A stretch of 64,000 bases of DNA from Agaribacterium sp. ZY112 (GTDB lineage Bacteria; Pseudomonadota; Gammaproteobacteria; Pseudomonadales; Cellvibrionaceae): contig NZ_CP166840.1 of assembly GCF_041346925.1 (NCBI RefSeq), forward strand, positions 434,001-498,000. Reading direction: 5' to 3'. Under the pieces are notes generated by a model. That model was not told the origin of the DNA. It made no database searches and was given only the letters and a program-made list of their open reading frames with translations. Below, one piece after another: positions 1-64,000 of this stretch (position 1 is the stretch's first letter; every line of letters begins with the position of its first letter). A program made the position numbers and the translations under genes.

Positions 1-1
1 T

Positions 2-211
2 GTTCGGGTGGCTGGCACGTTAAAATCACCAGCTCTTGGCTTAAATAAATCTGGGGTATTACTAAGTGGTAGTGCCGCTGTCATGACCGGCGGTATGTCG
101 TTACTAGCACAAAGCATGCTAGATAGAGCTACAGCTAACAGTGATCATTGTGCCGATGCTATGGCCACACTCAGCCTTGAAGAGCAGAAAAAAATGAACG
201 TAAAAGAGTAA
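2..211 (+). CDS. AsmA-like protein, C-terminal fragment (5' end outside window)
   Basis: The reading frame is open from the first bases of the window, so this is the tail of a longer gene; only about 69 codons are visible. The visible part has the usual end of AsmA-family proteins: a Gly-Thr-Leu-x-x-Pro turn, a Gly/Ala-rich stretch, then a Leu-Leu-Ala-Gln-x-x-x-Asp-Arg segment followed by a Cys about 10 residues later. AsmA-type proteins are large inner-membrane-anchored periplasmic proteins linked to outer-membrane lipid homeostasis. The family is inferred from this short tail alone; a partial unrelated protein cannot be excluded. Confidence 0.6.
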   Translation, partial: VRVAGTLKSPALGLNKSGVLLSGSAAVMTGGMSLLAQSMLDRATANSDHCADAMATLSLEEQKKMNVKE

Positions 212-308
212 GCTGTTTCACAGCAGAACAAGCGGTATAAACATGGGTGCTTAATTTTCTTAAGGCTCCAGTGTTATAGTGCTCACACTCACTTAACCAT
301 GTCCCTCA

Positions 309-935
309 ATGCCAATGGATTTGCATTACCTGATCTCTGTCTTTTTTGGTTTTTTTGCCATTATGAATCCGATAGCCAACACTGCGGTGTTTATCGGTTT
401 AGTCGGTGCTATGCCCGCAAAAAAGCAAAAGCAAACGGCACTCAAAGCCCTACTACTCACCTTTGGTATCATTCTCTGCTTTTCTTTATTGGGAAAAGCC
501 ATTTTCCACCTATTTGGTATTAGCCTACTGGCTATGCGTCTGACAGGCGGCATTCTGATTTTTATTGTTGGCTATCAGATGCTGCACGGTGAAAGTTCCA
601 AACTACACACACATAACAGTGGTGATGAAGAAGGTGACTTAAGCATTACCCCACTAGCGGTTCCGATCTTAGCGGGGCCAGGCACAATTGCGACGGCCAT
701 GAATTTTAGCGCCGACGGCGGCTGGACTAACATTCTGATCTGCATCGCAGGCTTTGCCCTACTCTGCCTAATTACCTATATCGCCTTTATTAATGGCCAG
801 CGTATTATTCGCTTGCTAGGACAAAGTGGGCTAACCGTGGTCACTCGCTTGATGGGCCTAATACTTGCAGTTATTGGCATGCAAATGCTAATCGAGGCAA
901 GCATCGAACTTTCTAAGCTTTGGTTACCAGCCTAA
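309..935 (+). CDS. MarC/UPF0056 family integral membrane protein
   Basis: A 208-residue, very hydrophobic protein with about six membrane segments. The N-terminal region carries the family's FFAIMNPIANTAVF signature, and a second half-repeat contains the AVPILAGPGTIATAM motif. This two-half layout and the length match the MarC/YchE/YhgN family of inner-membrane proteins, whose substrate is unknown; the old link to multiple antibiotic resistance was not upheld. It stands alone, in the same direction as its neighbours, with 97 bp upstream. ATG 309 is chosen because the membrane segment starts directly after it. Confidence 0.85.
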   Translation: MPMDLHYLISVFFGFFAIMNPIANTAVFIGLVGAMPAKKQKQTALKALLLTFGIILCFSLLGKAIFHLFGISLLAMRLTGGILIFIVGYQMLHGESSKLHTHNSGDEEGDLSITPLAVPILAGPGTIATAMNFSADGGWTNILICIAGFALLCLITYIAFINGQRIIRLLGQSGLTVVTRLMGLILAVIGMQMLIEASIELSKLWLPA

Positions 936-1028
936 ACCAAAGCAACATAGAAAAAGAACAATAATAAAAACGCAAAGCTAGGCACATTTACAACCTATTT
1001 ATTAACAACCTAATTTTTGGGGTAGAAC

Positions 1029-1541
1029 ATGAAAAAGATAAGCTCAATTTTAGTCGCAAGCGGCTTAGCCCTTGCCGCAGCTAACGCCTCAGCAGGCAAA
1101 GATACCGGCCTTTACGCAGGTGCATCACTTGCATCTTCTTCTTATGAAGTTGCCAAAGAAGGCGGCGATATCAAAGACAGTGATACAAGCTACAAACTCT
1201 TTGGTGGCTATAACTTTGGCATCATCCCTTTAATTGATGTCGCAGCTGAAGTCAGTTACATCGATTTTGGTAGCGTCAAAGTTGTCAACGACGACTTAAA
1301 CTCTACAGGACTTGTTGCCTCAGGCTTAGCTGCTTTTAACATGGGTCCATTGGGTATCTTTGGTAAATATGGTGTGGCTAAATTTGATGGTGATGTCAGT
1401 GATGAAACCAACGGCGCTTACGGTATAGGTGCTCGTATTCAGCTTGGCTCTCTTGCTGTTCGTGCTGAGTATGAAGTCTTTGATATGAACGACGCTGTTG
1501 ATGTCGACTACGCCTCTATTGGCGCATCTTGGACGTTCTAA
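1029..1541 (+). CDS. Small outer-membrane beta-barrel protein
   Basis: 170 residues starting with a clear Sec signal peptide (basic MKK, hydrophobic core, Ala-Asn-Ala-Ser-Ala cleavage region near residue 22). The mature part alternates polar and hydrophobic residues, is rich in Gly and aromatics, and ends with a terminal Phe (SIGASWTF), the classical C-terminal signal for outer-membrane barrel insertion. The size suggests an eight-stranded barrel of the OmpA-like/OmpW-like superfamily. A GGGGTAGAAC stretch lies just upstream of the ATG. It appears monocistronic, since a strong terminator follows 13 bp after the stop. Specific function is unknown. Confidence 0.75.
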   Translation: MKKISSILVASGLALAAANASAGKDTGLYAGASLASSSYEVAKEGGDIKDSDTSYKLFGGYNFGIIPLIDVAAEVSYIDFGSVKVVNDDLNSTGLVASGLAAFNMGPLGIFGKYGVAKFDGDVSDETNGAYGIGARIQLGSLAVRAEYEVFDMNDAVDVDYASIGASWTF

Positions 1542-1553
1542 ATAAGAATATCT

Positions 1554-1579
1554 AAACCCGCTACTCAGCGGGTTTTTTT
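1554..1579 (+). terminator. Rho-independent terminator of the small barrel gene
   Basis: Perfect 9-bp stem AAACCCGCT / AGCGGGTTT with a 4-nt loop, followed by a run of T. It sits 13 bp after the stop of the barrel gene. Confidence 0.9.
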
Positions 1580-1702
1580 AAAACAATGGAAATAACCACA
1601 ATAAAAAAAGGGTTAAATATGAGTCTAATGTACACACTAAAGAGCACTTAATACACAGATCTCACTGCATTGAACTAGGCTTAATAGCAGCTACAAATTC
1701 TT

Positions 1703-1751
1703 TTGACTCAAATCAAAAACACTATGCAGAGCTACACGTCTAATGTGCGCT
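1703..1751 (+). promoter_or_regulatory. FNR/Anr-type box and promoter of the nap operon
   Basis: TTGACTCAAATCAA at 1703-1716 matches the FNR consensus TTGAT-N4-ATCAA at nine of ten fixed positions. A TCTAAT hexamer (five of six to TATAAT) lies at 1739-1744. If transcription starts near 1751, the box is centred at about -41.5, the textbook class II activator position. This predicts oxygen-responsive activation of napEDABC. The rest of 1580-1842 holds no gene that I can support. Confidence 0.7.
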
Positions 1752-1842
1752 AACACAGTCTCTTAACAGGAAGTTACTAGACTGAATGCCAAGCAGCCTC
1801 TCCGGCGCAATAAAAAATACTTCTAATAAGAGCAGGGCTCCT

Positions 1843-2001
1843 ATGGAAAACGAAACAAACGAAGAAACTCGTGGGCAGGAACTGCGTTCCTTTCTATTAA
1901 TTACTGTTGTCTTATTCCCAGCACTAAGCGTGGCCTTAGTAGGCGCCTTAGGTTTTGGCCTGTGGATGAGCCAAATCATTTTTGGCCCACCGGGAGTGTA
2001 A
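1843..2001 (+). CDS. napE: Periplasmic nitrate reductase subunit NapE
   Basis: A 52-residue single-span membrane protein with a charged N-terminus (Glu/Arg-rich), one hydrophobic helix of about 25 residues, and the family's conserved ending Ile-Ile-Phe-Gly-Pro-Pro-Gly. It is the first gene of the nap operon, and its stop is 2 bp from the napD start. An in-frame ATG at 1786 would add 19 residues, but ATG 1843 gives the usual NapE length and N-terminus, so I prefer it; neither start has a strong Shine-Dalgarno sequence. The role of NapE is not well defined. Confidence 0.85.
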   Translation: MENETNEETRGQELRSFLLITVVLFPALSVALVGALGFGLWMSQIIFGPPGV

Positions 2002-2003
2002 AC

Positions 2004-2273
2004 ATGGGGGAGACTCATATCAGCAGTGTCATTGTCTACTTTCAGCCTGAATCAGCGGCAGCAGTACAACAATACATTGAGAGCTTCGACAATGCGGAAT
2101 TTCACCGCGATGACAGTCACGAAGGTAAGGCCATAGCCGTGTTTGAATGCCCAAGCCTTCACCACACCAAAGTAGTAATAGAAGAGCTTCAACAGCAGCA
2201 AGGCGTAGTTAACGTTTCGATGATCTATCACCACGCCGAAGATAACGACGCCCTTGAGGAGAAAATTGCGTGA
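2004..2273 (+). CDS. napD: NapD chaperone for NapA maturation
   Basis: An 89-residue cytoplasmic protein of the NapD family, which binds the twin-arginine signal of NapA and holds back export until the molybdenum cofactor is inserted. The opening His-Ile-Ser-Ser-Val-Ile-Val and the later Val-Ser-Met-Ile-Tyr-His-His segment fit the family's ferredoxin-like fold. ATG 2004 is chosen because GGGAG at 1992-1996 is correctly spaced; an in-frame ATG at 1962 inside napE would add 14 unlike residues. The stop overlaps the napA GTG start by 4 bp, indicating translational coupling. Confidence 0.9.
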
Positions 2274-4765
2274 AAATAAGCAGACGTACTCTAATTAAAA
2301 ATCAGGCTTTAGCCACGGCTGCTGCAACAGCCGGCATGGCCGTGCCAACTACGGCAGCCAACCTAATCGCAACCTCAGCTGATAGCCAGCTAACGTGGTC
2401 AAAAGCGCCTTGTCGTTTTTGTGGCACAGGCTGTAGCGTTAATGTAGCCACCAAAGAAGGCCAAGTGGTCGCTACTCACGGTGATATTAAATCACCTGTT
2501 AATCGCGGTTTAAACTGCGTTAAAGGCTACTTCCTCTCTAAGATCATGTACGGGGAAGATCGCCTTACCTCACCTCTTTTACGTATGAAAGACGGAAAAT
2601 ACGATAAAAACGGTGATTTTACCCCGGTAAGCTGGGATCAAGCTTTTGATGTTATGGCTGACAAATACAAAGCCACACTAAAAGCTAAAGGCCCAGAAGG
2701 CTTAGGTATGTTTGGCTCGGGTCAGTGGACCGTATGGGAAGGTTACGCTGCCGTTAAATTGATGAAAGCCGGTTTCCTTAGTAATAACATCGACCCCAAC
2801 GCTCGCCACTGTATGGCTTCTGCGGTGGGCGGTTTTATGCGCACCTTTGGTATCGATGAGCCTATGGGCTGCTATGACGATTTCGAACACGCCGACGCCT
2901 TTGTGCTCTGGGGTTCGAACATGGCTGAGATGCACCCTATTCTGTGGACTCGCATTACCGATCGCCGCTTAAGTGCTCCTCACGTTAAAGTCAACGTGCT
3001 ATCAACTTATCATCACAGAAGTTGCGACCTAGCTGATGATACCCTGATCTTTGAGCCTCAGTCCGACTTGGCCATTGCCAACTACATTGCCAACTACATT
3101 ATTCAGAACGACGCCGTAAACTGGGACTTTGTTAAGAAACACACCAAGTTTGTTAAAGGTAATGACGATATCGGTTACGGCTTGCGCCCAGAAGACCCTC
3201 GCCAAAAATCAGCTAAAAACGCCAGTAAAGCTGGTGGCGGCAAACCCATTGATTTTGATGAATTCGCTAAATTTGTTGCTGAATACGATGTTAAAAAAGC
3301 CAGCGAGATTTCTGGTGTTAGCGAAGACACACTGATTAAACTTGCAAAGCAATACGCCGATCCTAAGATCAAGGTGATGAGCTTGTGGACCATGGGTGTG
3401 AACCAACACACTCGTGGCGTATGGATGAATAACCTTCTGTACAACATCCACTTATTGACCGGAAAAATTTCTCAGCCAGGTAATAGCCCATTCAGCTTAA
3501 CTGGCCAGCCTTCAGCTTGTGGTACAGCACGTGAGGTAGGTACCTTTGCTCACCGCCTACCTGCGGACATGGTTGTTAAGAACCCTAAGCACCGCGCTTA
3601 TTCAGAAAAAATTTGGAAACTACCTAAAAATTCACTCAATGGCAAAGTCGGAGCTCACGCCGTTAAGCAGAATCGAGATTTAAAAGACGGCAAAATTAAC
3701 GCTTATTGGGTGCAATGTAATAACAACATGCAAGCCGGCCCCAATATGAATGTTGAAGCCCTACCGGGCTACCGCAATCCTGAAAACTTTATCGTGGTAT
3801 CGGACGCCTACCCAACGGTCACTGCTCAAGCTGCTGACCTTATTTTACCAACAGCTATGTGGGTAGAAAAAGAAGGGGCTTACGGCAACGCCGAGCGCCG
3901 CACTCAGTTCTGGAAACAACTTGTTACAGCCCCAGGTGAAGCCAAATCTGACCTATGGCAAGTGATGGAGTTTTCTAAGCGCTTCACCACCGATGAAGTA
4001 TGGCCTGCTGAATTACTCAATAAGAATCCTGAGTTCAAAGGTAAAACCTTATTTGAACTGCTATTTGCTAACGGCCAAGTTAACCGCTACAGCAACAACG
4101 AGCTCGATCCGAACTACGACAACGTTGAATCCAAGCACTTTGGTTTCTATGTGCAAAAAGGTCTATTCGAAGAGTACGCCACCTTCGGCCGTGGCAAAGC
4201 GCACGACCTTGCACCGTTCGAGACCTACCACAAAACACGTGGTTTGCGCTGGCCAGTTGTTAACGGCCAAGAAACTAAGTGGCGCTTCCGTGAAGGCAGT
4301 GACCCTTATGTCGAAAAAGGCACAGGCTTCCAGTTCTACGGCAAACCAGACGGCAAAGCCGTTATTTTTGCCCTTCCTTATGAACCACCTGCAGAAAGCC
4401 CTGATGCGGACTACCCATTCTGGCTAAGCACCGGCCGTGTTCTTGAGCATTGGCACAGCGGCTCTATGACCCAGCGTGTACCTGAGCTCTACAAAGCCTT
4501 CCCAGATGCCGTATGTTTTATGCATCCAGAAGACGCCAAGAAAAAAGGTCTGCGCCGTGGCGATAAAGTTAAGATTGAATCTCGCCGAGGCCATATTGTT
4601 AGCCGCGTAGAAACCAAAGGCCGCAACCGACCTCCTGTAGGGCTTGTGTTTGTACCTTGGTTTGATTCTCGCCAGCTCATTAACAAGCTGATTCTTGATG
4701 CGACCGATCCGCTTTCTAAGCAGACCGACTTCAAGAAAACCGCTGTGAAAATCACCAAGGTTTAA
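2270..4765 (+). CDS. napA: Periplasmic nitrate reductase catalytic subunit NapA
   Basis: An 831-residue molybdoprotein that reduces nitrate to nitrite in the periplasm. The N-terminus carries a twin-arginine signal (SRRTLIK, residues 4-10). Cys48, Cys51, Cys55 and Cys83 form the [4Fe-4S] motif. The molybdenum-ligand Cys lies in RHCMASA at about residue 181, a Cys as in Nap and assimilatory enzymes rather than the Asp of NarG. The molybdopterin-dinucleotide-binding C-terminal domain begins near the PFWLSTGR motif at about residue 712. Length is normal. The start is GTG with GAGGAG at 2256-2261. Electrons should arrive from NapC through NapB. Confidence 0.97.
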
Positions 4766-4775
4766 GGAGAGAACA

Positions 4776-5222
4776 ATGAAAAAACTAAGCTTCCTGGTCG
4801 CCTTGGCTACTGTGCTTTTTGCTAGCAGCCTTATGGCCAACGAAATCGCCACTTTGCGTCAGGGTGTGCCGCTGGATGTTGTTAACGACAACCCTGCACC
4901 ACTCACTAATGATGCAAACACCGATAAAAAAGAAGTGCGCGCCTACCCTATGCAGCCGCCTTTGATTCCTCACAAGATCACCAACTATCAGGTCGATCTT
5001 AAAGCGAACAAATGCTTAAGCTGTCACGCACGCGATCAAGTTGGTGACTCTCAAGCCACCATGATCAGCGTGACTCACTTTATGGACCGCGATGGTAACT
5101 TCCTTGCCGATGTTAGCCCACGTCGCTATTTCTGTACTCAATGTCATGTACCTCAGGCAGAGGGTAAAAAAGACCTGCTTGTAAATGAGTACGAAGATAT
5201 TAAGACCGTCCTTAAAAAATAG
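4776..5222 (+). CDS. napB: Periplasmic nitrate reductase dihaem cytochrome NapB
   Basis: 148 residues with a Sec signal peptide ending near residue 21 and two CXXCH c-haem motifs (residues 80-84 and 120-124). His66 and His101 are plausible distal ligands. NapB passes electrons from NapC to NapA in the periplasm. The gene starts 10 bp after napA, with AAGGAGAG upstream of its ATG. The length and the short C-terminal tail after the second haem are normal for the family. Confidence 0.95.
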   Translation: MKKLSFLVALATVLFASSLMANEIATLRQGVPLDVVNDNPAPLTNDANTDKKEVRAYPMQPPLIPHKITNYQVDLKANKCLSCHARDQVGDSQATMISVTHFMDRDGNFLADVSPRRYFCTQCHVPQAEGKKDLLVNEYEDIKTVLKK

Positions 5223-5234
5223 TGAGCGTGCACT

Positions 5235-5825
5235 GTGATTAAATTAATAAAGAAATATTGGCGGGTTATTAACCGACCCTCCGTGCATTTCAGCTTAGGT
5301 TTTTTAAGCCTAGGTGGATTTATTGCGGGCATTATTTTCTGGGGTGGTTTTAACACCGCCCTCGAACTGACTAATACTGAGGAGTTTTGTATTAGCTGTC
5401 ATGAAATGGAAAATAATGTCTACCAAGAACTGCAATACACTGTGCATTTTAGTAATGGTTCAGGGGTGAGGGCCACCTGCCCTGACTGCCATGTACCGCA
5501 CGAATGGACACATAAAATTGCACGTAAAATGCAGGCATCTAAAGAAGTTTGGGGCAAGATTTTTGGCACCATCAACACCCGTGAAAAGTTTGAAGCCCAC
5601 CGCTTAGAGCTTGCTCAACACGAATGGGCTCGCCTTAAAGCTAACGATTCACTGGAATGCCGCAACTGTCACGACTTTGAGTATATGGACTTCACCCAGC
5701 AGAGTGCTCGCGCGGCAGTACAGCACAGCACCGCTCTTGCTGACGGTGAAAAAACCTGTATCGATTGCCATAAAGGTATTGCTCACCAACTACCTGACAT
5801 GGCTGGTGTAGAAGGCTGGCAATAA
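5235..5825 (+). CDS. napC: Membrane tetrahaem quinol dehydrogenase NapC
   Basis: 196 residues of the NapC/NirT family. One N-terminal membrane helix (about residues 18-40) anchors a periplasmic domain with four CXXCH motifs at 52-56, 82-86, 142-146 and 175-179. It oxidises membrane quinol and delivers electrons to NapB and NapA. The start is GTG. It is the last nap gene: no napF, napG, napH or napK is present, and a strong terminator follows 17 bp after the stop. Confidence 0.96.
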
Positions 5826-5842
5826 GCTTTTTACGCACTTTT

Positions 5843-5869
5843 AAGCCGAGCCTAGTGCTCGGCTTTTTT
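5843..5869 (+). terminator. Rho-independent terminator of napEDABC
   Basis: A 9-bp stem AAGCCGAGC / GCTCGGCTT with a 5-nt loop and a T run. The same stem arms recur at 58505-58533 after the GH117 gene. Confidence 0.93.
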
Positions 5870-5958
5870 ATGCCAGATATTTCAAGCCAATCAATTCTAT
5901 TGAGCTATGCTCCTAGCTCGTTTACCCTTGGTCTATCATTAACGCTAAGGACCGCTCA

Positions 5959-7200
5959 GTGAAAAACCCTTCTATTCGCTTTATTACTAGCTTAACAATC
6001 CCCCTGCTCTTAAGCGCTTGTTCCTTACTCGAAATAAACAAGCAGGCAGAACTAATTGATGGCGCTGGACGAATTCACGGTCAAGTAGAAAATAAACAAA
6101 GCGACCAAGGCCCCATCTATGCCATATTATTCACCATGAATGAGCATGAAATAGTTGAGCGTCAAACCCAGCTACTTGACGAGGGTGGAAGCTTTCATAT
6201 GGACATGCTGCCAGGTGAGTATCATCTCGGTGCTTTTGTCGACACTAATAACGATGGAGAATACCAACAAGGGGAGCCAGGGACTTACATCGGAATTGAT
6301 GAAAACAAGGTAAGCACAATAACCGTCCAAAAAAATGCTCAACTGACCGCCCCTACTTTAATAATTCGCGGCCCAATCAAGCCAATTAAAACAGAGCAAA
6401 GAAAAATAGCTGAAGAGCGTTCATACGACAATATAGGTCGTAAAACCGGACTAGATAACCCAATATTCTCTAGAGACTATGCAGAAATGGGCCTGTGGCG
6501 ACCGACCGACTTTGCAGCCAAAGGCGCCGTTGGCCTCTACACTTTTTCGGACTACAGTGAAAATAAAACCCCAATAGTGTTTGTACACGGCATTAATGGC
6601 ACCCCCCTAGACTGGAAACCAACAATAGAAAAACTAGATACTGAGAACTACCAAGCTTGGGCGCTTTATTACCCAAGCGGAATGCCACTAGATATCGTAA
6701 GCGACTATTTATATAACGCTTTAAATATCATGCAGGAACGCCACAACTACAAACAGCTTTACATATTTGCCCACAGTATGGGCGGCTTAGTAACTCGTTC
6801 ACTAATCAAGAAAAATAGTGCCAAGCCAGCCCCCTTACCCGTTGAGTTTGTACTCACACTTAACAGCCCCTTGCACGGAATGCCAAGCGCAGGCAAAGGT
6901 GTAAAATATTCACCTATCGTAGTACCTTCTTGGCGTGATGTAGCTGCTGGCAGTGACTTTATTGTTGACTTACACCAGTGGAGCTGGCCTAAAGACCTTA
7001 ATTACACACTGGTATTTTCATGGCAAAAGGGCCGAGGCGATGATGGCGTTGTGGCGCTTGAAAGCCAGTTAACGACAAAGTTACAACAGGAAGCACGGCA
7101 AATTCACGGGCTAAATGCAAGCCACGCGGGAGCTTTAAGTACACCGGAGTTTTTAGAACTTGTAGACAGAAAATTAATTGATCTTCAAACTAAACAATAA
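5959..7200 (+). CDS. Lipoprotein alpha/beta hydrolase (lipase/esterase-like)
   Basis: 413 residues. The signal peptide ends in a lipobox (Leu-Leu-Ser-Ala-Cys), so it is probably a lipoprotein. Residues about 40-120 form a beta-rich domain with an Asp-rich, EF-hand-like DTNNDGEYQQGE stretch. The C-terminal half is an alpha/beta hydrolase: oxyanion-type HGINGTP near residue 216, nucleophile elbow AHSMGG with Ser at about 273, and late Asp and His residues. This resembles secreted lipases/PGAP1-like esterases; the substrate is unknown. The GTG start is supported by AAGGA at 5947-5951. It is transcribed alone after the nap terminator. Confidence 0.8.
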   Translation: MKNPSIRFITSLTIPLLLSACSLLEINKQAELIDGAGRIHGQVENKQSDQGPIYAILFTMNEHEIVERQTQLLDEGGSFHMDMLPGEYHLGAFVDTNNDGEYQQGEPGTYIGIDENKVSTITVQKNAQLTAPTLIIRGPIKPIKTEQRKIAEERSYDNIGRKTGLDNPIFSRDYAEMGLWRPTDFAAKGAVGLYTFSDYSENKTPIVFVHGINGTPLDWKPTIEKLDTENYQAWALYYPSGMPLDIVSDYLYNALNIMQERHNYKQLYIFAHSMGGLVTRSLIKKNSAKPAPLPVEFVLTLNSPLHGMPSAGKGVKYSPIVVPSWRDVAAGSDFIVDLHQWSWPKDLNYTLVFSWQKGRGDDGVVALESQLTTKLQQEARQIHGLNASHAGALSTPEFLELVDRKLIDLQTKQ

Positions 7201-7221
7201 CAAGTGGGTGAGCAATAGAAA

Positions 7222-7404
7222 CTAAACCGACTCTTGCTCACCCAATTTTCGCGCTTCACTTTCAAGCATAACTGGTAGCCCATCTCTCACTGGGTAAGCC
7301 AGCTTGCTTTCTAAACAGACCAGTTCTTGCTGCTCTTCTTTCCAAATAAGATTACCTTTACAGACGGGGCAGACTAACAAATCCAATAAAACAGGGTCGA
7401 TCAT
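7222..7404 (-). CDS. Trm112/UPF0434 family small protein
   Basis: 60 residues matching the YcaR/Trm112 family: [17 protein letters not shown] at the start, a single CPVC zinc-type pair followed by one more Cys, then [13 protein letters not shown] near the end. In Enterobacteria the relative YcaR lies in the lpxK-kdsB region; eukaryotic and archaeal Trm112 activate methyltransferases. Here it is the last gene of the leftward arm of the aryl-polyene cluster, 12 bp after the ketosynthase. Whether it activates the cluster's methyltransferase or is merely adjacent is unknown. Confidence 0.88.
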
Positions 7405-7416
7405 TTATAGCTCCAG

Positions 7417-8640
7417 CTACACTCGCTTGAAAATAATTGAGGTATTAATACCACCAAAGGCAAAGTTATTTGACATTAGATATTCAAATTCTAAAGTTCT
7501 TGTTGAGCCAATAATATAATCAAGGTCACCGCAAAGTTCGTCTGGAGTTTTTAGGTTTAAGGTCGGAGCAACCCAAGATTCATTCATCATCTGAATACCT
7601 GCCCATGCTTCTAGCGCACCACAAGCACCTAGAGTGTGACCAATATTACCTTTCAAGCTCGAAAAAGGAACTCGCCCAAGAACAGTCGCAGTTGCATTCG
7701 ATTCAGCAATATCACCTCTATCGGTGGCCGTGCCATGAGCATTAACATAACCAATTGCACTCGCATCAAGCTTGGCATCTTTTAATGCCAACTCCATTGC
7801 AGTCTGCATTGTATCTTTATTTGGTTGCGTGACATGGCCGCCATCACTGTTGTTTGCAAAACCAACAAGCTCAGCATAAATATGTGCTCCGCGCGCTAGA
7901 GCATGCTCGCGTTCTTCAAGTACAAGCGTACCTGCACCCTCGCCAATAACAAGCCCATCTCTATCTTTATCAAAAGGCGCAGGTGTTGTGGTGGGTGCAT
8001 CATTGCGTGTACTGGTGGCGTAGAGCGTATCAAAGACAGCGGCTTCCGTTGGACACAGTTCTTCAGCGCCACCAGCTACCATAGCCACCTGCTGACCGTA
8101 TTTAATTCGCTCATAGGCAAAACCAATGCCTTGGCTGGCAGAAGTACAGGCACTAGAGGTAGGGATTAAGATACCGCGCAAACCAAAAAACACACCAATG
8201 TTAACCGGTGTAGTGTGCCCCATCATACGAATATAGGTGGTTGCGGTGATATTGCTCATATCACCATCGATCAGCATAGAGCCGAAATCGGTGACGGCAT
8301 CGGGGCTGCCGGTAGAGGAACCATAGGCAACACCAACTTGACCACTATTTAAGATTGGATCACCCAATAAACCCGCATCTTCTAACGCTAATTCACTGGC
8401 GCGTGTCGCCATAAGTGCAACACGGCCCATGGAGCGCGTTTTTTTACGAGTGTAATGTGCCGGTATTTCAAAGTCGCGAATAGGACCTGCAAGGCGAGTA
8501 TTGAGATCAAGATACCTATCCCACTCTGGCATCGCAATAATGCCACTGCGCCCTTCTTTTAGAGCAGAACCAAAACTTTGCCAGTCATGACCAAGCGAAC
8601 TGATGCCCGCCATGCCTGTTACCACTACCCGCTTTGTCAT
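7417..8640 (-). CDS. Beta-ketoacyl-ACP synthase of the aryl-polyene cluster (FabF-like, ApeR/ApeO-type)
   Basis: 407 residues of the FabF/KAS II family. The catalytic Cys165 lies in TSSACTSASQG, and both active-site His residues are visible (NAHGTATDRGD and GNIGHTLGACG), so the Cys-His-His triad is complete. It should condense malonyl-ACP onto the growing aryl-polyenoyl chain. Its ATG directly follows the TAA of the ketoreductase gene with no spacer. The order hotdog dehydratase, ketoreductase, ketosynthase matches the end of known aryl-polyene operons, where the last ketosynthase is called ApeR; I leave the symbol open because the cluster has a second active ketosynthase. Confidence 0.9.
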   Translation of the reverse strand: MTKRVVVTGMAGISSLGHDWQSFGSALKEGRSGIIAMPEWDRYLDLNTRLAGPIRDFEIPAHYTRKKTRSMGRVALMATRASELALEDAGLLGDPILNSGQVGVAYGSSTGSPDAVTDFGSMLIDGDMSNITATTYIRMMGHTTPVNIGVFFGLRGILIPTSSACTSASQGIGFAYERIKYGQQVAMVAGGAEELCPTEAAVFDTLYATSTRNDAPTTTPAPFDKDRDGLVIGEGAGTLVLEEREHALARGAHIYAELVGFANNSDGGHVTQPNKDTMQTAMELALKDAKLDASAIGYVNAHGTATDRGDIAESNATATVLGRVPFSSLKGNIGHTLGACGALEAWAGIQMMNESWVAPTLNLKTPDELCGDLDYIIGSTRTLEFEYLMSNNFAFGGINTSIIFKRV

Positions 8641-9366
8641 TTAGAACATACCGCCGTTGACAGAAATCACCTGCCGGGTGATGTACGCTGCAGAATCAGA
8701 CATCAGGTAGCTAACCAATGAAGAGACTTCTTCAGGTTTACCTACTCGATTCATCGGAATGAGTTTCATTGCCTCGTCCATATGTACCGATTCAGTCATT
8801 TCAGTTTCAATCAGACCCGGAGCGACACAGTTTACAGTAATTTTTCTCTTTGCCAATTCAATAGCCAGAGCCTTTGTAGCTCCTATAATACCGGCCTTTG
8901 CAGCACTATAATTGACTTGACCACGATTACCCATCAAGCCAGAAACAGACGATAAAGTAATAATACGTCCAGGCGCCTTCCTGCGAACCATGGGCATCGT
9001 AACGGGATGGAGAACATTGTAAAAACCGTCTAAATTTGTACGCACAACACTATCCCAATCCTCCTCAGAAAGAGCAGGAAAAGCGCCGTCACTTGCCAAA
9101 CCAGCATTACATACAACTCCGTAATAACAGCCGTTTTCTTCAATATCCTTTTCTATTAGCTCTCGGGCAAGTGCTCGATCGCAAAGATCAAACTGCAAAA
9201 TACTAGCTTGAGAGCCCAAGCTCTCCACTTCCGATTTCACAGCCTCTGCCTCTTTAATTCTGCTGCGACAATGAAGAACAAGCTCATAGCCATCTTGAGC
9301 TAAACGCAGTGCAATCTCTTTTCCAATGCCTCTGCTGGAACCTGTTACCAATACACGTAATGACAT
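8641..9366 (-). CDS. 3-oxoacyl-ACP reductase of the aryl-polyene cluster (FabG-like, ApeQ-type)
   Basis: 241 residues of the short-chain dehydrogenase/reductase family. It has the N-terminal GSSRGIG nucleotide-binding loop, the NAG motif near residue 87, and the catalytic Ser140, Tyr153 and Lys157. It should reduce the beta-keto group after each condensation. Its ATG overlaps the stop of the upstream dehydratase gene (TAATG), so the genes are translationally coupled. It is the only ketoreductase in the cluster, so it must serve both arms or be supplemented by the housekeeping FabG. Confidence 0.9.
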   Translation of the reverse strand: MSLRVLVTGSSRGIGKEIALRLAQDGYELVLHCRSRIKEAEAVKSEVESLGSQASILQFDLCDRALARELIEKDIEENGCYYGVVCNAGLASDGAFPALSEEDWDSVVRTNLDGFYNVLHPVTMPMVRRKAPGRIITLSSVSGLMGNRGQVNYSAAKAGIIGATKALAIELAKRKITVNCVAPGLIETEMTESVHMDEAMKLIPMNRVGKPEEVSSLVSYLMSDSAAYITRQVISVNGGMF

Positions 9367-9830
9367 TAACTCAAGCCTCTTTTAATTAATTCATCATCTT
9401 CAGGCTGAATCGCCTTAATAGCAGCTTCGGCAAGCACTGTCTCACCAAAGAGAAGCTGACAATCAAAAATTGATACGCCACTTTCATCAAGTAAACTTTG
9501 ATTCGCTTTAACAACCAAGGGATCTGCTGCGGGAAAAGTATCGCAATAAGCCCTATAGCGATTAGAGCCAAGTAAATAACCTTTTTTAATCACTGTGCTC
9601 TTTTCTAATGCACGCAAGCCAGCAAAAGCAGAAACAGCCTGAGCCATATATTCAATACCTACCCAAGCAGGAACCTCGCCACTCTCTAAAGCCACTATAC
9701 TACTGGCCTGTTTAGTAATAAGCACCTCTATACTTTCAGAGGAATAAGTTAATACCTTATCTATAAGAACCATTCCCCCCTCATGCGGAATTAAAGTCTC
9801 AATGGGAGGGAAAGATACAGTCGTCCGCAC
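9366..9830 (-). CDS. Hotdog 3-hydroxyacyl-ACP dehydratase, ApeP-like (copy 1)
   Basis: 154 residues. The N-terminal LIPHEGGMVLID motif (His16) is characteristic of the ApeP family, single-hotdog dehydratases related to FabA/FabZ. In characterised aryl-polyene systems ApeP works with the ApeI-type subunit to dehydrate the 3-hydroxyacyl intermediate and create each double bond. A paralogue with the same LxPHGSDMCLIDKV layout lies at 23641-24090 in the other arm. The start overlaps the end of the DUF3261 gene by 32 bp, unusually long for this cluster. Confidence 0.85.
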   Translation of the reverse strand: MRTTVSFPPIETLIPHEGGMVLIDKVLTYSSESIEVLITKQASSIVALESGEVPAWVGIEYMAQAVSAFAGLRALEKSTVIKKGYLLGSNRYRAYCDTFPAADPLVVKANQSLLDESGVSIFDCQLLFGETVLAEAAIKAIQPEDDELIKRGLS

Positions 9831-10392
9831 GATAGTCTCCTTGTTTATCAGTTTGATGTAGCAAGTTTTGACTTTGAATCGTTAATACAAACTTATAAGT
9901 ATACTGGTGTAATTCAACTTTTTTATCACACCCATCTATAAGTACACGCTCTGCATAGAGCTCACCCTTATAAAAAATTTCACGCCGTCCATCTTCATAA
10001 AAATTAAAACTATAACCTAAAGGCTCTAATTCATTTAGAGCCTGATCAGGCCAAAAGGAAAACTGTAAAGATTGCAGAATATAGGCCTCATCAAATGGCA
10101 TGGGCACAACTACATACTTAGAATTAGAGAGTTGCTCGCCATCATAGTCAAGTAAAAATAAACGCTGACCCAACTCACTCATAAGTAACAACTTAATACC
10201 ACCGGCATTACCTTCCAGCATCGCTTGTAACTGCCAGCTTTTATTAGCCCTGTGAATATCGATGTATTGCGCCACAGCTAGTGTGTCAGCTGGCAACCAA
10301 GAGCTAAGAGCAGGTGCAAGCCGCTCCTTTTTATGAACATTAGAGCAAGCCGATATTAAGAGTAAAAACCAAGCATAGAATATTGCTCTCAT
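9799..10392 (-). CDS. DUF3261-type outer-membrane lipoprotein of the aryl-polyene cluster
   Basis: 197 residues beginning with a lipoprotein signal peptide (hydrophobic core, then Leu-Ile-Ser-Ala-Cys). ATG 10392 is chosen because its sequence ATGA overlaps the stop of the exporter gene; an upstream in-frame start would read through the exporter's coding region and hide the signal peptide. DUF3261 lipoproteins are a constant part of aryl-polyene clusters, next to the MMPL exporter and LolA-like carrier. An export or outer-membrane anchoring role is inferred from that context. The last 32 bp overlap the next gene. Confidence 0.82.
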   Translation of the reverse strand: MRAIFYAWFLLLISACSNVHKKERLAPALSSWLPADTLAVAQYIDIHRANKSWQLQAMLEGNAGGIKLLLMSELGQRLFLLDYDGEQLSNSKYVVVPMPFDEAYILQSLQFSFWPDQALNELEPLGYSFNFYEDGRREIFYKGELYAERVLIDGCDKKVELHQYTYKFVLTIQSQNLLHQTDKQGDYRADDCIFPSH

Positions 10393-12734
10393 ACACGCCC
10401 TCGAGCAAACTGAGCCAATGGGCTTAAACAATAATTCAACAAACTTCCAAGTAAGATAACCAAACCAAATGATGCCACCATCGGTGTCGCACTTAAGGCC
10501 ATCAAACCAAATGACAAACAACTTGTAATTACACTTAGAAACACAGCAACATAAGCATGCTGAGTATCTATAGAGGCATTCGCCTCATAAACAAAAACAG
10601 CATAGTCGACCCCTAAACCCAAAACGAGATACAAGGCCATAACATGAAACAAATTTATTGCTGTGCCATTTAGAGTCAATAAAGCCAACACCGTGATCAC
10701 TGATATAAAAGGCACACCTAGCAATAACAAAATGGCCCACCGACGATAGAGGAAAACAAAAAACAAAGCCGCAACAACAAAGGCTAACGCAAGGAAAAAT
10801 AAAGCCTGCTTTGTCAGAGTATTTAAATCTTCGCCCATTGAAGCAACACGATCATGCCAAGAACAATGATCGCATGCTGATAATATAGGGCCAATAAACG
10901 CAGGATCCTTCAAACCAGAAAACACAATCAGAGTTGCCCATTGGCCACTACTTTCACCCAGCCACAGCTGCTTGATTTGGGGCGGAGCCAAATCTAAATA
11001 CTGCTTAAATTCAAACAACTTAGTTGCCGCTTGATTAAAGCCTTGCATTTGCTCTTTAACGATTAAAGGCGCTGCCCCAGCATTCAACAACAAGCGCTCA
11101 ATCGCACCATTACCATAGTATTTTTCATTCAGCACCTCATAAGTAGAGCGCTGTTCTGTTTTAAGCCTATAGGCCTGAGTCACACTTAAAAATGACTCAA
11201 AATACCCATCGCTCATTAAATCATGCAGCTGCTTTGAGACAGATCGATCTAATTCCAAAAGAGCCTCTTCACTCTGCGCCTCAAGTAATAAGTATTGATT
11301 AGCTGAACTCGGCTTAAACTCCGTTTCAATAGCAACTGCTTGCCGCAACAGTTCAGAGTCGATGTTGTGCAAAGCGCTAAGCTCAGAATTAAATTTAAGC
11401 CCCAACAAACTAGACAACAACAGAGCAACAACTAAAACCAAGCCCCAGCGAAACTGAAATCGCCCCCAAAGAGACCAAGGCCGAACATTCAACATCGCCA
11501 CATATAAAAGCCCTTGATTTTTTCTAGCTTGTATAAAACTAGCCAGATAGGGGAGTACAACTAAAGCCAATAAAAAAGAACTAAATAAGCCTGCAATTGA
11601 AAACATAGCAATTTGATACAGAACCGGAAGCGGCGATTGCAACAAACACAAATATGCCAAACACGATGTAAGTAACGCTAACAGCAAACCAACACGCACT
11701 GCACAAACTGCCTTTAAACTACGCTCTTTTCGGTTTTCAGAAGGATGCCCAGAAGAGAAATAAACATGACAAAAAACATGCAGACAATAATCCACAGCAA
11801 CGCCGATTAAAGAAGCACCAAAAACCAAAGCCATTACGTGTAGCGTAGAAAACACAGCAGTCGTTACAACAAACGCACTAATAATACCCAAGCTAACAAC
11901 TAACAAAGAAATAACTAAGGGCCAAGGGCTTCGAAACGCCCAAAAAAATAAAAGCACGATACCAACGAGGGAGCCGGAGGCAATAATTGAAACTTCTTTC
12001 TCTGCTTGAGTAGCAGCTTGCTCAGCATGAAAAATCAAACCCGCTCGAGCACTTTGAATAGAAATAGGTAGACCCGAAAGCAAAGCATCTATTTCTGCTA
12101 CAGCGTTCTTTTGTTCAGAAAGGTTTAACTCAGCCCCTGAACTCTGTAAAACTAACAGAACAGCATGCCTATCTGCATGCCAGAGTAATACACCCTCTTG
12201 CACGACAGAAGAAAAAGCACTGTTTTGCTTTAACCAACGTCCAGACAAGTTCAAAGGATCCTCAACGAAGGGCATTGGCCTTGGGTCTTGCACAATAGAA
12301 AACAAACTGTGCCAAGCCTTTTCAAGCTCTTGACCTGAAAAATCGGTCAACTCTTTTAATGTTGCATCCGCACTCAACATAAAACGATGTGCTTGAAGAG
12401 CAGCGAGCCACTCGCTTGTAGAAAACTGAGATGTTAAATCATAAAAATGCCAATAACGAGCGTTCTCTAGACGAGCCTGTAATAGCTCTGCTTCGTGCTT
12501 TAATAAAATGCTATCTTCTGATGATAGCATTAAGCTAATGCGCCCCTGAGAAAACTCATCAAGTTGCTGCTCGGCTTGCTCCTGCCAAGTCGAGTGTGTA
12601 CTACTAGGTAGTAACGAACGTAAATCACTATCAAACTTGACACCAAGATCGAGCTGACGGATAGCAAGCACAAGCAAGAAAAAAATCCAAAGTATTAAAG
12701 CGACGTTTAGATTTCTAGGGGATAAGAGAGTCAT
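10389..12734 (-). CDS. MMPL/RND-family exporter of the aryl-polyene cluster
   Basis: 781 residues in two similar halves, each with one membrane helix, a large periplasmic domain and five more helices, as in MMPL/HpnN-type RND transporters. Polar residues inside the helices (Asp in GVAVDYCLHV and GLGVDYAVFV) are typical of proton-coupled RND proteins. Such exporters occur in aryl-polyene clusters with a LolA-like protein and a DUF3261 lipoprotein, and probably move the finished lipid-linked polyene out of the inner membrane. It lies 5 bp after the LolA-like gene and overlaps the DUF3261 gene by 4 bp. Confidence 0.88.
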   Translation of the reverse strand: MTLLSPRNLNVALILWIFFLLVLAIRQLDLGVKFDSDLRSLLPSSTHSTWQEQAEQQLDEFSQGRISLMLSSEDSILLKHEAELLQARLENARYWHFYDLTSQFSTSEWLAALQAHRFMLSADATLKELTDFSGQELEKAWHSLFSIVQDPRPMPFVEDPLNLSGRWLKQNSAFSSVVQEGVLLWHADRHAVLLVLQSSGAELNLSEQKNAVAEIDALLSGLPISIQSARAGLIFHAEQAATQAEKEVSIIASGSLVGIVLLFFWAFRSPWPLVISLLVVSLGIISAFVVTTAVFSTLHVMALVFGASLIGVAVDYCLHVFCHVYFSSGHPSENRKERSLKAVCAVRVGLLLALLTSCLAYLCLLQSPLPVLYQIAMFSIAGLFSSFLLALVVLPYLASFIQARKNQGLLYVAMLNVRPWSLWGRFQFRWGLVLVVALLLSSLLGLKFNSELSALHNIDSELLRQAVAIETEFKPSSANQYLLLEAQSEEALLELDRSVSKQLHDLMSDGYFESFLSVTQAYRLKTEQRSTYEVLNEKYYGNGAIERLLLNAGAAPLIVKEQMQGFNQAATKLFEFKQYLDLAPPQIKQLWLGESSGQWATLIVFSGLKDPAFIGPILSACDHCSWHDRVASMGEDLNTLTKQALFFLALAFVVAALFFVFLYRRWAILLLLGVPFISVITVLALLTLNGTAINLFHVMALYLVLGLGVDYAVFVYEANASIDTQHAYVAVFLSVITSCLSFGLMALSATPMVASFGLVILLGSLLNYCLSPLAQFARGRV

Positions 12735-12739
12735 ACAAC

Positions 12740-13351
12740 TTAAGGGTTTATACCAGGGTTAGGCATAAAAAATGGCTGAGCTTTCACACTCGGCTCTAAG
12801 GATCTATTCTCGAGCACAAAACTTGTTACATTTGTATCACCGTTGCTCGAGTGTACGCTCAAAGTATCGATAAAGTCTCGACCACTTATGTCAATAGATT
12901 CTAGGTATTCAGCTAAAAGTTGATCTTTAGGCTGCAAGTTAATTGACCAAACTTGAGCATCTTCGGTATAAGACAATATAAAACGACGCTGTAAGTGCTC
13001 ATAATCAGCCCCTAATAAAGCAATAATAATTGCTGCAACTTCCTTTTCGATTTGATCAGATATTTTACGCTCAATTAGCTGTCCCTCTGTAGTCCACGAC
13101 AAGGTTTCATCGCTTAAGTAAGTTGTCGTTTTTACAAATGGTAGCTCTAGCTGCCAAAGTACACCGCGCTCACGCCAAAAAACAAAATGCCCACTCGACA
13201 ACATTGGTCTACTAAACCCTTGCATCAGCCTTTGCTGCTGAAAACTACCACTCAGCACAGGCTCATTAGGCGCCTCTGGTAGCTCAACGGCACGAACAGC
13301 TAAGCTCAAAAGCATAGGGAGTAACAACACATAAGTACGATACAAAGTCAT
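12740..13351 (-). CDS. LolA-like outer-membrane lipoprotein carrier of the aryl-polyene cluster
   Basis: 203 residues with a Sec signal peptide. The mature part has the LolA-fold pattern: a GSFQQQRLM strand near the start, an FVFWRERGVLWQ strand pair typical of 'sG.F.i.rp.kfrW' in LolA, then beta-strands ending in an extended C-terminus. It likely ferries the hydrophobic polyene product or its lipid anchor across the periplasm, working with the MMPL exporter. It is not the housekeeping LolA, judging by its location. It shares one base with the stop of the thioesterase gene. Confidence 0.8.
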   Translation of the reverse strand: MTLYRTYVLLLPMLLSLAVRAVELPEAPNEPVLSGSFQQQRLMQGFSRPMLSSGHFVFWRERGVLWQLELPFVKTTTYLSDETLSWTTEGQLIERKISDQIEKEVAAIIIALLGADYEHLQRRFILSYTEDAQVWSINLQPKDQLLAEYLESIDISGRDFIDTLSVHSSNGDTNVTSFVLENRSLEPSVKAQPFFMPNPGINP

Positions 13352-13782
13352 TATTGCTCTTCCCTAATAGCTTGTACTTTTTGTTTCAATATCTCCGGCG
13401 CTTCAAATAGAGTTTCTCCCGACTCAAGATCCACAACCATCTGTGTTGTCTGCGCTTTAGTTAAACGTAAACCACTCTCGGCATCCATAATGATATAGCG
13501 CACCTTCAAGCGGTGCTCCCATTCAACTAGCTCACTATAAATTCGTATTTTTTGGCAAAACACCGCGGGCTTAATATATTTAATCTTTAAGTCAACGATC
13601 GGCCATGCATGACCATGTGCCAACATACAGCTATAGTCATAACCTAGTTTTTCAAATAAACGGCAACGGGCCTGTTCAAGATACTTAACATAGTTGCCAT
13701 GCCAAACCATATCCATTGAATCCACATCGTAAAATTCAATCGTAATATCAGTTTCACAACTTAAGATCACATTGGTCTTCAT
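13351..13782 (-). CDS. Acyl-CoA/ACP thioesterase, 4HBT hotdog family
   Basis: 143 residues of the YbgC/4-hydroxybenzoyl-CoA thioesterase family. The FYDVDSMDMVWHGNYVKYLE segment (residues 17-36) carries the conserved Asp pair and the WHGNY motif. In aryl-polyene clusters this member is thought to release or proof-read acyl chains. It overlaps the glycosyltransferase gene by 4 bp at its start and abuts the LolA-like gene at its end, so it is firmly inside the operon. Confidence 0.88.
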   Translation of the reverse strand: MKTNVILSCETDITIEFYDVDSMDMVWHGNYVKYLEQARCRLFEKLGYDYSCMLAHGHAWPIVDLKIKYIKPAVFCQKIRIYSELVEWEHRLKVRYIIMDAESGLRLTKAQTTQMVVDLESGETLFEAPEILKQKVQAIREEQ

Positions 13783-14561
13783 GACGAGCAGCCGTTATCA
13801 GAGCGATTATTCAAAGCATCAGCATCATGTATTTTACGTAAAAACAAACTTGGCAAACGCCACAGCATGCCAAGAAATAGCCGTGTGTGCATATAAGTTA
13901 TACGTACATTATCTGCAAGCAAGGCAAAGTGCGATGGCATATCCTCACCATAGCTAATATGAGTAGGTACATGTTTAACTAACAAACCTTGCCAATATAG
14001 GCGCACAAGAATATCGGTATCGAAATCCATGCGCTTAGAAATACGGTGCTTAGCCAAAAGCTGACAGGTTTGCGCCAAAGGATATAAACGATAACCACAC
14101 ATAGAGTCCTTGATGTCTCGACTCAAGGTATGAATACAAACCCACATATCGGTAAACATGCGTCCATAACGACGTCCTTTAGGTAAATCGCTATAGGGCC
14201 TCCATCCAGAAATAACCGCAGAAGGGCACTTCTGCATCATATCTAAAAAAGCAGCTACATCGTCTAAGTTGTGTTGACCGTCTGCATCAACCTGTAATGC
14301 ATGAGTAAAGCCCTTTTCAAAAGCGTAATTAAGGCCATCACAAACAACCGCGCCTTTACCGCGATTTGAATCAAAGCTCAATAATATAACTGTTTCATGC
14401 TTGTCGCCTACACGCTCCAGCTCACGAGCACAAACAGGTTCACTGCCATCATTCAACAATATAACAGGCAAACCTTTTACGACTAGAGACTCTGCAATAG
14501 CAGCAATAACACGACCGTGATTAAAAACAGGAATAATGACACAAGGTTTAAGCTCACTCAT
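13779..14561 (-). CDS. Family 2 glycosyltransferase of the aryl-polyene cluster
   Basis: 260 residues with a GT-A fold: the VIIPVFNHG start, the DGS motif at the nucleotide-binding region, and the metal-binding DADGQHN (DxD). A CGYRLYPL segment and a short hydrophobic C-terminus follow. It resembles the glycosyltransferase half of the glycosyltransferase/acyltransferase protein found in several aryl-polyene clusters; here the acyltransferase is a separate gene in the other arm. It probably adds a sugar that links the polyene to a lipid, which is inference from cluster context. Confidence 0.82.
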   Translation of the reverse strand: MSELKPCVIIPVFNHGRVIAAIAESLVVKGLPVILLNDGSEPVCARELERVGDKHETVILLSFDSNRGKGAVVCDGLNYAFEKGFTHALQVDADGQHNLDDVAAFLDMMQKCPSAVISGWRPYSDLPKGRRYGRMFTDMWVCIHTLSRDIKDSMCGYRLYPLAQTCQLLAKHRISKRMDFDTDILVRLYWQGLLVKHVPTHISYGEDMPSHFALLADNVRITYMHTRLFLGMLWRLPSLFLRKIHDADALNNRSDNGCSS

Positions 14562-14563
14562 AT

Positions 14564-14998
14564 CTAGGCCTCGAGACGAGCTTCCGCCAACAGCAGCACA
14601 CCTTTGGCAAATGAGCTTTGCTTATCAAATAAATGAAATTTAACCAATAAGTGCTGCTTCTTAATGTGAAAATTGAGCTCGAGCTTAAAACAAATACCTG
14701 GCGTTAAGGGGCGGGTAAACTTAAGTCGATCAAAACCTACAAAACGCCCTTTTACTCCAATAGCCTCTAACGTATAGATAAGCCAATCGAGCTGGGCAAC
14801 TCCGGGCAAAAGCTGGAAGTCAGAAAAATGACCATCAAACCAAAGCGAATCTAAAGGCGCCTGCATATCAATGCTAAAGCCTTGAGGCCATGAATCGTTC
14901 AGCGGTATGGGGTCTCGCCCGAGAATTTTGGGCTGAAGCTTAACACGGCGAGCACTAACAGATTGAATCATAAGGGTCGTGGCCGCAGCCGAACTCAT
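14564..14998 (-). CDS. ApeI/FabZ-like hotdog dehydratase (copy 1)
   Basis: 144 residues. The central WFDGHFSDFQLLPGVAQLDW stretch is the FabZ/ApeI helix with the catalytic His and the Pro-Gly turn, followed by a strand with FDRLKFTRPLTPG, also family-typical. In aryl-polyene systems ApeI partners the ApeP subunit to dehydrate 3-hydroxyacyl-ACP. A shorter relative lies in the other arm at 20448-20744. The first 20 residues are an extension not needed for the fold; ATG 14998 is the first start in frame after the ACP gene. Confidence 0.8.
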   Translation of the reverse strand: MSSAAATTLMIQSVSARRVKLQPKILGRDPIPLNDSWPQGFSIDMQAPLDSLWFDGHFSDFQLLPGVAQLDWLIYTLEAIGVKGRFVGFDRLKFTRPLTPGICFKLELNFHIKKQHLLVKFHLFDKQSSFAKGVLLLAEARLEA

Positions 14999-15019
14999 TT
15001 AAGAGCTGAAATAGAAAGC

Positions 15020-15295
15020 CTAAGGCTCTGGATCATCCGTTTCAGACGAGCTATTAACTAAAACGTCTACAGCATCAACAACATCGCCTACCGTACGTAC
15101 ATTTTTAAAAGCTGAAGGCTCTATGCGTTTACCGGTAATTTGTTTAAGGCGTACAATCATATCAACAGCATCAATACTATCGATATCAAGATCACCAAAC
15201 AGTTCTGACTCTGGCGAGATATCTGCAGGATCTAACTCAAACAGTTCCTCAAGTAAGGCGACCATTTGGGCGTAAATTTCGTCTTTATTCTGCAT
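15020..15295 (-). CDS. Acyl carrier protein of the aryl-polyene cluster (leftward arm)
   Basis: 91 residues, acidic, with the phosphopantetheine-attachment Ser40 in GDLDIDSIDAVDM. The four-helix ACP pattern is intact. Known aryl-polyene clusters carry two ACPs, and the second is at 18171-18446. The gap of 124 bp to the upstream acyltransferase is the largest in this arm and contains AAGGAG at 15318-15323, too far from the ATG to be its ribosome-binding site, so an internal promoter is possible but unproven. Confidence 0.92.
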   Translation of the reverse strand: MQNKDEIYAQMVALLEELFELDPADISPESELFGDLDIDSIDAVDMIVRLKQITGKRIEPSAFKNVRTVGDVVDAVDVLVNSSSETDDPEP

Positions 15296-15419
15296 GTTTC
15301 ATCTCATCTAGCTTTAAAAGGAGTATTCAGTCTCCCTACAATCGGCGCGCATTTTAACAACATCAGAGTCGTGCTGCCACTGCTCAGATCAAGTCACAAG
15401 GATACTTCTTAATTACAGC

Positions 15420-16205
15420 TTACAAACGCTGTTCATACCACTGCTGCAAGCCTCGAGTTAGCTGTCTTGCTTGCGTACTTGGCATTGCTTGATCATCAAC
15501 AAATTGACTTGGATCTAGCAGCTCTCCAAACTCCATAGAAAAGTGAGGCTTGCGATCTGGCACCTGATACCACTGCTGCCCCTTAAGCAAAGTAGGCGGA
15601 TCGCAACGTGCGATAACAGGCAAAATAGGGCAAGACAATTGCAATGCTATGTGCGCCACCCCACGCTGGAAACGCAGTGGCTGACCTGGTGTAGAGCGCG
15701 TCCCTTCAGGAAAAATAATCAGCGGAGCCCCAGCCTCAAGCACCTGCCTTGCGTGCTTGATTAACTCGCTATCATCATTTGCTAAATACCCTGCAGCACG
15801 TATAGGCAGACGTGTAAATACATTATGAAATAAAGCTCTCTTAACAATACAGCTCGCATTGGGAACTAGGGAGAACAGAAACACAACATCAAGTAACGAA
15901 GGGTGGTTCGCGATAATGATACAAGGCTGTTTTTCAAGGCGCTCAATCTGCTTAACCTCGAAAGACAATAAGCCAAGGGCTCGCATAAAGTTGACATACA
16001 GCGTGTATGTGGAACGTAAAATAGCCCGACTAACCCTTACCCTCTTCCCCTGTCTCATCGGAAACAAGAGGAAGATCAAGGCGCAAAGAGCTGCAACCAC
16101 AGGCCCTCCTAAACCAAATACCGCAAATGACAAACCCGTAGCAAAGACCCGCCAATATCGATACAAGTAAGTAAATAAGCGGCAAAATAAACTAGGCTCT
16201 CTCAT
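15420..16205 (-). CDS. PlsC-like 1-acylglycerol-3-phosphate acyltransferase family protein
   Basis: 261 residues with an N-terminal membrane region (about residues 22-50) and the family motifs NHPSLLD (Asn100-His101 to Asp106) and FPEGTRS. PlsC-type enzymes transfer an acyl chain to a lipid acceptor; such a gene is a standard part of aryl-polyene clusters and probably helps attach the polyene to its lipid anchor. It overlaps the chorismatase gene by 4 bp (ATGA), so both belong to one transcript. Confidence 0.87.
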   Translation of the reverse strand: MREPSLFCRLFTYLYRYWRVFATGLSFAVFGLGGPVVAALCALIFLLFPMRQGKRVRVSRAILRSTYTLYVNFMRALGLLSFEVKQIERLEKQPCIIIANHPSLLDVVFLFSLVPNASCIVKRALFHNVFTRLPIRAAGYLANDDSELIKHARQVLEAGAPLIIFPEGTRSTPGQPLRFQRGVAHIALQLSCPILPVIARCDPPTLLKGQQWYQVPDRKPHFSMEFGELLDPSQFVDDQAMPSTQARQLTRGLQQWYEQRL

Positions 16206-17215
16206 ACAAATACACAGCCAACCGCGTCTATTTCAACATCCAGCTCCTGTCGACAAACATCTGCAAGCAAATAAATACAGTTAACAGCCCCTCCCCAGTG
16301 AGCATGAATAACATCAGCCACCAACTCTTGATCCCCAGAAGAGCGTAAATACACTTTTAAGTATAAAGGTTGGCCTAATGTAGGCAGACTCACTTGATGC
16401 TGCAGCCTAATACTCTCAAGTAGAACATCAATGTTTTTCAATGTGAGCTTGGTCTGTGCGAGCACATCCCCTCGGTGTAAACTCTTATGCCCCAGAATAC
16501 TTGCGGTACCAGATATATAAATATCTTGATGCCTTGACCAAGACTTCACGGCCGCTCGAGCAAAGGATGGGCTTTGAGGGCCATAACAACGCGGATAATC
16601 AAAAGCGCTAACCTGTTGTGGATTCTCAATATGCCTAGCAGGCTCTTTAGCCGCTACTAGGTAGATAAGTAAACTGCCATCATCACGCCCCAAAGCACAT
16701 GCCGCAGGGAAGTGCTGCTTACTAAGCTCATGCTTAGCCAAGGCTTGATGACGACCTAAACAAAACTGTCTGTAACGCTCCTGATCCCCCTCGCCTAGAT
16801 TAATTCCAGCAAAGTAATTCCAGACCCGAACCATGTAATTAAAACCACGCTGAAACATCTCCTTGAGCAATAAATCATAGGCTTTTTCAGTCTCAAGAGC
16901 GTAGTCAAAGTCCGAGTCAGAAGCATCTAAACTCAAACTCAAGAGTAATTTCTCATCATCTTCGACCCACCGCAAACCAGAAGTCTCTATACAGCCCGAA
17001 CGAACAGGACCAGACGCGCCAAGGAGCTCAAAACTATTTTTTTCAGCCAGCTGCTGCATACCTGTGGCTATAAAACGTGGGCTTGTATTCATTTGTGACG
17101 GAGAAAAACCACAAACAGCAAAGACGCTATCATCTTCGAGAAGATCACAAAGTGGTCCATCACTAAAGGACCACGCACCACACTGAAGCCGTGTATAAAG
17201 AGAAGAACGTACCAT
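16202..17215 (-). CDS. Chorismatase-like enzyme (FkbO/Hyg5/XanB2 family), likely aromatic-starter synthase
   Basis: 337 residues. The central stretch RVWNYFAGIN followed by Gly-Glu-Gly-Asp-x-Glu-Arg-Tyr-Arg-Gln-Phe-Cys-x-Gly-Arg is the chorismatase signature, and the second half has ISGTASILGHKSLHRGD and a C-terminal GGAVNCIYLLADVCRQELDV. These enzymes cleave chorismate; Hyg5 and XanB2 types give 3-hydroxybenzoate (XanB2 also 4-hydroxybenzoate), while FkbO gives a dihydrodiol. A Cys in the C-terminal ADVCR segment suggests the Hyg5/XanB2 type, but I cannot prove subtype by eye. XanB2 supplies xanthomonadin's starter, which fits this cluster. It is the first gene of the leftward arm. Confidence 0.85.
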   Translation of the reverse strand: MVRSSLYTRLQCGAWSFSDGPLCDLLEDDSVFAVCGFSPSQMNTSPRFIATGMQQLAEKNSFELLGASGPVRSGCIETSGLRWVEDDEKLLLSLSLDASDSDFDYALETEKAYDLLLKEMFQRGFNYMVRVWNYFAGINLGEGDQERYRQFCLGRHQALAKHELSKQHFPAACALGRDDGSLLIYLVAAKEPARHIENPQQVSAFDYPRCYGPQSPSFARAAVKSWSRHQDIYISGTASILGHKSLHRGDVLAQTKLTLKNIDVLLESIRLQHQVSLPTLGQPLYLKVYLRSSGDQELVADVIHAHWGGAVNCIYLLADVCRQELDVEIDAVGCVFV

Positions 17216-17373
17216 AAAAACAGCGGTGCCTAGAAAACCCGTAACTACAGAGCTTTTAATTAAAATCGGGGTTGGATTTTAGCAGTCGAGCCAATTCGGG
17301 ATCAATGACAACAATCAACTTGAGCAGGCGGGCGCCCTGCTTTAGTATTTGCCCTTTTTTAGCGGCCTTCCCA
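17216..17373. promoter_or_regulatory. Divergent promoter region of the aryl-polyene cluster
   Basis: This 158-bp gap separates the two arms, so promoters for both must lie here or in the adjacent coding ends. It contains a perfect 12-bp AT palindrome TTTTAATTAAAA at 17254-17265. No convincing -35/-10 pair stands out on either strand, so assignment rests on gene layout. Confidence 0.5.
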
Positions 17374-18162
17374 ATGCAAGATCCAAAGCAAAAAACGGTT
17401 TCGAGTAAACAGGCGAACGATAGTGTAGCGCCTCACCCCGTTCTTTCCGACTATTACGAAAGTGCAGAGACTCGCCGTAAGCGAGTGGACGGTATGTTTG
17501 ACTCCTCTGCCGAGCACTATGACTGGATCTGTAAGATCATGAGTTTTGGCTCTGGTGGCTGGTACCGCAAACAAGCGCTTCTTCGCGCAGGTATGAAAGA
17601 TGGTATGCGAGTACTCGACGTGGGGGCAGGCACCGGTGAAGTCTCACTACTCGCTCAAGACCTCGTTGGGGATAAAGGCTGCGTTATTGCTCTTGATCCC
17701 AGTTCAGGCATGCTTGGTCAGGCTCGTAAAAATGGCGTTAAGCGCGCAAGCATGGGCCTCGGTGAGGCCCTTCCCTTCCCTGATAACAGCTTTGACATGC
17801 TCACTATGGGTTTTGCTTTACGCCATGTTGCTGATTTACGCAGTGCATTTAAAGAGTACCTTCGTGTGCTCAAGCCAAGTGGCAAGCTCTTACTTTTGGA
17901 AATATCTAAGCCACCTTCAGCACTAAGCACTGCTTTCCTTAAGGCGTATATGAAGGGAGTTGTCCCCCTTGCAACTCGTATTTTCCGCCGCAGCGCTGAT
18001 GCTGAAGAACTAATGAAATACTACTGGGACACGATTGAACAATGCGTGCCTCCCCACACCATTGTCGAAGCCCTCAAAGACTCAGAAGGCCTCGAAGCCA
18101 AGCGACATGTCGTTATGGGCTTATTCAGCGAATACAGTGCAACAAAAGCAGATCAATCGTAG
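17374..18162 (+). CDS. SAM-dependent methyltransferase, UbiE-like, of the aryl-polyene cluster
   Basis: 262 residues from ATG 17374. An in-frame ATG at 17272 would add 34 residues without homology and eat into the divergent promoter, so I reject it. SAM-binding motif I is VLDVGAGTGEVSLLA, and the acidic end of the next strand is IALDPS, as in UbiE/COQ5-type class I methyltransferases. The gene opens the rightward arm, so ring methylation of the hydroxybenzoyl starter is the likely role; several aryl-polyenes have a methylated head group. The housekeeping UbiE is the main alternative, but context argues against it. Confidence 0.8.
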   Translation: MQDPKQKTVSSKQANDSVAPHPVLSDYYESAETRRKRVDGMFDSSAEHYDWICKIMSFGSGGWYRKQALLRAGMKDGMRVLDVGAGTGEVSLLAQDLVGDKGCVIALDPSSGMLGQARKNGVKRASMGLGEALPFPDNSFDMLTMGFALRHVADLRSAFKEYLRVLKPSGKLLLLEISKPPSALSTAFLKAYMKGVVPLATRIFRRSADAEELMKYYWDTIEQCVPPHTIVEALKDSEGLEAKRHVVMGLFSEYSATKADQS

Positions 18163-18170
18163 GTAGCCTT

Positions 18171-18446
18171 ATGTCTGAACAAATCACCGAATTACAGCTT
18201 GCAAAAATCCTTGTTGAAGCGCTCGATCTTGAAGATCTTGAAGCAAGTGAAATACAAGTTGAAGCCGACTTATTTGGCACACAGGATCCCGAAGGCTTAG
18301 GCCTTGATTCTATCGATGCCTTAGAAATTTCCCTTGCTGTTGCCCAGAATTTTGGCGTGCAACTAAAAGCGGATGATGAAAATAATCAGCAAATTTTTGC
18401 CAATCTAAAGTCGCTTACAGCGCATATAAACCAACAACGTAAGTAG
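18171..18446 (+). CDS. Acyl carrier protein of the aryl-polyene cluster (rightward arm)
   Basis: 91 residues, acidic, with the carrier Ser47 in GLGLDSIDALE. The Asp-Ser-Ile/Leu core and helix pattern are intact. The ATG at 18171 starts 8 bp after the methyltransferase stop. An upstream in-frame start inside the methyltransferase is rejected. It is similar in layout to, but distinct from, the ACP at 15020-15295, as is usual for aryl-polyene clusters, where the two carriers may divide starter loading and elongation. Confidence 0.9.
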   Translation: MSEQITELQLAKILVEALDLEDLEASEIQVEADLFGTQDPEGLGLDSIDALEISLAVAQNFGVQLKADDENNQQIFANLKSLTAHINQQRK

Positions 18447-18447
18447 T

Positions 18448-19080
18448 ATGCGCATAGCGCCTCGCACAGTTCTTCAAATAGTATTAATACTGGCCTATCC
18501 GGTGGGTGTACACCTAGGCACCTTACTAAAATCTGAACACTGGTATTTTGCCGCCATGGTATTGTTATGTGCGGGAGTTTTGCTACGCCCCTTACTCAAT
18601 CGCGACAAGTACGCTTGGGCTATTTTTATTTTTTTTAGCACTCTAGCCAGCGCAACTTTTTACGCTAACGCAGTATTTTACCTAATAGCCCTACCACCTA
18701 TTTTATTACCACTGTTTATCCTATTTGTATTTGCTCAAAGTTTATTACCAGGTCGAGAACCCTTAGTAACAGCCATTGGAGAAGCATCTAGAGGGCCATT
18801 AACTCAAGCCATGAGAAACTACACGCACAAAGTTACTCTCTGCTGGACACTACTATTAAGTTATTTTGTGCTTAGCGCTTTAATATTCACCATTAGTGCC
18901 CCTCAATGGGTCTGGTCACTTATGGTTAACGGCTTTAACCACCTGCTAGTTGGTGTGTTTTTTGTTGGCGAGTTTGTATATAGAAAACATAAATTTCCAG
19001 AGCACAATCATCCAGGCTTTATTGAATATATAAAAATCGTTTTCACATCCAACCCAATACGAGAAAAAAGTGGAGACTGA
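18448..19080 (+). CDS. COG4648-like integral membrane protein of the aryl-polyene cluster
   Basis: 210 residues with about six membrane helices and little extramembrane sequence; the C-terminal loop is basic and cytoplasmic in appearance (EFVYRKHKFPEH). Its position between an ACP and the AMP-ligase matches the uncharacterised membrane protein of aryl-polyene clusters (often called ApeG). No catalytic motif is visible. It begins 1 bp after the ACP stop and overlaps the ligase gene by 11 bp. Confidence 0.75.
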   Translation: MRIAPRTVLQIVLILAYPVGVHLGTLLKSEHWYFAAMVLLCAGVLLRPLLNRDKYAWAIFIFFSTLASATFYANAVFYLIALPPILLPLFILFVFAQSLLPGREPLVTAIGEASRGPLTQAMRNYTHKVTLCWTLLLSYFVLSALIFTISAPQWVWSLMVNGFNHLLVGVFFVGEFVYRKHKFPEHNHPGFIEYIKIVFTSNPIREKSGD

Positions 19081-20455
19081 AGCCATCACCAACCAACAAC
19101 AGCCCTTGCTCTATAAAGAACAACAAAGCTTAACTCGACCTGAGTTTATGCTTCATGTTCACGCTTTAACAGAAGGTTTACCGGAGCAAACATACGCACT
19201 CAATTTATGTAAGGACCGGGGCAATTTTATGTGCGCATTTATAGCTTGTGCACTAGCAGGAAAAACCAATCTATTACCATCTGGGCAAAATGAGCGCGCA
19301 GTCCGAGATAGCACTGAACAATATACAGACTTTTTTATAATCAGTGACAATGAGCTCGATTATGAGCTTAATAGGCCTCACATCAAAATCAACATTTGGC
19401 AGGTGAAAGATAATAACGGGGCTATTATCCGTGAACCACACATACAAGACTCGAAAACGCCAAAAGTAGAACAACTTAACTATGAACAAATACAAAACTA
19501 TATTGCGGAAGATATAAGGTGCGCTATTGCCTTTACATCTGGCAGCACAGGCAAGCCCAAAGCCAACAACAAACACTGGGCCTCACTTAAAGGAGCTGCT
19601 CAAAGACTTGCAAATCGTTTTAAGATTGATTCAAGCCACTGTTTATTAGCAACCGTTCCCTCACAGCATATGTACGGCCTAGAAATGACCGTCATGCTCA
19701 GCCTGGTTAGTGGCTGCTCAATACGCTGTGAGCAACCTTTTTTTCCTGCCGATGTAAGTCATGCATTAATGAAACTCAAGCAGGGAGTGCTCGTAACAAC
19801 ACCAGCTCATTTACGCGTCCTGCAAAGCTTAAGCAAAGAAGTAAGCGGCCAACTTCACTGTATAGTAAGTGCCACAGCGCCTTTGGCTCTTTCTCTTGCT
19901 CAAAGCATAGAGCAGCTCTTTCAATGCCCGCTGCTAGAAGATTATGGCTGCACGGAAGCCGGCTCATTTGCCACACGCCAAACCAGTAAAGATATAACAT
20001 GGGTCTGCCTCGAGGGAATCGAACTAAAACAAGTGCAACAAGAAACTCAACTTACACTGCCTTATTTTTCTGATCCTGTCATACTCGAAGACCGGATCAA
20101 TATTGTCGACAAACAACACTTTCAATTCCTAGGTCGCGGCCAAGACATGGTAAATATTGGCGGTAAACGCAGCTCTTTAACAGACTTAAATTTAAAGCTA
20201 CTAGAAATTGAAGGTATTGATGACTCTGTACTTTTTGTACCTAAGGACAGTGAACGCCCCGCCGCTCTTGTAGTTAGCAATTTAACACGCGAAAGACTTC
20301 GCTCACTGTTTGCCAAACATATTGACGCAGTTTTTTTACCACGACCTCTGCTTAAGGTCAAAAGTTTAGGTCGGGACGCTACTGGGAAGCTTAAACAACA
20401 GGCCTTAGAGGATCTTTTAAGAACAACTAGACTCGAGCAAGAACACAATGACTAA
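19070..20455 (+). CDS. AMP-forming acyl/aryl ligase of the aryl-polyene cluster (ApeH-like)
   Basis: 461 residues of the adenylate-forming superfamily. The phosphate-binding loop is FTSGSTGKPK; later motifs include a DYGCTEAG (A5) near residue 290 and GRGQDMVNIGGKR (A8). The protein is shorter than acyl-CoA synthetases (about 550), as in cluster-encoded starter ligases. It should activate the hydroxybenzoate from the chorismatase and load it on an ACP or CoA. The start is GTG 19070, overlapping the upstream gene; the end overlaps the next by 8 bp. Confidence 0.87.
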   Translation: METEAITNQQQPLLYKEQQSLTRPEFMLHVHALTEGLPEQTYALNLCKDRGNFMCAFIACALAGKTNLLPSGQNERAVRDSTEQYTDFFIISDNELDYELNRPHIKINIWQVKDNNGAIIREPHIQDSKTPKVEQLNYEQIQNYIAEDIRCAIAFTSGSTGKPKANNKHWASLKGAAQRLANRFKIDSSHCLLATVPSQHMYGLEMTVMLSLVSGCSIRCEQPFFPADVSHALMKLKQGVLVTTPAHLRVLQSLSKEVSGQLHCIVSATAPLALSLAQSIEQLFQCPLLEDYGCTEAGSFATRQTSKDITWVCLEGIELKQVQQETQLTLPYFSDPVILEDRINIVDKQHFQFLGRGQDMVNIGGKRSSLTDLNLKLLEIEGIDDSVLFVPKDSERPAALVVSNLTRERLRSLFAKHIDAVFLPRPLLKVKSLGRDATGKLKQQALEDLLRTTRLEQEHND

Positions 20456-20744
20456 ATCTGACTTTCATGTTCCGTCTGAACACCCATGTTATAAGGATCA
20501 CTTCCCTAACAACACCCTTGTTCCTGGAGCCTTAACCATTCAGTGGTTAATTGAGCTCTGCGAGCAAAAAGGCATTACTATAAACGCAGTAAAAAGCGCC
20601 AAATTTTTATCAACACTACACCCAGGCAACCACTGCCAAGTTGAAACACAAGAAACAGATAGTCTAATAAAGATTAAGCTGCTTAGAGAAAAGCAAACTA
20701 TTATGCAAGCGACTCTTATTAAGCAACCTATACAAATCAACTAG
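20448..20744 (+). CDS. Short ApeI/FabZ-like hotdog dehydratase (copy 2)
   Basis: 98 residues, much shorter than FabZ (about 150). It keeps the core YKDHFPNNTLVPGALTIQWL, with the His and Pro-Gly of the FabZ/ApeI active-site region, then three or four strands. It matches the compact ApeI subunits of aryl-polyene systems, which need an ApeP partner. The 144-residue relative at 14564-14998 has the same core. The gene overlaps the ligase gene by 8 bp. Confidence 0.78.
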   Translation: MTKSDFHVPSEHPCYKDHFPNNTLVPGALTIQWLIELCEQKGITINAVKSAKFLSTLHPGNHCQVETQETDSLIKIKLLREKQTIMQATLIKQPIQIN

Positions 20745-20770
20745 CATAAAACAACTAATATCAGGCAGCT

Positions 20771-21676
20771 ATGAACAGTGACTCCCCTCAACACTGGCGA
20801 GAACAAAAAGAGCAAAGCAATAAGTTTATGCTAAGCCTGCTTTACTGGTTTGCTCTTCACAGCCCACGAATATTTTTGAGTCCAATTTTAATAGCTACCG
20901 CTTTATTTTTTACTATTTTCAAAAAGCATAGCGTGAATACCAGTAAAGACTACTGGCAACATCTAGAAGGGCATCCCCCCTCTTTTTTTAAGGTTACTAG
21001 ACACTTCTATCATTTCGCTCAAGTGAGTATTGACCGGCTTTACTTCCTTAGCGGTCGTTATAAGCAATTTCGTGTCGATACAGAAGGGAAAGACCTGTTT
21101 ACAGAAAAATCTGGAGGCTTATTACTCGTAAGTCATATAGGTAGCTTTGACTCCATGCGTGTGCTTGCCAAACAAGAAAGTAATCTAGATATCTATATTC
21201 TTATGGATAGGCAACACAACGCTAAAGCCATGCAGCTTATTGAACGACTAAGCCCCGAAATGGCTAATAAAATCATTGATGTGGCACAACCCCCTTCTCA
21301 ACTAGCCCTTCACCTTGATGAATTAATTAAACAGGGTGCATATATAGGCATTATGGGAGACCGTGTCGGCCGCAATGAAACCCATACCTTGTGTGATTTT
21401 TTAGGTCAACCGGCCCAACTCCCCCTCGGCCCTTGGCAACTTGCCGCAACACTCAAAGTTCCGGTAATAATGTGCACAGGCCTTTATCACGGTAATAAAC
21501 ATTACAGTCTTCATTTTGAGCTTTTATATGAAGGCCATAAAATAACGAGAAAGGAACGTCATAAGGTGCTGCATGAGCTGGCGCAAAAATACGCGCAAAG
21601 ATTAGAGCATTATATAAAACTCGCTCCTTACAATTGGTTTAACTTTTATAACTTCTGGTCCAATGAACGCACTTAA
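20771..21676 (+). CDS. LpxL/HtrB-like lysophospholipid acyltransferase
   Basis: 301 residues. One N-terminal membrane helix (about residues 18-48) precedes a cytosolic domain with the HIGSFD motif (HX4D catalytic dyad) and GIMGDRVGRNET, the pattern of the LpxL/LpxM lipid A acyltransferase family. In other aryl-polyene clusters this domain is fused to a glycosyltransferase; here the two are separate genes in opposite arms. It likely acylates the lipid or glycolipid anchor. The end overlaps the next gene by 14 bp. Confidence 0.82.
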   Translation: MNSDSPQHWREQKEQSNKFMLSLLYWFALHSPRIFLSPILIATALFFTIFKKHSVNTSKDYWQHLEGHPPSFFKVTRHFYHFAQVSIDRLYFLSGRYKQFRVDTEGKDLFTEKSGGLLLVSHIGSFDSMRVLAKQESNLDIYILMDRQHNAKAMQLIERLSPEMANKIIDVAQPPSQLALHLDELIKQGAYIGIMGDRVGRNETHTLCDFLGQPAQLPLGPWQLAATLKVPVIMCTGLYHGNKHYSLHFELLYEGHKITRKERHKVLHELAQKYAQRLEHYIKLAPYNWFNFYNFWSNERT

Positions 21677-22859
21677 ACTTAGCGCTTACACCCTAAGCAC
21701 AGCCGTCGGGCAAGGCATCGATGCCAACCTTAAGGCCTTAAAAAATGGTAATAGCGGCCTAGAACCATGTCGTTTCTTTGATATAAACGACCTATCTACC
21801 TACTGCGGCCATATTGATGCCTGCGACGAGCTTAAGCTAGAACCTCGCCTTAAAGACTACGACTGTCGAAATAATCGTTTGACAGCGTTAACGCTTGAGC
21901 AGGATTCCTTTGCGAGCAAGGTCTCTGCATTAAAACTGAAATACAGTTCAAATCGAATTGGTGTATTTATTGGCACCAGCACCTCAGGCATTCACGAAAC
22001 TGAGCGAGCTTATATTGAGCAGGCTAAGCGAGGGAGCTTAGAGCAACTTCCTGCTTGGTATAATTATCAAGGTACTCACAACGTATATTCTTGTGCTGAG
22101 TTTGTACGAAATTATTTCAAGCTAAATGGTTATTCAAGTGCTATTTCAACAGCCTGCTCCTCTAGCGCAAAAGTATTTGCTGCCGCCCAGCGCGCCATTG
22201 CTTTAGGTATTTGTGATGCCGCGATTGTCGGTGGTGTCGACAGCTTGTGCCTGACTACACTTTATGGTTTTAACAGCTTACAAGTTATTGCCAACGAATT
22301 ATGCCGCCCTTCTGATAAAAATAGAAAAGGCATAAACATAGGTGAGGCCGCAGGTTTCGCCATTGTTGAACCGGCTAATAATGAAGACAGTGCAATAATG
22401 ATGCTTGCTTATGGCGAGAGCAGTGACGCCCACCATATGAGCACCCCTCATCCAGATGGCATCGGCGCCCAATTGGCAATGCAAAAAGCTCTAAATCAAG
22501 CGAAATTAAATAGTGAAGACATTAACTACATTAACTTACACGGAACAGGCACGAATGCAAATGATCTAAGTGAAAGCCGAGCTGTATGTGAATTATTTGG
22601 TAAATATGTCGCAGCAAGCTCTACCAAAGGGTGGACAGGCCATACACTGGGTGCAGCAGGTATAATAGAAGCAATTTACTCTGTTTTAAGTATAGAACAC
22701 CAATGGCGCCCCAAGAGTTTAAACACGCTTGAGATCGACCCCCAAATTAACGCTAATATTCTCTTAGATAGCAGTCATGCAGATATCGATTATGTTCTCA
22801 GTAACTCCTTTGGCTTTGGCGGAAGTAATTGCAGTCTGATCTTTGGAGGCCAAGCATGA
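21663..22859 (+). CDS. Beta-ketoacyl-ACP synthase of the aryl-polyene cluster (second active ketosynthase)
   Basis: 398 residues of the KAS I/II family, with catalytic Cys165 in ISTACSSSAK and the His motifs LHGTGTNANDLSE and GWTGHTLGAAG, so it should be active. It is followed, with ATGA overlap, by a chain-length-factor-like protein. Aryl-polyene elongation is carried out by a ketosynthase/chain-length-factor heterodimer (ApeO/ApeC in the literature), so this pair probably forms that complex. It is clearly divergent from the ketosynthase at 7417-8640. Confidence 0.88.
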   Translation: MNALKLSAYTLSTAVGQGIDANLKALKNGNSGLEPCRFFDINDLSTYCGHIDACDELKLEPRLKDYDCRNNRLTALTLEQDSFASKVSALKLKYSSNRIGVFIGTSTSGIHETERAYIEQAKRGSLEQLPAWYNYQGTHNVYSCAEFVRNYFKLNGYSSAISTACSSSAKVFAAAQRAIALGICDAAIVGGVDSLCLTTLYGFNSLQVIANELCRPSDKNRKGINIGEAAGFAIVEPANNEDSAIMMLAYGESSDAHHMSTPHPDGIGAQLAMQKALNQAKLNSEDINYINLHGTGTNANDLSESRAVCELFGKYVAASSTKGWTGHTLGAAGIIEAIYSVLSIEHQWRPKSLNTLEIDPQINANILLDSSHADIDYVLSNSFGFGGSNCSLIFGGQA

Positions 22860-23644
22860 ACATTTATATTAATGCCATCGAAGTTGTGAGCGAGGGAATT
22901 AACAATTGGCCCCAGGCTCAAGCCATTTTATTAGGTAAAGAAGACTATAACGCTGGCTCAATAGATAAATACAAACCCAATAGCCTACCAGCAAATGAAC
23001 GTCGCCGAGCCACCAACTTAGTTCGCCTAGCTTTTCAAGTATGTGAGCAAATTCAAGAGAAAAGTAAACTGGAATCACCAGCTTCTGTCTTTGCAAGCTC
23101 CGGTGGTGATTATCAAATTATTGATCAAATCTGTCGCGCGCTAAGTAAAAACGAACGCTTAATTTCACCCACCCAGTTTCATAATTCAGTACATAATTCA
23201 GCAGCAGGCTACTGGGGCATAGCCTCTCACTGCCAAAGTGCATCAACCAGCCTAAGTGCTTTCGATTACAGCTTTTCTAGCGGTTTAATCGAAAGCACTG
23301 GTTTATTAGTCGCGGAGCATAAACAGGTCTTATTTGTTTGCTACGACAGTGTTCCACCAGTCCCGCTACGAACTAAGAGATCTATTAACACAGCTTTTGC
23401 TTGCGCCTTTTTATTAAGCCGAGAGCCTAGCGATGACTGTATAGCCCAGTTCAATTTAGGCATAGAAAATAGCGATAGCTTAAGCCACTGTAAAATAAAA
23501 GAGTTAGAAGCCCTACGAATGGATAATCCTGCAGCTAAATGTTTACCCTTATTAGAAGCCTGTGCTCAACCAAATAAAACAGAACTTTATTTTGACCTAG
23601 CTTGCAATCAGAAGCTAAAACTTGTCGTTGAAGGCCGAGCATGA
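22856..23644 (+). CDS. Chain-length-factor-like ketosynthase subunit (ApeC-like)
   Basis: 262 residues from ATG 22856, which overlaps the stop of the ketosynthase gene by 4 bp; an in-frame start 27 bp upstream is rejected. It is a shortened ketosynthase-like protein: FASSGGDYQIIDQICRAL and the FHNSVHNSAAGYWGIA stretch are typical of the 'beta-ketoacyl synthase, N-terminal-like' family found in aryl-polyene clusters. The normal active-site Cys motif is absent (ASTSLSAFDYSF at the corresponding place), in line with a non-catalytic partner that sets chain length. It overlaps the next gene by 4 bp. Confidence 0.85.
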   Translation: MNIYINAIEVVSEGINNWPQAQAILLGKEDYNAGSIDKYKPNSLPANERRRATNLVRLAFQVCEQIQEKSKLESPASVFASSGGDYQIIDQICRALSKNERLISPTQFHNSVHNSAAGYWGIASHCQSASTSLSAFDYSFSSGLIESTGLLVAEHKQVLFVCYDSVPPVPLRTKRSINTAFACAFLLSREPSDDCIAQFNLGIENSDSLSHCKIKELEALRMDNPAAKCLPLLEACAQPNKTELYFDLACNQKLKLVVEGRA

Positions 23645-24090
23645 ATATTTGCTCCTTCAAACATCTAGACCTTGCAGAGCTATTACCTCACGGCAGTGAC
23701 ATGTGCCTTATAGATAAAGTAACTTATTGCGACAAAGATAGAATCCAATGCGAGTCAGAAAGCCATTTAAGAGGTAACAACCCTCTACAGATAAATGCAC
23801 GAGTTCACAGCTGTATACTTGCAGAATACGCTGCACAAACTGCAGCCCTACATGCTGCACATATAAACTCTCACCTCGGAAAAAAACAAGCAGCATTTGT
23901 CGGCGCTATAAAAAAATTCTCGTGGGAAAACACCTACCTACCTGAAAAGAACATTCAATTTCAAACTCAATTAGAACTTAATTCAAACAACGGTGCTATT
24001 TATAGTTTTAAAGTAACGAGCAGAAAAAAAACAATCGCATCCGGAAGTTTAGTTCTAATAACCCCCAGTAAAACCAAAGTTGCCTCATAA
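23641..24090 (+). CDS. Hotdog 3-hydroxyacyl-ACP dehydratase, ApeP-like (copy 2)
   Basis: 149 residues with the N-terminal LLPHGSDMCLIDKV motif, the same layout as the copy at 9366-9830, and an LAEYAAQTAALHAA helix that matches MAQAVSAFAGL of that copy. As the last gene of the rightward arm it overlaps the chain-length-factor gene by 4 bp and is followed by a terminator. Two full ApeP-like genes in one cluster may reflect a duplication with specialised partners, one for each ApeI-like subunit. Confidence 0.82.
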   Translation: MNICSFKHLDLAELLPHGSDMCLIDKVTYCDKDRIQCESESHLRGNNPLQINARVHSCILAEYAAQTAALHAAHINSHLGKKQAAFVGAIKKFSWENTYLPEKNIQFQTQLELNSNNGAIYSFKVTSRKKTIASGSLVLITPSKTKVAS

Positions 24091-24106
24091 AAGAGCAAAT
24101 ACAAAA

Positions 24107-24131
24107 AAGGGCTGCATGTTAAGCAGCCCTT
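24107..24131. terminator. Bidirectional terminator between the aryl-polyene cluster and the coiled-coil gene
   Basis: A 9-bp stem AAGGGCTGC / GCAGCCCTT with a 7-nt loop, lying between two convergent genes. An A run on the left serves as a T run for the leftward gene. On the right only a short TT precedes ACAAAAAA, so termination is expected to be stronger leftward. Confidence 0.8.
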
Positions 24132-24153
24132 TACAAAAAATATTCGCAGCTTA

Positions 24154-25080
24154 TTATTTACTTACTTCCAACAAACTTGTTTTAAATGCAGTCAATCGCC
24201 CGCGTCCATTAGCGCGGTTATCAAAATAAATACTATAAACTTCACCATTATCTGCTTCTGGTATAACTAACTTGAAATAACGCTTAGATACTTTAATTTT
24301 ATGCTCACCAGACTTCAAAGGAACTTCAGTAAAATAAATCTCACCACCTAGGTGTTCAAAACGAAATGAGCCCGATAAAGAGCTAGAACCTTTAAGGCGA
24401 GACAGTGACGCTCGCTTACGAACATCACCAGCTAAATATGCATTAAACTCAGAAACTTTGGCCCTCGCCATTTTCTGCTTCTGTAGTTCTTCAGCACTAA
24501 GCTTAGGCTTAGCTTCTTCAACTACAGCCTCTTCAACTACAGCCTCTTGCGTAGCAAGCTCTGCAGCAGCTAGTTTTGCGGCGGCCTGCTCTTCTTGTTC
24601 TTTTAACAACGCGGCTTCTTGTTCAGCGAGTAGCCTAGCCTCTTCTTCCTGGCGGAGCTTCTCGGCCTGAGCGGCGCGCTCATTGGCTTTCGCTTGCTCA
24701 TCTATGCTTTTACGAGCAGCTGAATACGTTTTTTCATACTCTGCCTTTTTAGTATCCGCAAAACCGATACGCTTTTGAGTCGAAGCTAACTTGCGCTCCG
24801 CCAAACTCAAGCTGCCATTAGCACGGTCTAAAGCACGCTCATTTTCTGCACTTGCCTCTACATTGTAATTAGCTTGAGCAGTCTCTTTCTGAGCCTTAGC
24901 TTGGTCGACGTCGGCTTGAGCCTGATCAAGCTCGCCCTGAAGCGTATCAAGCTTAGCTTGATACTTGGCAATTCCCTGCTCACTTTCATTTAATTGCTGC
25001 TGTAAAGTCGCGCTCTGCGCATGCATCGATGCACAAGCCACCATAAGGGCGCATGCAAAACTGACTGATTTAAACTTCAT
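24154..25080 (-). CDS. Exported coiled-coil protein of unknown function
   Basis: 308 residues from ATG 25080, where a signal peptide begins (MKFKSVSFACALMVACAS, then Ala-Gln-Ser-Ala). An in-frame start 69 bp upstream would bury the signal. Residues about 25-205 are a long Ala/Glu/Gln/Lys-rich coiled coil. Two tandem copies of Val-Val-Glu-Glu-Ala lie near residue 185. The C-terminal 100 residues are a compact beta-rich domain (FEHLGGEIYFTEVPLKSGEHKI) reminiscent of periplasmic carbohydrate- or envelope-associated domains, but I do not recognise a family. Confidence 0.7.
   Translation of the reverse strand: MKFKSVSFACALMVACASMHAQSATLQQQLNESEQGIAKYQAKLDTLQGELDQAQADVDQAKAQKETAQANYNVEASAENERALDRANGSLSLAERKLASTQKRIGFADTKKAEYEKTYSAARKSIDEQAKANERAAQAEKLRQEEEARLLAEQEAALLKEQEEQAAAKLAAAELATQEAVVEEAVVEEAKPKLSAEELQKQKMARAKVSEFNAYLAGDVRKRASLSRLKGSSSLSGSFRFEHLGGEIYFTEVPLKSGEHKIKVSKRYFKLVIPEADNGEVYSIYFDNRANGRGRLTAFKTSLLEVSK
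24516..24545. repeat. Exact tandem duplication of 15 bp within the coiled-coil gene
   Basis: CTTCAACTACAGCCT occurs twice in a row, encoding the doubled Val-Val-Glu-Glu-Ala. It keeps the frame, so it looks like a recent in-frame slippage duplication. Confidence 0.9.
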
Positions 25081-25240
25081 TTTGAACCTGTCTTGTTCGA
25101 AAGAGGTGTAGGAGGAGGTGGCTATAAGTGTGCTGAGGTAAGCCCTCACACTAAAGTTGTAGCCGAGATAGAATTGTAAACAATTATACGCGCCATACTC
25201 AAGCGACCTGGCTAAAAAAGCCTCAATAGGTCACAAAAAA

Positions 25241-26710
25241 TTAATATAGCTCTAATTTTGACCAGTCTAATTCATCTTCAAGCATGTCTGCTAGACGCTC
25301 TAACTGCTGATTACGCCGCTCTTCAATACTGTCCTGCTTTACTACTTGATTCAAACCAGCCCATTCTAATAGAGCCATACAAGCTTGCGATCGGTCAAAA
25401 ACACCATGTAAGTAAGTGCCCACAATCTGGCCATCCTCGCTAATAAAACCCTCTGAATTTGCTTCAGCTGTGTCGTAACTAATAAGGCTTTGATGCTCGG
25501 CGAGAAACTCACTCTCACCGCAGTGAATCTCGTAACCAGAGCACTCCACGGGCTTATGAGTTAAACAAATATGCCCAGAGCGACAACTTAAGGTTTTTTG
25601 CTCAGTTAGTATCGTTTGCATTGGAATTAAACCTAAGCCTTGACTTAAACCCGCTTCCTGCTCGACACCTAAGGGGTCATTAATGCTCTGTCCAAGCATT
25701 TGGTAACCACCGCAGATACCAAGCACTTTACCACCATAACGAAGGTGCCTAACAATGGCTTGATCCCATGACCAATCTTTTAAATGCTGTAGATCGGCAC
25801 GAACGTTTTTACTACCCGGTAAAATAATTAAATCACAAGAGGGCATAGGCTGCTCTGGCCCGAGCCAGGTAAACTTTACTTGCGGATGAAGTCGTAAGGC
25901 ATCGAAGTCTGTGTGGTTGCTAATTCGAGAATAAACAAGAACCACTATATGTATTTGCTCGGTCCCCGTATTCACCTGATTAATATCGATTGCATCTTCA
26001 GCATCAAGATAAAAATCTTTTAAATAAGGCAATACACCTAGTACTGGCTTTCCTGTTCTTTCTTCTAACCAATCTAAACCGCTTTCAAGTAAAGCACGCT
26101 CACCACGAAAACGATTAATCACAAAGCCCATCACTCTGTCTTGCTCAGATTGGCTTAATAAGGCAAGGGTACCTACCAGGTGAGCAAAAACACCACCTTT
26201 ATCTATATCTGCAATTAAAATAACAGGGCAATCCACCTCTTCAGCAAAGCCCATATTGGCAATATCGCCTTCACGTAAATTAATCTCTGCAGGGCTTCCA
26301 GCACCTTCAACGATGATGCTCGAATAACGTTTCTGTAAAGAGGCAAAAGAGTCCAGCACTGCTGACATCGCCACTTTTTTATAATCGTGATAAGACTCAG
26401 CTTCCATTGAGCTTAAAGCTCGCCCCTGTACGATCACCTGAGCCCCCGTATCACTACTTGGTTTTAATAGAATAGGATTCATATCGGTATGCGCTTCGAT
26501 ACCACAGGCATACGCTTGTAAGGCCTGAGCTCGGCCAATTTCTCCGCCGTCAACAGTCACCGCGCTATTTAAAGCCATGTTTTGAGGCTTAAAAGGGGCA
26601 ACACTCCGTCCTCTTCGTGCAAGCACACTGCATAGACCCGCTACCAATACAGTTTTCCCTGCATCGGAGGTTGTGCCCTGAACCATTAAACACTGCTTTA
26701 CACTCAGCAT
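25241..26710 (-). CDS. cobQ: Cobyric acid synthase CobQ
   Basis: 489 residues with the family's N-terminal dethiobiotin-synthetase-like domain ([19 protein letters not shown]-loop) and C-terminal class I glutamine-amidotransferase-like domain ([10 protein letters not shown] with the nucleophile Cys, and GTYLHGVFD with the His). It amidates four carboxylates of adenosylcobyrinic acid diamide during B12 synthesis. No other cob gene is next to it, and no cobalamin riboswitch is visible upstream; instead a small hairpin covers its ribosome-binding site. Length is normal. Confidence 0.95.
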
Positions 26711-26714
26711 AAAA

Positions 26715-26737
26715 GCACCTCAAATTAAATAAGGTGC
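26715..26737 (-). promoter_or_regulatory. Hairpin covering the cobQ ribosome-binding site
   Basis: Read leftward, GCACCT pairs with AGGTGC, six base pairs with an 11-nt AU-rich loop. The AGG(TG) of the second arm is the only Shine-Dalgarno-like sequence in front of the cobQ ATG, four bases away. Folding would hide it, so weak or regulated translation is plausible. Confidence 0.5.
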
Positions 26738-26882
26738 ACAGTGTAATGTAAATTGTTTAGATACGTTAACCACAGTTAAACGACTTAACGGATTAGAAGA
26801 GTATCGCTAACATTTATATTCTTACGTAAGTAAGATTGGGGTTTATTTCCAAGAAAATAATCATTTAATTTAAAAGAACTCG

Positions 26883-27482
26883 CTAGGCTCTACGAATAAA
26901 GTCATCGCGAATAAAACACTCTTCTTTAGGCTGAGGCTTAGCAGAAGACAGCACAACGTCTTCATGCTCATCGGGAAGGCGACCAAAAATGGCCATAATT
27001 TCTGCATCACTTAAATCCAGCATACTGGAGTCTAAAGATACGTCTTGAGCGGGCATAAAGTTTCTACTAGGGTGGCGTTTTTCGGTTTTGATATAACGAG
27101 CCTGCAAGATCTGTATAACTAGTATGGCATCATCACGCTGCTCTTTAGTCAACAAAGGCAATAAATCTTTTACCTCCCCGGTTTCAGGTAAGAAGACAGG
27201 CAGCATGCCTTTTCGCATAAGTGCGTCCGTTAAATAATAAGCGCTTTGGTAGCTTTCTATGCTCCCCCTTTTATTTTCATATTTAAAAACGGGTGAACTG
27301 ACTTTAATACCATTCACATGTACAGCTTCACGTGCAACACATGGATGCTCTGAGCCCGACAACCTGTTAAAAAGTGCATCGGCATAAGGTAAGCGGGCTA
27401 AAACTTTATCATCATATACCGCCTTATCATCATCTAGATAAACCACAAAACCATATTTCAAATAGTGCTCAGGCATATTCAC
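26883..27482 (-). CDS. Hypothetical protein, no recognised family
   Basis: 199 residues, soluble, without signal peptide or membrane segment. GTG 27482 is chosen because AAGGTGG lies 7 bp upstream; ATG 27476 is only two codons further in. The N-terminal part (HYLKYGFVVYLDDDKAVYDD) looks beta-rich, the middle is helical, and the C-terminal third is acidic and probably flexible, with LDLSDAEIMAIFGRLPDE and a basic FIRDDFIRRA end. It precedes cobQ in the same direction with a 172-bp gap, so an operon is uncertain. Confidence 0.6.
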   Translation of the reverse strand: MNMPEHYLKYGFVVYLDDDKAVYDDKVLARLPYADALFNRLSGSEHPCVAREAVHVNGIKVSSPVFKYENKRGSIESYQSAYYLTDALMRKGMLPVFLPETGEVKDLLPLLTKEQRDDAILVIQILQARYIKTEKRHPSRNFMPAQDVSLDSSMLDLSDAEIMAIFGRLPDEHEDVVLSSAKPQPKEECFIRDDFIRRA

Positions 27483-27610
27483 GTGTGTACCACCTTAACC
27501 ATATTTTATAAGACCTAAGCACTTATTCAACATAAGTGCCAATACAGTTAATAAGCGAAATTTTTACTATTTATAGGTATTAACCTTTGTTTAGATAACT
27601 TTAAAAGATT

Positions 27611-27656
27611 AAAAAGGCGCCAGTTATAGACAGAGAAGATAAAGGATTCTGGCGCC
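27611..27656 (-). terminator. Terminator of the META-domain lipoprotein gene
   Basis: Read leftward, the arms CTGGCGCC... are in fact GGCGCCAG (27616-27623) and CTGGCGCC (27649-27656), an 8-bp inverted repeat with a 25-nt loop, followed by five T. Each arm contains the palindrome GGCGCC. Confidence 0.75.
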
Positions 27657-27685
27657 AAAGTGGCATGTAAATTTATTCGACAACT

Positions 27686-28099
27686 CTAAGATTCAACTTG
27701 CTCATAAATAGAAACAGAAACACCTTCAGTGTCTAATAGAATCAGTTGCTTCCCAGCTTGTTTGTAAGCCTTAACTTCGGAAAAAGTACTAAAAATCAAC
27801 TGTTCTAATTTATTTTGGTCTTCTGCACAAAGCATACGAGTTGCCGCAAAAGGCCCAAGCTGCAAGCTGCCTTTATCATTGATTCTTTGCTGGCCATTAA
27901 AGCGATTACAGCCGCTGCGACCTGTCACACTCGCCCCATCCACTAACAAATCAGCATTCACACCAATAGGAGGCTCCTGGCCCTGCACGCTAAGCAACTG
28001 CCAATGACCATCAGGTAAAAGTGTCATCGTTTCTGACTTATGAGGCTGCGAACAACTCGCAAGCGCAAGCATGGTGAAGCCTAAACAGTATTTCAGCAT
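27686..28099 (-). CDS. META-domain (HslJ-like) lipoprotein
   Basis: 137 residues with a short lipoprotein signal (Leu-Ala-Ser-Cys at about residue 16). The mature part has the META-domain hallmarks: a DGHWQLLSVQGQ strand, the SGCNRFNGQ motif with the conserved Gly-Cys-Asn, and a late AATRMLCAEDQNKLE segment whose Cys may pair with the first. HslJ-like proteins are linked to stress and envelope tolerance, with no known enzyme activity. It lies 11 bp after the Omp85-type gene in the same direction, so the two are probably co-transcribed. Confidence 0.85.
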   Translation of the reverse strand: MLKYCLGFTMLALASCSQPHKSETMTLLPDGHWQLLSVQGQEPPIGVNADLLVDGASVTGRSGCNRFNGQQRINDKGSLQLGPFAATRMLCAEDQNKLEQLIFSTFSEVKAYKQAGKQLILLDTEGVSVSIYEQVES

Positions 28100-28110
28100 T
28101 GTATTCTCCT

Positions 28111-29217
28111 TTAAAATGCCTGACCAAATTGAATATAAAACCCTTTGTTCTTATACTTTCCTGCAGCAATTTCTGCTCGAACAATCATTTTTTCCTGCTC
28201 TTTAAGTGTGTAAGTGACACCACCACCAATAGCGGGGTAGAGGCTCTCATCATCCGAACAGCTCTGTTCATCGCCGTAAAGACAGGCAAGCCCCATAAAG
28301 CCACTTAACCCCCATTTTCCTTTTAAGGGATAACGTTCCTCTAGCTCCACGGTCCAAGTATTGGGAGCTAAGTATTCCCCACGAGTATAACCACGTAACT
28401 TAATAGAGCTATATGCGCCTTTAGGCGCATCATTAGTCCAACGACCATAGACATGACTAGCGAGCACACCTTTTGAACCATGCGTATAAAAGTGACTAAA
28501 ATCGAGTTCATAAGTGTCAAAACTTTCGTCACCACCTAAGGCTTCTCTATACGCCGTATTATTCAGATTCAGATAAGAACCCGAACTCGGTGAGTGCTGA
28601 TTGTCTCGCGCATCGTATTCCACCACAGCGCCAATACCATTACTGCTAAAGCCATCTAGACCTATGGCTTTGAGAAAGGCCTTGGTTTGTTCATCACGTC
28701 CGTCGATCTCATAATCCATATCAACAGCCTGAGCTCCAAGATACCAGTCGCCTTTTACTTGTGTGGTATAACGAAGAAACAAACCTTTTAGCCTATCAGT
28801 AGTCAGTGCATTAAAGCCTGTTCCTAGGAAATCCTCATAATCATTTTCTATACGACCACCAAAGGCTCCAGCTAATAAACGATGCCTATCAGCTGCAAAA
28901 TAATTTTTAGAAAACATGCCATAAATAGTGGAGTCAGTATTACTGTAACTACCCATAATACCCAACATAGAAGTAGGGCTTTTTTTATCCGCTTTAAATA
29001 AATAAGCGCCCATTGCACCAATACTTGTGCCCATTTTAGGGTCGGCACTTAAGGTTGGCGTAGCCAGCCAAGGTGATTCTTTTTTCTTGCTAGCATTTAC
29101 CTTGCTCGGCTCTTGATCAACATGCTTTGTTTTTTCTAAGTCACCACTCTCTGCGCTTAAGACAGAACAATAGAGAGAAAAGAGCATAAGAAAAGCAACT
29201 TCAGTGTGCTTACGCAT
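28111..29217 (-). CDS. POTRA-less Omp85/BamA-like outer-membrane protein (copy 1)
   Basis: 368 residues with a signal peptide and a barrel similar to the C-terminal domain of BamA/TamA. The KLRGYTRGEY stretch is the conserved (V/L)RGY motif of the barrel lid loop, and the chain ends in Phe (YIQFGQAF), as needed for outer-membrane insertion. No POTRA domain precedes the barrel, so it is unlikely to assemble proteins by itself; such short members resemble patatin-less 'surface antigen' proteins. A second gene with the same design is at 45458-46735. Confidence 0.8.
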   Translation of the reverse strand: MRKHTEVAFLMLFSLYCSVLSAESGDLEKTKHVDQEPSKVNASKKKESPWLATPTLSADPKMGTSIGAMGAYLFKADKKSPTSMLGIMGSYSNTDSTIYGMFSKNYFAADRHRLLAGAFGGRIENDYEDFLGTGFNALTTDRLKGLFLRYTTQVKGDWYLGAQAVDMDYEIDGRDEQTKAFLKAIGLDGFSSNGIGAVVEYDARDNQHSPSSGSYLNLNNTAYREALGGDESFDTYELDFSHFYTHGSKGVLASHVYGRWTNDAPKGAYSSIKLRGYTRGEYLAPNTWTVELEERYPLKGKWGLSGFMGLACLYGDEQSCSDDESLYPAIGGGVTYTLKEQEKMIVRAEIAAGKYKNKGFYIQFGQAF

Positions 29218-29330
29218 AGACGTATCAACCTTCCAGGTTATTAAGGCCTGTTTTGCAGCCTAAATGATAAAGGGCAAAAGGCTAAGTTATATTTCAAGCG
29301 AGACTTTATAGCAGCCGTTCGCTGAACTCA

Positions 29331-30218
29331 TTAATTCTTCCGATGAGTAATGTAGTCAGCAAGCTCAGACAAAAACTGGCCTCTTTCAGCAAACACCGTT
29401 AAAGACTGCTTAGCCTGTTCAACAAGCTGCTTGGCTAGGGCCTGAGCCTCTTGCAAGCCCAATAAACTAACATACGTACTTTTGTTGTTGCTTATATCCG
29501 ACCCCTGAGTTTTACCCAAGGTTTCAGAATCAGAAACCACATCAAGAATGTCGTCTTGTACTTGGAATGCCAAACCTAGAGCACTGGCATACGTTGCCAA
29601 GGCCCTGCTTTGCTCAGGGCTAGCTCCACCTAATAAAGCTCCCATCTGCGCGGCTGCAATAATTAATGCTCCCGTCTTATTACGATGGATGCATTCAAGT
29701 TCACTAAGACTTAGATCGAGTTCCTGGCCTTCGGCCTCTAAATCCAGCATCTGCCCAGCAACCATTCCTTCAGCACCGGCAGCAGAACTTAAGGCTCGAA
29801 TAAGACGACAAGCCAATACCTCATCATCGAGCAGGCTAAGTTTCTCATAAGCCAAACCCTGCAAGGCATCACCGGCTAAAATGGCCGTGGCTTCATCAAA
29901 CTTTACATGGCAGGTTGCTAAACCACGACGTAAATCGTCGTCGTCCATGGCCGGTAAGTCATCGTGAATAAGGGAATAGGTGTGCAGGCTTTCTATCGCC
30001 GCTGCGGCACAGTCTTGATCGCTCTTGCTGCTGGTATCGACCTGACAAATATCAGCACAAGCGTATACAAGAATAGGACGAACCCGTTTGCCTCCGGCGT
30101 TAAGGCTGTAGAGCATAGCCTGATGAAGGCTTGAAGAAACAGCTTGGGCATCAAACCAAGTAGCTAACTGCGCTTCGACACGCAACTTGTAGTGCTTAGC
30201 CTGTTCTTGAAAATCCAT
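29331..30218 (-). CDS. ispA: Short-chain polyprenyl diphosphate synthase (farnesyl diphosphate synthase-like)
   Basis: 295 residues of the trans-prenyltransferase family. First Asp-rich motif HDDLPAMDDDD near residue 82 and second FQVQDDILDV near residue 225; the two-residue insertion in the first motif (DDxxxxD) is the bacterial FPP-synthase type. It condenses IPP with DMAPP and GPP. It is the last gene of the mevalonate operon, 91 bp after mvaS, and so uses the pathway's end product directly. GPP versus FPP as main product cannot be fixed by eye. Confidence 0.93.
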   Translation of the reverse strand: MDFQEQAKHYKLRVEAQLATWFDAQAVSSSLHQAMLYSLNAGGKRVRPILVYACADICQVDTSSKSDQDCAAAAIESLHTYSLIHDDLPAMDDDDLRRGLATCHVKFDEATAILAGDALQGLAYEKLSLLDDEVLACRLIRALSSAAGAEGMVAGQMLDLEAEGQELDLSLSELECIHRNKTGALIIAAAQMGALLGGASPEQSRALATYASALGLAFQVQDDILDVVSDSETLGKTQGSDISNNKSTYVSLLGLQEAQALAKQLVEQAKQSLTVFAERGQFLSELADYITHRKN

Positions 30219-30309
30219 AATAGTCTTTGCTTTTATAAGCTCGTATCGGTATTAACCTTAAGCGCCCTGCTCGATATTTATAGCGAAATAACTCTATAGA
30301 GAGCTATTT

Positions 30310-31848
30310 CTATTGAGCTTCACTGCTATCTTGAGTACCGAGAGGGTCTTCGGCATCGATGGGCCGAGGCTGTTCTTCACTGACACCCGCGTCAAAGCCG
30401 TAATACTCAAGACCTTCATCATCGAAGTCTTTATTATCAGCACTGCCAACACGGCGAATAAAAAACTCGCCTTCTGTCTGAATAGGCAGTCCAACAGGTT
30501 GGCGACCACCGTGCAAGCTACTGTACTGCGCCTGGTTTACATCAATGGCGCCGTCAAAGCATTCTTCAAACTTGATCAGAGAAGCTTGTTTTTGCCAACC
30601 TTTAACCGCACGCATAGGAATGGCTTCGGCTGCATCACCACTGCCGTAACCTAAAGTCAGAATATCGTAACCTTGTAATTCAACGCCACGCTTAAACGCA
30701 TCTTCAAGACCCGCAGCAATCCATGCAGGTAAGGATGCTGAATAAAGGTTACCGACGTTTTTCATGATATCCCAACCGAGGCTCATCTTAGCCTCAATAC
30801 GACGGAAGCTTTCAAAACGCTTTAAAACACGGGTAACACGTAAACTGCGTGAAAACAGAGGCGTATTAATTTTTCCTTGCTCAACACAGGCGTAAACATC
30901 ACGCTTAGCACTGAGCTCTTCAATGACATCGTGAAATTTAACTCGCGCAGCCTCGCAATATTCTTTTAGCTCACTGTGATCTTCTTGCTTTCCCATAGCC
31001 AATGAGTAGAGGTAGCTCATCGCCAAACCAGTTTCAGGCATACGCGTATAAGGCCTATGCATAAAAATAGCTTTTAGGTTCTTAAGGTAGTCACTGCGAT
31101 CTAAGCCGCGCTTATTAAACATATTCGACAAAGCGACCAACACGGCATCAATATAGCAATTGGTGCTGTAATAACCGTTGAAGACTGGGTAGTCGCGTAA
31201 CTGGCCATTATTAGCAGCGTGCTGCTGGGCATAACGAACAAAAGGCTTACGAAAATCGGGGCCGCGATAATCGGCAGAAGAACCACTTTTACTAAGATCA
31301 ATAGCCAGCATTTTAGCCTCAGGCTCAAGCAGCATAGCTACCGCGCCCGCACCTTGGGTAGGCTCGCCTGTTGAACCTTGTTCATATTCCGCAATATCTG
31401 CCGCCACAACAATGGCCGTACTATTGGCCCCATCACAAGCCAAAAAGCGCGCAGCACCTTTAAGCGCATAAACACCACCTAAACAGGCGTGTTTATATTC
31501 GGGTACTTCACAATAGCGGCTTAAGCTTGGTAGACCGATCTTCTCTAAACCTTGATCGACGAGGCCTTTAACAATCACTGCACCGGCACTGTTATCCGTG
31601 CTCGATTCCGTACCAAAAGCAAAATAGCCGACCGAGCGCGGATCTATATTATATTGTTGAATCAATTTTAAGGCGGCATTGGCTGCCATCGTGTACACAT
31701 TTTGATGGTGCCCGCGCATACGAAAGCTATGTCCAACAACATCTTTTAGCTTTTCCCAGCTACCATCCGTCCATTCACACCAGTCTTTTAACTGGGTGCG
31801 ATAACGCGGCAAATACGCTGCAAGACCGCTAATACCAACAGAGCTCAT
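30310..31848 (-). CDS. mvaS: Hydroxymethylglutaryl-CoA synthase
   Basis: 512 residues from ATG 31848, chosen because GGAGA lies 8 bp upstream; a GTG four codons earlier overlaps that site. The thiolase-like fold is visible: the nucleophile Cys in YKHACLGGVYALKGA, a QGAGAVAMLLE stretch, and the catalytic His in IFMHRPYTRMPE. The enzyme joins acetyl-CoA and acetoacetyl-CoA to HMG-CoA. At 512 residues it is longer than typical bacterial MvaS (about 390) and closer to the eukaryotic size. The C-terminal tail is acidic. Confidence 0.92.
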   Translation of the reverse strand: MSSVGISGLAAYLPRYRTQLKDWCEWTDGSWEKLKDVVGHSFRMRGHHQNVYTMAANAALKLIQQYNIDPRSVGYFAFGTESSTDNSAGAVIVKGLVDQGLEKIGLPSLSRYCEVPEYKHACLGGVYALKGAARFLACDGANSTAIVVAADIAEYEQGSTGEPTQGAGAVAMLLEPEAKMLAIDLSKSGSSADYRGPDFRKPFVRYAQQHAANNGQLRDYPVFNGYYSTNCYIDAVLVALSNMFNKRGLDRSDYLKNLKAIFMHRPYTRMPETGLAMSYLYSLAMGKQEDHSELKEYCEAARVKFHDVIEELSAKRDVYACVEQGKINTPLFSRSLRVTRVLKRFESFRRIEAKMSLGWDIMKNVGNLYSASLPAWIAAGLEDAFKRGVELQGYDILTLGYGSGDAAEAIPMRAVKGWQKQASLIKFEECFDGAIDVNQAQYSSLHGGRQPVGLPIQTEGEFFIRRVGSADNKDFDDEGLEYYGFDAGVSEEQPRPIDAEDPLGTQDSSEAQ

Positions 31849-31887
31849 ACTATTCTCCACGAAATTTCGGCTTCCTAGCCGAAAGCA

Positions 31888-32481
31888 CTAAACGAGGCCT
31901 GCTATTTCAGCCTCAAGCTGCGCCTTAAATTTATTTTGTATCTCAGACCACTCAAGCTTAAACCAAGGTGTAAATGCATCAGGGTTGGTTTCGAGTTCAT
32001 GCTCTAAAGCTTCTGGGCTTAACCAACGCACCTCACTAATCTCATGCGGGTTAGGCTTAGCTTGCTCATCACAGCGGCCAATAAACACCGAGCACAGCTC
32101 ATGCTCTGCACCAATATCACCAAACTGAGCGTGATATTGGAATTTATATAAATAGGTTAAATGTTTTGCCTCAAGCCCAAGCTCTTCGCTCATACGACGC
32201 TGAGCGGCATAAGTCATACTCTCACCTTCACGAGGATGGCTACAGCAAGAGTTAGACCAAAAGCCTCCCCACAGGCGTTTAACTTCGGCGCGTTTTTGTA
32301 TCAGCATCTCACCACGCTCATTAAACAAGAGCACGGAAAACGCTCTATGCAAAATGCCCTGACCGTCGTGGCAGCTCAGCTTATCAGCTAGGCCAAGTTC
32401 TTCATCGTGTTCGTTTACAAGAATAAGCTGATCGGAATCCGACGACACCACAGCGAAGTTGTCATGTGCATGTGCTGTCAA
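31888..32481 (-). CDS. idi: Isopentenyl-diphosphate delta-isomerase, type I
   Basis: 197 residues from TTG 32481. This unusual start is preferred because a perfect GGAGG lies 5 nt upstream of it (32487-32491); the more distal GTG at 32511 lacks such a site. The NUDIX-type family motifs are present: WSNSCCSHPREGES with the active-site Cys, SEELGL, and GAEHELCSVFIG with the catalytic Glu. It interconverts IPP and DMAPP, which the mevalonate pathway requires because it makes only IPP. The gene lies between mevalonate kinase and mvaS. Confidence 0.93.
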   Translation of the reverse strand: MTAHAHDNFAVVSSDSDQLILVNEHDEELGLADKLSCHDGQGILHRAFSVLLFNERGEMLIQKRAEVKRLWGGFWSNSCCSHPREGESMTYAAQRRMSEELGLEAKHLTYLYKFQYHAQFGDIGAEHELCSVFIGRCDEQAKPNPHEISEVRWLSPEALEHELETNPDAFTPWFKLEWSEIQNKFKAQLEAEIAGLV

Positions 32482-32605
32482 AACTACCTCCGAAAGACAA
32501 TAAGTACGCACCGCTAGTAATCAGCAGGCAAAAATCAAACGCACAGTTTAAAGCTCAGTCGCGTTTGAAACAACTAAGCCCGCCAAACTAGCACATGAAA
32601 GGTGC

Positions 32606-33616
32606 TCAATTTGCTAATACAACCGGAAAACTAAGATAAGCATTTGCCTCGAGTGTCGCCTGAACTTGGGCCTCTAACTCGGCCTTATCCGAGCCGCAAC
32701 AAAGTAAAACCGCACCACCATCGCCACTGCCCGTTAACTTACCCGCGAGTGCGCCTGCCTGAGTAGCCAAATGTAAGATTTCATCAATTTCAGCGCAGCT
32801 CACCCCCAGCTGCCTAAGACAAGCTTGGTTTTCTGTCATCAACACAGCCAATGTCTGTAAGTCACCCGCTTTTAAAGCGACTTCAGCCTTGGCCACCAAA
32901 GCGCCCATCGAAGCAAATAAAGGGTTGTACATATCCGGCTTGGCCAGCCATGCCTGCCTAACCCGCTCAACTGTCTTGGCGGTAAAGCCTTTAACGCCGC
33001 TAAGCGCCACCAAAAACCGTAAGGGGCGCGGAATACTAAGAGGCTCTAGTACAAGCTCTTCTGATTTTTTTTGAAAACGGAATAAACCACCATAACAAGC
33101 GATAGTATTATCCAAGCCTGAGGGACGACCGTGCGCCAAGGTTTCACATTGATAAGCCAAGTCGTTAATACGTTCATTGCTAGGATCTTGCCCCACAAAA
33201 AGCGCCACGGCACGGGCGCAAGCGACCGCTAAGGCAGCAGAAGCCCCAAGGCCAGAAGCGTGAGGCACTTCGGCTTCCACTCGAATCAACACAGGTTCGG
33301 TAAGTGCAAATTCATTAAACAATAAGGTCATGCTCTGCTGTAATAGGTTTACGCCGCCCGACTGAGTGCTCTGTTCAGCTAATTCACAATCTAACCGCCA
33401 AGCAGGTATCACAATACGAGACACATCAGCCGTGCTCTCAATACGCACACGAATAGCTTGCTCCAGGCCCCCTGCAATAGCTGGCTGGCCATAAACAACA
33501 CTGTGCTCACCAAAGAGGATCACCTTGGCACAAGCGCTGACCCAGCCGCCGGCATCTTGATAAGTAGAAGCCTTACGTTTCTTTAAAGCTGAAAATTCGA
33601 GTACAGCCTCAGACAT
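32606..33616 (-). CDS. Mevalonate kinase
   Basis: 336 residues of the GHMP kinase superfamily. Motif 1 is the N-terminal AKVILFGEHSVVYGQPA, motif 2 the ATP loop PHASGLGASAALAV, and motif 3 LTGSGDGGAVLLC near residue 295. The HGRPSGLDNTIACYGG stretch with its catalytic Asp is typical of mevalonate kinase. ATG 33616 overlaps the end of the HMG-CoA reductase gene by 8 bp; an earlier TTG at 33634 is less likely. It phosphorylates mevalonate at C5. Confidence 0.92.
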   Translation of the reverse strand: MSEAVLEFSALKKRKASTYQDAGGWVSACAKVILFGEHSVVYGQPAIAGGLEQAIRVRIESTADVSRIVIPAWRLDCELAEQSTQSGGVNLLQQSMTLLFNEFALTEPVLIRVEAEVPHASGLGASAALAVACARAVALFVGQDPSNERINDLAYQCETLAHGRPSGLDNTIACYGGLFRFQKKSEELVLEPLSIPRPLRFLVALSGVKGFTAKTVERVRQAWLAKPDMYNPLFASMGALVAKAEVALKAGDLQTLAVLMTENQACLRQLGVSCAEIDEILHLATQAGALAGKLTGSGDGGAVLLCCGSDKAELEAQVQATLEANAYLSFPVVLAN

Positions 33617-34904
33617 TGGCTTGTAGCTCGGCAATGATTTCTTTGGCTCGCCACACTTTAATTTCTGGCTCTTTGACCAAACGCTGGACTAAGGCTTCAA
33701 ATAAGGCATCGGGACAACCCGCACTAAGTGCAACGCTGCGTGCATGTAAACGCATATGCCCATGCTGAATACCCGAGCTGGCTAACGCTCTAAGTGCAGC
33801 AAAGTTTTGAGCAAGACCAACAGCCGCCATAAGCGACGCTAGTTCAGGAGCACTTTCAATACCTAACAGCTGCTGATTTGGTTTTACCTGAGCATTACTA
33901 AGCAGTGACGCCCCTACCGTACCTATCTTGATCGGTAATTCGATGCTGCCTTTTAAATTGCCATTCTCATCTTTGCGCCACTGAGTCAGGGCACGATAGT
34001 GACCATCACGGGCGGCATAGGCATGTGCAGCGGCTTCAACACTGCGCCAATCATTGCCTGTCGCCAGAGCCAAGGCATCAATGCCATTCATAATGCCCTT
34101 GTTATGCGTGCAAGCTCGATAAGGGTCCATCAACGCCAAGTCATTCGCCATCACTATGCGGTCGCGCAACTGCTCACCACCCATGTCTTTAATCGCCAAA
34201 GCAGACACAGGGAAGCTTACTTCTGCCCTTGCTAAGGCTTCATCCGCTAAATTACTTAAGATTTTTAATAATGGTTCACCACCTATTAAAGCCTGCAAAC
34301 GAGGAGCTAGGGCCTCACACAGTGAGTTCACTTGATTTGCCCCCATGGCATCACAGGTATCCACACTGAGATAAACCACAAGCATAGGTTCACCACTATT
34401 CGGCCCTATAAAACGTGCTGTTGTCAGCTTGCGAACACCACCACCGCGCTCAAGCATAGCCGGCATTAAGCTATTGGCCTCTTCAACTAGGGCCTCAGCT
34501 TCTTTAAGTACAGCCGCTTCTGCTGCGGCGACATCCTCTAGAGCCACAAACTGTATTTGGCCTTTAATCACCCCTGCATCGGCAGAAGCACTAAAACCAC
34601 CGTGTTTTTCTGCAAGCAAGGCAACATAACTTAATGCAGCAACAACGGAGGGCTCTTCAACCACCATAGGTACTTGATATAAGCGCTTATTAAGTGGGAA
34701 GTTAAGCGCAACGCCTTGAGGAAAAGCAAAGGTCGCCATGACGTTCTCAATCATTCGGTCGGCAGATTCCAGCCCCAAAGCATATTCCTGCTCGTGCCAG
34801 GCCTGAGCTTGCTGCGCACTCAAATAACCGGCATCTTTTAAAGCCTCGATACGTAGTGCGGGAGCTAGCTTACGAAATTTTCGGTTAACTGCTTTTTGTA
34901 GCAT
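33609..34904 (-). CDS. mvaA: HMG-CoA reductase, class II
   Basis: 431 residues from ATG 34904, 7 bp after the phosphomevalonate kinase stop. ENVMATFAFPQGVALNF contains the catalytic Glu and DAMGANQVN the conserved loop; HNKGIMNGIDALALATGNDW carries the catalytic Lys and Asp; GIQHGHMRLHAR has the His near the C-terminus. These are class II features (Pseudomonas mevalonii type), distinct from membrane-anchored class I. It reduces HMG-CoA to mevalonate; NADH or NADPH preference is not deducible here. Class II enzymes can also be degradative, but the full biosynthetic operon argues for synthesis. Confidence 0.94.
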   Translation of the reverse strand: MLQKAVNRKFRKLAPALRIEALKDAGYLSAQQAQAWHEQEYALGLESADRMIENVMATFAFPQGVALNFPLNKRLYQVPMVVEEPSVVAALSYVALLAEKHGGFSASADAGVIKGQIQFVALEDVAAAEAAVLKEAEALVEEANSLMPAMLERGGGVRKLTTARFIGPNSGEPMLVVYLSVDTCDAMGANQVNSLCEALAPRLQALIGGEPLLKILSNLADEALARAEVSFPVSALAIKDMGGEQLRDRIVMANDLALMDPYRACTHNKGIMNGIDALALATGNDWRSVEAAAHAYAARDGHYRALTQWRKDENGNLKGSIELPIKIGTVGASLLSNAQVKPNQQLLGIESAPELASLMAAVGLAQNFAALRALASSGIQHGHMRLHARSVALSAGCPDALFEALVQRLVKEPEIKVWRAKEIIAELQANV

Positions 34905-34911
34905 GCTATTA

Positions 34912-35982
34912 TCACTCACGGCCTGAAGACCGACTATCAATATGTAAATCAAGGCAGCGAAGCCCAGATTCTTTTATAAATTGCAGCATATCTTGACGCT
35001 GGCTACCGCTGTGACTTAACAACAAACCCAAGTCACCTCCGCCAGCACCACAGGGTTTGTACAAAGCCGCATCAAACTGTAAAGAATGCTGGTACAAGGC
35101 CGCATGCCCTGCGGCAAAAATGCCTAAATCGGCTGCACGATCAAAGTCATTCAAGATGGCGCAAAAAGCGCGTAAGCGATCAAGAAAAGCCCTAGAATCC
35201 GTTTGCTTACAAACAGATGCACTGGCATCACTTAGCCTATCAATAAAACTCGCGCACAACTGTGTATGCTTGGCCCGCCACTTTGATAAGGAACCCAGCA
35301 TCGCAGGTGTACTCGCGCTTTGCCCCGTCCAGATAAAATCTAAATAAAGCCCCTCTGGTAAAGAACAAGCGGTAAAACTTAGATCGCGCTGAACAGATTG
35401 GCCATTATTAAAAACAAGCGCGGCACCATGAAGACTGGCAGCTAGATCTACACCGCTGCCCACTTTACCTTGGGCCAAGCTATGCACCTTTTGTAAACGA
35501 GTCCAGCGTTGAGTTAGGCTTTCAGAGCCTAATCGCGATTCAGGCAAGGCTTTAAACAACTCATCAAGCGCCACACACAAAGCAGCACTCGAACCCAAAC
35601 CCAGTTTGGCTTCAGCATCAAAAAAAGCAGAAGAATCACTAACCAAAGACCAAGCCTGCCGAATAAAAATAAGCGGCTCAGCAAAGTGCTGCTTCAGTAG
35701 AAACCAAAACATCGAGCTAAATAGAGCAAGCTCGGGACCCAGGCTCCCTTCATCGGTAATAAAGTAGCTTTTATGGCTAAAGCCCGGGCAACGCAGCTTA
35801 AGGCCTAGCGGCGCATCCGCAGAAGAGTCTGACTGTGTTTGGGGTTCAAGTTTTAACTGTAAACGCCGGTCCAAAGCCAAGACTAAAGAAGGCGCACCGT
35901 CTAATACTGCGTATTCACCGCAGATAATTAACTTGCCGGGCGCACTAACCTGATACCTAGAAGCTCGCTCTTCCTGCGTCAT
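34912..35982 (-). CDS. Phosphomevalonate kinase
   Basis: 356 residues from ATG 35982, 4 bp after the mvaD stop; a TTG at 35994 would overlap mvaD. It is a GHMP kinase: SAPGKLIICGEYAVLDGAPS is motif 1, KLGLGSSAALCVALDEL the ATP loop, and KPCGAGGGDLGLLL the third motif. KVGSGVDLAASLHGA is typical of phosphomevalonate kinases. It converts phosphomevalonate to diphosphomevalonate. Its presence marks the classical rather than the archaeal branch of the pathway. Confidence 0.92.
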   Translation of the reverse strand: MTQEERASRYQVSAPGKLIICGEYAVLDGAPSLVLALDRRLQLKLEPQTQSDSSADAPLGLKLRCPGFSHKSYFITDEGSLGPELALFSSMFWFLLKQHFAEPLIFIRQAWSLVSDSSAFFDAEAKLGLGSSAALCVALDELFKALPESRLGSESLTQRWTRLQKVHSLAQGKVGSGVDLAASLHGAALVFNNGQSVQRDLSFTACSLPEGLYLDFIWTGQSASTPAMLGSLSKWRAKHTQLCASFIDRLSDASASVCKQTDSRAFLDRLRAFCAILNDFDRAADLGIFAAGHAALYQHSLQFDAALYKPCGAGGGDLGLLLSHSGSQRQDMLQFIKESGLRCLDLHIDSRSSGRE

Positions 35983-35986
35983 GGGC

Positions 35987-37000
35987 CTAGGCAAGCTTCT
36001 CTACCTGCACACCACGCCCCAAACCACAGCGAAGCACCCGCTTAACCCCCGAAACCTCGGCCAATGCCGCAGCTACTTTGGCACCTTCACCCGGCGCACA
36101 AATAGCCTTTAATTGTGGCCCTGCATCATTAGTAAAAAACACCGCCGTGCCAGCTGCCCTCAACTCACGTACACAGTGGATAGCATCAACGGTAGCGCCA
36201 TTCCAATAAAGTAAACCAGGGCGAGAGGCCATGGCCATAGCGTGCATTTTCAAACAACTAAACTCACTTAATTCTGCCAATTGCTCAAAGTCTTTTGCTA
36301 ATACTAACTGTTCAGCCAAAGCCACATCAGCATCATTACCATCTAACCAGCTCTGATAATAGGGGCTAGTTAGACGAGAGCGCTCCATGCCTTCAGTTGA
36401 ACCAATTTTCTTTTCTTGTTCGCTGACGATCGCCACACACACTTCGAGCGGCCAGTGGTGTTCATCCGCAACCGGAGCCGCAAACGCAGCACCATAATGC
36501 GCATACGTCTCTTGAGCATCCGGTAAATAAATCTTGGCAAAGCCACCATAAATTGAGCGCGCCGCAGAGCCGCTCATCGCTCGCGCTAACATGCTCTGCT
36601 GCTGCTCATTTAAATTAAGCTCTAAAGCGGCATTACCTGCGGCAACTAAGGCCGCAAAACCAGAAGCGGACGACGCTAGGCCTGCAGCTGTGGGGAAGTT
36701 ATTTGTGCTCTCAATACGACAGCGTGTTTCTACCCCCGCAATAGCGCGCAACTTATCAAGGTTGGCACTGATACGAGCCAGCTTGCCAGTATCAAGTTGG
36801 CCGTTAAGGTAGAGTTCATCTTCCTGTAAAGCAGGATCAAAATGCGTTGTTGTTTCGGATTGAAGCTCACTCAGCGTCAAGGACAAGGAGGAAACGGCAG
36901 GTTCATTTAAGTGTGCATCGGAAGCCTTACCCCAATATTTTATTAAGGCGATATTAGGGTGGGCAACGGCACGGGCGACCTTAGGTTGTGGCTGGCTCAA
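35987..37000 (-). CDS. mvaD: Diphosphomevalonate decarboxylase
   Basis: 337 residues of the GHMP superfamily with the decarboxylase hallmarks: HPNIALIKYWGKAS at the N-terminus, NNFPTAAGLASSASGFAAL as ATP loop, SGSAARSIYGG, and FTNDAGPQLKAI near the C-terminus with the catalytic Asp. It makes IPP from diphosphomevalonate. The start is TTG 37000, supported by GAGGA 6 nt upstream. As the first gene of the operon, its upstream 177 bp, shared with a divergent diguanylate cyclase, should hold the promoter. Confidence 0.94.
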   Translation of the reverse strand: MSQPQPKVARAVAHPNIALIKYWGKASDAHLNEPAVSSLSLTLSELQSETTTHFDPALQEDELYLNGQLDTGKLARISANLDKLRAIAGVETRCRIESTNNFPTAAGLASSASGFAALVAAGNAALELNLNEQQQSMLARAMSGSAARSIYGGFAKIYLPDAQETYAHYGAAFAAPVADEHHWPLEVCVAIVSEQEKKIGSTEGMERSRLTSPYYQSWLDGNDADVALAEQLVLAKDFEQLAELSEFSCLKMHAMAMASRPGLLYWNGATVDAIHCVRELRAAGTAVFFTNDAGPQLKAICAPGEGAKVAAALAEVSGVKRVLRCGLGRGVQVEKLA

Positions 37001-37177
37001 ATTAATTCCTCGCTAACTGAAGCACACAATTCTACCAAAGAAGTCGTGCCAAAGCGCAAAGCTAAAGATATAGACCTACACTCTGATGACGAAGCTTAAA
37101 GTCAGACCTTAAACCACTGCGGTTCGGTAAATCCCCAAAGCCAGTATTAAAGCAAGGAAGCAAGTAGGACGCTGTTT

Positions 37178-38872
37178 ATGGATGTATCAAAAAGGAAACT
37201 AGCTAACCGCCGCCGTAGCGTCTTCCTCTTTCCATTTATTTGCGTCTTAGTTGCCACCCTCACCGCCGCGGTCAGTTTGGAGCAAGTACTGCGTTCATGG
37301 TACCTAGAGCGCACAGAGCAAGACATGCAACAAGTCTTAGCCATTACCCTGAATACAATCAAACGTATAGGTAGCGACAATTACGAAATAGGGGTTGCGG
37401 TTGATAGCATCGGTCTTGCCACCCCCAAGTACCATATCAGCATTGCCAACTTAGACGCCCAACTGATTGGCGACTCTTATTTAGATGAAAACGGCCTCGG
37501 CCTTGCGGACAACCTAAAACAAGCACCTGAATTTCAGCAAGCGCTACAGCGTGGAGAGGCTCGTCTAATTCGCTTTAACCCTGTCAGCGCCAAAGAGATT
37601 TTCTATCTAGCCAAACGCTTTACTATCGGACAGTTTAACGGAGTTATTCGTATAGGTTTGGCCATAGATGAATACAACAAAGCAGTATACGAGTTACGCT
37701 GGTTACTCGTCATGTTGGCACTGGTTGGTATGCTACTTATGGGCATACTTGTAAGCATGTTTAGCCGTTATATCAACGCGCTTATGAGCAAAGAGCAAAG
37801 CACCCTAGAAAGCCGAGTGGAAGAAAGAACGCGTGACATCCTACTACTGCATCGCCTTACCAATATGTTGGCCGCTTGCCAAAACCTAAAAGAAGTTCAA
37901 ACCGTAGTAGAAGATATTGTGCCGCGTATTATAGGCTCATTAAATTGCTCAATTTCTCTTGTTAACTCATCACGTAATTTAGTTGAAAAGAAAATCGATT
38001 GGAGTGGTAACTGGCCTGGTGAAAAAGTATTTAACCCACAAGAGTGCTGGGCCTTACGCAAAGGCAAACCCCACTTTAGTCACGATGAGCTAAGCTCTCA
38101 AATTTGTGAGCACATGGGAGAAAGTGAAGAGAACACACTTTGCATCCCTCTAGTTGCACACGGCAATGCCATTGGTTTAATGCACTTAATACTGACAGGA
38201 CGAGCCGAATCCCTAAGTAATGACATGATTTTTACAATTGCCGAGCACCTGGGCCTCGCTCTTGCCAACCTAAATATGCAAGAAAAATTACGCCAACAAG
38301 CAACTCGAGACCCTCTTACAGGGCTGCACAACCGACGCCACTTTGAAGAAGCTATCGACAAAGAACTCAGCCGCAGTCAGCGCTACCATGAACCCTGCGC
38401 CTTGCTAATGATAGATATAGACAACTTTAAGAGCTTTAACGACACCTTTGGTCACGACGCTGGCGATTACGTATTAAAAGCAATCTCCTTGTTATTGAAG
38501 GAAGCCGTTCGCAGTGAAGACACTCTCTGCCGCTTAGGCGGCGAAGAGCTAGCAGTATTGTTGCCTAAAGCCAATATTAACGATGCCATTGCCTGTGCAG
38601 ACAAACTCTGCCGTATGGTTTCGCGCAACCATTTTCAACTGCACAGCACCGCGCTTGGTACGGTCACCATTAGCATAGGTATTAGTGTTTATCCGGTTCA
38701 CGCACTCAGCGCTGAAGGTTTAAACAAAAGTGCCGATCTCGCCTTATACGAGGCCAAGACAAAAGGTCGCAATCGCTTTGAAGTGGCCATAAACAATGAA
38801 GAAGGAGAGCACTCCTACTGCCTTGTTGAAGTGGATGAAGAAAAAAAACAAGCAAAGCGCAGTAACAGCTAA
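37178..38872 (+). CDS. GAF-GGDEF diguanylate cyclase, membrane-bound
   Basis: 564 residues. A membrane helix near residues 15-36, a periplasmic sensor of about 135 residues, and a second helix near 174-197 are followed by a short coiled region, a GAF domain (about 225-370) and a GGDEF domain (about 385-545). The active-site motif is GGEEL (about residue 454), a common active variant. RSED five residues earlier is an RxxD inhibitory site, so product inhibition by c-di-GMP is likely. No EAL domain. The ligands of both sensors are unknown. It is divergent to the mevalonate operon. Confidence 0.88.
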   Translation: MDVSKRKLANRRRSVFLFPFICVLVATLTAAVSLEQVLRSWYLERTEQDMQQVLAITLNTIKRIGSDNYEIGVAVDSIGLATPKYHISIANLDAQLIGDSYLDENGLGLADNLKQAPEFQQALQRGEARLIRFNPVSAKEIFYLAKRFTIGQFNGVIRIGLAIDEYNKAVYELRWLLVMLALVGMLLMGILVSMFSRYINALMSKEQSTLESRVEERTRDILLLHRLTNMLAACQNLKEVQTVVEDIVPRIIGSLNCSISLVNSSRNLVEKKIDWSGNWPGEKVFNPQECWALRKGKPHFSHDELSSQICEHMGESEENTLCIPLVAHGNAIGLMHLILTGRAESLSNDMIFTIAEHLGLALANLNMQEKLRQQATRDPLTGLHNRRHFEEAIDKELSRSQRYHEPCALLMIDIDNFKSFNDTFGHDAGDYVLKAISLLLKEAVRSEDTLCRLGGEELAVLLPKANINDAIACADKLCRMVSRNHFQLHSTALGTVTISIGISVYPVHALSAEGLNKSADLALYEAKTKGRNRFEVAINNEEGEHSYCLVEVDEEKKQAKRSNS

Positions 38873-38953
38873 TTGTTCATACATAAGCTTTGATCACCAG
38901 CTCAAGTCCAGTACTATCGTAGTCCTTGCAGATAAACATAAAAAGGATTACGC

Positions 38954-39724
38954 ATGAGTGAAGAAAATACCGGAACAACAAACATAGAAAGTACAAGCCC
39001 AAATGGCAGCGTTGAGAAAGGTCTTTCGGGTGATTATGAACTAAGTATCGGCAGCTTATTTCAAGATAGCTGGGCCCTTATTCAAGGGCGCAAACTCACT
39101 TGTGTTATTGCCGTCATCTTGCTCATAGTTTCAATCGGGGCAATCAACTTTGTAGCCGAGTTTGTACTCGAATTAATCTCACCAGCAAGCCAAAGTGGGT
39201 CGCCCGATGCCTCATTGCAGCTTGAGCCAAGTACCGGCATAGCTTTTGTCATCCAGCTTATTGTCTTGATGGTAAGCACGCCCATTAATGTGGGCCTCAC
39301 CCTCCTTGGTATTAAACTTGTTTCTGGGCAAGAAGCTCAACCTACGTCCATCTTTGAGTACTTCCCGCACACAATAAAGCTCTTTTTATTAATGGTGACG
39401 ATGTATATTTTGGTCTTTATTGGCTTCCTTTTACTAGTCATTCCTGGCCTCTATCTAGGCATCGCTTATATTTATGCGCCAGCATTAATGGTAGAAAAAA
39501 ACATGGGAATCTGGGAGGCGCTGGAAACATCAAGAAAAACCGTGACTCACAAATGGTTCACTGTGTTTTTCACTGTATTACTGCTTCTCATTGTTATATT
39601 TATCTCATCCCTGCCTGTACTGATCGGCCTTATCTGGACCTTACCTTTAGCCGTAATGTTAACTGGCCTTATGTATAAACAAATGTTTGGCATAGAAACA
39701 ACAAATGCCATTCAAAACATCTAA
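38954..39724 (+). CDS. Multi-span membrane protein of unknown function (GPDPase-membrane-domain/YciC-like)
   Basis: 256 residues with a soluble N-terminus of about 45 residues and five to six membrane helices. Two long hydrophobic loops and an amphipathic SLFQDSWALIQGRK start resemble the 'UPF0259/GPDPase membrane domain' proteins, whose role is unknown. AAAAGGA lies 5 bp upstream of the ATG. It stands between two signalling genes without overlap. Confidence 0.65.
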   Translation: MSEENTGTTNIESTSPNGSVEKGLSGDYELSIGSLFQDSWALIQGRKLTCVIAVILLIVSIGAINFVAEFVLELISPASQSGSPDASLQLEPSTGIAFVIQLIVLMVSTPINVGLTLLGIKLVSGQEAQPTSIFEYFPHTIKLFLLMVTMYILVFIGFLLLVIPGLYLGIAYIYAPALMVEKNMGIWEALETSRKTVTHKWFTVFFTVLLLLIVIFISSLPVLIGLIWTLPLAVMLTGLMYKQMFGIETTNAIQNI

Positions 39725-39736
39725 GCAAGATACCCA

Positions 39737-39760
39737 GCGGAGCCGCCGATCTGGCTCCGC
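39737..39760. terminator. Hairpin after the multi-span membrane protein gene
   Basis: An 8-bp perfect stem GCGGAGCC / GGCTCCGC with an 8-nt loop, 12 bp after the stop. There is no T run, so it is a weak terminator or an RNA-stabilising hairpin. Confidence 0.5.
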
Positions 39761-39848
39761 CATACCATTTATCCACTCTTAACGAGCAAGCTCTTACACC
39801 TTCCCTATACTAAAAGCAGTTCTCACTTTTAGGACAACTGCCTTAGTT

Positions 39849-41084
39849 ATGGAGCACGATCTAGATTTTCCAGATTTTATAGATAGCGAAAGATACTTAA
39901 GCCTCGACCAAGAACTAAGTGAGGCGGATCAATTGCGCGCGATGCTTAGCAATCTAACTCGCATTCACCTTCTAACTGCCAGTAGCTATGACAGCTTTGA
40001 TGAGCTAATTCATCAATATCTACTTTCTGGTACAGAGATTTTTTCCTTAGAGACAGGCATTGTCAGCCAGATCAAAAGTGACGGCAGCTACCATGTCTTA
40101 GATGTCATCAGCCCCCTTGAAGTGCTAGAAGCGGGGCAGATATTTCCCTTAGAAGACACCTACTGCAAATATGTCTACCAACAACAGAAGGTACTTGGTA
40201 TACCTCAGGTCGGGAAATTATCCTTTATGGCTCAGCACCCGGTATATAAGAACTTAAAACTAGAAGCCTATTTAAGCGCGCCCATTTATGTACGCGACAC
40301 ACTGTTTGGAACCTTAAATTTCACCTCAACTCACTCTCGTGCATATGCTTTTAGTGAATATGAATGCTCGATGATTCAGCTACTTGCCAACTCTATTGGT
40401 AATTACTTACTACTAAGAGATAAAGAAGATAGGCTACTGACCCTCAATCAGCGCATTAAAACCTTTGTAGGCTATGTTAGCCACGATCTGCGAACACCAC
40501 TGAGTGCGATTACCAGCTTTAGCGCCATCGCAAAAAAAGAAAGCGAAAAAAACGAACCGAACCTATCTAAATTACAAAAAATCATCCACAAAATAAGTAC
40601 TGCGTCAGAGCACGCAATAGAGTTAACACACAGTATTCTCGAGAACGCAGCCATCAGTACCGGTAAGCTCTCATTAAACATACAGACATTTAACGCAAAA
40701 GAGTTATGCCAGCAAAGCATAGCCTCACTCGAACAGATTCAAGAAGATTGTAAAAAAGAAGTGGTACTTCACTGTGATGCTGCCGCTAGTATGTATGCAG
40801 ACAAGAAACGCCTGCAACAAGTGCTCGAGAATTTACTAATCAACGCACTAAAATACGGAACAGCCCCAATAATATTAAAAGTAAAAAGTCTCGATTGCGG
40901 ATGCGAAATTAAAGTAACAAACAGCATTGATCCAAGCAAAGCTACAACAGAAATAGATCATTTATACTCAGTTGGTTTTGGTTTAGATATAGTTCAAGAC
41001 ATACTAAAAGCACACCGCAGTGAACTCTTAGTCAAACAGGAAGACGATCATTATCACTGCAGCTTTTTTCTTAATAACAACTGA
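39849..41084 (+). CDS. GAF-domain sensor histidine kinase
   Basis: 411 residues, cytoplasmic (no signal peptide or membrane helix). A GAF domain spans about residues 35-190. The dimerisation/phosphoacceptor region holds YVSHDLRTPLSAI with His at about 212, and the ATPase domain has the N-box ENLLINALKYG and a late GFGLDIVQDILKAH G2-type motif. The G1 box (DxGxG) is not clear, so kinase strength is uncertain. No response regulator gene is adjacent, so it is an orphan kinase. Confidence 0.85.
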   Translation: MEHDLDFPDFIDSERYLSLDQELSEADQLRAMLSNLTRIHLLTASSYDSFDELIHQYLLSGTEIFSLETGIVSQIKSDGSYHVLDVISPLEVLEAGQIFPLEDTYCKYVYQQQKVLGIPQVGKLSFMAQHPVYKNLKLEAYLSAPIYVRDTLFGTLNFTSTHSRAYAFSEYECSMIQLLANSIGNYLLLRDKEDRLLTLNQRIKTFVGYVSHDLRTPLSAITSFSAIAKKESEKNEPNLSKLQKIIHKISTASEHAIELTHSILENAAISTGKLSLNIQTFNAKELCQQSIASLEQIQEDCKKEVVLHCDAAASMYADKKRLQQVLENLLINALKYGTAPIILKVKSLDCGCEIKVTNSIDPSKATTEIDHLYSVGFGLDIVQDILKAHRSELLVKQEDDHYHCSFFLNNN

Positions 41085-41100
41085 CAAGTTTCATCACAAC

Positions 41101-41140
41101 AGCATCATCAGTCATTTATAAGAAAATGACTGATGATGCT
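41101..41140. terminator. Perfect 17-bp hairpin between the histidine kinase and nhaD
   Basis: AGCATCATCAGTCATTT (41101-41117) pairs without mismatch with 41124-41140 across a 6-nt loop. Most of it lies inside the last codons and stop of the leftward antiporter gene. There is no T run, but the long stem between convergent genes suggests a bidirectional transcript-end structure. Confidence 0.65.
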
Positions 41141-42523
41141 CGCGGCATAACCAAGCGCTATTGCCGGTGTCCAGCGCAGATGGCTAAAGAAGCTATAAGC
41201 CCCTCTCGCCTGCCCCATAAGTGCAACTCCGGCAGCCGAGCCAATGCTAAGTAAAGAACCGCCAACACCGGCTGTTAAAGTCACTAAAAGCCATTGAAAT
41301 TCGTTCATATCAGGCTCCATGCTTAACACTGCGTACATAACCGGAATATTGTCCACAATAGCCGACAATACCCCAACCAGAATATTCGCCGCTGTAGGGC
41401 CAAGCTCACCGTACATCAACTCCGAACCTAGACTTAAATAACCAATAAAGCCCAGACCACCTACAGCGACAATCACACCATAAAAGAAAAACAATGTATC
41501 CCACTCGGCTTTGGCAATTTTATCAAACACGTCAAAATCGTCTTTAACACGATATTCCGCAGGTTCGTCACTATGATCAATACTATGTCTACCGCCACTA
41601 CTCTCACGTAAATAAAACCCATAGAACTTCAAATAAGCCAAACCCGTCATCATGCCAAAGACGGGGGGAAGATGAAGCACAGAGTGAAAACTTACCGCTG
41701 TTACAATCGTTGCAAGAAACAAACACACAATCACAACACCACCATTTTTAATTTGGCTTAAGTGCTCTTGCTGTTTTGCGGGGTAACCTGTGGGTATTAC
41801 ACGATGCATTAACACAGCCGGCACAATAAAATTAATCATCGATGGCAAGACCAGTTTTAAAAAGGTGAAAAAGTCGATAATGCCCTCTTGCCAAACCATA
41901 AGAGTGGTAATGTCCCCGAAAGGGCTAAAGGCCCCTCCTGCATTGGCAGCAACAACGATATTAATACAGGCCAAACCGATAAAGTCTGGCTGCTCGCGAC
42001 CTACCGCCATCACTACCGCACACATAATTAAAGCGGTGGTTAAATTATCAGCCAGTGGCGAAATCAAAAACGCCATAAAGCCCGTCACCCAAAACAGGGC
42101 TCTATAACTCATACCAAGCTGAATTAAATAATCACGCAACCAGTCGAATACTCGTCGTTCGAGCATGGCATTAATGTAAGTCATAGCTACCAAGAGAAAA
42201 AAGAACAGCTCTGCGTATTCAAGAAAGTTATGTCTAAGCGCAGCATGCACTTGTGCCTCGCTTCCTGTACCACGACTCGCCACGGCAATTAATAGCCAGA
42301 TTAGGCCTGCCGCCAGTAAGACGGGTTTCGACTTCCTTAAGTGCAGTTGCTCCTCAAACACGACACAGATATAAGCCACGGCAAAAATGAGCAAAGCGCT
42401 ATAACCCACCCACGAAGAGCTGAGTGAATGACTTTGCAACTCAGAACTTTCTGCCAATGCAAGGCTAGAGCTAAAACAAAATACAAGCCCTATGCAAAAG
42501 AGAAAGAAACGAAAAACGATCAT
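41108..42523 (-). CDS. nhaD: NhaD-type Na+/H+ antiporter
   Basis: 471 residues from ATG 42523, preceded by AAGGAC; an in-frame ATG at 42595 would add 24 charged residues in front of the signal-like N-terminus. About 12 membrane helices belong to the ion-transporter superfamily. Typical NhaD motifs are SPLADNLTTALIMC and NAGGAFSPFGDITTLMVW, with Asp/Asn/Thr expected to form the ion path, and a late SAIVDNIPVMYAV repeat. NhaD exports sodium in marine and haloalkaliphilic bacteria, consistent with a marine host. Confidence 0.9.
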   Translation of the reverse strand: MIVFRFFLFCIGLVFCFSSSLALAESSELQSHSLSSSWVGYSALLIFAVAYICVVFEEQLHLRKSKPVLLAAGLIWLLIAVASRGTGSEAQVHAALRHNFLEYAELFFFLLVAMTYINAMLERRVFDWLRDYLIQLGMSYRALFWVTGFMAFLISPLADNLTTALIMCAVVMAVGREQPDFIGLACINIVVAANAGGAFSPFGDITTLMVWQEGIIDFFTFLKLVLPSMINFIVPAVLMHRVIPTGYPAKQQEHLSQIKNGGVVIVCLFLATIVTAVSFHSVLHLPPVFGMMTGLAYLKFYGFYLRESSGGRHSIDHSDEPAEYRVKDDFDVFDKIAKAEWDTLFFFYGVIVAVGGLGFIGYLSLGSELMYGELGPTAANILVGVLSAIVDNIPVMYAVLSMEPDMNEFQWLLVTLTAGVGGSLLSIGSAAGVALMGQARGAYSFFSHLRWTPAIALGYAASIISHFLIND

Positions 42524-42673
42524 AAGCACCACGTCCTTGCGTGATTCAAGCAAAAGTCGTTTGCAAGACAAACGATCTCTACTAAGTGTAGACATAGCAC
42601 TAGAGTAGGGCCCACATCATGCCTTATACTTTGCCGCGTTTATCGCCTCATCCCTTGTTTAGGAAAAACACTC

Positions 42674-43327
42674 ATGCCTTTAAACACCCGTTTTTTAATA
42701 GTACTTAGCGCACTGGTGTTGAGCTTTGGCGCTCAAGCCAACAATCGCCAAATGAACATTATGGACTTTAGTCTTTATATACCTTGGGACTACAGCAAAG
42801 ACCTTAATACTAAGAATGGCAGTAGCGCTGAAATTGAAGGCAATCATGGCTTTGGTTTAGGCATGGGTTATAGCTGGAGCGATAGCATCAGCACACGCTT
42901 TGACCTGCAATGGAACCACCGAGATTACAGTGGTATTCAGGTCTCTGATGGCCCACTTAAAATAGAACAGCCTTATCGAAGTCGCTTAGACAGTATCCAC
43001 ATGGACCTTGGCGTCGATTGGTATCTTATTAAAAACCGCCCTTGGACACCGTTTTTAAGTGCGAGTGTAGGCTGGAATTTTTATGACTCAAACATTCCAG
43101 CAGGCCCAGGTGATTGTTGGTGGGACCCGATTCTTGGCCCCGTGTGTGTGCAGTCGACCTATACCGAAGATACTTGGAGCACAGGCTTAGCTGGCGGTTT
43201 GCGCTTTGATATTGGGGATCGTTATTTCACTCGTATTCTATATGGCGAGCGTTTTATCAACATGGACAACATTAATGGCACCACCAACTTCCGTTATAGC
43301 CGTGTTGAATTTGGTTGGAGTTACTAA
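42674..43327 (+). CDS. Outer-membrane beta-barrel protein of unknown function
   Basis: 217 residues with a Sec signal peptide (cleavage near Ala-Gln-Ala, residue 23). The mature chain shows alternating strands with many aromatics and ends in SRVEFGWSY, an aromatic C-terminus typical of outer-membrane barrels. A Cys pair (GDCWWDPILGPVCVQ) could form a loop disulfide. Size suggests eight to ten strands. It is transcribed alone and ends at a strong UUCG-loop hairpin. Confidence 0.72.
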   Translation: MPLNTRFLIVLSALVLSFGAQANNRQMNIMDFSLYIPWDYSKDLNTKNGSSAEIEGNHGFGLGMGYSWSDSISTRFDLQWNHRDYSGIQVSDGPLKIEQPYRSRLDSIHMDLGVDWYLIKNRPWTPFLSASVGWNFYDSNIPAGPGDCWWDPILGPVCVQSTYTEDTWSTGLAGGLRFDIGDRYFTRILYGERFINMDNINGTTNFRYSRVEFGWSY

Positions 43328-43351
43328 AGCCCAATTAAAGAGCTACGGCTT

Positions 43352-43377
43352 AAGGGTTTAAGTTCGCTTAAACCCTT
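43352..43377 (+). terminator. 11-bp hairpin with TTCG loop between convergent genes
   Basis: Perfect stem AAGGGTTTAAG / CTTAAACCCTT closed by a TTCG tetraloop, a very stable RNA fold in the rightward direction. It overlaps the stop codon of the leftward lpxC-like gene (TAA at 43368-43370). No clear T run follows. Confidence 0.7.
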
Positions 43378-44309
43378 ATACTCTCCCCTTTTTGCGCCTG
43401 CCACCACTGCATCGCCTCTTTCATACTTAAATTCTCGGCAGCCCCTGCCTCGCCCATCAGAGAGCGCAAAACCAAATTGTTTAAACGATGCCCAGATCGA
43501 CGACCATGGTAACTGGCAATAATATGAGGCCCAGCTAAGGCCATATCGCCAACGGCATCTAGACACTTGTGGCGTACAAATTCATCTTTATAACGCAAAC
43601 CCTCTTCATTGAGCACTTTGTCCTTACCGACTACCACCGCATTGCTTAGAGAGCCACCGCGCGCAAAACCAAGCTTACGTAAAGCCGCTACATCCTCCTC
43701 AAAACCAAAGGCCCTTGCTCCTGCCAGCTTGTGTTCAAATAAACGCCCCGCAACAGTCACTTGTTTACTTTGACAGCCTATCGCAGCATGCTCAAAATCA
43801 ATATCCACCCTCACTCGCGGTAAAGCTGAAGGGATTAAACTCACACTAGACTTTCCATCTGCGACAAAAACAGGTTTTTGCACAAGCAGAGCTCGGCGCT
43901 GAGCGCTCTGTTTAACAAGACCAACCTGACGTATCTGGCGAACAAAAGGCAAAGCACTGCCATCCAGTATCGGTACTTCAGGGCCATCTAGAGTGATATA
44001 AGCATTGTCGATCCCACAGCCACGCAAAGCTGCCAGTAGATGCTCAATCGTACTTACCCTAACACCCATTTTATTCATAATGGTGGTCGACAAATTTGTC
44101 TCACCAACATTGTACCAACGTGCAGCAATTTCAGGGTTACCATGTAGAACATCTCGACGCCGGAAAATATAACCACTGTTTTCATCTCCAGGCTGCACTG
44201 TCATCGCCACCTTTAAGCCAGTGTGTAGCCCGCGCCCTAGACAATGAAAGGAGTCTGCTAGGGTGTGTTGATAAAAACTTAATCCGGTATCGAAATAGCT
44301 CTGGTGCAT
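43368..44309 (-). CDS. LpxC-like UDP-3-O-acyl-N-acetylglucosamine deacetylase, isolated copy
   Basis: 313 residues from ATG 44309, with GGAGAG just upstream. LpxC landmarks: GRGLHTGLKVAMTV, the zinc-binding His in STIEHLLAALRG, DGPEVPILDGSALPF, and KCLDAVGD plus GHRLNN, giving the second His and the Asp of the metal site. It catalyses the first committed step of lipid A synthesis. The canonical lpxC lies beside ftsZ; here it stands alone between a barrel gene and an AraC regulator, so it is probably a second copy or a paralogue for another substrate. Confidence 0.85.
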   Translation of the reverse strand: MHQSYFDTGLSFYQHTLADSFHCLGRGLHTGLKVAMTVQPGDENSGYIFRRRDVLHGNPEIAARWYNVGETNLSTTIMNKMGVRVSTIEHLLAALRGCGIDNAYITLDGPEVPILDGSALPFVRQIRQVGLVKQSAQRRALLVQKPVFVADGKSSVSLIPSALPRVRVDIDFEHAAIGCQSKQVTVAGRLFEHKLAGARAFGFEEDVAALRKLGFARGGSLSNAVVVGKDKVLNEEGLRYKDEFVRHKCLDAVGDMALAGPHIIASYHGRRSGHRLNNLVLRSLMGEAGAAENLSMKEAMQWWQAQKGESIRV

Positions 44310-44441
44310 GTGTCTCTCCACTTTTTTATTACACTCAGACTACCTTTGTAGACAGTTTTTACTTGTTCAAATACGACAGCAGCTTGACCCATACGCCTGA
44401 TTAGCGACAATGGCCTTCTTGATCAAGGTGGAGCAAGGACT

Positions 44442-45458
44442 ATGCAGCCCAGCACAATCTCATCGTGGGCCCTGCTTGTGTGGCAGGAACTGAAGGAACG
44501 TGGAATCAACCCTAAACCTATTTTTGAAGAGTTAGAGTTAGACCCATCTCGGCTTAGTGAAAATATGGCGCGCTATAAAATGGAGAAGATGACCAAACTC
44601 TGGCAGCGCTCACTAGAGTTAACAGAGGATCCACTGTTTGGCATCAAAGTTGGAGAGCGCTGGAGCCCAACCACGTTTCACGCCCTAGGTTTTGCATGGC
44701 TAGCCTCGAGCCATCTCTACGACGCATTTCAACGCTTTAGCCGTTATAGCCGTTTATTAAACGACGCCTTAGAGATTCAAGTTTATAAAGACAGTGGTGA
44801 TTATCGTTTTAGCTTTGGCTGGATAGATGCGAGTCAACGCTGCGATGTACATTATTTAGCAGGAGAGGCATCCATGATGGCCTGCTTAAAGATGTGCAGG
44901 ATGTTATTAGGTGATGAGTTTACTCCAATCGAGGTCAATACCCGCTTAAAACGCTCCGAGGCAACAAGCGAACTAGAAAACCGTTTTGCCACCACTGTGC
45001 ATTGCAATGCCGAACAGAGTAATTGGTTGATCAGCCACTTCGACATGCATAAAAGCCTCGCTTCTGGTAATGAAGAGCTGGCCATGATGAATGAAAACGT
45101 GGCCTTAAAATACCTCAGTACTTTAGACAAAACGCAGGTGCTACCGGCCCTGCAACATGCCTTGCTTGAAGCCCTGCCTTCAGGGGAAGTCAGTGAGCAC
45201 CATATTGCAGAGAAACTACATATGAGCTCTCGCACCTTACAACGTAAGCTTGAGGCCGAACAGCTAACCTTCTCATCGGTATTAAATGAGTTACGCAAGA
45301 GTATGAGCCGACACTACATCGAGAACAGTCACTTGAGCTTGACCGAAATAACATACCTGCTCGGCTTTTCAGAACAAGCTAGCTTTACCCGGGCCTTTAA
45401 ACGCTGGTATGGGCAGGCCCCAAGCAAATATCAAAAAGAGTGCAAACAAAGCGCCTAA
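44442..45458 (+). CDS. AraC-family transcriptional regulator
   Basis: 338 residues. The N-terminal part resembles the arabinose-binding-like domain of OruR/VirF-type regulators (LTEDPLFGIKVGERWSP, FHALGFAWLAS). The C-terminal part has two helix-turn-helix units: IAEKLHMSSRTLQRKLEAE and the AraC signature LTEITYLLGFSEQASFTRAF. Ligand unknown. The stop TAA overlaps the ATG of the following Omp85-type gene (TAATG), so both are co-translated. Confidence 0.88.
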   Translation: MQPSTISSWALLVWQELKERGINPKPIFEELELDPSRLSENMARYKMEKMTKLWQRSLELTEDPLFGIKVGERWSPTTFHALGFAWLASSHLYDAFQRFSRYSRLLNDALEIQVYKDSGDYRFSFGWIDASQRCDVHYLAGEASMMACLKMCRMLLGDEFTPIEVNTRLKRSEATSELENRFATTVHCNAEQSNWLISHFDMHKSLASGNEELAMMNENVALKYLSTLDKTQVLPALQHALLEALPSGEVSEHHIAEKLHMSSRTLQRKLEAEQLTFSSVLNELRKSMSRHYIENSHLSLTEITYLLGFSEQASFTRAFKRWYGQAPSKYQKECKQSA

Positions 45459-46735
45459 TGAAGAACCTTGTTGTAAGTATTTGCCTATTCGGCAGCATAG
45501 CTTTGTTTAACCCCCTTAGTTTCGCCGATACCTTAGTCACCAATTTAGATGAAGACATAGAAGAAGAGCAAAATCATAAGAGCTGGTTAGCAGCGCCCGG
45601 TATTTATTATTCAGAATATCTCGATGTTGCTATAGGCGCAGGGGCTTATTTCAAAGGTTTTCGACAAGAACAAGAAAGCTTTTTTGTTTCCGCCTACACC
45701 AGCCAAAGTGGGTCACGTGGCCTATGGCTATACAGCTACCAAACCCAGCTATTAGATCGCTTATTTGTCGACAGTAGCTATCACTGGGGCTGGCGCCACG
45801 ATGTTAAAACATTCCGTCAAGGCAACCCTAACTTTAGTGATGAAGTTGCAGGCAGTAACGACAGCAGTGATGATAATTTTATTGAATCAACCGGTGAAGA
45901 TACTTATTTAAATTTTAAATTTTATTATGTGCTTCCTTGGGGGGACGGGGAAGAAGGAGGCATCCACGACTATAAAGTCTCTAAAGGCCGCCTAGTCGAG
46001 GCAACCGCCAGTGGCGGCCGTCTGTTTAACCCTCAACTCTCAGGGCGCTTTTTTATTGGTAGCGAACTCTTTGCCCAACGACAATTATTTAGCGATAAAT
46101 ACGACATTGGTTACGATGGCCATACCACCGGCGCAAGAATATTTGCGCAATACGACAATAGAGATTGGCGCGATGAACCCAGTAAAGGCTCTAATCATAT
46201 TCTTACTTTTAGCCGTGACGCAGGTATCTTAGATAGCACCAGCACGTGGTCAAAAGTAGAGCTCGACATGACAAAATATTGGAGCTTAGGATCTAGCAAC
46301 TGGGCGAAAAACCGCGTTCTTGCTTTTAATTTTTATACTGCCGATGTACCTACATGGGGAAATGATGAGCGCCCACCAGAATTTGAGCTACCAAGCTTAG
46401 GTGGCGTCGACCGCTTAAGAGCCTACCCCTTTCGCCGCTATATCAGCCGTTCAGCCATTTATTACGGCTTAGAGCATCGCTACACCTTAATGACGAACCC
46501 TATTAACTTAATCCCCCTGCCCGATTTTATTCCTGACTTTGATTTACAGGTAGCAACGTTTGCCGAGCTTGGTCGCGTGAATGACGCTTACGACTTTAAA
46601 GAATTAAACAAAGATATGCAGTGGTCTGCTGGTGTCGGCCTTAGGGCCAACTTACTTGGTTCCATAGGACGTATGGATATTGCAACCAGCGACCACAGCT
46701 GGGCATGGTACTTAAGCGCAGCCTACCCTTGGTAA
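45458..46735 (+). CDS. POTRA-less Omp85/BamA-like outer-membrane protein (copy 2)
   Basis: 425 residues from ATG 45458, chosen because it overlaps the regulator's stop (TAATG); the frame stays open six codons further up. A signal peptide (cleavage near Phe-Ala-Asp) is followed directly by a barrel with QYDNRDWRDEPSKGS and DRLRAYPFRRY, which correspond to barrel motifs of BamA/TamA, and a C-terminal aromatic ending (SAAYPW). Although it has the same design as the gene at 28111-29217, sequences differ widely. Cargo unknown. Confidence 0.78.
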   Translation: MKNLVVSICLFGSIALFNPLSFADTLVTNLDEDIEEEQNHKSWLAAPGIYYSEYLDVAIGAGAYFKGFRQEQESFFVSAYTSQSGSRGLWLYSYQTQLLDRLFVDSSYHWGWRHDVKTFRQGNPNFSDEVAGSNDSSDDNFIESTGEDTYLNFKFYYVLPWGDGEEGGIHDYKVSKGRLVEATASGGRLFNPQLSGRFFIGSELFAQRQLFSDKYDIGYDGHTTGARIFAQYDNRDWRDEPSKGSNHILTFSRDAGILDSTSTWSKVELDMTKYWSLGSSNWAKNRVLAFNFYTADVPTWGNDERPPEFELPSLGGVDRLRAYPFRRYISRSAIYYGLEHRYTLMTNPINLIPLPDFIPDFDLQVATFAELGRVNDAYDFKELNKDMQWSAGVGLRANLLGSIGRMDIATSDHSWAWYLSAAYPW

Positions 46736-46750
46736 CTTAATTAAGCCTCA

Positions 46751-47602
46751 CTAATAATGAAAACTTAAACCAATACGTACACTCTCTTTTTTCTGATTGT
46801 AATAGCGAATCACCTCACCATAACCCCAAAAATACTGAACGAATATGGTTGGTTTAAAGGCTTTAAAAGGTTGTCGATAGTGTAAACCGATGACTCGCTG
46901 ACCATGTTCAAAATTAAGCCATCCATCTCCTGGCACCAACTTAAAAGACAGGTCAAGCTCATTGTTTTTCCAATCAATCACATCACGATAAGCAAAGTTC
47001 ATTTCCCAGGGGCCAAGATATTCATTGATATCTTTATTGTTCTTACTTTTTTGTATATCGCTAAACAAAGTGGTTGTCCAAACCAACTGCTTACCCGCAG
47101 GTTCAAACATAGAATTCAAGCGTAGCTGCCACCTATCCCAGGATCGGCTCACCTCGCCTTGCTCACCATTAGAGCGGTGAAACCAACCTGCATCAACTGA
47201 AACCAAAGGCCCCTCATCCAACATAAAGCGGTAAAAGGATTCCGGCATAAAATTATTATCTTCCGCCGGTAAATGCTCATGATAAATATCCCACAAGACC
47301 AAATTGGTATAAGCCAAATACCACTCGGCAAGTATTCGATATTTAAAGCTGTATTGCAGCAGTAAATCTTCGTCATTTAAGATGGCGTAATTCAGCTTAT
47401 ATAAAGAGAAATCTTGATCTTTATTGCTACCTACAACCGCATCTTTCACTTTAGCTGAGCGCTGCTCTTGAGCACTTATAGACTTAGATGCATCCCAGGC
47501 AGGGGCATCAAGTGCAGTAGCACCTAATGAAGAAAACACACCCAGCACTAATAGTACACGTAAGCTATTTATCACCTGCAAGCTACAGCTATATAACGCC
47601 AC
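46751..47602 (-). CDS. pldA: Outer-membrane phospholipase A
   Basis: 283 residues with an N-terminal signal-like helix and an outer-membrane barrel. WFHRSNGEQGEVSRSWDRW contains the OMPLA catalytic His and Ser (HxSNG) and the downstream SRSW(D/N)R element; in E. coli an Asn completes the triad. The C-terminus is aromatic-rich (RIGLSFHY). The enzyme hydrolyses phospholipids that have leaked into the outer leaflet. It is convergent with the Omp85-type gene, 15 bp away. Confidence 0.88.
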   Translation of the reverse strand: MALYSCSLQVINSLRVLLVLGVFSSLGATALDAPAWDASKSISAQEQRSAKVKDAVVGSNKDQDFSLYKLNYAILNDEDLLLQYSFKYRILAEWYLAYTNLVLWDIYHEHLPAEDNNFMPESFYRFMLDEGPLVSVDAGWFHRSNGEQGEVSRSWDRWQLRLNSMFEPAGKQLVWTTTLFSDIQKSKNNKDINEYLGPWEMNFAYRDVIDWKNNELDLSFKLVPGDGWLNFEHGQRVIGLHYRQPFKAFKPTIFVQYFWGYGEVIRYYNQKKESVRIGLSFHY

Positions 47603-47668
47603 AAAACACCCTATTTAATCATCAATTATTGTTAATACAATTTTGCTTTAATCGCATTACTCAGAAAT

Positions 47669-48565
47669 CTATGAAATCGACTCAAAGCCTTGTTGAGCAA
47701 GCAGTAGCGCTCCATATTCAGCAGCCTGTTCTGCTGGCAATAACACAGCAGATAAACCTTGACTGAAATAAGGCCGATAAGCATCCGCTAAACCACCACT
47801 GATAACAATACGACCTACATCAACACAGCTCATGCTAGTTACCATATTTTCTATATAAGTGACGGCTTCTGCAATCAGACTTAAAGCAACTTGATCGTCT
47901 TGTTTTGCAGCCTTAAAAACAAGTGGTGCTAAAGCTGCAAAATCTCGTTGAGTCGCCCCCTGTAAAGCTTGAATTAGGCCCAACTCATCACTGCAATTAA
48001 AAAAGTCGAATAAAAACGCCAACAATAAAGTCTCTTGGGCGAGCCCATCCACACTTAATAAACTCATTTCCAGCGCTTTTAAGCCTAACCATGCTCCACT
48101 TGCTTTATCACCAATAGGAAAACCATGCCCGCCCCAACTATAAACTTGGCTAGACACACGAGCATAAGCACAAGAACCCGTACCTAATACAATAATGCCG
48201 CCATCTTGCTCACCGTGCTCAGCAAGACAAGCAATATCTAAATCACTGCTAACATGCACTTGTAACCAGGGGTGAGCCCAAGCCTTTAAGGCGTGTTTCA
48301 CCGAGCTGATATTCGCTCCAGCTACGCCCATACCAACAACTAAGCTGCTCATATTCCTGATAGTAGCTTGCTCACAAGCTTGTAGAATAGCCGCCTGTAT
48401 AGATTCAAGCGCCAAGTCGAAATCCTGCCAAGCATTGGCAGGCCCACCTTGGCCACTGGCGATTATTTCTGCTTGTTGATTTTGAATAAGTGCCCGGCAA
48501 CCCGTGCCTCCAGCATCAACACCAACAAAATAAATTCCTTGTTGATTAGTCATTGAGCAAGCCAT
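47669..48565 (-). CDS. N-acetylglucosamine kinase-like protein (BadF/BadG/BcrA/BcrD ATPase family)
   Basis: 298 residues of the ASKHA fold. FVGVDAGGTGCRALI is the phosphate-1 motif, IVLGTGSCAYA phosphate-2, and VVISGGLADAYRPYF the adenosine motif. Family members include eukaryotic-type GlcNAc kinase. The stop-overlap with nagA, which directly precedes it, supports GlcNAc as substrate: the kinase makes GlcNAc-6-P and NagA deacetylates it. No NagB or transporter gene is adjacent. An alternative ATG is at 48553. Confidence 0.82.
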   Translation of the reverse strand: MACSMTNQQGIYFVGVDAGGTGCRALIQNQQAEIIASGQGGPANAWQDFDLALESIQAAILQACEQATIRNMSSLVVGMGVAGANISSVKHALKAWAHPWLQVHVSSDLDIACLAEHGEQDGGIIVLGTGSCAYARVSSQVYSWGGHGFPIGDKASGAWLGLKALEMSLLSVDGLAQETLLLAFLFDFFNCSDELGLIQALQGATQRDFAALAPLVFKAAKQDDQVALSLIAEAVTYIENMVTSMSCVDVGRIVISGGLADAYRPYFSQGLSAVLLPAEQAAEYGALLLAQQGFESIS

Positions 48566-49709
48566 CTTTATCCAATGCGTAATACCTACCTTTTTGCCAC
48601 AACTCTTGTAGGTTCAAGTCTTTATCTAAATGCAATAAAGAGGCATCACGCCCCTTGGCAATAGAGCCAAGCTTATGATCTAGAGACATCATTTGAGCAG
48701 GGTATAAGCTGGCCATGTTCACAGCTTCAAACAGTTCGATATCTAAGCGTTCTACACAGTTCCTTAGTGCACTGAGCATATCCAAGTCTGAACCTGCAAG
48801 CACATTGTCTGCCGTGGCACAGCGGCCTTCTCTGGCTTGTATCAACTCGCCGTTTAAATAAAAAGATTTTTCTTTGGCTCCCACACTCGGCATAGCATCA
48901 GTAACCAAAACAACCTTGCCGCGAGGTTTAGCAGCTAGCGCAAGCTTAAGTGAAGCATCATGAACATGATAACCATCCACAATAATAGATACCCAGCTTT
49001 CTTTATCATTTAAGGCAGCACCCACCACACCCGGCTCACGACTATTTAGAGGTGTCATTGCATTATATAAATGGGTAAAACTACTTAAACCCGCTTTTAA
49101 GGCCGCTTGTGTTTGTTCAAAGTTGGCGGCGGTATGGCCTGCTGCAATCACCAAGCCCTGATCCACCAACTGTTTAATATAGGAGCTGCTATTTTGCTCA
49201 GGCGCTAAGGTTAATAAAAGACGCCCTCGCCGTTTTTCTTGAAACAGCTTTATATTTTCTTCATTAAGAGAGCAAAACACATCGTCATTATGCACACCTT
49301 TGCGCTGGGCATTTAAAAATGGCCCCTCAAGATGCAAACCTTGCACACTTGGAACAGAATCCAGCGCCTCATTTAGGCAGTTCAAACATTGTTCTACGAC
49401 AGCCAGCTCATCGCTTATTAGGGTCGGCAGCATGGCTGTTGTACCAAAGGTCAAATGCGCTCGTGCGATGGCAGCCATCCCCGCCACGCTGGGCTGGTCA
49501 TTAAGCAAGACACCAGCACCGCCATTTACTTGGGTATCAAAAAAGCCGGGGACTAAATAACCACCATTTAAATCGATAGATGACATCTCGGCCGAGAACT
49601 CATTAACAGAAACAATGGACTCGATTTTCTCTCCGTTAAGTAGCACAACCACATCAGTCAACCATGCATGTTGATGATGCACGCGGGCATTGATCAAAGC
49701 TTGGCGCAC
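48546..49709 (-). CDS. nagA: N-acetylglucosamine-6-phosphate deacetylase
   Basis: 387 residues of the amidohydrolase family. The motifs are GFFDTQVNGGAGVLLND, LHLEGPFLN with the metal-binding Glu, AAGHTAANFEQ, FTHLYNAM, and LVTDAMPS with the catalytic Asp. It converts GlcNAc-6-P to GlcN-6-P. It overlaps the sugar-kinase gene by 20 bp. The unit fits catabolism of chitin- or peptidoglycan-derived GlcNAc. Confidence 0.93.
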   Translation of the reverse strand: MRQALINARVHHQHAWLTDVVVLLNGEKIESIVSVNEFSAEMSSIDLNGGYLVPGFFDTQVNGGAGVLLNDQPSVAGMAAIARAHLTFGTTAMLPTLISDELAVVEQCLNCLNEALDSVPSVQGLHLEGPFLNAQRKGVHNDDVFCSLNEENIKLFQEKRRGRLLLTLAPEQNSSSYIKQLVDQGLVIAAGHTAANFEQTQAALKAGLSSFTHLYNAMTPLNSREPGVVGAALNDKESWVSIIVDGYHVHDASLKLALAAKPRGKVVLVTDAMPSVGAKEKSFYLNGELIQAREGRCATADNVLAGSDLDMLSALRNCVERLDIELFEAVNMASLYPAQMMSLDHKLGSIAKGRDASLLHLDKDLNLQELWQKGRYYALDKDGLLND

Positions 49710-49910
49710 GCCATTCTCCTAAAATGAAGCTCTAACAACAAAGGGCCAATTGTAGCGACTCCATCGCACATCCACCTATTTTTCTTAGCAAGTTGTCACG
49801 AATTGCTCACAATACACGTGATAATCCCTAATTAAACAAAAAGTGCATTGATAATTTCATACGAGGCACCTAGCATGGTCAGCCTTAATCCGTGCTAACA
49901 AGGTTGTTTA

Positions 49911-50993
49911 ATGCGACGCTTTCGCTCTCTACTTATTTGTTTTATGGCTTCTGCTGCTTTAACAGCCTGCCAAACTCAAACCCAGACTCCAACTGACAGC
50001 ACAAGCGCTGATAGCAAGGAGATGCCTCGCATTAGCAATTATCAAACGGGTCGTCTTGAAATCTACGATGACAGGGCTCTGAACTTCTTTGAGCAAGACC
50101 AACAAGCCCATGTACTTGCAGAAGGTTTCGAGTGGACTGAAGGCCCTCTGTGGGTAGAGAGCGGTCAATACCTTTTGTTCTCAGACATTCCACGCAATAA
50201 AATTATGAAATATGAGCCTGAGTCAAAAACACTCAGTACCTATCTAGATAACTCCGGTTGGAGCAGTTCAACCCATCTTGAAGGTTACGGCTCCAATGGT
50301 TTGTTATTAAATCAGAACGATGAATTAATATTAATGCAAACAGGGCAACGCCAAGTCGCACTTATGCAAGCGAGCTTGGAGCAACCCAAAAGTGAGTTCC
50401 TTAGCCTCGCCTCTCACTATCAAGGTAAACGCTTAAACAGCCCCAATGATGCGGTATTTGATAACAACTTCAATCTGTATTTTACCGACCCAACTCACGG
50501 TTTAAACGATAAAGACAAGCGTTATTCAGAGCTCGACTTTAGTGGTGTCTATCGTATCAATGCCGATAAAGAGTTAAGCCTTGTCAGCGATGAACTGAGC
50601 TTTCCAAATGGCATTGGCTTATCAACTGATGAAAAAACGCTGTATGTTGCGGTCTCAGATAAAACCCATGCCGCTTGGTACCACTTTGATGTAAAGAGCG
50701 ATGGCAGTTTAGGTAAAGCCAAGATTTTTTATGACGCCAAAGAAGAAGTAGACACAAGCGATAAAGAGCACCCAGGTTTGCCAGATGGCATGAGTGTGCA
50801 CAGCAGCGGCGCCATCTTTGCTACAGGCCCCCATGGTTTATGGTTATTTGCCCCAGACGGCACAGTATTAGCGCGAGTATTTATTGACTCGTTGGTATCC
50901 AACGCCGAGCTTAATGCTGATGAAAGCGTTGTTTACCTAAGTGCCGACGACTATCTTATGAGCTTTAATATCAAAAAAGGCGCTCATCTTTAA
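49911..50993 (+). CDS. SMP-30/gluconolactonase-like lipoprotein
   Basis: 360 residues with a lipoprotein signal peptide (Leu-Thr-Ala-Cys at about 20). The six-bladed propeller of the SMP-30/gluconolactonase family carries its metal ligands in GFEWTEGPLW (Glu), NSPNDAVFD (Asn) and GLPDGMSV (Asp). It is likely a periplasmic or surface lactonase for a sugar lactone; the exact substrate is unknown. It is divergent to nagA, separated by 201 bp. Confidence 0.87.
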   Translation: MRRFRSLLICFMASAALTACQTQTQTPTDSTSADSKEMPRISNYQTGRLEIYDDRALNFFEQDQQAHVLAEGFEWTEGPLWVESGQYLLFSDIPRNKIMKYEPESKTLSTYLDNSGWSSSTHLEGYGSNGLLLNQNDELILMQTGQRQVALMQASLEQPKSEFLSLASHYQGKRLNSPNDAVFDNNFNLYFTDPTHGLNDKDKRYSELDFSGVYRINADKELSLVSDELSFPNGIGLSTDEKTLYVAVSDKTHAAWYHFDVKSDGSLGKAKIFYDAKEEVDTSDKEHPGLPDGMSVHSSGAIFATGPHGLWLFAPDGTVLARVFIDSLVSNAELNADESVVYLSADDYLMSFNIKKGAHL

Positions 50994-51004
50994 ATAGACA
51001 TGAT

Positions 51005-51029
51005 AAGCCACCTATACAAAAGGTGGCTT
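51005..51029. terminator. Bidirectional terminator between lactonase and ATP-grasp genes
   Basis: A 9-bp stem AAGCCACCT / AGGTGGCTT with a 7-nt loop, lying between convergent genes 12 bp after the lactonase stop. A short T run follows rightward. Confidence 0.78.
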
Positions 51030-51046
51030 TAGCAGCACAGCCAACC

Positions 51047-51991
51047 CTAACTCAGTAATAACTGAGTAAAAGCATGCCTCAAGTTATAAGTATCACGATC
51101 TTCCATAAACAAAAACTGACCCGATGGGTTAATTTCAAGAAAGACCCACTCTCCTTTTGAATTTTGCCTAAAATCCAAAGCGCCATAATCCAAGCCCAAG
51201 ACCTTCATCAAACTGAAAATCATAGTTTGTAACTCTATAGGCAAAGAGATGCTTAGCCACTGAACAGACGTATCGAGACGCCAATCGAGATACGCCACTT
51301 CTGAGCGACTAGATACTTCCGCAGCAAAGACTTGATCACCAATAACAGTAACCCTTACATCACGCCCCAAATCAATTAACTCTTGAAAGATCACAGGAGC
51401 GTACTTCAGCGTTTGCAAGTCCTCATTGAGTTCCTCACTCCACTCTCGAGTTTCTACAATGCGCCAAGATGGAGAGTGAAAAGCCTTAAAGACAACACGC
51501 CCCTTATACTTAGCAACAAAATCTCGAACAGCATTCGGATCATTGCACATTAGAGTATCAGGAATGTTAAGACCTAAGGCTTTTGCATGCTTAAGTTGAT
51601 AGGGCTTATGGTCCGCCATAGACTGCTGCAAAGGATCGTTAATTAAACGGCAACCCGAGGCCAATAAAGCTCCACGAATTAAACGATCACTTTCAATTAA
51701 GCAGTAGTTGCGCACTCGCGGGTCATCAATGTCATCGGGTATCTCCGCTGCCATAGGCCTACGCCACCAGCATGATGCATATTGAGACAGCTCTATACTA
51801 CGCTCACCGACGCCATCAAGAACAACACCTCGACTGTCGCTATAAAATGAAAGTTGCTGCTTAGCAGGAAAACCCGAACTATCCCAAATTTGCACCTCGG
51901 CTAATTCTTTTGACTCAATATACGCTGCGATATCCTGAGCGTGAGCATCGTCTTGCGGCGCCAGAATTAAAACCTTGTTCTTAGTCACCAT
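51047..51991 (-). CDS. MvdD/RimK-like ATP-grasp ligase, possible peptide or protein modifier
   Basis: 314 residues. The N-terminal region has the CWWRRPM stretch typical of MvdC/MvdD-type ligases. RLINDPLQQSMADHKPYQLKHAKALGLNIPDTLMCND is the family's ATP-grasp entry, DVRVTVIG is the (D)xR strand, LDYGALDFR and FLEINPSGQFLFME carry the metal-binding Glu and Asn. MvdC/MvdD-like enzymes join Ser/Thr or Lys side chains to Asp/Glu of precursor peptides (graspetides). Its ATG lies inside the end of the upstream gene (7-bp overlap), so that protein is the obvious partner. No transporter or protease gene is adjacent. Confidence 0.82.
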   Translation of the reverse strand: MVTKNKVLILAPQDDAHAQDIAAYIESKELAEVQIWDSSGFPAKQQLSFYSDSRGVVLDGVGERSIELSQYASCWWRRPMAAEIPDDIDDPRVRNYCLIESDRLIRGALLASGCRLINDPLQQSMADHKPYQLKHAKALGLNIPDTLMCNDPNAVRDFVAKYKGRVVFKAFHSPSWRIVETREWSEELNEDLQTLKYAPVIFQELIDLGRDVRVTVIGDQVFAAEVSSRSEVAYLDWRLDTSVQWLSISLPIELQTMIFSLMKVLGLDYGALDFRQNSKGEWVFLEINPSGQFLFMEDRDTYNLRHAFTQLLLS

Positions 51992-52758
51992 GGAAAGTTC
52001 AAACCTCCACGGAAAGAACCGTGACCACTATCATCTTGCTCTTCATCAGCTCTTGCATCAGCCACATAATAAACCCCATATGAATCACAGGTAGGCAATA
52101 ATAAACCGGTCATTTTAGTACAGGTTCCCTGAACCGCTGTTTGATAAGCAGTGCTATAAGAACAGCTAGTACTATTATCCTTATTAAGGCCACCAGGTGA
52201 AAAACCACCAAAATCCAAATCGGGTAAGTCGACACCAGGAATACGCCCAGGATACTCCCATTCAATTGGAGGTAACTCTTTAGGCCCTGGTAAATCACCA
52301 CCAACACCTGTACGGCCAATGCTTAAAACCTGTTCCGCAGCTGAGGGCTGCAATAAAACAAAAGGATTATTGTTGGCTAATTTTTCAAGGGGGATGGTGA
52401 TATCGCTACCGGGCTTCGGAATTTCAAACGGGTCAACCACACCAACAACTTGCTGGTTAAAATCAGTAATAACTAAAACGCCACTTGTCATCGGCTCCTG
52501 ACCTTCTTTATAGGTCGCAAAAACCGTGTGATGTAACTTGGTATGAGGGTTGTAAAGAAGTTCAAACACATTTGAAACTTCCATACCTGACTCAAACACT
52601 TCGGCCAGTACTTGTAATACTCGCTTATCCTGCATAGAGGCGCGAGTATTATTTGGATACACACGCTCAGTTTCAGTCTTTGTTAAATCGTCATCAAATA
52701 ACGATGCCAATGTATTCAGTTTTTCTTCAGTTTTACTACTAGGTTTACATGCTTCCAT
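51985..52758 (-). CDS. Candidate substrate or partner protein of the ATP-grasp ligase
   Basis: 257 residues with no match that I recognise. Residues about 1-125 look like a folded, mixed alpha/beta leader with an acidic Leu-Phe-Asp-Asp-Asp stretch. Residues 140-185 are Pro/Gly-rich (GDLPGPKELPPIEWEYPG). The C-terminal 70 contain three Cys and many Ser/Thr (NSTSCSYSTAYQT), then an Asp/Glu-dense ADARADEEQDDSGHGS, ending in FRGGLNFPW. Donor hydroxyls followed by acceptor acids near the C-terminus are what a graspetide precursor would need, but the protein is far longer than known ones. It is the first gene of the pair; AAGGAT lies 13 bp before the ATG. Confidence 0.6.
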   Translation of the reverse strand: MEACKPSSKTEEKLNTLASLFDDDLTKTETERVYPNNTRASMQDKRVLQVLAEVFESGMEVSNVFELLYNPHTKLHHTVFATYKEGQEPMTSGVLVITDFNQQVVGVVDPFEIPKPGSDITIPLEKLANNNPFVLLQPSAAEQVLSIGRTGVGGDLPGPKELPPIEWEYPGRIPGVDLPDLDFGGFSPGGLNKDNSTSCSYSTAYQTAVQGTCTKMTGLLLPTCDSYGVYYVADARADEEQDDSGHGSFRGGLNFPW

Positions 52759-52896
52759 CTCTACATATCCTTATATAGTGTAAGAACGTCAATAAACAAT
52801 ATAACTCCCGTTTTTTACCGTTTATTTATATTACTTACCTCAGGACTTGTAACAAGGAAACTGAGTCACATATTTAGATTATATATGAGGGCTAAA

Positions 52897-52921
52897 GCGG
52901 CTTCGTTAGTAACAAAACCGC
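52897..52921 (-). terminator. Imperfect hairpin downstream of ilvA
   Basis: Read leftward, GCGG-TT-GTT pairs with AAC-AA-CCGC around a 3-nt loop with two symmetric mismatches. It lies 52 bp after the ilvA stop, followed by a weak TTT. The rest of 52759-52972 is AT-rich, as expected for the promoter of the next gene. Confidence 0.45.
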
Positions 52922-52972
52922 CTCAAAATAGAGCATTAATAGCAAGCAGGGAACTAGAAACCCTGAAGCGAG

Positions 52973-54484
52973 TTATAGGAAGAAAGTGTAAGCGGGGTTC
53001 TTACTTTCATCCCAGTAGCTGTAATTAAGATCATCTAATAACTGCTCTAAATCTTTGCGCTCGGCTTTAGGCACTTGCATGCCAACCAATACCCGCCCAA
53101 ACGCAGAGCCGTGGTTGCGATAGTGGAACATACTTATATTCCAGCGGCCTGCTAGCTTAGTTAAAAAGTTAAGTAGAGCACCTGGGCGTTCAGGAAATTC
53201 AAAACGGTACACACATTCATCATTGGCCTCAGGCGCTTTACCTCCAACCATATAACGCGTGTGCAACTTGGCCATTTCGTTGTCGGTCATATCGACAACC
53301 TCATAACCTGCACCTTGCAGCTTAGCCAGTATCTCTTCTCTATCGTTCTTATCCGGGCTAACCGCTAAACCGACAAAAATATGTGCTTGCTCATTATCTC
53401 TATAACGATAATTGAACTCGGTAATCGCACGGCGCCCCAGCAACTGGCAGAATTTTTTATAAGCACCCGGTTTTTCAGGAATGGTCACGGCAAAAATCGC
53501 TTCGCGCTTTTCCCCAATTTCTGTGCGCTCACTGATATAGCGAAGTCTATCGAAATTGGTATTGGCACCACTGTCGATGGCAACCACCGTTTTACCCTGC
53601 CAGTTATTAGCAGCCACATATTTTTTCAAACCAGCAAGAGACAATGCACCTGCAGGCTCCGCAATAGAGCGAGTATCTTCAAAAATATCTTTGATTGCCG
53701 CACACATTTCATCGGTACTTGCAGTAATCACCTCATCGACGCTTTCTTTGAGTACTCGATACGTTTCTTTACCGATCTGGGCGACAGCCACACCTTCGGC
53801 AAATAGGCCAACATGGCTCAAGGTGGCTCGGCGCTTTTTATCCCAAGCCAGCTTTAAACAAGCGCTGTCTTCGGCCTCAACCGCAATCACCTTGGTCTCT
53901 GGGCGAACGTGTTTAATATAAGCGGCAACACCGGCAGCCAAACCACCGCCGCCAACAGGAACAAAAACCGCATCGATATCACCGCTGTATTGGCGCAATA
54001 TCTCCATGCCAACAGTACCTTGCCCAGCAATCACATCACCGTCATCAAATGGATGCACATAGGTTAGGCCTTTTTCTTCCACCAACTTATTGGCGTGAGC
54101 AGCCGCTTCATCATAGGTGTCACCAACTAATACCGCCTTGGCACCACGGCGACGTACCGCATCCACTTTAATTTGTGGTGTCGTACGTGGCATAACGATG
54201 GTTGCCGCCACCCCCAAGTGCTGCGAAGCAAGCGCCAAACCTTGAGCGTGATTCCCTGCCGAAGCAGCGACAACACCCTTGGCTTTTTTGTCATCACTAA
54301 GCAAGCGTAATTTGTTATAGGCACCGCGAATTTTAAAACTGAATACAGGCTGTAAATCTTCGCGCTTGAGCAATACCTTGTTATCGCAGCGCGCGCTAAT
54401 CAGTGGGACTTCATCCAAAGGTGTTTCTATGGCGAGGTCGTAGATACGCGCATCGAGGATGCGTTTGATATAAGTTGCTGGCAT
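52973..54484 (-). CDS. ilvA: Threonine ammonia-lyase, biosynthetic (IlvA)
   Basis: 503 residues. The N-terminal PLP domain has the Schiff-base Lys in FSFKIRGAYNK, the ASAGNHAQG loop, and the GGGGLAAG phosphate cup. Two ACT-like regulatory domains (about 325-410 and 425-500) end the chain, the allosteric arrangement for isoleucine inhibition and valine activation. It deaminates threonine to 2-oxobutanoate for isoleucine synthesis. In many Gammaproteobacteria ilvA lies divergent to rpiA; here a GH117 gene separates them. Confidence 0.96.
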   Translation of the reverse strand: MPATYIKRILDARIYDLAIETPLDEVPLISARCDNKVLLKREDLQPVFSFKIRGAYNKLRLLSDDKKAKGVVAASAGNHAQGLALASQHLGVAATIVMPRTTPQIKVDAVRRRGAKAVLVGDTYDEAAAHANKLVEEKGLTYVHPFDDGDVIAGQGTVGMEILRQYSGDIDAVFVPVGGGGLAAGVAAYIKHVRPETKVIAVEAEDSACLKLAWDKKRRATLSHVGLFAEGVAVAQIGKETYRVLKESVDEVITASTDEMCAAIKDIFEDTRSIAEPAGALSLAGLKKYVAANNWQGKTVVAIDSGANTNFDRLRYISERTEIGEKREAIFAVTIPEKPGAYKKFCQLLGRRAITEFNYRYRDNEQAHIFVGLAVSPDKNDREEILAKLQGAGYEVVDMTDNEMAKLHTRYMVGGKAPEANDECVYRFEFPERPGALLNFLTKLAGRWNISMFHYRNHGSAFGRVLVGMQVPKAERKDLEQLLDDLNYSYWDESKNPAYTFFL

Positions 54485-54928
54485 GGCGCTCTTTTGTATT
54501 CCGTTTGGTGTTTACGTTAAAAGCCACGAATACTAAAGCATAGCTCGGCGCGAGTCATGCACGGCTAGCCAGAACAAGCACACTTATAGAGATACTTGAG
54601 ACAGACCAAAACAAACCTCCCCTGAATTTAAGGACAGCGTATTTAGCCTCAAGGTAAATACAGCCCTTAGCACTAGCTCAAAAACAATAACATCATGCCA
54701 AAGCATGGCGCCTAAAACGTTAAAACAAGACCTTAAGTATATTCCTTTCTAATAGGTCAAAACTTTGAACAAAACACGGTGAAAAGCCTAATTTTGTTAT
54801 ATATGATCGCGACCGCACTACACAGGAAGTTCTGTTGTGCTGATAAACATAAAAATAAGCTGAGCTGACAGAGTCAAAAATGAGTAGCAAATACTTGTTA
54901 CTAAGCTAACGATCTAAAGGAAAAATAG
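54485..54928. other. Intergenic region between ilvA and the GH117 gene
   Basis: 444 bp with no gene that I can support. It must hold both divergent promoters. AT-rich sequence around 54791-54810 (TTATATATGAT) could be a -10 region for the GH117 gene. A near-perfect inverted repeat AGTAGCAA / TTGTTACT at 54883-54902, in the presumed leader 27 bp before the ATG, may be an operator. AAAGGAAAAATAG precedes the GH117 start. Confidence 0.4.
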
Positions 54929-57900
54929 ATGAAAACCTATCTAGGGTTTGCAAGGTGGCGACATGTCCTCGCCGCAGTTTTATGCTCACCATGTTTATTT
55001 GCCAATGCCGAAACCATTCGCACTGAAGCGGAAGATTTTTTAAGTTTAGGCGGCGATTATAACGACCAACAAGCTCAGCCAATTAGTGTTTACAGTGTTA
55101 ACGGTAGCACAGCCCTTAATTACGTAAACCGAGGCGATTATGCCGAATACTCTATTGATGTTAATACAGCGGGTAATTACGACTTATCGTATTTCATTGG
55201 TACCGCTGTAAGCAGCAACGTTGAAATCAGCCTAGAGATTAACGAGGGCGGAAACTGGAATAGACTTGCCGCAACCGAAGTCCCCATGTGGGGCTGGGAT
55301 AACTTCCAGGCACTTGAGCACGAACAAACGATTGCTCTACCTTACGGAAGCCACACTATTCGTGTTTACGCCAGCGGCAGCAATGACTGGCAGTGGAACT
55401 TAGATGCCTTCGAATTAAACTTGGCATCGGCAACCCCTAGCCCATCACCAAGCCCTAGCTTGAGCCCATCGCCAAGTCCTTCGCCCTCACCGAGTGTGAG
55501 CCCAAGTCCTTTAGTCTCACCCAGCGCTTCGCCAAGCCCAAGCCCAAGCCCAAGCCCAAGCCCAAGTATGATTGAGCTTGTTATTGAAGCGGAAGACTTT
55601 AATAACACCGGCGGTAGCTATGTCGACAATCAAGCAGAAGCGGTTAGTCGTTATAGCGTCGGTGACATCAGTGGCATTAATTACGTCAATCGCGACGACT
55701 ATGTCGATTACCAAATCGATATTGCTCACGCCGGTAGCTATGAAATCAGCTTTAACGCCGGCACCGCCGTCGATGGTGCCGCTATTGAGTTTTTCTTGTT
55801 AGAAAATGCAAGCTGGCAGTCTTACGGTTTAACGCCTGTCGACAACACCGGCTGGGATAACTTTCAAATCTATAAAGCGGATAGCGAAGTACAGCTTAAC
55901 GCTGGCCAACACAGCGTGCGCTTACAGGCGTCAGGCAGCCACGACTGGCAGTGGAATTTAGATTTGTTCAAGCTAACACTGGCTGGCTCAAGCCCCATTG
56001 CCTCACCAAGCCCTTCCGTGAGCCCAAGCCCTTCAGTAAGCCCAAGCGCCTCACCTAGCCCCGCAGTGACTCCTTCGCCAAGTGTTAGTCCTTCACCAAG
56101 TCCATCTCCAAGTCCATCTCCAAGCCCAAGCCCTTTGATAAGCCCGTCACCGAGCCCACTACCTAGTCCTTCACCTAGTGTTAGCCCTGTGACCGAGCTG
56201 CTTATAGAAGCGGAAGATTTTACCGAAGTCGGCGGAAGCTTCAGCGATGGTCAAGTTGAAGCGGTCAGCACCTTTAGTGCGGGCGATGTGATTGGTGTTA
56301 ATTATGTCAATCGCGGCGATTACATGGATTACCTGGTCGATGTCTCCATTGCCGGTCGCTACGGTATTAGCTACCGAGCCGGTACTGCAGTTGATGGCGC
56401 CCAAATCGAGCTACTACAACTACAAAATGGCCAGTGGCTATCCATCGGCATAACCGATGTCGCTAAAACCGATTGGAACGACTTCCAAGATTATCAGGCT
56501 AACTACAGCATTGATTTAAACAAAGGCGAACAACACATTCGCATTCAAGCAACACAAAACTCAGACTGGCAGTGGAACTTAGACTCCTTTAGTTTCTCAC
56601 TAGAGCAAGCCTTGGATACCACCGTCTTTGGTATTCAATTTAGTGATGACTTCTTTGCTATTTGCGCAAACGAGCATATTCAACAGCATGCTTATACTGG
56701 CTTTGAACAAATCACGGAACTTGATTGCTCCGCATCAAACATCAGCAACGTGAGTGATCTCCAGTATTTCAGCGCACTGGAACAGCTTGATCTTAGTGAT
56801 AACCAAATCACCAACATCAATGTTGATTCGCTAGCTGCCCTACAAGAATTAAACATCTTAAATAACCGCTTAAGTCGCTCAGACTTAGATTATCTAAAGA
56901 GCCTTTCCCTTAACCTTATTGCTGATGACCTTATTGTTACCAGTGTTGCCGGCACAGGTATAAGCATTAACCCCGGCTCTGCCGGTGCAAGTTTTGGCGA
57001 AAGCTTAAGTTTCACTATCGACGTAGAGCAGGGCTGGTTACTTGAAGACATCATCGGTTGTGATGGTCAACTCCAGGGTAATATTTTTAACACCTCAGCG
57101 CTTTTAGCTGACTGCCAACTAGAAGCATTAAGCTCTGAAGATCAAGGCCAGCAATTTAGTGGTTACGTGTTTGAACAAGGCACAAATACCGCACTGTTTG
57201 GTGTTGAAGTAAAAGTGTTTACCGACAATGTTGAACAGGCTCTTGTAGCTAGCACTGATATGACCGGTTATTTTGAAATAACCAGTTTCGATAGCCCGCC
57301 ACAAACATTAACTTTTGAACACGCTGACTATATGTTTGAAGAGTTTAATGAACAAAGCCCGCAGCAAGGCTTAAATATCGAACTTCGCAAACGAGTAAAA
57401 AGTGCCGCTACCGTACGCTGGGAAGGCTACCTTGCCGCTAATAACACCAGCCTAAATTACGTCAACAAACCTGAGTGGGCCGTGAACTTCAGCCAAAGTA
57501 ATTTAAGTGGTGACTTCACGCCTAATCAAAACATCATTCGCCGCGACCCAAGTGCCGTGCTTGAAATCGATGGTTTGTATTACAACTGGTATAGCTACTG
57601 CGTCGGTTATTACGTCGGTTTTGGTAGCAGCGACCCAGAAGGCAAAGTATTCCCTTGGGATAAGTGTGATATTTATTACGCCACCTCAAGCGACGGCTGG
57701 ACTTGGAATGAGCAGGGCCCTGCAGTCGTACGCGGCCCTGAAGGCGCTTTTGATGATAGATCCGTATTTACTCCTGAGGTCCTCAAGCATGAGGATCGCT
57801 ACTACTTGGTTTACCAAGCAGTTAAAGCGCCTTATACCCAAAGAGTTAAAAACACCGTCGCTATGAGCTGGTCCGATTCGCCAACAGGGCCATGGACTAA

Positions 57901-58453
57901 ACTCGACAAACCGATTTTAAAAGCGACCAATAATGGTATTTGGCAGGGCACGGCTGACGATCATTTTGCCGCGATTAAAAAAGGCGATTTCGACAGCCAT
58001 AAAGTACACGATCCAACACTCTTACACTTCAACGGTAAATTCCATCTTTATTATAAAGGTGAGCGTATGGGTGAAGAGCGTTACTTCGGACAGCGTGAAA
58101 TCAAATGGGGTGTCGCCACCTCAGAACATCCTTTTGGCCCTTATGAAAAGTCGGTTAGCAACCCGATTACCAATACCGGCCACGAACTTGTTATTTGGAA
58201 ATACAAAAACGGTATCGCTTTGATCAACACCTTGGATGGGCCTGAGCGCAACACCATTCAATATGCTGAAGACGGTATTAATTTTGAAATCCAAAGTACG
58301 GCTAATAACCTGCCTCATGCGCAAGGTTTATTCCGCTCACCGGTAAGCGATACCGATCCACATGCAGGTGTGAGTTGGGGTCTAGGCCACGTGATGGTTT
58401 GGAATATCCCCGGTGGCTGGATGTATATCAACCGCTTTGAAGTTCAGCGTTAA
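54929..58453 (+). CDS. Secreted GH117-family glycoside hydrolase with three CBM6 modules
   Basis: 1174 residues with a signal peptide (residues 1-27). Three CBM6 modules (about 31-168, 216-355, 428-565) share EAEDF, NYVNRxDYxDY and DWQWNLDxF. Ser-Pro linkers separate them. Then come a short LRR stretch (about 590-670), a beta-repeat segment, and a carboxypeptidase-regulatory-like domain (750-815). The C-terminal 345 residues are GH117: RRDPSAVL, DDRSVFTPEVL, KVHDPTLL, YYKGERMGE, NTGHE and DGPERNT. Known GH117 enzymes remove 3,6-anhydro-L-galactose from neoagaro-oligosaccharides, so an agar-type substrate is likely; related substrates remain possible. Such size and modularity are unusual for the family, which is about 400 residues. 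Confidence 0.9.
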   Translation: MKTYLGFARWRHVLAAVLCSPCLFANAETIRTEAEDFLSLGGDYNDQQAQPISVYSVNGSTALNYVNRGDYAEYSIDVNTAGNYDLSYFIGTAVSSNVEISLEINEGGNWNRLAATEVPMWGWDNFQALEHEQTIALPYGSHTIRVYASGSNDWQWNLDAFELNLASATPSPSPSPSLSPSPSPSPSPSVSPSPLVSPSASPSPSPSPSPSPSMIELVIEAEDFNNTGGSYVDNQAEAVSRYSVGDISGINYVNRDDYVDYQIDIAHAGSYEISFNAGTAVDGAAIEFFLLENASWQSYGLTPVDNTGWDNFQIYKADSEVQLNAGQHSVRLQASGSHDWQWNLDLFKLTLAGSSPIASPSPSVSPSPSVSPSASPSPAVTPSPSVSPSPSPSPSPSPSPSPLISPSPSPLPSPSPSVSPVTELLIEAEDFTEVGGSFSDGQVEAVSTFSAGDVIGVNYVNRGDYMDYLVDVSIAGRYGISYRAGTAVDGAQIELLQLQNGQWLSIGITDVAKTDWNDFQDYQANYSIDLNKGEQHIRIQATQNSDWQWNLDSFSFSLEQALDTTVFGIQFSDDFFAICANEHIQQHAYTGFEQITELDCSASNISNVSDLQYFSALEQLDLSDNQITNINVDSLAALQELNILNNRLSRSDLDYLKSLSLNLIADDLIVTSVAGTGISINPGSAGASFGESLSFTIDVEQGWLLEDIIGCDGQLQGNIFNTSALLADCQLEALSSEDQGQQFSGYVFEQGTNTALFGVEVKVFTDNVEQALVASTDMTGYFEITSFDSPPQTLTFEHADYMFEEFNEQSPQQGLNIELRKRVKSAATVRWEGYLAANNTSLNYVNKPEWAVNFSQSNLSGDFTPNQNIIRRDPSAVLEIDGLYYNWYSYCVGYYVGFGSSDPEGKVFPWDKCDIYYATSSDGWTWNEQGPAVVRGPEGAFDDRSVFTPEVLKHEDRYYLVYQAVKAPYTQRVKNTVAMSWSDSPTGPWTKLDKPILKATNNGIWQGTADDHFAAIKKGDFDSHKVHDPTLLHFNGKFHLYYKGERMGEERYFGQREIKWGVATSEHPFGPYEKSVSNPITNTGHELVIWKYKNGIALINTLDGPERNTIQYAEDGINFEIQSTANNLPHAQGLFRSPVSDTDPHAGVSWGLGHVMVWNIPGGWMYINRFEVQR
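55432..55571. repeat. Ser-Pro linker repeat 1 of the GH117 gene
   Basis: Repeated AGCCCAAGC-type hexamers encoding alternating Ser and Pro between CBM6 modules one and two. Such DNA is prone to slippage, and length may vary among strains. Confidence 0.85.
55984..56196. repeat. Ser-Pro linker repeat 2 of the GH117 gene
   Basis: A longer Ser-Pro linker between CBM6 modules two and three, with mixed TCACCAAGT/CCAAGCCCA units and occasional Val, Ala, Ile or Leu. Confidence 0.85.
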
Positions 58454-58504
58454 GTTATTAATGCTAAGCCTCTGACAAATGACATTGTCGGGGGCTTTAG
58501 TTTT

Positions 58505-58537
58505 AAGCCGAGCCAGTTTACTGCGCTCGGCTTTTTT
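58505..58537 (+). terminator. Rho-independent terminator of the GH117 gene
   Basis: A 9-bp stem AAGCCGAGC / GCTCGGCTT with an 11-nt loop and a T run, 52 bp after the stop. The stem is identical to the nap terminator at 5843-5869. Confidence 0.9.
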
Positions 58538-58692
58538 ATTGGCACAGATCTATATTGCCAACGATATCGACTGCTCCCGTAATTATCGCCCGCTGCACAG
58601 CAGTAAAAATAAACAAAAGGCGTTACACTTCGAAATATCAATCGGCTTAGGCCTAATACAACATATCTTTAACACTGCAGCGCCCACTACAG

Positions 58693-59379
58693 ATGAATAA
58701 ACAAGACCAACTCAAGCATCAAGTCGCCAAAGCGGCCATCGATTACGTTGTTCCCAAGCTCAAACCAAGCGACGTACTTGGTATAGGTACAGGCTCAACG
58801 GCTAACTTTTTTATCGATATGCTCGACGGCCACCAAAGTAAATTTAAAGCGGCTATCGCCAGCTCTGAAGCCTCGGCCGAACGCCTAAAAGCCATCGGTG
58901 TTGAAGTCCTAGATATGAACGACGTTCAGAGTCTCGCTTTTTATGTCGACGGTGCAGACGAAAGCAATAAAGAACTTCACCTTATTAAAGGTGGTGGTGC
59001 CGCATTAACTCGCGAAAAAATTGTCGCCTCCATCGCCAAACAGTTTGTATGTATTGCCGATGAGAGTAAGTGGGTTGATTGTTTAGGCGCCTTTCCTCTC
59101 CCCGTAGAAGTGATTCCAATGGCTCGCGAAGCCGTTGCCCGTCAGTTGGAAGAACTCGGTGGTGATCCTCGCTGGCGTGAAGGTGTCATCACAGATAATG
59201 GCTGCGACATCCTCGATGTTCACGGTTTAAAAATCAGCAATGCGATTAAACTAGAAAGTGAGATCAACCAAATTGTTGGTGTCGTTAGCAACGGACTTTT
59301 TGCCAGACGCAAAGCCGATGTCATGTTGCTAGGTCGTGAAGACGGAGTGCAAATTATCTATCCAGGCTTGGGTGGCTAA
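58693..59379 (+). CDS. rpiA: Ribose-5-phosphate isomerase A
   Basis: 228 residues of the RpiA family. [14 protein letters not shown] is the phosphate-binding loop, [28 protein letters not shown] holds the catalytic Asp and Glu/Lys region, and the C-terminus EDGVQIIYP is typical. It interconverts ribose-5-P and ribulose-5-P in the pentose phosphate pathway. Length is normal. The gene is in the usual ilvA/rpiA/serA neighbourhood. Confidence 0.96.
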
Positions 59380-59891
59380 ACGCTTAACAGCCCTACAGCC
59401 CTAGCCAGCTCAATAGATCGCAGATTCTAGCCGTGCTCGGCATGGCCACTTTGTTTCTGGGCACGCCGTATATATGTCCCTATAGGCTTGACTAGCGCTT
59501 CCATGCGCTAGACAGCCCATCAACAAAGCCACCATGCCAAGCCCTCACCTAGCTGTTCAGTCCCAGCACATTTATTCCGATAAACACACAGCATTAAACT
59601 TGGCACTCAGCCAGTCCGAGCTGTTGCTTAGCTCTTAAAGGGTATCTGCCGCAGGACGCGGCAGCTAAGCCTATAGGGATATGTCCACGGCGTCCCTGCA
59701 AGAACTAAACAACAGATCGGACGAGATCAAGACTCACAACAGATGTGCATTCTTTTACATCCGTCCTATTAAACAGGCTACGATTTGAGCAAGGCCCTGT
59801 GCTACAATCGCGCCCCAAATTTTCCTCAGGCTTTAGCACGGACCGCTTAGCTTAGAATCCAACATTTCCGGCTTGTCCGACAGAGAGAATC
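59380..59891. repeat. Non-coding block with nested inverted repeats between rpiA and serA
   Basis: 512 bp with no supported gene. A long imperfect inverted repeat has arms 59459-59489 and 59667-59698, sharing the perfect core TCCCTATAGGCTT / AAGCCTATAGGGA and a further CGCCGT/ACGGCG match. A second pair, 59614-59631 and 59705-59722, matches at 16 of 18 positions. Local hairpins are GCCG-TGCT-CGGC (59430-59441), TAGCGC-TTCCAT-GCGCTA (59493-59510) and CTGCCGC-AGGAC-GCGGCAG (59646-59664). It looks like a folded repeat element or structured RNA. The serA promoter probably lies after 59725. Confidence 0.65.
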
Positions 59892-61121
59892 ATGAGCAAA
59901 ACCTCACTGCAAAAAGACAAAATCAAATTTCTTTTGTTAGAAGGCGTACACGAAAGTGCGGTTGAGACCCTCAACCACGCTGGTTACACCAATATTGAAT
60001 ACGTAAAGACCGCACTGACCGGTGACGATCTGATCGAACAAATCAAAGACGCTCACTTTGTTGGTTTGCGCTCACGCACCCAGTTGACTCGCGAAGTACT
60101 TGAACAGGCACCTAAGCTTATCGCTGTTGGTTGTTTTTGTATTGGCACCAACCAAGTTGATTTAAAGGCAGCACAAGAAAACGGCGTTGTTGTGTTTAAC
60201 GCACCGTATTCTAATACTCGCTCTGTCGCCGAACTGGTTATTGCTGAAGCCATCTTATTGCTACGTGGTGTTCCGGCCAAAAACGCAGGCTGTCACCGTG
60301 GAGAATGGTTGAAAAGCGCGGCAGGTTCGTTCGAGATTCGCGGCAAAACCTTAGGTGTGATTGGCTACGGTAGTATCGGTGCTCAGGTGAGTGTTTTGGC
60401 GGAAAGCCTTGGCATGCAAGTTATGTTTTACGATGCCGTCACCAAGTTACCGCTTGGTAATGCCGAGCAATGTAAGAGCCTTCAAGGCCTACTCGCAAAA
60501 AGCGACATCGTGACGTTGCACGTACCCGAGCTTGCCGCCACGAAAAATATGATTGGCGCTTCAGAAATCGCAGCCATGAAAGAAGGCGCCATACTGATTA
60601 ACGCTTCACGCGGTACCGTTGTTGATATCGATGCACTTGCAGCGGCAATGGAAAGCAAACACATAGCCGGTGCAGCGATTGATGTTTTCCCAGTAGAGCC
60701 TAAAGCCAATGGCGAAGAATTTATTAGCCCTCTTCGCGTCTTCGACAATGCCATTTTGACCCCGCATATCGGTGGCTCAACCATGGAAGCGCAAGAAAAC
60801 ATTGGCTATGAAGTCGCAGAAAAGCTCATTAAATACAGCGATAACGGCACCACCACCAGCTCGGTTAACTTCCCTGAAGTTGCACTTCCGGCACAAGATA
60901 ATGCACACCGTTTGCTGCATGTTCACCAAAACCGCCCAGGTATTCTGAACGCGATCAACCAAGTCTTTGCTGATCACGGCATCAATATCAGCGGCCAGTA
61001 TCTGCAAACCAATGAAAACGTGGGTTATGTGGTTATCGATGTAAACGCTGAATACAGTGATATTGCATTAAAGCAGCTTAAAGCCATCGAAGGCACTGTA
61101 CGCTGTCGCGTTTTATTCTAG
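59892..61121 (+). CDS. serA: D-3-phosphoglycerate dehydrogenase (SerA)
   Basis: 409 residues. The Rossmann motif GVIGYGSIGAQ and the family signatures VCxxxN-type, RGTVVDIDALA and TPHIGGSTMEAQ show the catalytic Arg, Glu and His region. The C-terminal ACT domain (about 335-409, RLLHVHQNRPGILNAIN) matches the E. coli-type serine-inhibited enzyme. It catalyses the first step of serine synthesis. GAGAGA precedes the ATG. Its stop TAG overlaps the stop of the convergent hydrolase gene within CTAG. Confidence 0.96.
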   Translation: MSKTSLQKDKIKFLLLEGVHESAVETLNHAGYTNIEYVKTALTGDDLIEQIKDAHFVGLRSRTQLTREVLEQAPKLIAVGCFCIGTNQVDLKAAQENGVVVFNAPYSNTRSVAELVIAEAILLLRGVPAKNAGCHRGEWLKSAAGSFEIRGKTLGVIGYGSIGAQVSVLAESLGMQVMFYDAVTKLPLGNAEQCKSLQGLLAKSDIVTLHVPELAATKNMIGASEIAAMKEGAILINASRGTVVDIDALAAAMESKHIAGAAIDVFPVEPKANGEEFISPLRVFDNAILTPHIGGSTMEAQENIGYEVAEKLIKYSDNGTTTSSVNFPEVALPAQDNAHRLLHVHQNRPGILNAINQVFADHGINISGQYLQTNENVGYVVIDVNAEYSDIALKQLKAIEGTVRCRVLF

Positions 61122-62158
61122 CTCTCACTTTTAGCGGGCTGTTGAGCCCCTAAAAAGTCATCTAGGTAAGAGCCAATTGCAGTAAACATCGGCTCTTGCC
61201 AAGGCGCCGCCTCTCGAGTGAGGTGGTGGCGCGCCCCCTCCAAGATCATCACCTGAGCATTCAAAAACTTCTGTTTAAAACACGGTAAGTTGTAATCAAA
61301 ATCCACAGTTTTATCACCTGTACCCTGCACAAGAAACAAGGGTATAGACGAAGCCGGCAAAGCCATAAACACTGCAGGCCAACGCAACATGGCAGCAATC
61401 CAACTCGTGGAAATATAGCGAACCTGCAAAGGGTCTTTATGGCATAGGAAATCAACAAAATCAGGATCATGGCTGTTACTAGTAAAACTGCGCCTGATCT
61501 TTTTCAGCCAGGGCCGCAGCACATAGTTTGCGCATTGAATCTTCTTCCAAGCTCGAACCTTTAATAAAGGCGCAAGAAAAATAGCCGCATCAACAGCAAG
61601 TGGCGTTTTTTGCAATAACGGGCCCGACCACACGGCCGCTCCAGTACTCTGACCTAGCGCGATACGCGCTAACTCGCCTTTGGGAAAATGCTCTAATAAG
61701 GCCTCAAGTGTTTGATGGTATAAAGAGAAATCATCAAGCTGACCAAAACCACCAGAGCTTAAACCATGCTCAGGTAAATCAAACGCCAAGACATTGATAC
61801 GCTGGGACAATAAATACCGAATGAGCGGCTGATAAAGCGCAACATGATCAAACAAGCCGTGGCATATCACCACTTCTGCACGAGCTTGGTCTACAGCCCA
61901 GTAATGACAAGCCAACTGATAAGCCCCAGCCTGAATCGAACCAAAGTCATAACGATCAACCAAACCCTGACCAGCAAATAAGCCATCAAACTCATAAAAG
62001 CTGAAATACTCCAATAAAGCAGAGGACAGCCCTGAGGGTAAGTCTGCAGATAAACCTGAAGGAAGCTCAGCAAATACGGACAAAGGTGAGAACTTAGGAA
62101 GCGCTTGTTTAAGCGAGTTCACAAAAGCGAGGGGTTTTGGTGCTGTGCTGCTTGTCAC
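61118..62158 (-). CDS. Alpha/beta hydrolase, monoacylglycerol-lipase-like
   Basis: 346 residues. ICHGLFDHVALYQPL is the oxyanion-side motif, ALGQSTGAA the nucleophile elbow (Ser in GQSTG), and GTGDKTVDF and ARHHLTRE carry the presumed acid and His. This pattern is that of the Hydrolase_4/lysophospholipase-like group. No signal peptide. The N-terminal 50 residues have a repeated Pro-Ser-Gly-Leu-Ser (PSGLSADLPSGLSSALL). Substrate unknown. It converges on serA with stop codons overlapping. Confidence 0.8.
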   Translation of the reverse strand: MTSSTAPKPLAFVNSLKQALPKFSPLSVFAELPSGLSADLPSGLSSALLEYFSFYEFDGLFAGQGLVDRYDFGSIQAGAYQLACHYWAVDQARAEVVICHGLFDHVALYQPLIRYLLSQRINVLAFDLPEHGLSSGGFGQLDDFSLYHQTLEALLEHFPKGELARIALGQSTGAAVWSGPLLQKTPLAVDAAIFLAPLLKVRAWKKIQCANYVLRPWLKKIRRSFTSNSHDPDFVDFLCHKDPLQVRYISTSWIAAMLRWPAVFMALPASSIPLFLVQGTGDKTVDFDYNLPCFKQKFLNAQVMILEGARHHLTREAAPWQEPMFTAIGSYLDDFLGAQQPAKSES

Positions 62159-62221
62159 GTCTAAAGACTGCTCCTAGAATCAAATTCCTCACCGAATAAA
62201 TGGCAAGTACCTGTTTTAACT

Positions 62222-62743
62222 ATGCGCCCTAGTTTACTCTTTTTCACACTTTTTTTAGTTCTAGCAAGCTGCTCAACTCGCTCAGAAGCAGCTAAAACCA
62301 ACTCAGACGATAAAGTCATCGCCGGCTGGGTCGAAGAAGTTTGCTTCCCAGGTATTGAACAAGCCATAAAAGCCAAGCTTGATACAGGTGCAAAGACATC
62401 CTCAATTTACGCTGAAAATATTCAACGTTTTGAAAAAAACAATGAGCGCTGGGTTCGCTTTAACCTAGCTCTGAAAGATAAAAACCAGAAAGTGCATAAG
62501 CTCAAGCTAGAGAAGCCCCTGTCTCGACGAGTGAAAATTAAGAATCACGATGGCAACCATGACAGCAGGGTTACCGTTAATATTCCAATGAGCTTTAATG
62601 GCCAGACTGAAGAGGTGGAATTCTCGCTCGTCGATCGCAGTGAATATATCTACCCCGTGTTATTAGGGCGCCGCTTTTTAAGCCAATATGTCTTGGTAGA
62701 TGCAAGCTCAACATTTCTGACTAGCAGCAGCTGCGGCAAATAA
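62222..62743 (+). CDS. RimB-like retropepsin-type lipoprotein (ATP-dependent zinc protease family, PF05618-like)
   Basis: 173 residues with a lipoprotein signal (Leu-Ala-Ser-Cys at about 17). KAKLDTGAKTSSI contains the Asp-Thr-Gly of a retropepsin-like active site, and PVLLGRRFLSQYVLVD is the second half-site-like strand; both are hallmarks of the RimB/COG4067 family. Cytosolic relatives often sit next to RimK and process poly-glutamate tails. This copy is exported and has no RimK-like neighbour. It converges with the TetR gene, 3 bp apart. Confidence 0.85.
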   Translation: MRPSLLFFTLFLVLASCSTRSEAAKTNSDDKVIAGWVEEVCFPGIEQAIKAKLDTGAKTSSIYAENIQRFEKNNERWVRFNLALKDKNQKVHKLKLEKPLSRRVKIKNHDGNHDSRVTVNIPMSFNGQTEEVEFSLVDRSEYIYPVLLGRRFLSQYVLVDASSTFLTSSSCGK

Positions 62744-62746
62744 GCT

Positions 62747-63346
62747 TTAGAGGCCAATGCCTCTTAATGCAAACTCAATAGACTGCTCCAACTCCTGTTC
62801 TTTTTTACCCGTTCGTGCCAGTGACGCCGTACCGTGCATTAAGGCCATAAGAAAGTGACTCGAAGCCTCTGCACTTTTATCTAAGCCATGAGTCTGAGCC
62901 TCACTATCCGTAAGAAAAAGTTCACACAATACTCGCTGGCTTAACTCGGCCACTTCAAGAACTTTATTTTTTGCCGCTTCAGGTAAATCTTCAGCTTCCG
63001 TTTCAGCAGCGCATAAGGCCACATAACAGCCAGCGGGGGTACTTGCATCAAACTGGCTTTTCATAATTGAGCGCAGGAATAGGCTCAACCTTGTACGTAA
63101 ATCGGTATTAGCGAGCTTCAAACAAGCAGCATGTTTATCGGCAATACGCTCAACATAAAAATCCGTAGCCTGAAGGAAAAGGGCTTCTTTATTACCAAAG
63201 GCTGAATAGAGACTTGGCTTATTAATTCCCATGCTGCTGGTTAAATCACTGAGAGAAGCGGCACCATAGCCTTTCTGCCAGAACACATTCATGGCCGCCT
63301 CTAAAGCCTGCTGCTTATCAAATTCTAATTTTCTACCACCAGCCAT
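62747..63346 (-). CDS. TetR-family transcriptional repressor
   Basis: 199 residues from ATG 63346, with GAGG 5 bp upstream; a distal in-frame start 36 bp before is rejected. The N-terminal helix-turn-helix is GAASLSDLTSSMGINKPSLYSAFGNKEALF. The ligand domain is of the C-terminal TetR type with PAGCYVALCAAE. It is divergent to an SDR gene; two TACCGAT(C/T)GGTA palindromes lie between, so it most likely represses the SDR gene and itself. Confidence 0.9.
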   Translation of the reverse strand: MAGGRKLEFDKQQALEAAMNVFWQKGYGAASLSDLTSSMGINKPSLYSAFGNKEALFLQATDFYVERIADKHAACLKLANTDLRTRLSLFLRSIMKSQFDASTPAGCYVALCAAETEAEDLPEAAKNKVLEVAELSQRVLCELFLTDSEAQTHGLDKSAEASSHFLMALMHGTASLARTGKKEQELEQSIEFALRGIGL

Positions 63347-63442
63347 ATTTACCTCATATGCATTTAGCGCACTCAAGCCCACGCCAAAAACAAGCCTGAA
63401 AGCATGTAGCTCTTATTAACTTCAATATTTTGTAAAAGTCTG

Positions 63443-63494
63443 TTGACACAACAATACCGATCGGTACAGAATAACTCAACCTTACCGATTGGTA
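63443..63494. promoter_or_regulatory. Promoter with two TetR operator palindromes
   Basis: TACCGATCGGTA at 63455-63466 is a perfect 12-bp palindrome; TACCGATTGGTA at 63483-63494 differs by one base and starts 28 bp later. TTGACA at 63443-63448 and CAGAAT at 63467-63472 (18-bp spacer) form a plausible rightward promoter, with the first palindrome filling the spacer. Binding would block RNA polymerase. Confidence 0.8.
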
Positions 63495-63587
63495 CAAAAT
63501 TGAATTTTACCCGTATCTCAAGCCATCGCTAAGGCCCAACCTTCGATTTCGCAATGCCATTAGGGCACACCACAAGGAACAACGACA

Positions 63588-64000
63588 ATGAGTTTTTCAG
63601 TTAAAGGTAAAGTAGCATTGGTAACAGGTGCAAACCGTGGCATAGGTAAGGCCATTGTTGAATCACTGATTAAGCACGGCGCGTCTAAGGTCTACCTTGC
63701 TGTACGTAAGCCCCAAAGCACTCAAGAGCTCAGCCAGCGTTATGCAGATAAAGTCAGCACGGTGTATTTTGACGCTGAAGAACCCGCCTCTATTCAAGCC
63801 CTTGCCGACAGCGCCCCTGATGTCGACCTACTTATAAACAATGCGGGTGTACTTGAAGTTGCCGAGCCTCTTGCAAAAAATGCGGTCGAAGCGCTTCAAT
63901 ATGAAATGAACATTAACGTTTACGGCTTAATTCGCATGGCTCAAGCCTTTAGTCCTATTCTAGAAAAACACCCTGAATCAGCCCTAGTTCAACTCAATTC
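63588..64000 (+). CDS. Short-chain dehydrogenase/reductase, truncated by window end
   Basis: 137 codons are visible; the gene runs past the window. The N-terminal VTGANRGIGKAIVESL is the SDR cofactor loop, followed by DAEEP and the LLINNAGV (NNAG) motif near residue 90. The catalytic Ser-Tyr-Lys lies outside. AAGGAAC lies 10 bp upstream of the ATG. The likely function is an NAD(P)-dependent reductase induced when the TetR repressor is released. Confidence 0.88.
   Translation, partial: MSFSVKGKVALVTGANRGIGKAIVESLIKHGASKVYLAVRKPQSTQELSQRYADKVSTVYFDAEEPASIQALADSAPDVDLLINNAGVLEVAEPLAKNAVEALQYEMNINVYGLIRMAQAFSPILEKHPESALVQLN

Follow-up and report, generated by a model that had tools for sequence, protein, structure and literature searches.

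In microviridin-type graspetide systems (MdnB/MdnC, MvdC/MvdD), precursors are short and a leader motif, which starts with Pro-Phe in PFFARFL, usually lies within the first 30 residues; graspetide enzymes are believed to be activated by a proline-hydrophobic motif of this kind, Phhx(1,2)h (PMC8939145). In contrast, corallotide CorA/CorB (group 15) pairs a synthetase of the TIGR04187 type with a precursor that is unusually large (~22 kDa in its His-tagged form), and groups 34, 35 and 41 also have long or large precursors; CorA carries five KxxxD repeats, in which Lys is linked to Asp, and an oxygenase partner is needed (PMC13097080). In the rosaritide system MirA/MirB/MirC (group 21), as described in the same paper, the synthetase gene is accompanied by one for a larger protein whose fold is unclear, MirC, a required partner that is distinct from the precursor, MirA. 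Finally, the fuscimiditide synthetase ThfB cyclises whole proteins placed in its substrate (PMC12291112) and uses a repositioned leader (PMC13003496).

The locus described here lies in a 64,000-nucleotide stretch of the Agaribacterium sp. ZY112 genome (hereafter, the window). It consists of a gene for an ATP-grasp ligase and a gene for a 257-residue protein (the partner), which share 7 bp (Table 1). As with the microviridin-type enzymes, to which the ligase is related by HMM and PDB sequence matches, the locus contains a motif starting with Pro-Phe, i.e., PFVL; however, it begins at residue 132 of 257, and the ligase scores below the MvdC and MvdD equivalog cut-offs. Unlike CorA, the partner has no KxxxD repeats and a single Lys in its tail, with no additional gene and, unlike in the rosaritide system, a separate precursor was not seen in the interval. 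Whereas the protein substrates of ThfB were engineered, the partner is a proposed natural substrate of protein size. What is distinct here is a non-repetitive partner of no family with an internal tag, in a branch of ligases whose other partners include enzyme-sized proteins. The initial annotation had proposed a new ATP-grasp modification system with a substrate-like partner, arguing that known precursors are short and that a large leader would define a new class. The enzyme type was borne out, and the partner does lie where many related ligases have their precursor. Because long precursors are already known, the claim of a new class by length is unsupported.

Table 1. Features of the locus and of genes upstream of related ligases (positions are those of the window, or of the locus where an L number precedes them)
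Feature	Position	Strand	Basis or remark
Graspetide-synthetase-type ATP-grasp ligase, 314 aa	51047..51991	-	TIGR04187, PF21068, PF08443, PDB relatives
Ligase DFR motif, residues 273-275	51167..51175	-	D273 and R275 unchanged across 16 aligned ligases
Ligase Glu286 and Asn288	51128..51136	-	16/16 aligned ligases
Orphan partner, probable substrate, 257 aa	51985..52758	-	No family, structure or sequence relative; overlaps ligase; carries PFVL
PFVLLQPSAA, partner residues 132-141; PFVL (132-135) is the proposed docking tag	52336..52365	-	ORF counts, shuffles
Gly/Pro-rich linker, partner residues 151-195	52174..52308	-	Composition: 10 Gly and 8 Pro of 45; GG at 153-154
Partner C-terminal region 196-257, proposed cross-linked core	51988..52173	-	Composition and shuffles; predicted role
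Gene overlap	51985..51991	-	Trp codon and stop of partner share bases with ATG-GTG start of ligase; sequence
AAGGA, ribosome-binding-site-like	52768..52772	-	Nine bases 5' of partner ATG; by reading
Threonine dehydratase, ilvA-like, flank	52973..54484	-	PALP and Thr_dehydrat_C; 93% identical in G003
SMP-30/gluconolactonase-like flank	49911..50993	+	PF08450; 62% identical ilvA neighbour in G003
L036 upstream ORF, M43 (pappalysin-like) metalloprotease, 522 aa	L036 3433-5001		Overlaps ligase by 4 bp
L029 upstream ORF, M43 metalloprotease, 577 aa	L029 2303-4036		109 bp before ligase
L063 upstream ORF, M43 metalloprotease, at least 432 aa	L063 2470-3768	-	78 bp before ligase
L064 upstream ORF, M43 metalloprotease, at least 477 aa	L064 9-1442		58 bp before ligase
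L065 M43 metalloprotease upstream of ligase			
L078 upstream ORF, 189 aa by chosen start (mechanical ORF 212 aa)			Overlaps ligase by 17 bp
L037 upstream ORF, 165 aa			9 bp before ligase
L080 upstream ORF, 98 aa as annotated			Overlaps ligase by 4 bp

The best NCBIfam match of the ligase was TIGR04187 (E = 1.9e-63), although its score of 214.6 bits did not reach the curated cut-off of 350 bits. It also matched the models for MvdD (TIGR04184; E = 1.1e-52, 179.3 bits, cut-off 475), MvdC (TIGR04185; 161.9 bits, cut-off 425) and RimK (TIGR00768; E = 7.5e-14, 51.7 bits, cut-off 143.4), in each case below the cut-off. Two Pfam domains exceeded theirs, i.e., the MvdD pre-ATP-grasp domain PF21068 (29.9 bits; cut-off 27) and the RimK ATP-grasp domain PF08443 (25.8 bits; cut-off 21). 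The matches to TIGR04187, TIGR04184, PF21068 and PF08443 agree with the initial description of an MvdD/RimK-like ATP-grasp ligase. The best sequence relatives in the PDB were 5ig9 and 5ig8 (ATP grasp ligase), 7mgv (CdnC), 7m4s (AMdnB), 9bou and 7drm. A "DFR" motif is critical in graspetide synthetases (PMC13097080). The ligase has this motif, since Asp273 is kept in all 16 aligned ligases and Arg275 is invariant; Glu286 and Asn288 are equally conserved. We take Glu286 and Asn288, together with Asp273, to be the usual ATP-grasp metal ligands. Its sequence identifies the ligase as an ATP-grasp enzyme of the graspetide-synthetase type that keeps the catalytic residues, and it is predicted to form ω-ester or ω-amide links, each with a loss of 18 Da.

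A tree of 72 rows comprised the window's ligase, 40 chosen loci and 31 protein relatives out of the 119 others listed; L065 was left out because of runs of N. The ligase clustered with four ligases from metagenomes (52-54% identity; support 100/100), and this group lay within a 25-row clade that includes L078, a ligase on a phage contig (98/86). A 32-row clade includes L037 (93/84), and a 37-row clade, with modest support (87/78), adds L036, L029, L063, L064 and the long-branched L080. The closest ligases among the matches listed were 52-58% identical (P0003-P0007 and P0009, the last from Halomonas sp. GXIMD04776). Genome searches, with the genome of the window included, gave matches in 9 of 390 genomes for the order, 4 of 369 for the class, 2 of 398 for the phylum and 9 of 144 for the family, and the ligases listed besides the window's own were all at most 36% identical; another search within the same class gave matches in 4 of 180 genomes. 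There were eight ligase matches in 275 Halomonadaceae genomes (best identity 34%), the searched family being presumed to be Halomonadaceae from 16S signature positions (G095 fits 11 of 15; a 16S was obtained from only 9 of 30 genomes). Scanning genome contigs with window-specific peptides yielded one distant locus, while scans of viral contigs yielded the ligase loci L078, L079, L095 and L097.

The arrangement of the two genes bears on their relationship. The Trp-stop overlap in the window fixes the Met-Val start of the ligase, and all five complete ligases of its own clade start with Met-Val, the other four (MVG, MVN, MVG and MVG) also permitting a Trp-stop overlap. Met-Val starts occurred in 10 of the 120 listed ligases; besides the five of this clade, they were found in P0009, which is closely related but has a record starting at an internal position, and in four ligases of 33-43% identity. 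These starts are a hint that the overlap has been kept across the clade. In G003, a genome of the same genus, ilvA is followed after ~200 bp by an SMP-30-like gene on the opposite strand, and the pair is missing; in the window these flanking genes are 1,979 bp apart, and the two spacers are barely alignable. Because G003 lacks both the ligase and the partner between the same two flanking genes, the two behave as a unit. The SMP-30-like gene of G003 has one stop inside the match, a TAA within the matched stretch (L103; G003:C2:165851-166852), and may be decaying. ilvA was also found in G001 and G002, neither of which had an SMP-30 match at E = 1e-40.

The 20 remaining ORFs of at least 25 residues in the interval were 25-69 residues long, and 18 of them overlapped the ligase or partner genes; none of the 20 was precursor-like. 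Scans of the locus were near chance both for promoter-like sequences (6, with 4.3 expected) and for terminator-like sequences (1, with 1.7 expected). That the partner is itself a chance ORF was ruled out by its 257 intact codons, the ribosome-binding-like site, the ligase overlap and the joint absence in G003. Six of the seven neighbouring proteins between 45.4 and 58.5 kb had Pfam matches and the seventh had none. The initial annotation had noted that no transporter was adjacent, and this held for these six, which included neither a transporter nor a C39-type peptidase; by reading, the partner does have a GG at residues 153-154. The peptidase of a graspetide system is often encoded outside the locus (PMC8939145). 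Retention of the modified product inside the cell, as had been suggested, is only compatible with the absence of a nearby transporter. One product of the wider region (54929-58453) is a 1174-residue protein that combines a GH43 domain with three CBM6 modules connected by linkers of Ser-Pro repeats.

The partner was originally described as a protein of no recognised family that overlaps the ligase gene by 7 bp. Its coordinates were confirmed, and it gave no match at E = 10 in NCBIfam, Pfam or the PDB sequences. Against 5.8 billion proteins, in a search that detects only relatives sharing 5-residue words and of similar length, the whole partner had no relative at E = 1, and residues 150-257 had none at E = 10; nor was there a homologue in the 96 other genomes of the 97 searched. 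A single-sequence AlphaFold model was uninformative (mean pLDDT 36), although helices and strands were predicted at low confidence for the N-terminal ~130 residues. Its GC3 (0.318) was lower than those of the ligase (0.41) and of three neighbours (0.42-0.45). When it was compared with the proteins encoded upstream of the ligases in L009, L037, L073, L075, L078, L080 and L084-L087, the best local scores were met by at least 10% of shuffles. An HMM of the L073/L075 repeats found its best position on the partner at residues 129-145 (E = 0.23). A beta-rich likeness to the L037 and L080 proteins, seen by eye, was dropped.

The C-terminal region of the partner (residues 196-257) contains 17 Ser/Thr/Cys, 1 Lys and 7 Asp/Glu residues, with ADEEQDD at 237-243 and FRGGLNFPW at 249-257, the features singled out in the initial annotation. 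The Ser/Thr/Cys content is unusual, in that the densest 20-residue window (11 such residues) was equalled in 0.18% of 5,000 shuffles and the densest 25-residue window (12 residues) in 0.62%. The acid cluster is less so, five Asp/Glu in six residues occurring in 4.2% of shuffles and the cluster over eight residues in 19%. These shuffle tests of composition were post hoc.

The PFVL motif of the partner (residues 132-135) lies in the context NNPFVLLQPSAAEQV. PFVL, which was noticed first and counted afterwards, occurred in 8 of 2,237 mechanical ORFs of at least 50 residues in the window and the fetched loci. Six of the eight were directly upstream of a ligase, i.e., the partner, the M43 metalloproteases of L026/L029, L036, L063 and L064, and the precursor of L079; as the four M43 proteins are related, the six cases represent three lineages. 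The other two were unrelated mechanical ORFs (window 28099-28308 and L037 2298-2759). Among ORFs of at least 200 residues, PFVL was present in 5 of 338, and later, with more loci, in 5 of 351, all upstream of a ligase. A Fisher test was set aside because the metalloproteases are related and the table was filled after looking. The L079 precursor, on a phage contig, is an ordinary one of 78 residues ending 8 bp before the ligase, in which PFVL (TPFVLNW) occupies residues 20-23, the usual place of a leader motif. PFVL arose in 0.56% of shuffles of the partner and 0.045% of shuffles of the L079 precursor. It was absent from the partners in L078, L037 and L080, which had the looser PVAL or PYAI, or neither; matches of this looser kind often arise by chance. 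The more general pattern Phhx(1,2)h had a single match in the partner, PFVLLQ at residue 132, but 82% of shuffled partners also have one. A synthetase still functions with the leader moved behind the core (PMC13003496). We infer that PFVL, which this orphan shares with other proteins encoded beside such ligases, serves as a docking tag for the ligase.

The M43-ligase pairs (L029, L036, L063, L064 and L065) resemble the locus in having a ligase from a neighbouring branch, an upstream partner of protein size and an exact PFVL. Unlike the partner in the window, they have a recognised Peptidase_M43 domain (E = 8.3e-16 in L036 and 3.1e-14 in L029; the L063 and L064 proteins align with both) and, ahead of PFVL, long tails made of repeats. 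The tails consist of Thr-x-Asp units in L036 and of long Lys-Asp/Lys-Glu-Pro repeats in L029, L063 and L064, and the motif follows in the contexts VAPFVLSTPHH (L036), GLPFVLATPAT (L029, also numbered L026 and L088) and LQPFVLATGQ (L063, L064). After PFVL, the M43 proteins have a conserved, helix-like C-terminal end. They come from Burkholderia, Halomonadaceae and another gammaproteobacterium. Because Thr-Asp and Lys-Asp/Glu are acceptor/donor pairs of graspetide chemistry, the M43 proteins are plausible substrates, and possibly the metalloprotease itself is cross-linked. Proteases beside synthetases, of group 32 among others, have been considered possible maturation or resistance factors (PMC13097080). 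The main text of that paper contains neither "M43" nor "metallopeptidase", and we found no report of a pairing of M43 proteins with graspetide ligases in the open-licence literature, supplements aside.

In the 37-row branch, all seven other rows for which DNA was available had a same-strand ORF of 98-577 residues that overlapped the ligase gene or ended at most 110 bp before it (Table 1). In L078 (4379-5999, on a viral contig), the ligase and its overlapping ORF, which ends GTKCTSLLCFEKGHDDFD, adjoin what appears by eye to be a phage portal gene. Outside the branch, many upstream ORFs were precursor-like (~57-184 residues, several with repeats), although there was no clear precursor beside the ligase of L071. 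Large upstream neighbours also occurred there: a 359-residue protein overlapping the ligase gene in L030, where a separate 60-residue precursor-like ORF is also present, a 251-residue protein in L022, a transporter in L074, and another ligase in each of L007, L031 and L072. Clearly, some of these large upstream neighbours are not substrates, and, given L030, L022 and L074, size alone is therefore no evidence of a substrate.

Several of the fetched loci had recurring layouts. In the window's own family, a 175-residue ORF ending 8 bp before the ligase in L073 and a 173-residue ORF in L075 encode two-repeat precursors; each repeat carries P(V/L)VLxFPP(A/T)AY and FDIG..SGGT(I/V)SFC.RGG.GAAYRCD, a pattern conserved in two genomes of one genus. 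L023, L032 and L095 have precursors with Thr-Lys-Thr...Asp-Asp repeats upstream of the ligase and, like L021 and L024, encode after it a protein of 213-356 residues with apparent membrane segments, usually in an overlapping frame. In L030, L090 and L091, from one ligase branch, a short precursor-like ORF accompanies a ~350-residue protein that looks like an accessory protein, encoded directly before the ligase in L030 and after it in L090 and L091.

We think it probable, from the sequences compared here, that the 257-residue partner is the substrate of the ligase, docked through PFVL and cross-linked in its C-terminal region. The two genes would form one translationally coupled cassette. The ligase would dock on PFVL in the middle of the partner and use ATP to activate acidic side chains in the C-terminal region; nearby Ser/Thr hydroxyls or the single Lys would then attack, giving ω-ester or ω-amide cross-links within the final ~60 residues. 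The N-terminal ~130 residues would serve as an extended leader or be a passenger domain. Because no transporter or peptidase gene was found beside the pair, the product may be the cross-linked protein as such, or a general protease may release a peptide from it.

Other relationships between the two proteins have to be weighed against this. The partner might be a chaperone or recognition protein that activates the ligase, with the true precursor encoded elsewhere in the genome. There is a precedent in MirB, which depends on MirC, a protein encoded alongside it and with which it copurifies (PMC13097080), and L030 has both a large, ligase-overlapping neighbour and a separate small precursor-like ORF; the helices and strands predicted at low confidence in the N-terminal part of the partner would also suit such a role. 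However, the interval contains no other precursor-like ORF, the partner has an acceptor- and donor-rich tail of its own, and PFVL is found at the leader position of a 78-residue precursor as well, so that we regard a MirC-like role as unlikely. The RimK-like catalytic core (PF08443, and the TIGR00768 match) raises a different prospect, i.e., that the ligase tags the partner as RimK does, modifying its C-terminus or side chains with amino acids or a small molecule; PGM1, a distant ATP-grasp ligase, couples a peptide with a nonproteinogenic amino acid (PMC8939145). Such tagging seems quite improbable for an enzyme that scores far better against graspetide maturases than against RimK, that has an MvdD-type pre-ATP-grasp domain and whose nearest solved relatives are graspetide synthetases.

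The lack of any detectable homologue of the partner, together with its GC3, which is lower than that of the ligase and the neighbours, would fit a fast-evolving or decaying gene with no working relation to the ligase. Its uninterrupted reading frame and overlap, its absence jointly with the ligase in G003, the shared PFVL and the Met-Val starts of the clade, which fit a kept overlap, make this very unlikely. Taking the partner as the substrate remains our preferred reading.

A wider and distinctly more tentative proposal is that a set of graspetide synthetases cross-links large natural proteins, PFVL being a tag carried by unrelated clients, i.e., the orphan partner, the M43 proteins and the 78-residue precursor. 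In one survey, precursor candidates were taken only from clusters in which most members had 150 residues or fewer (PMC8939145); if the proposal is correct, loci of this kind would be invisible to at least that survey. The stapled proteins described so far are engineered ThfB substrates (PMC12291112). PFVL-guided enzymes would then be natural, tag-directed protein-stapling ligases, and a tag of four residues plus an enzyme would provide a simple natural route to stapled proteins. Side-chain cross-linking by ATP-grasp enzymes would not be confined to peptide natural products, but would reach whole proteins, metalloproteases included.
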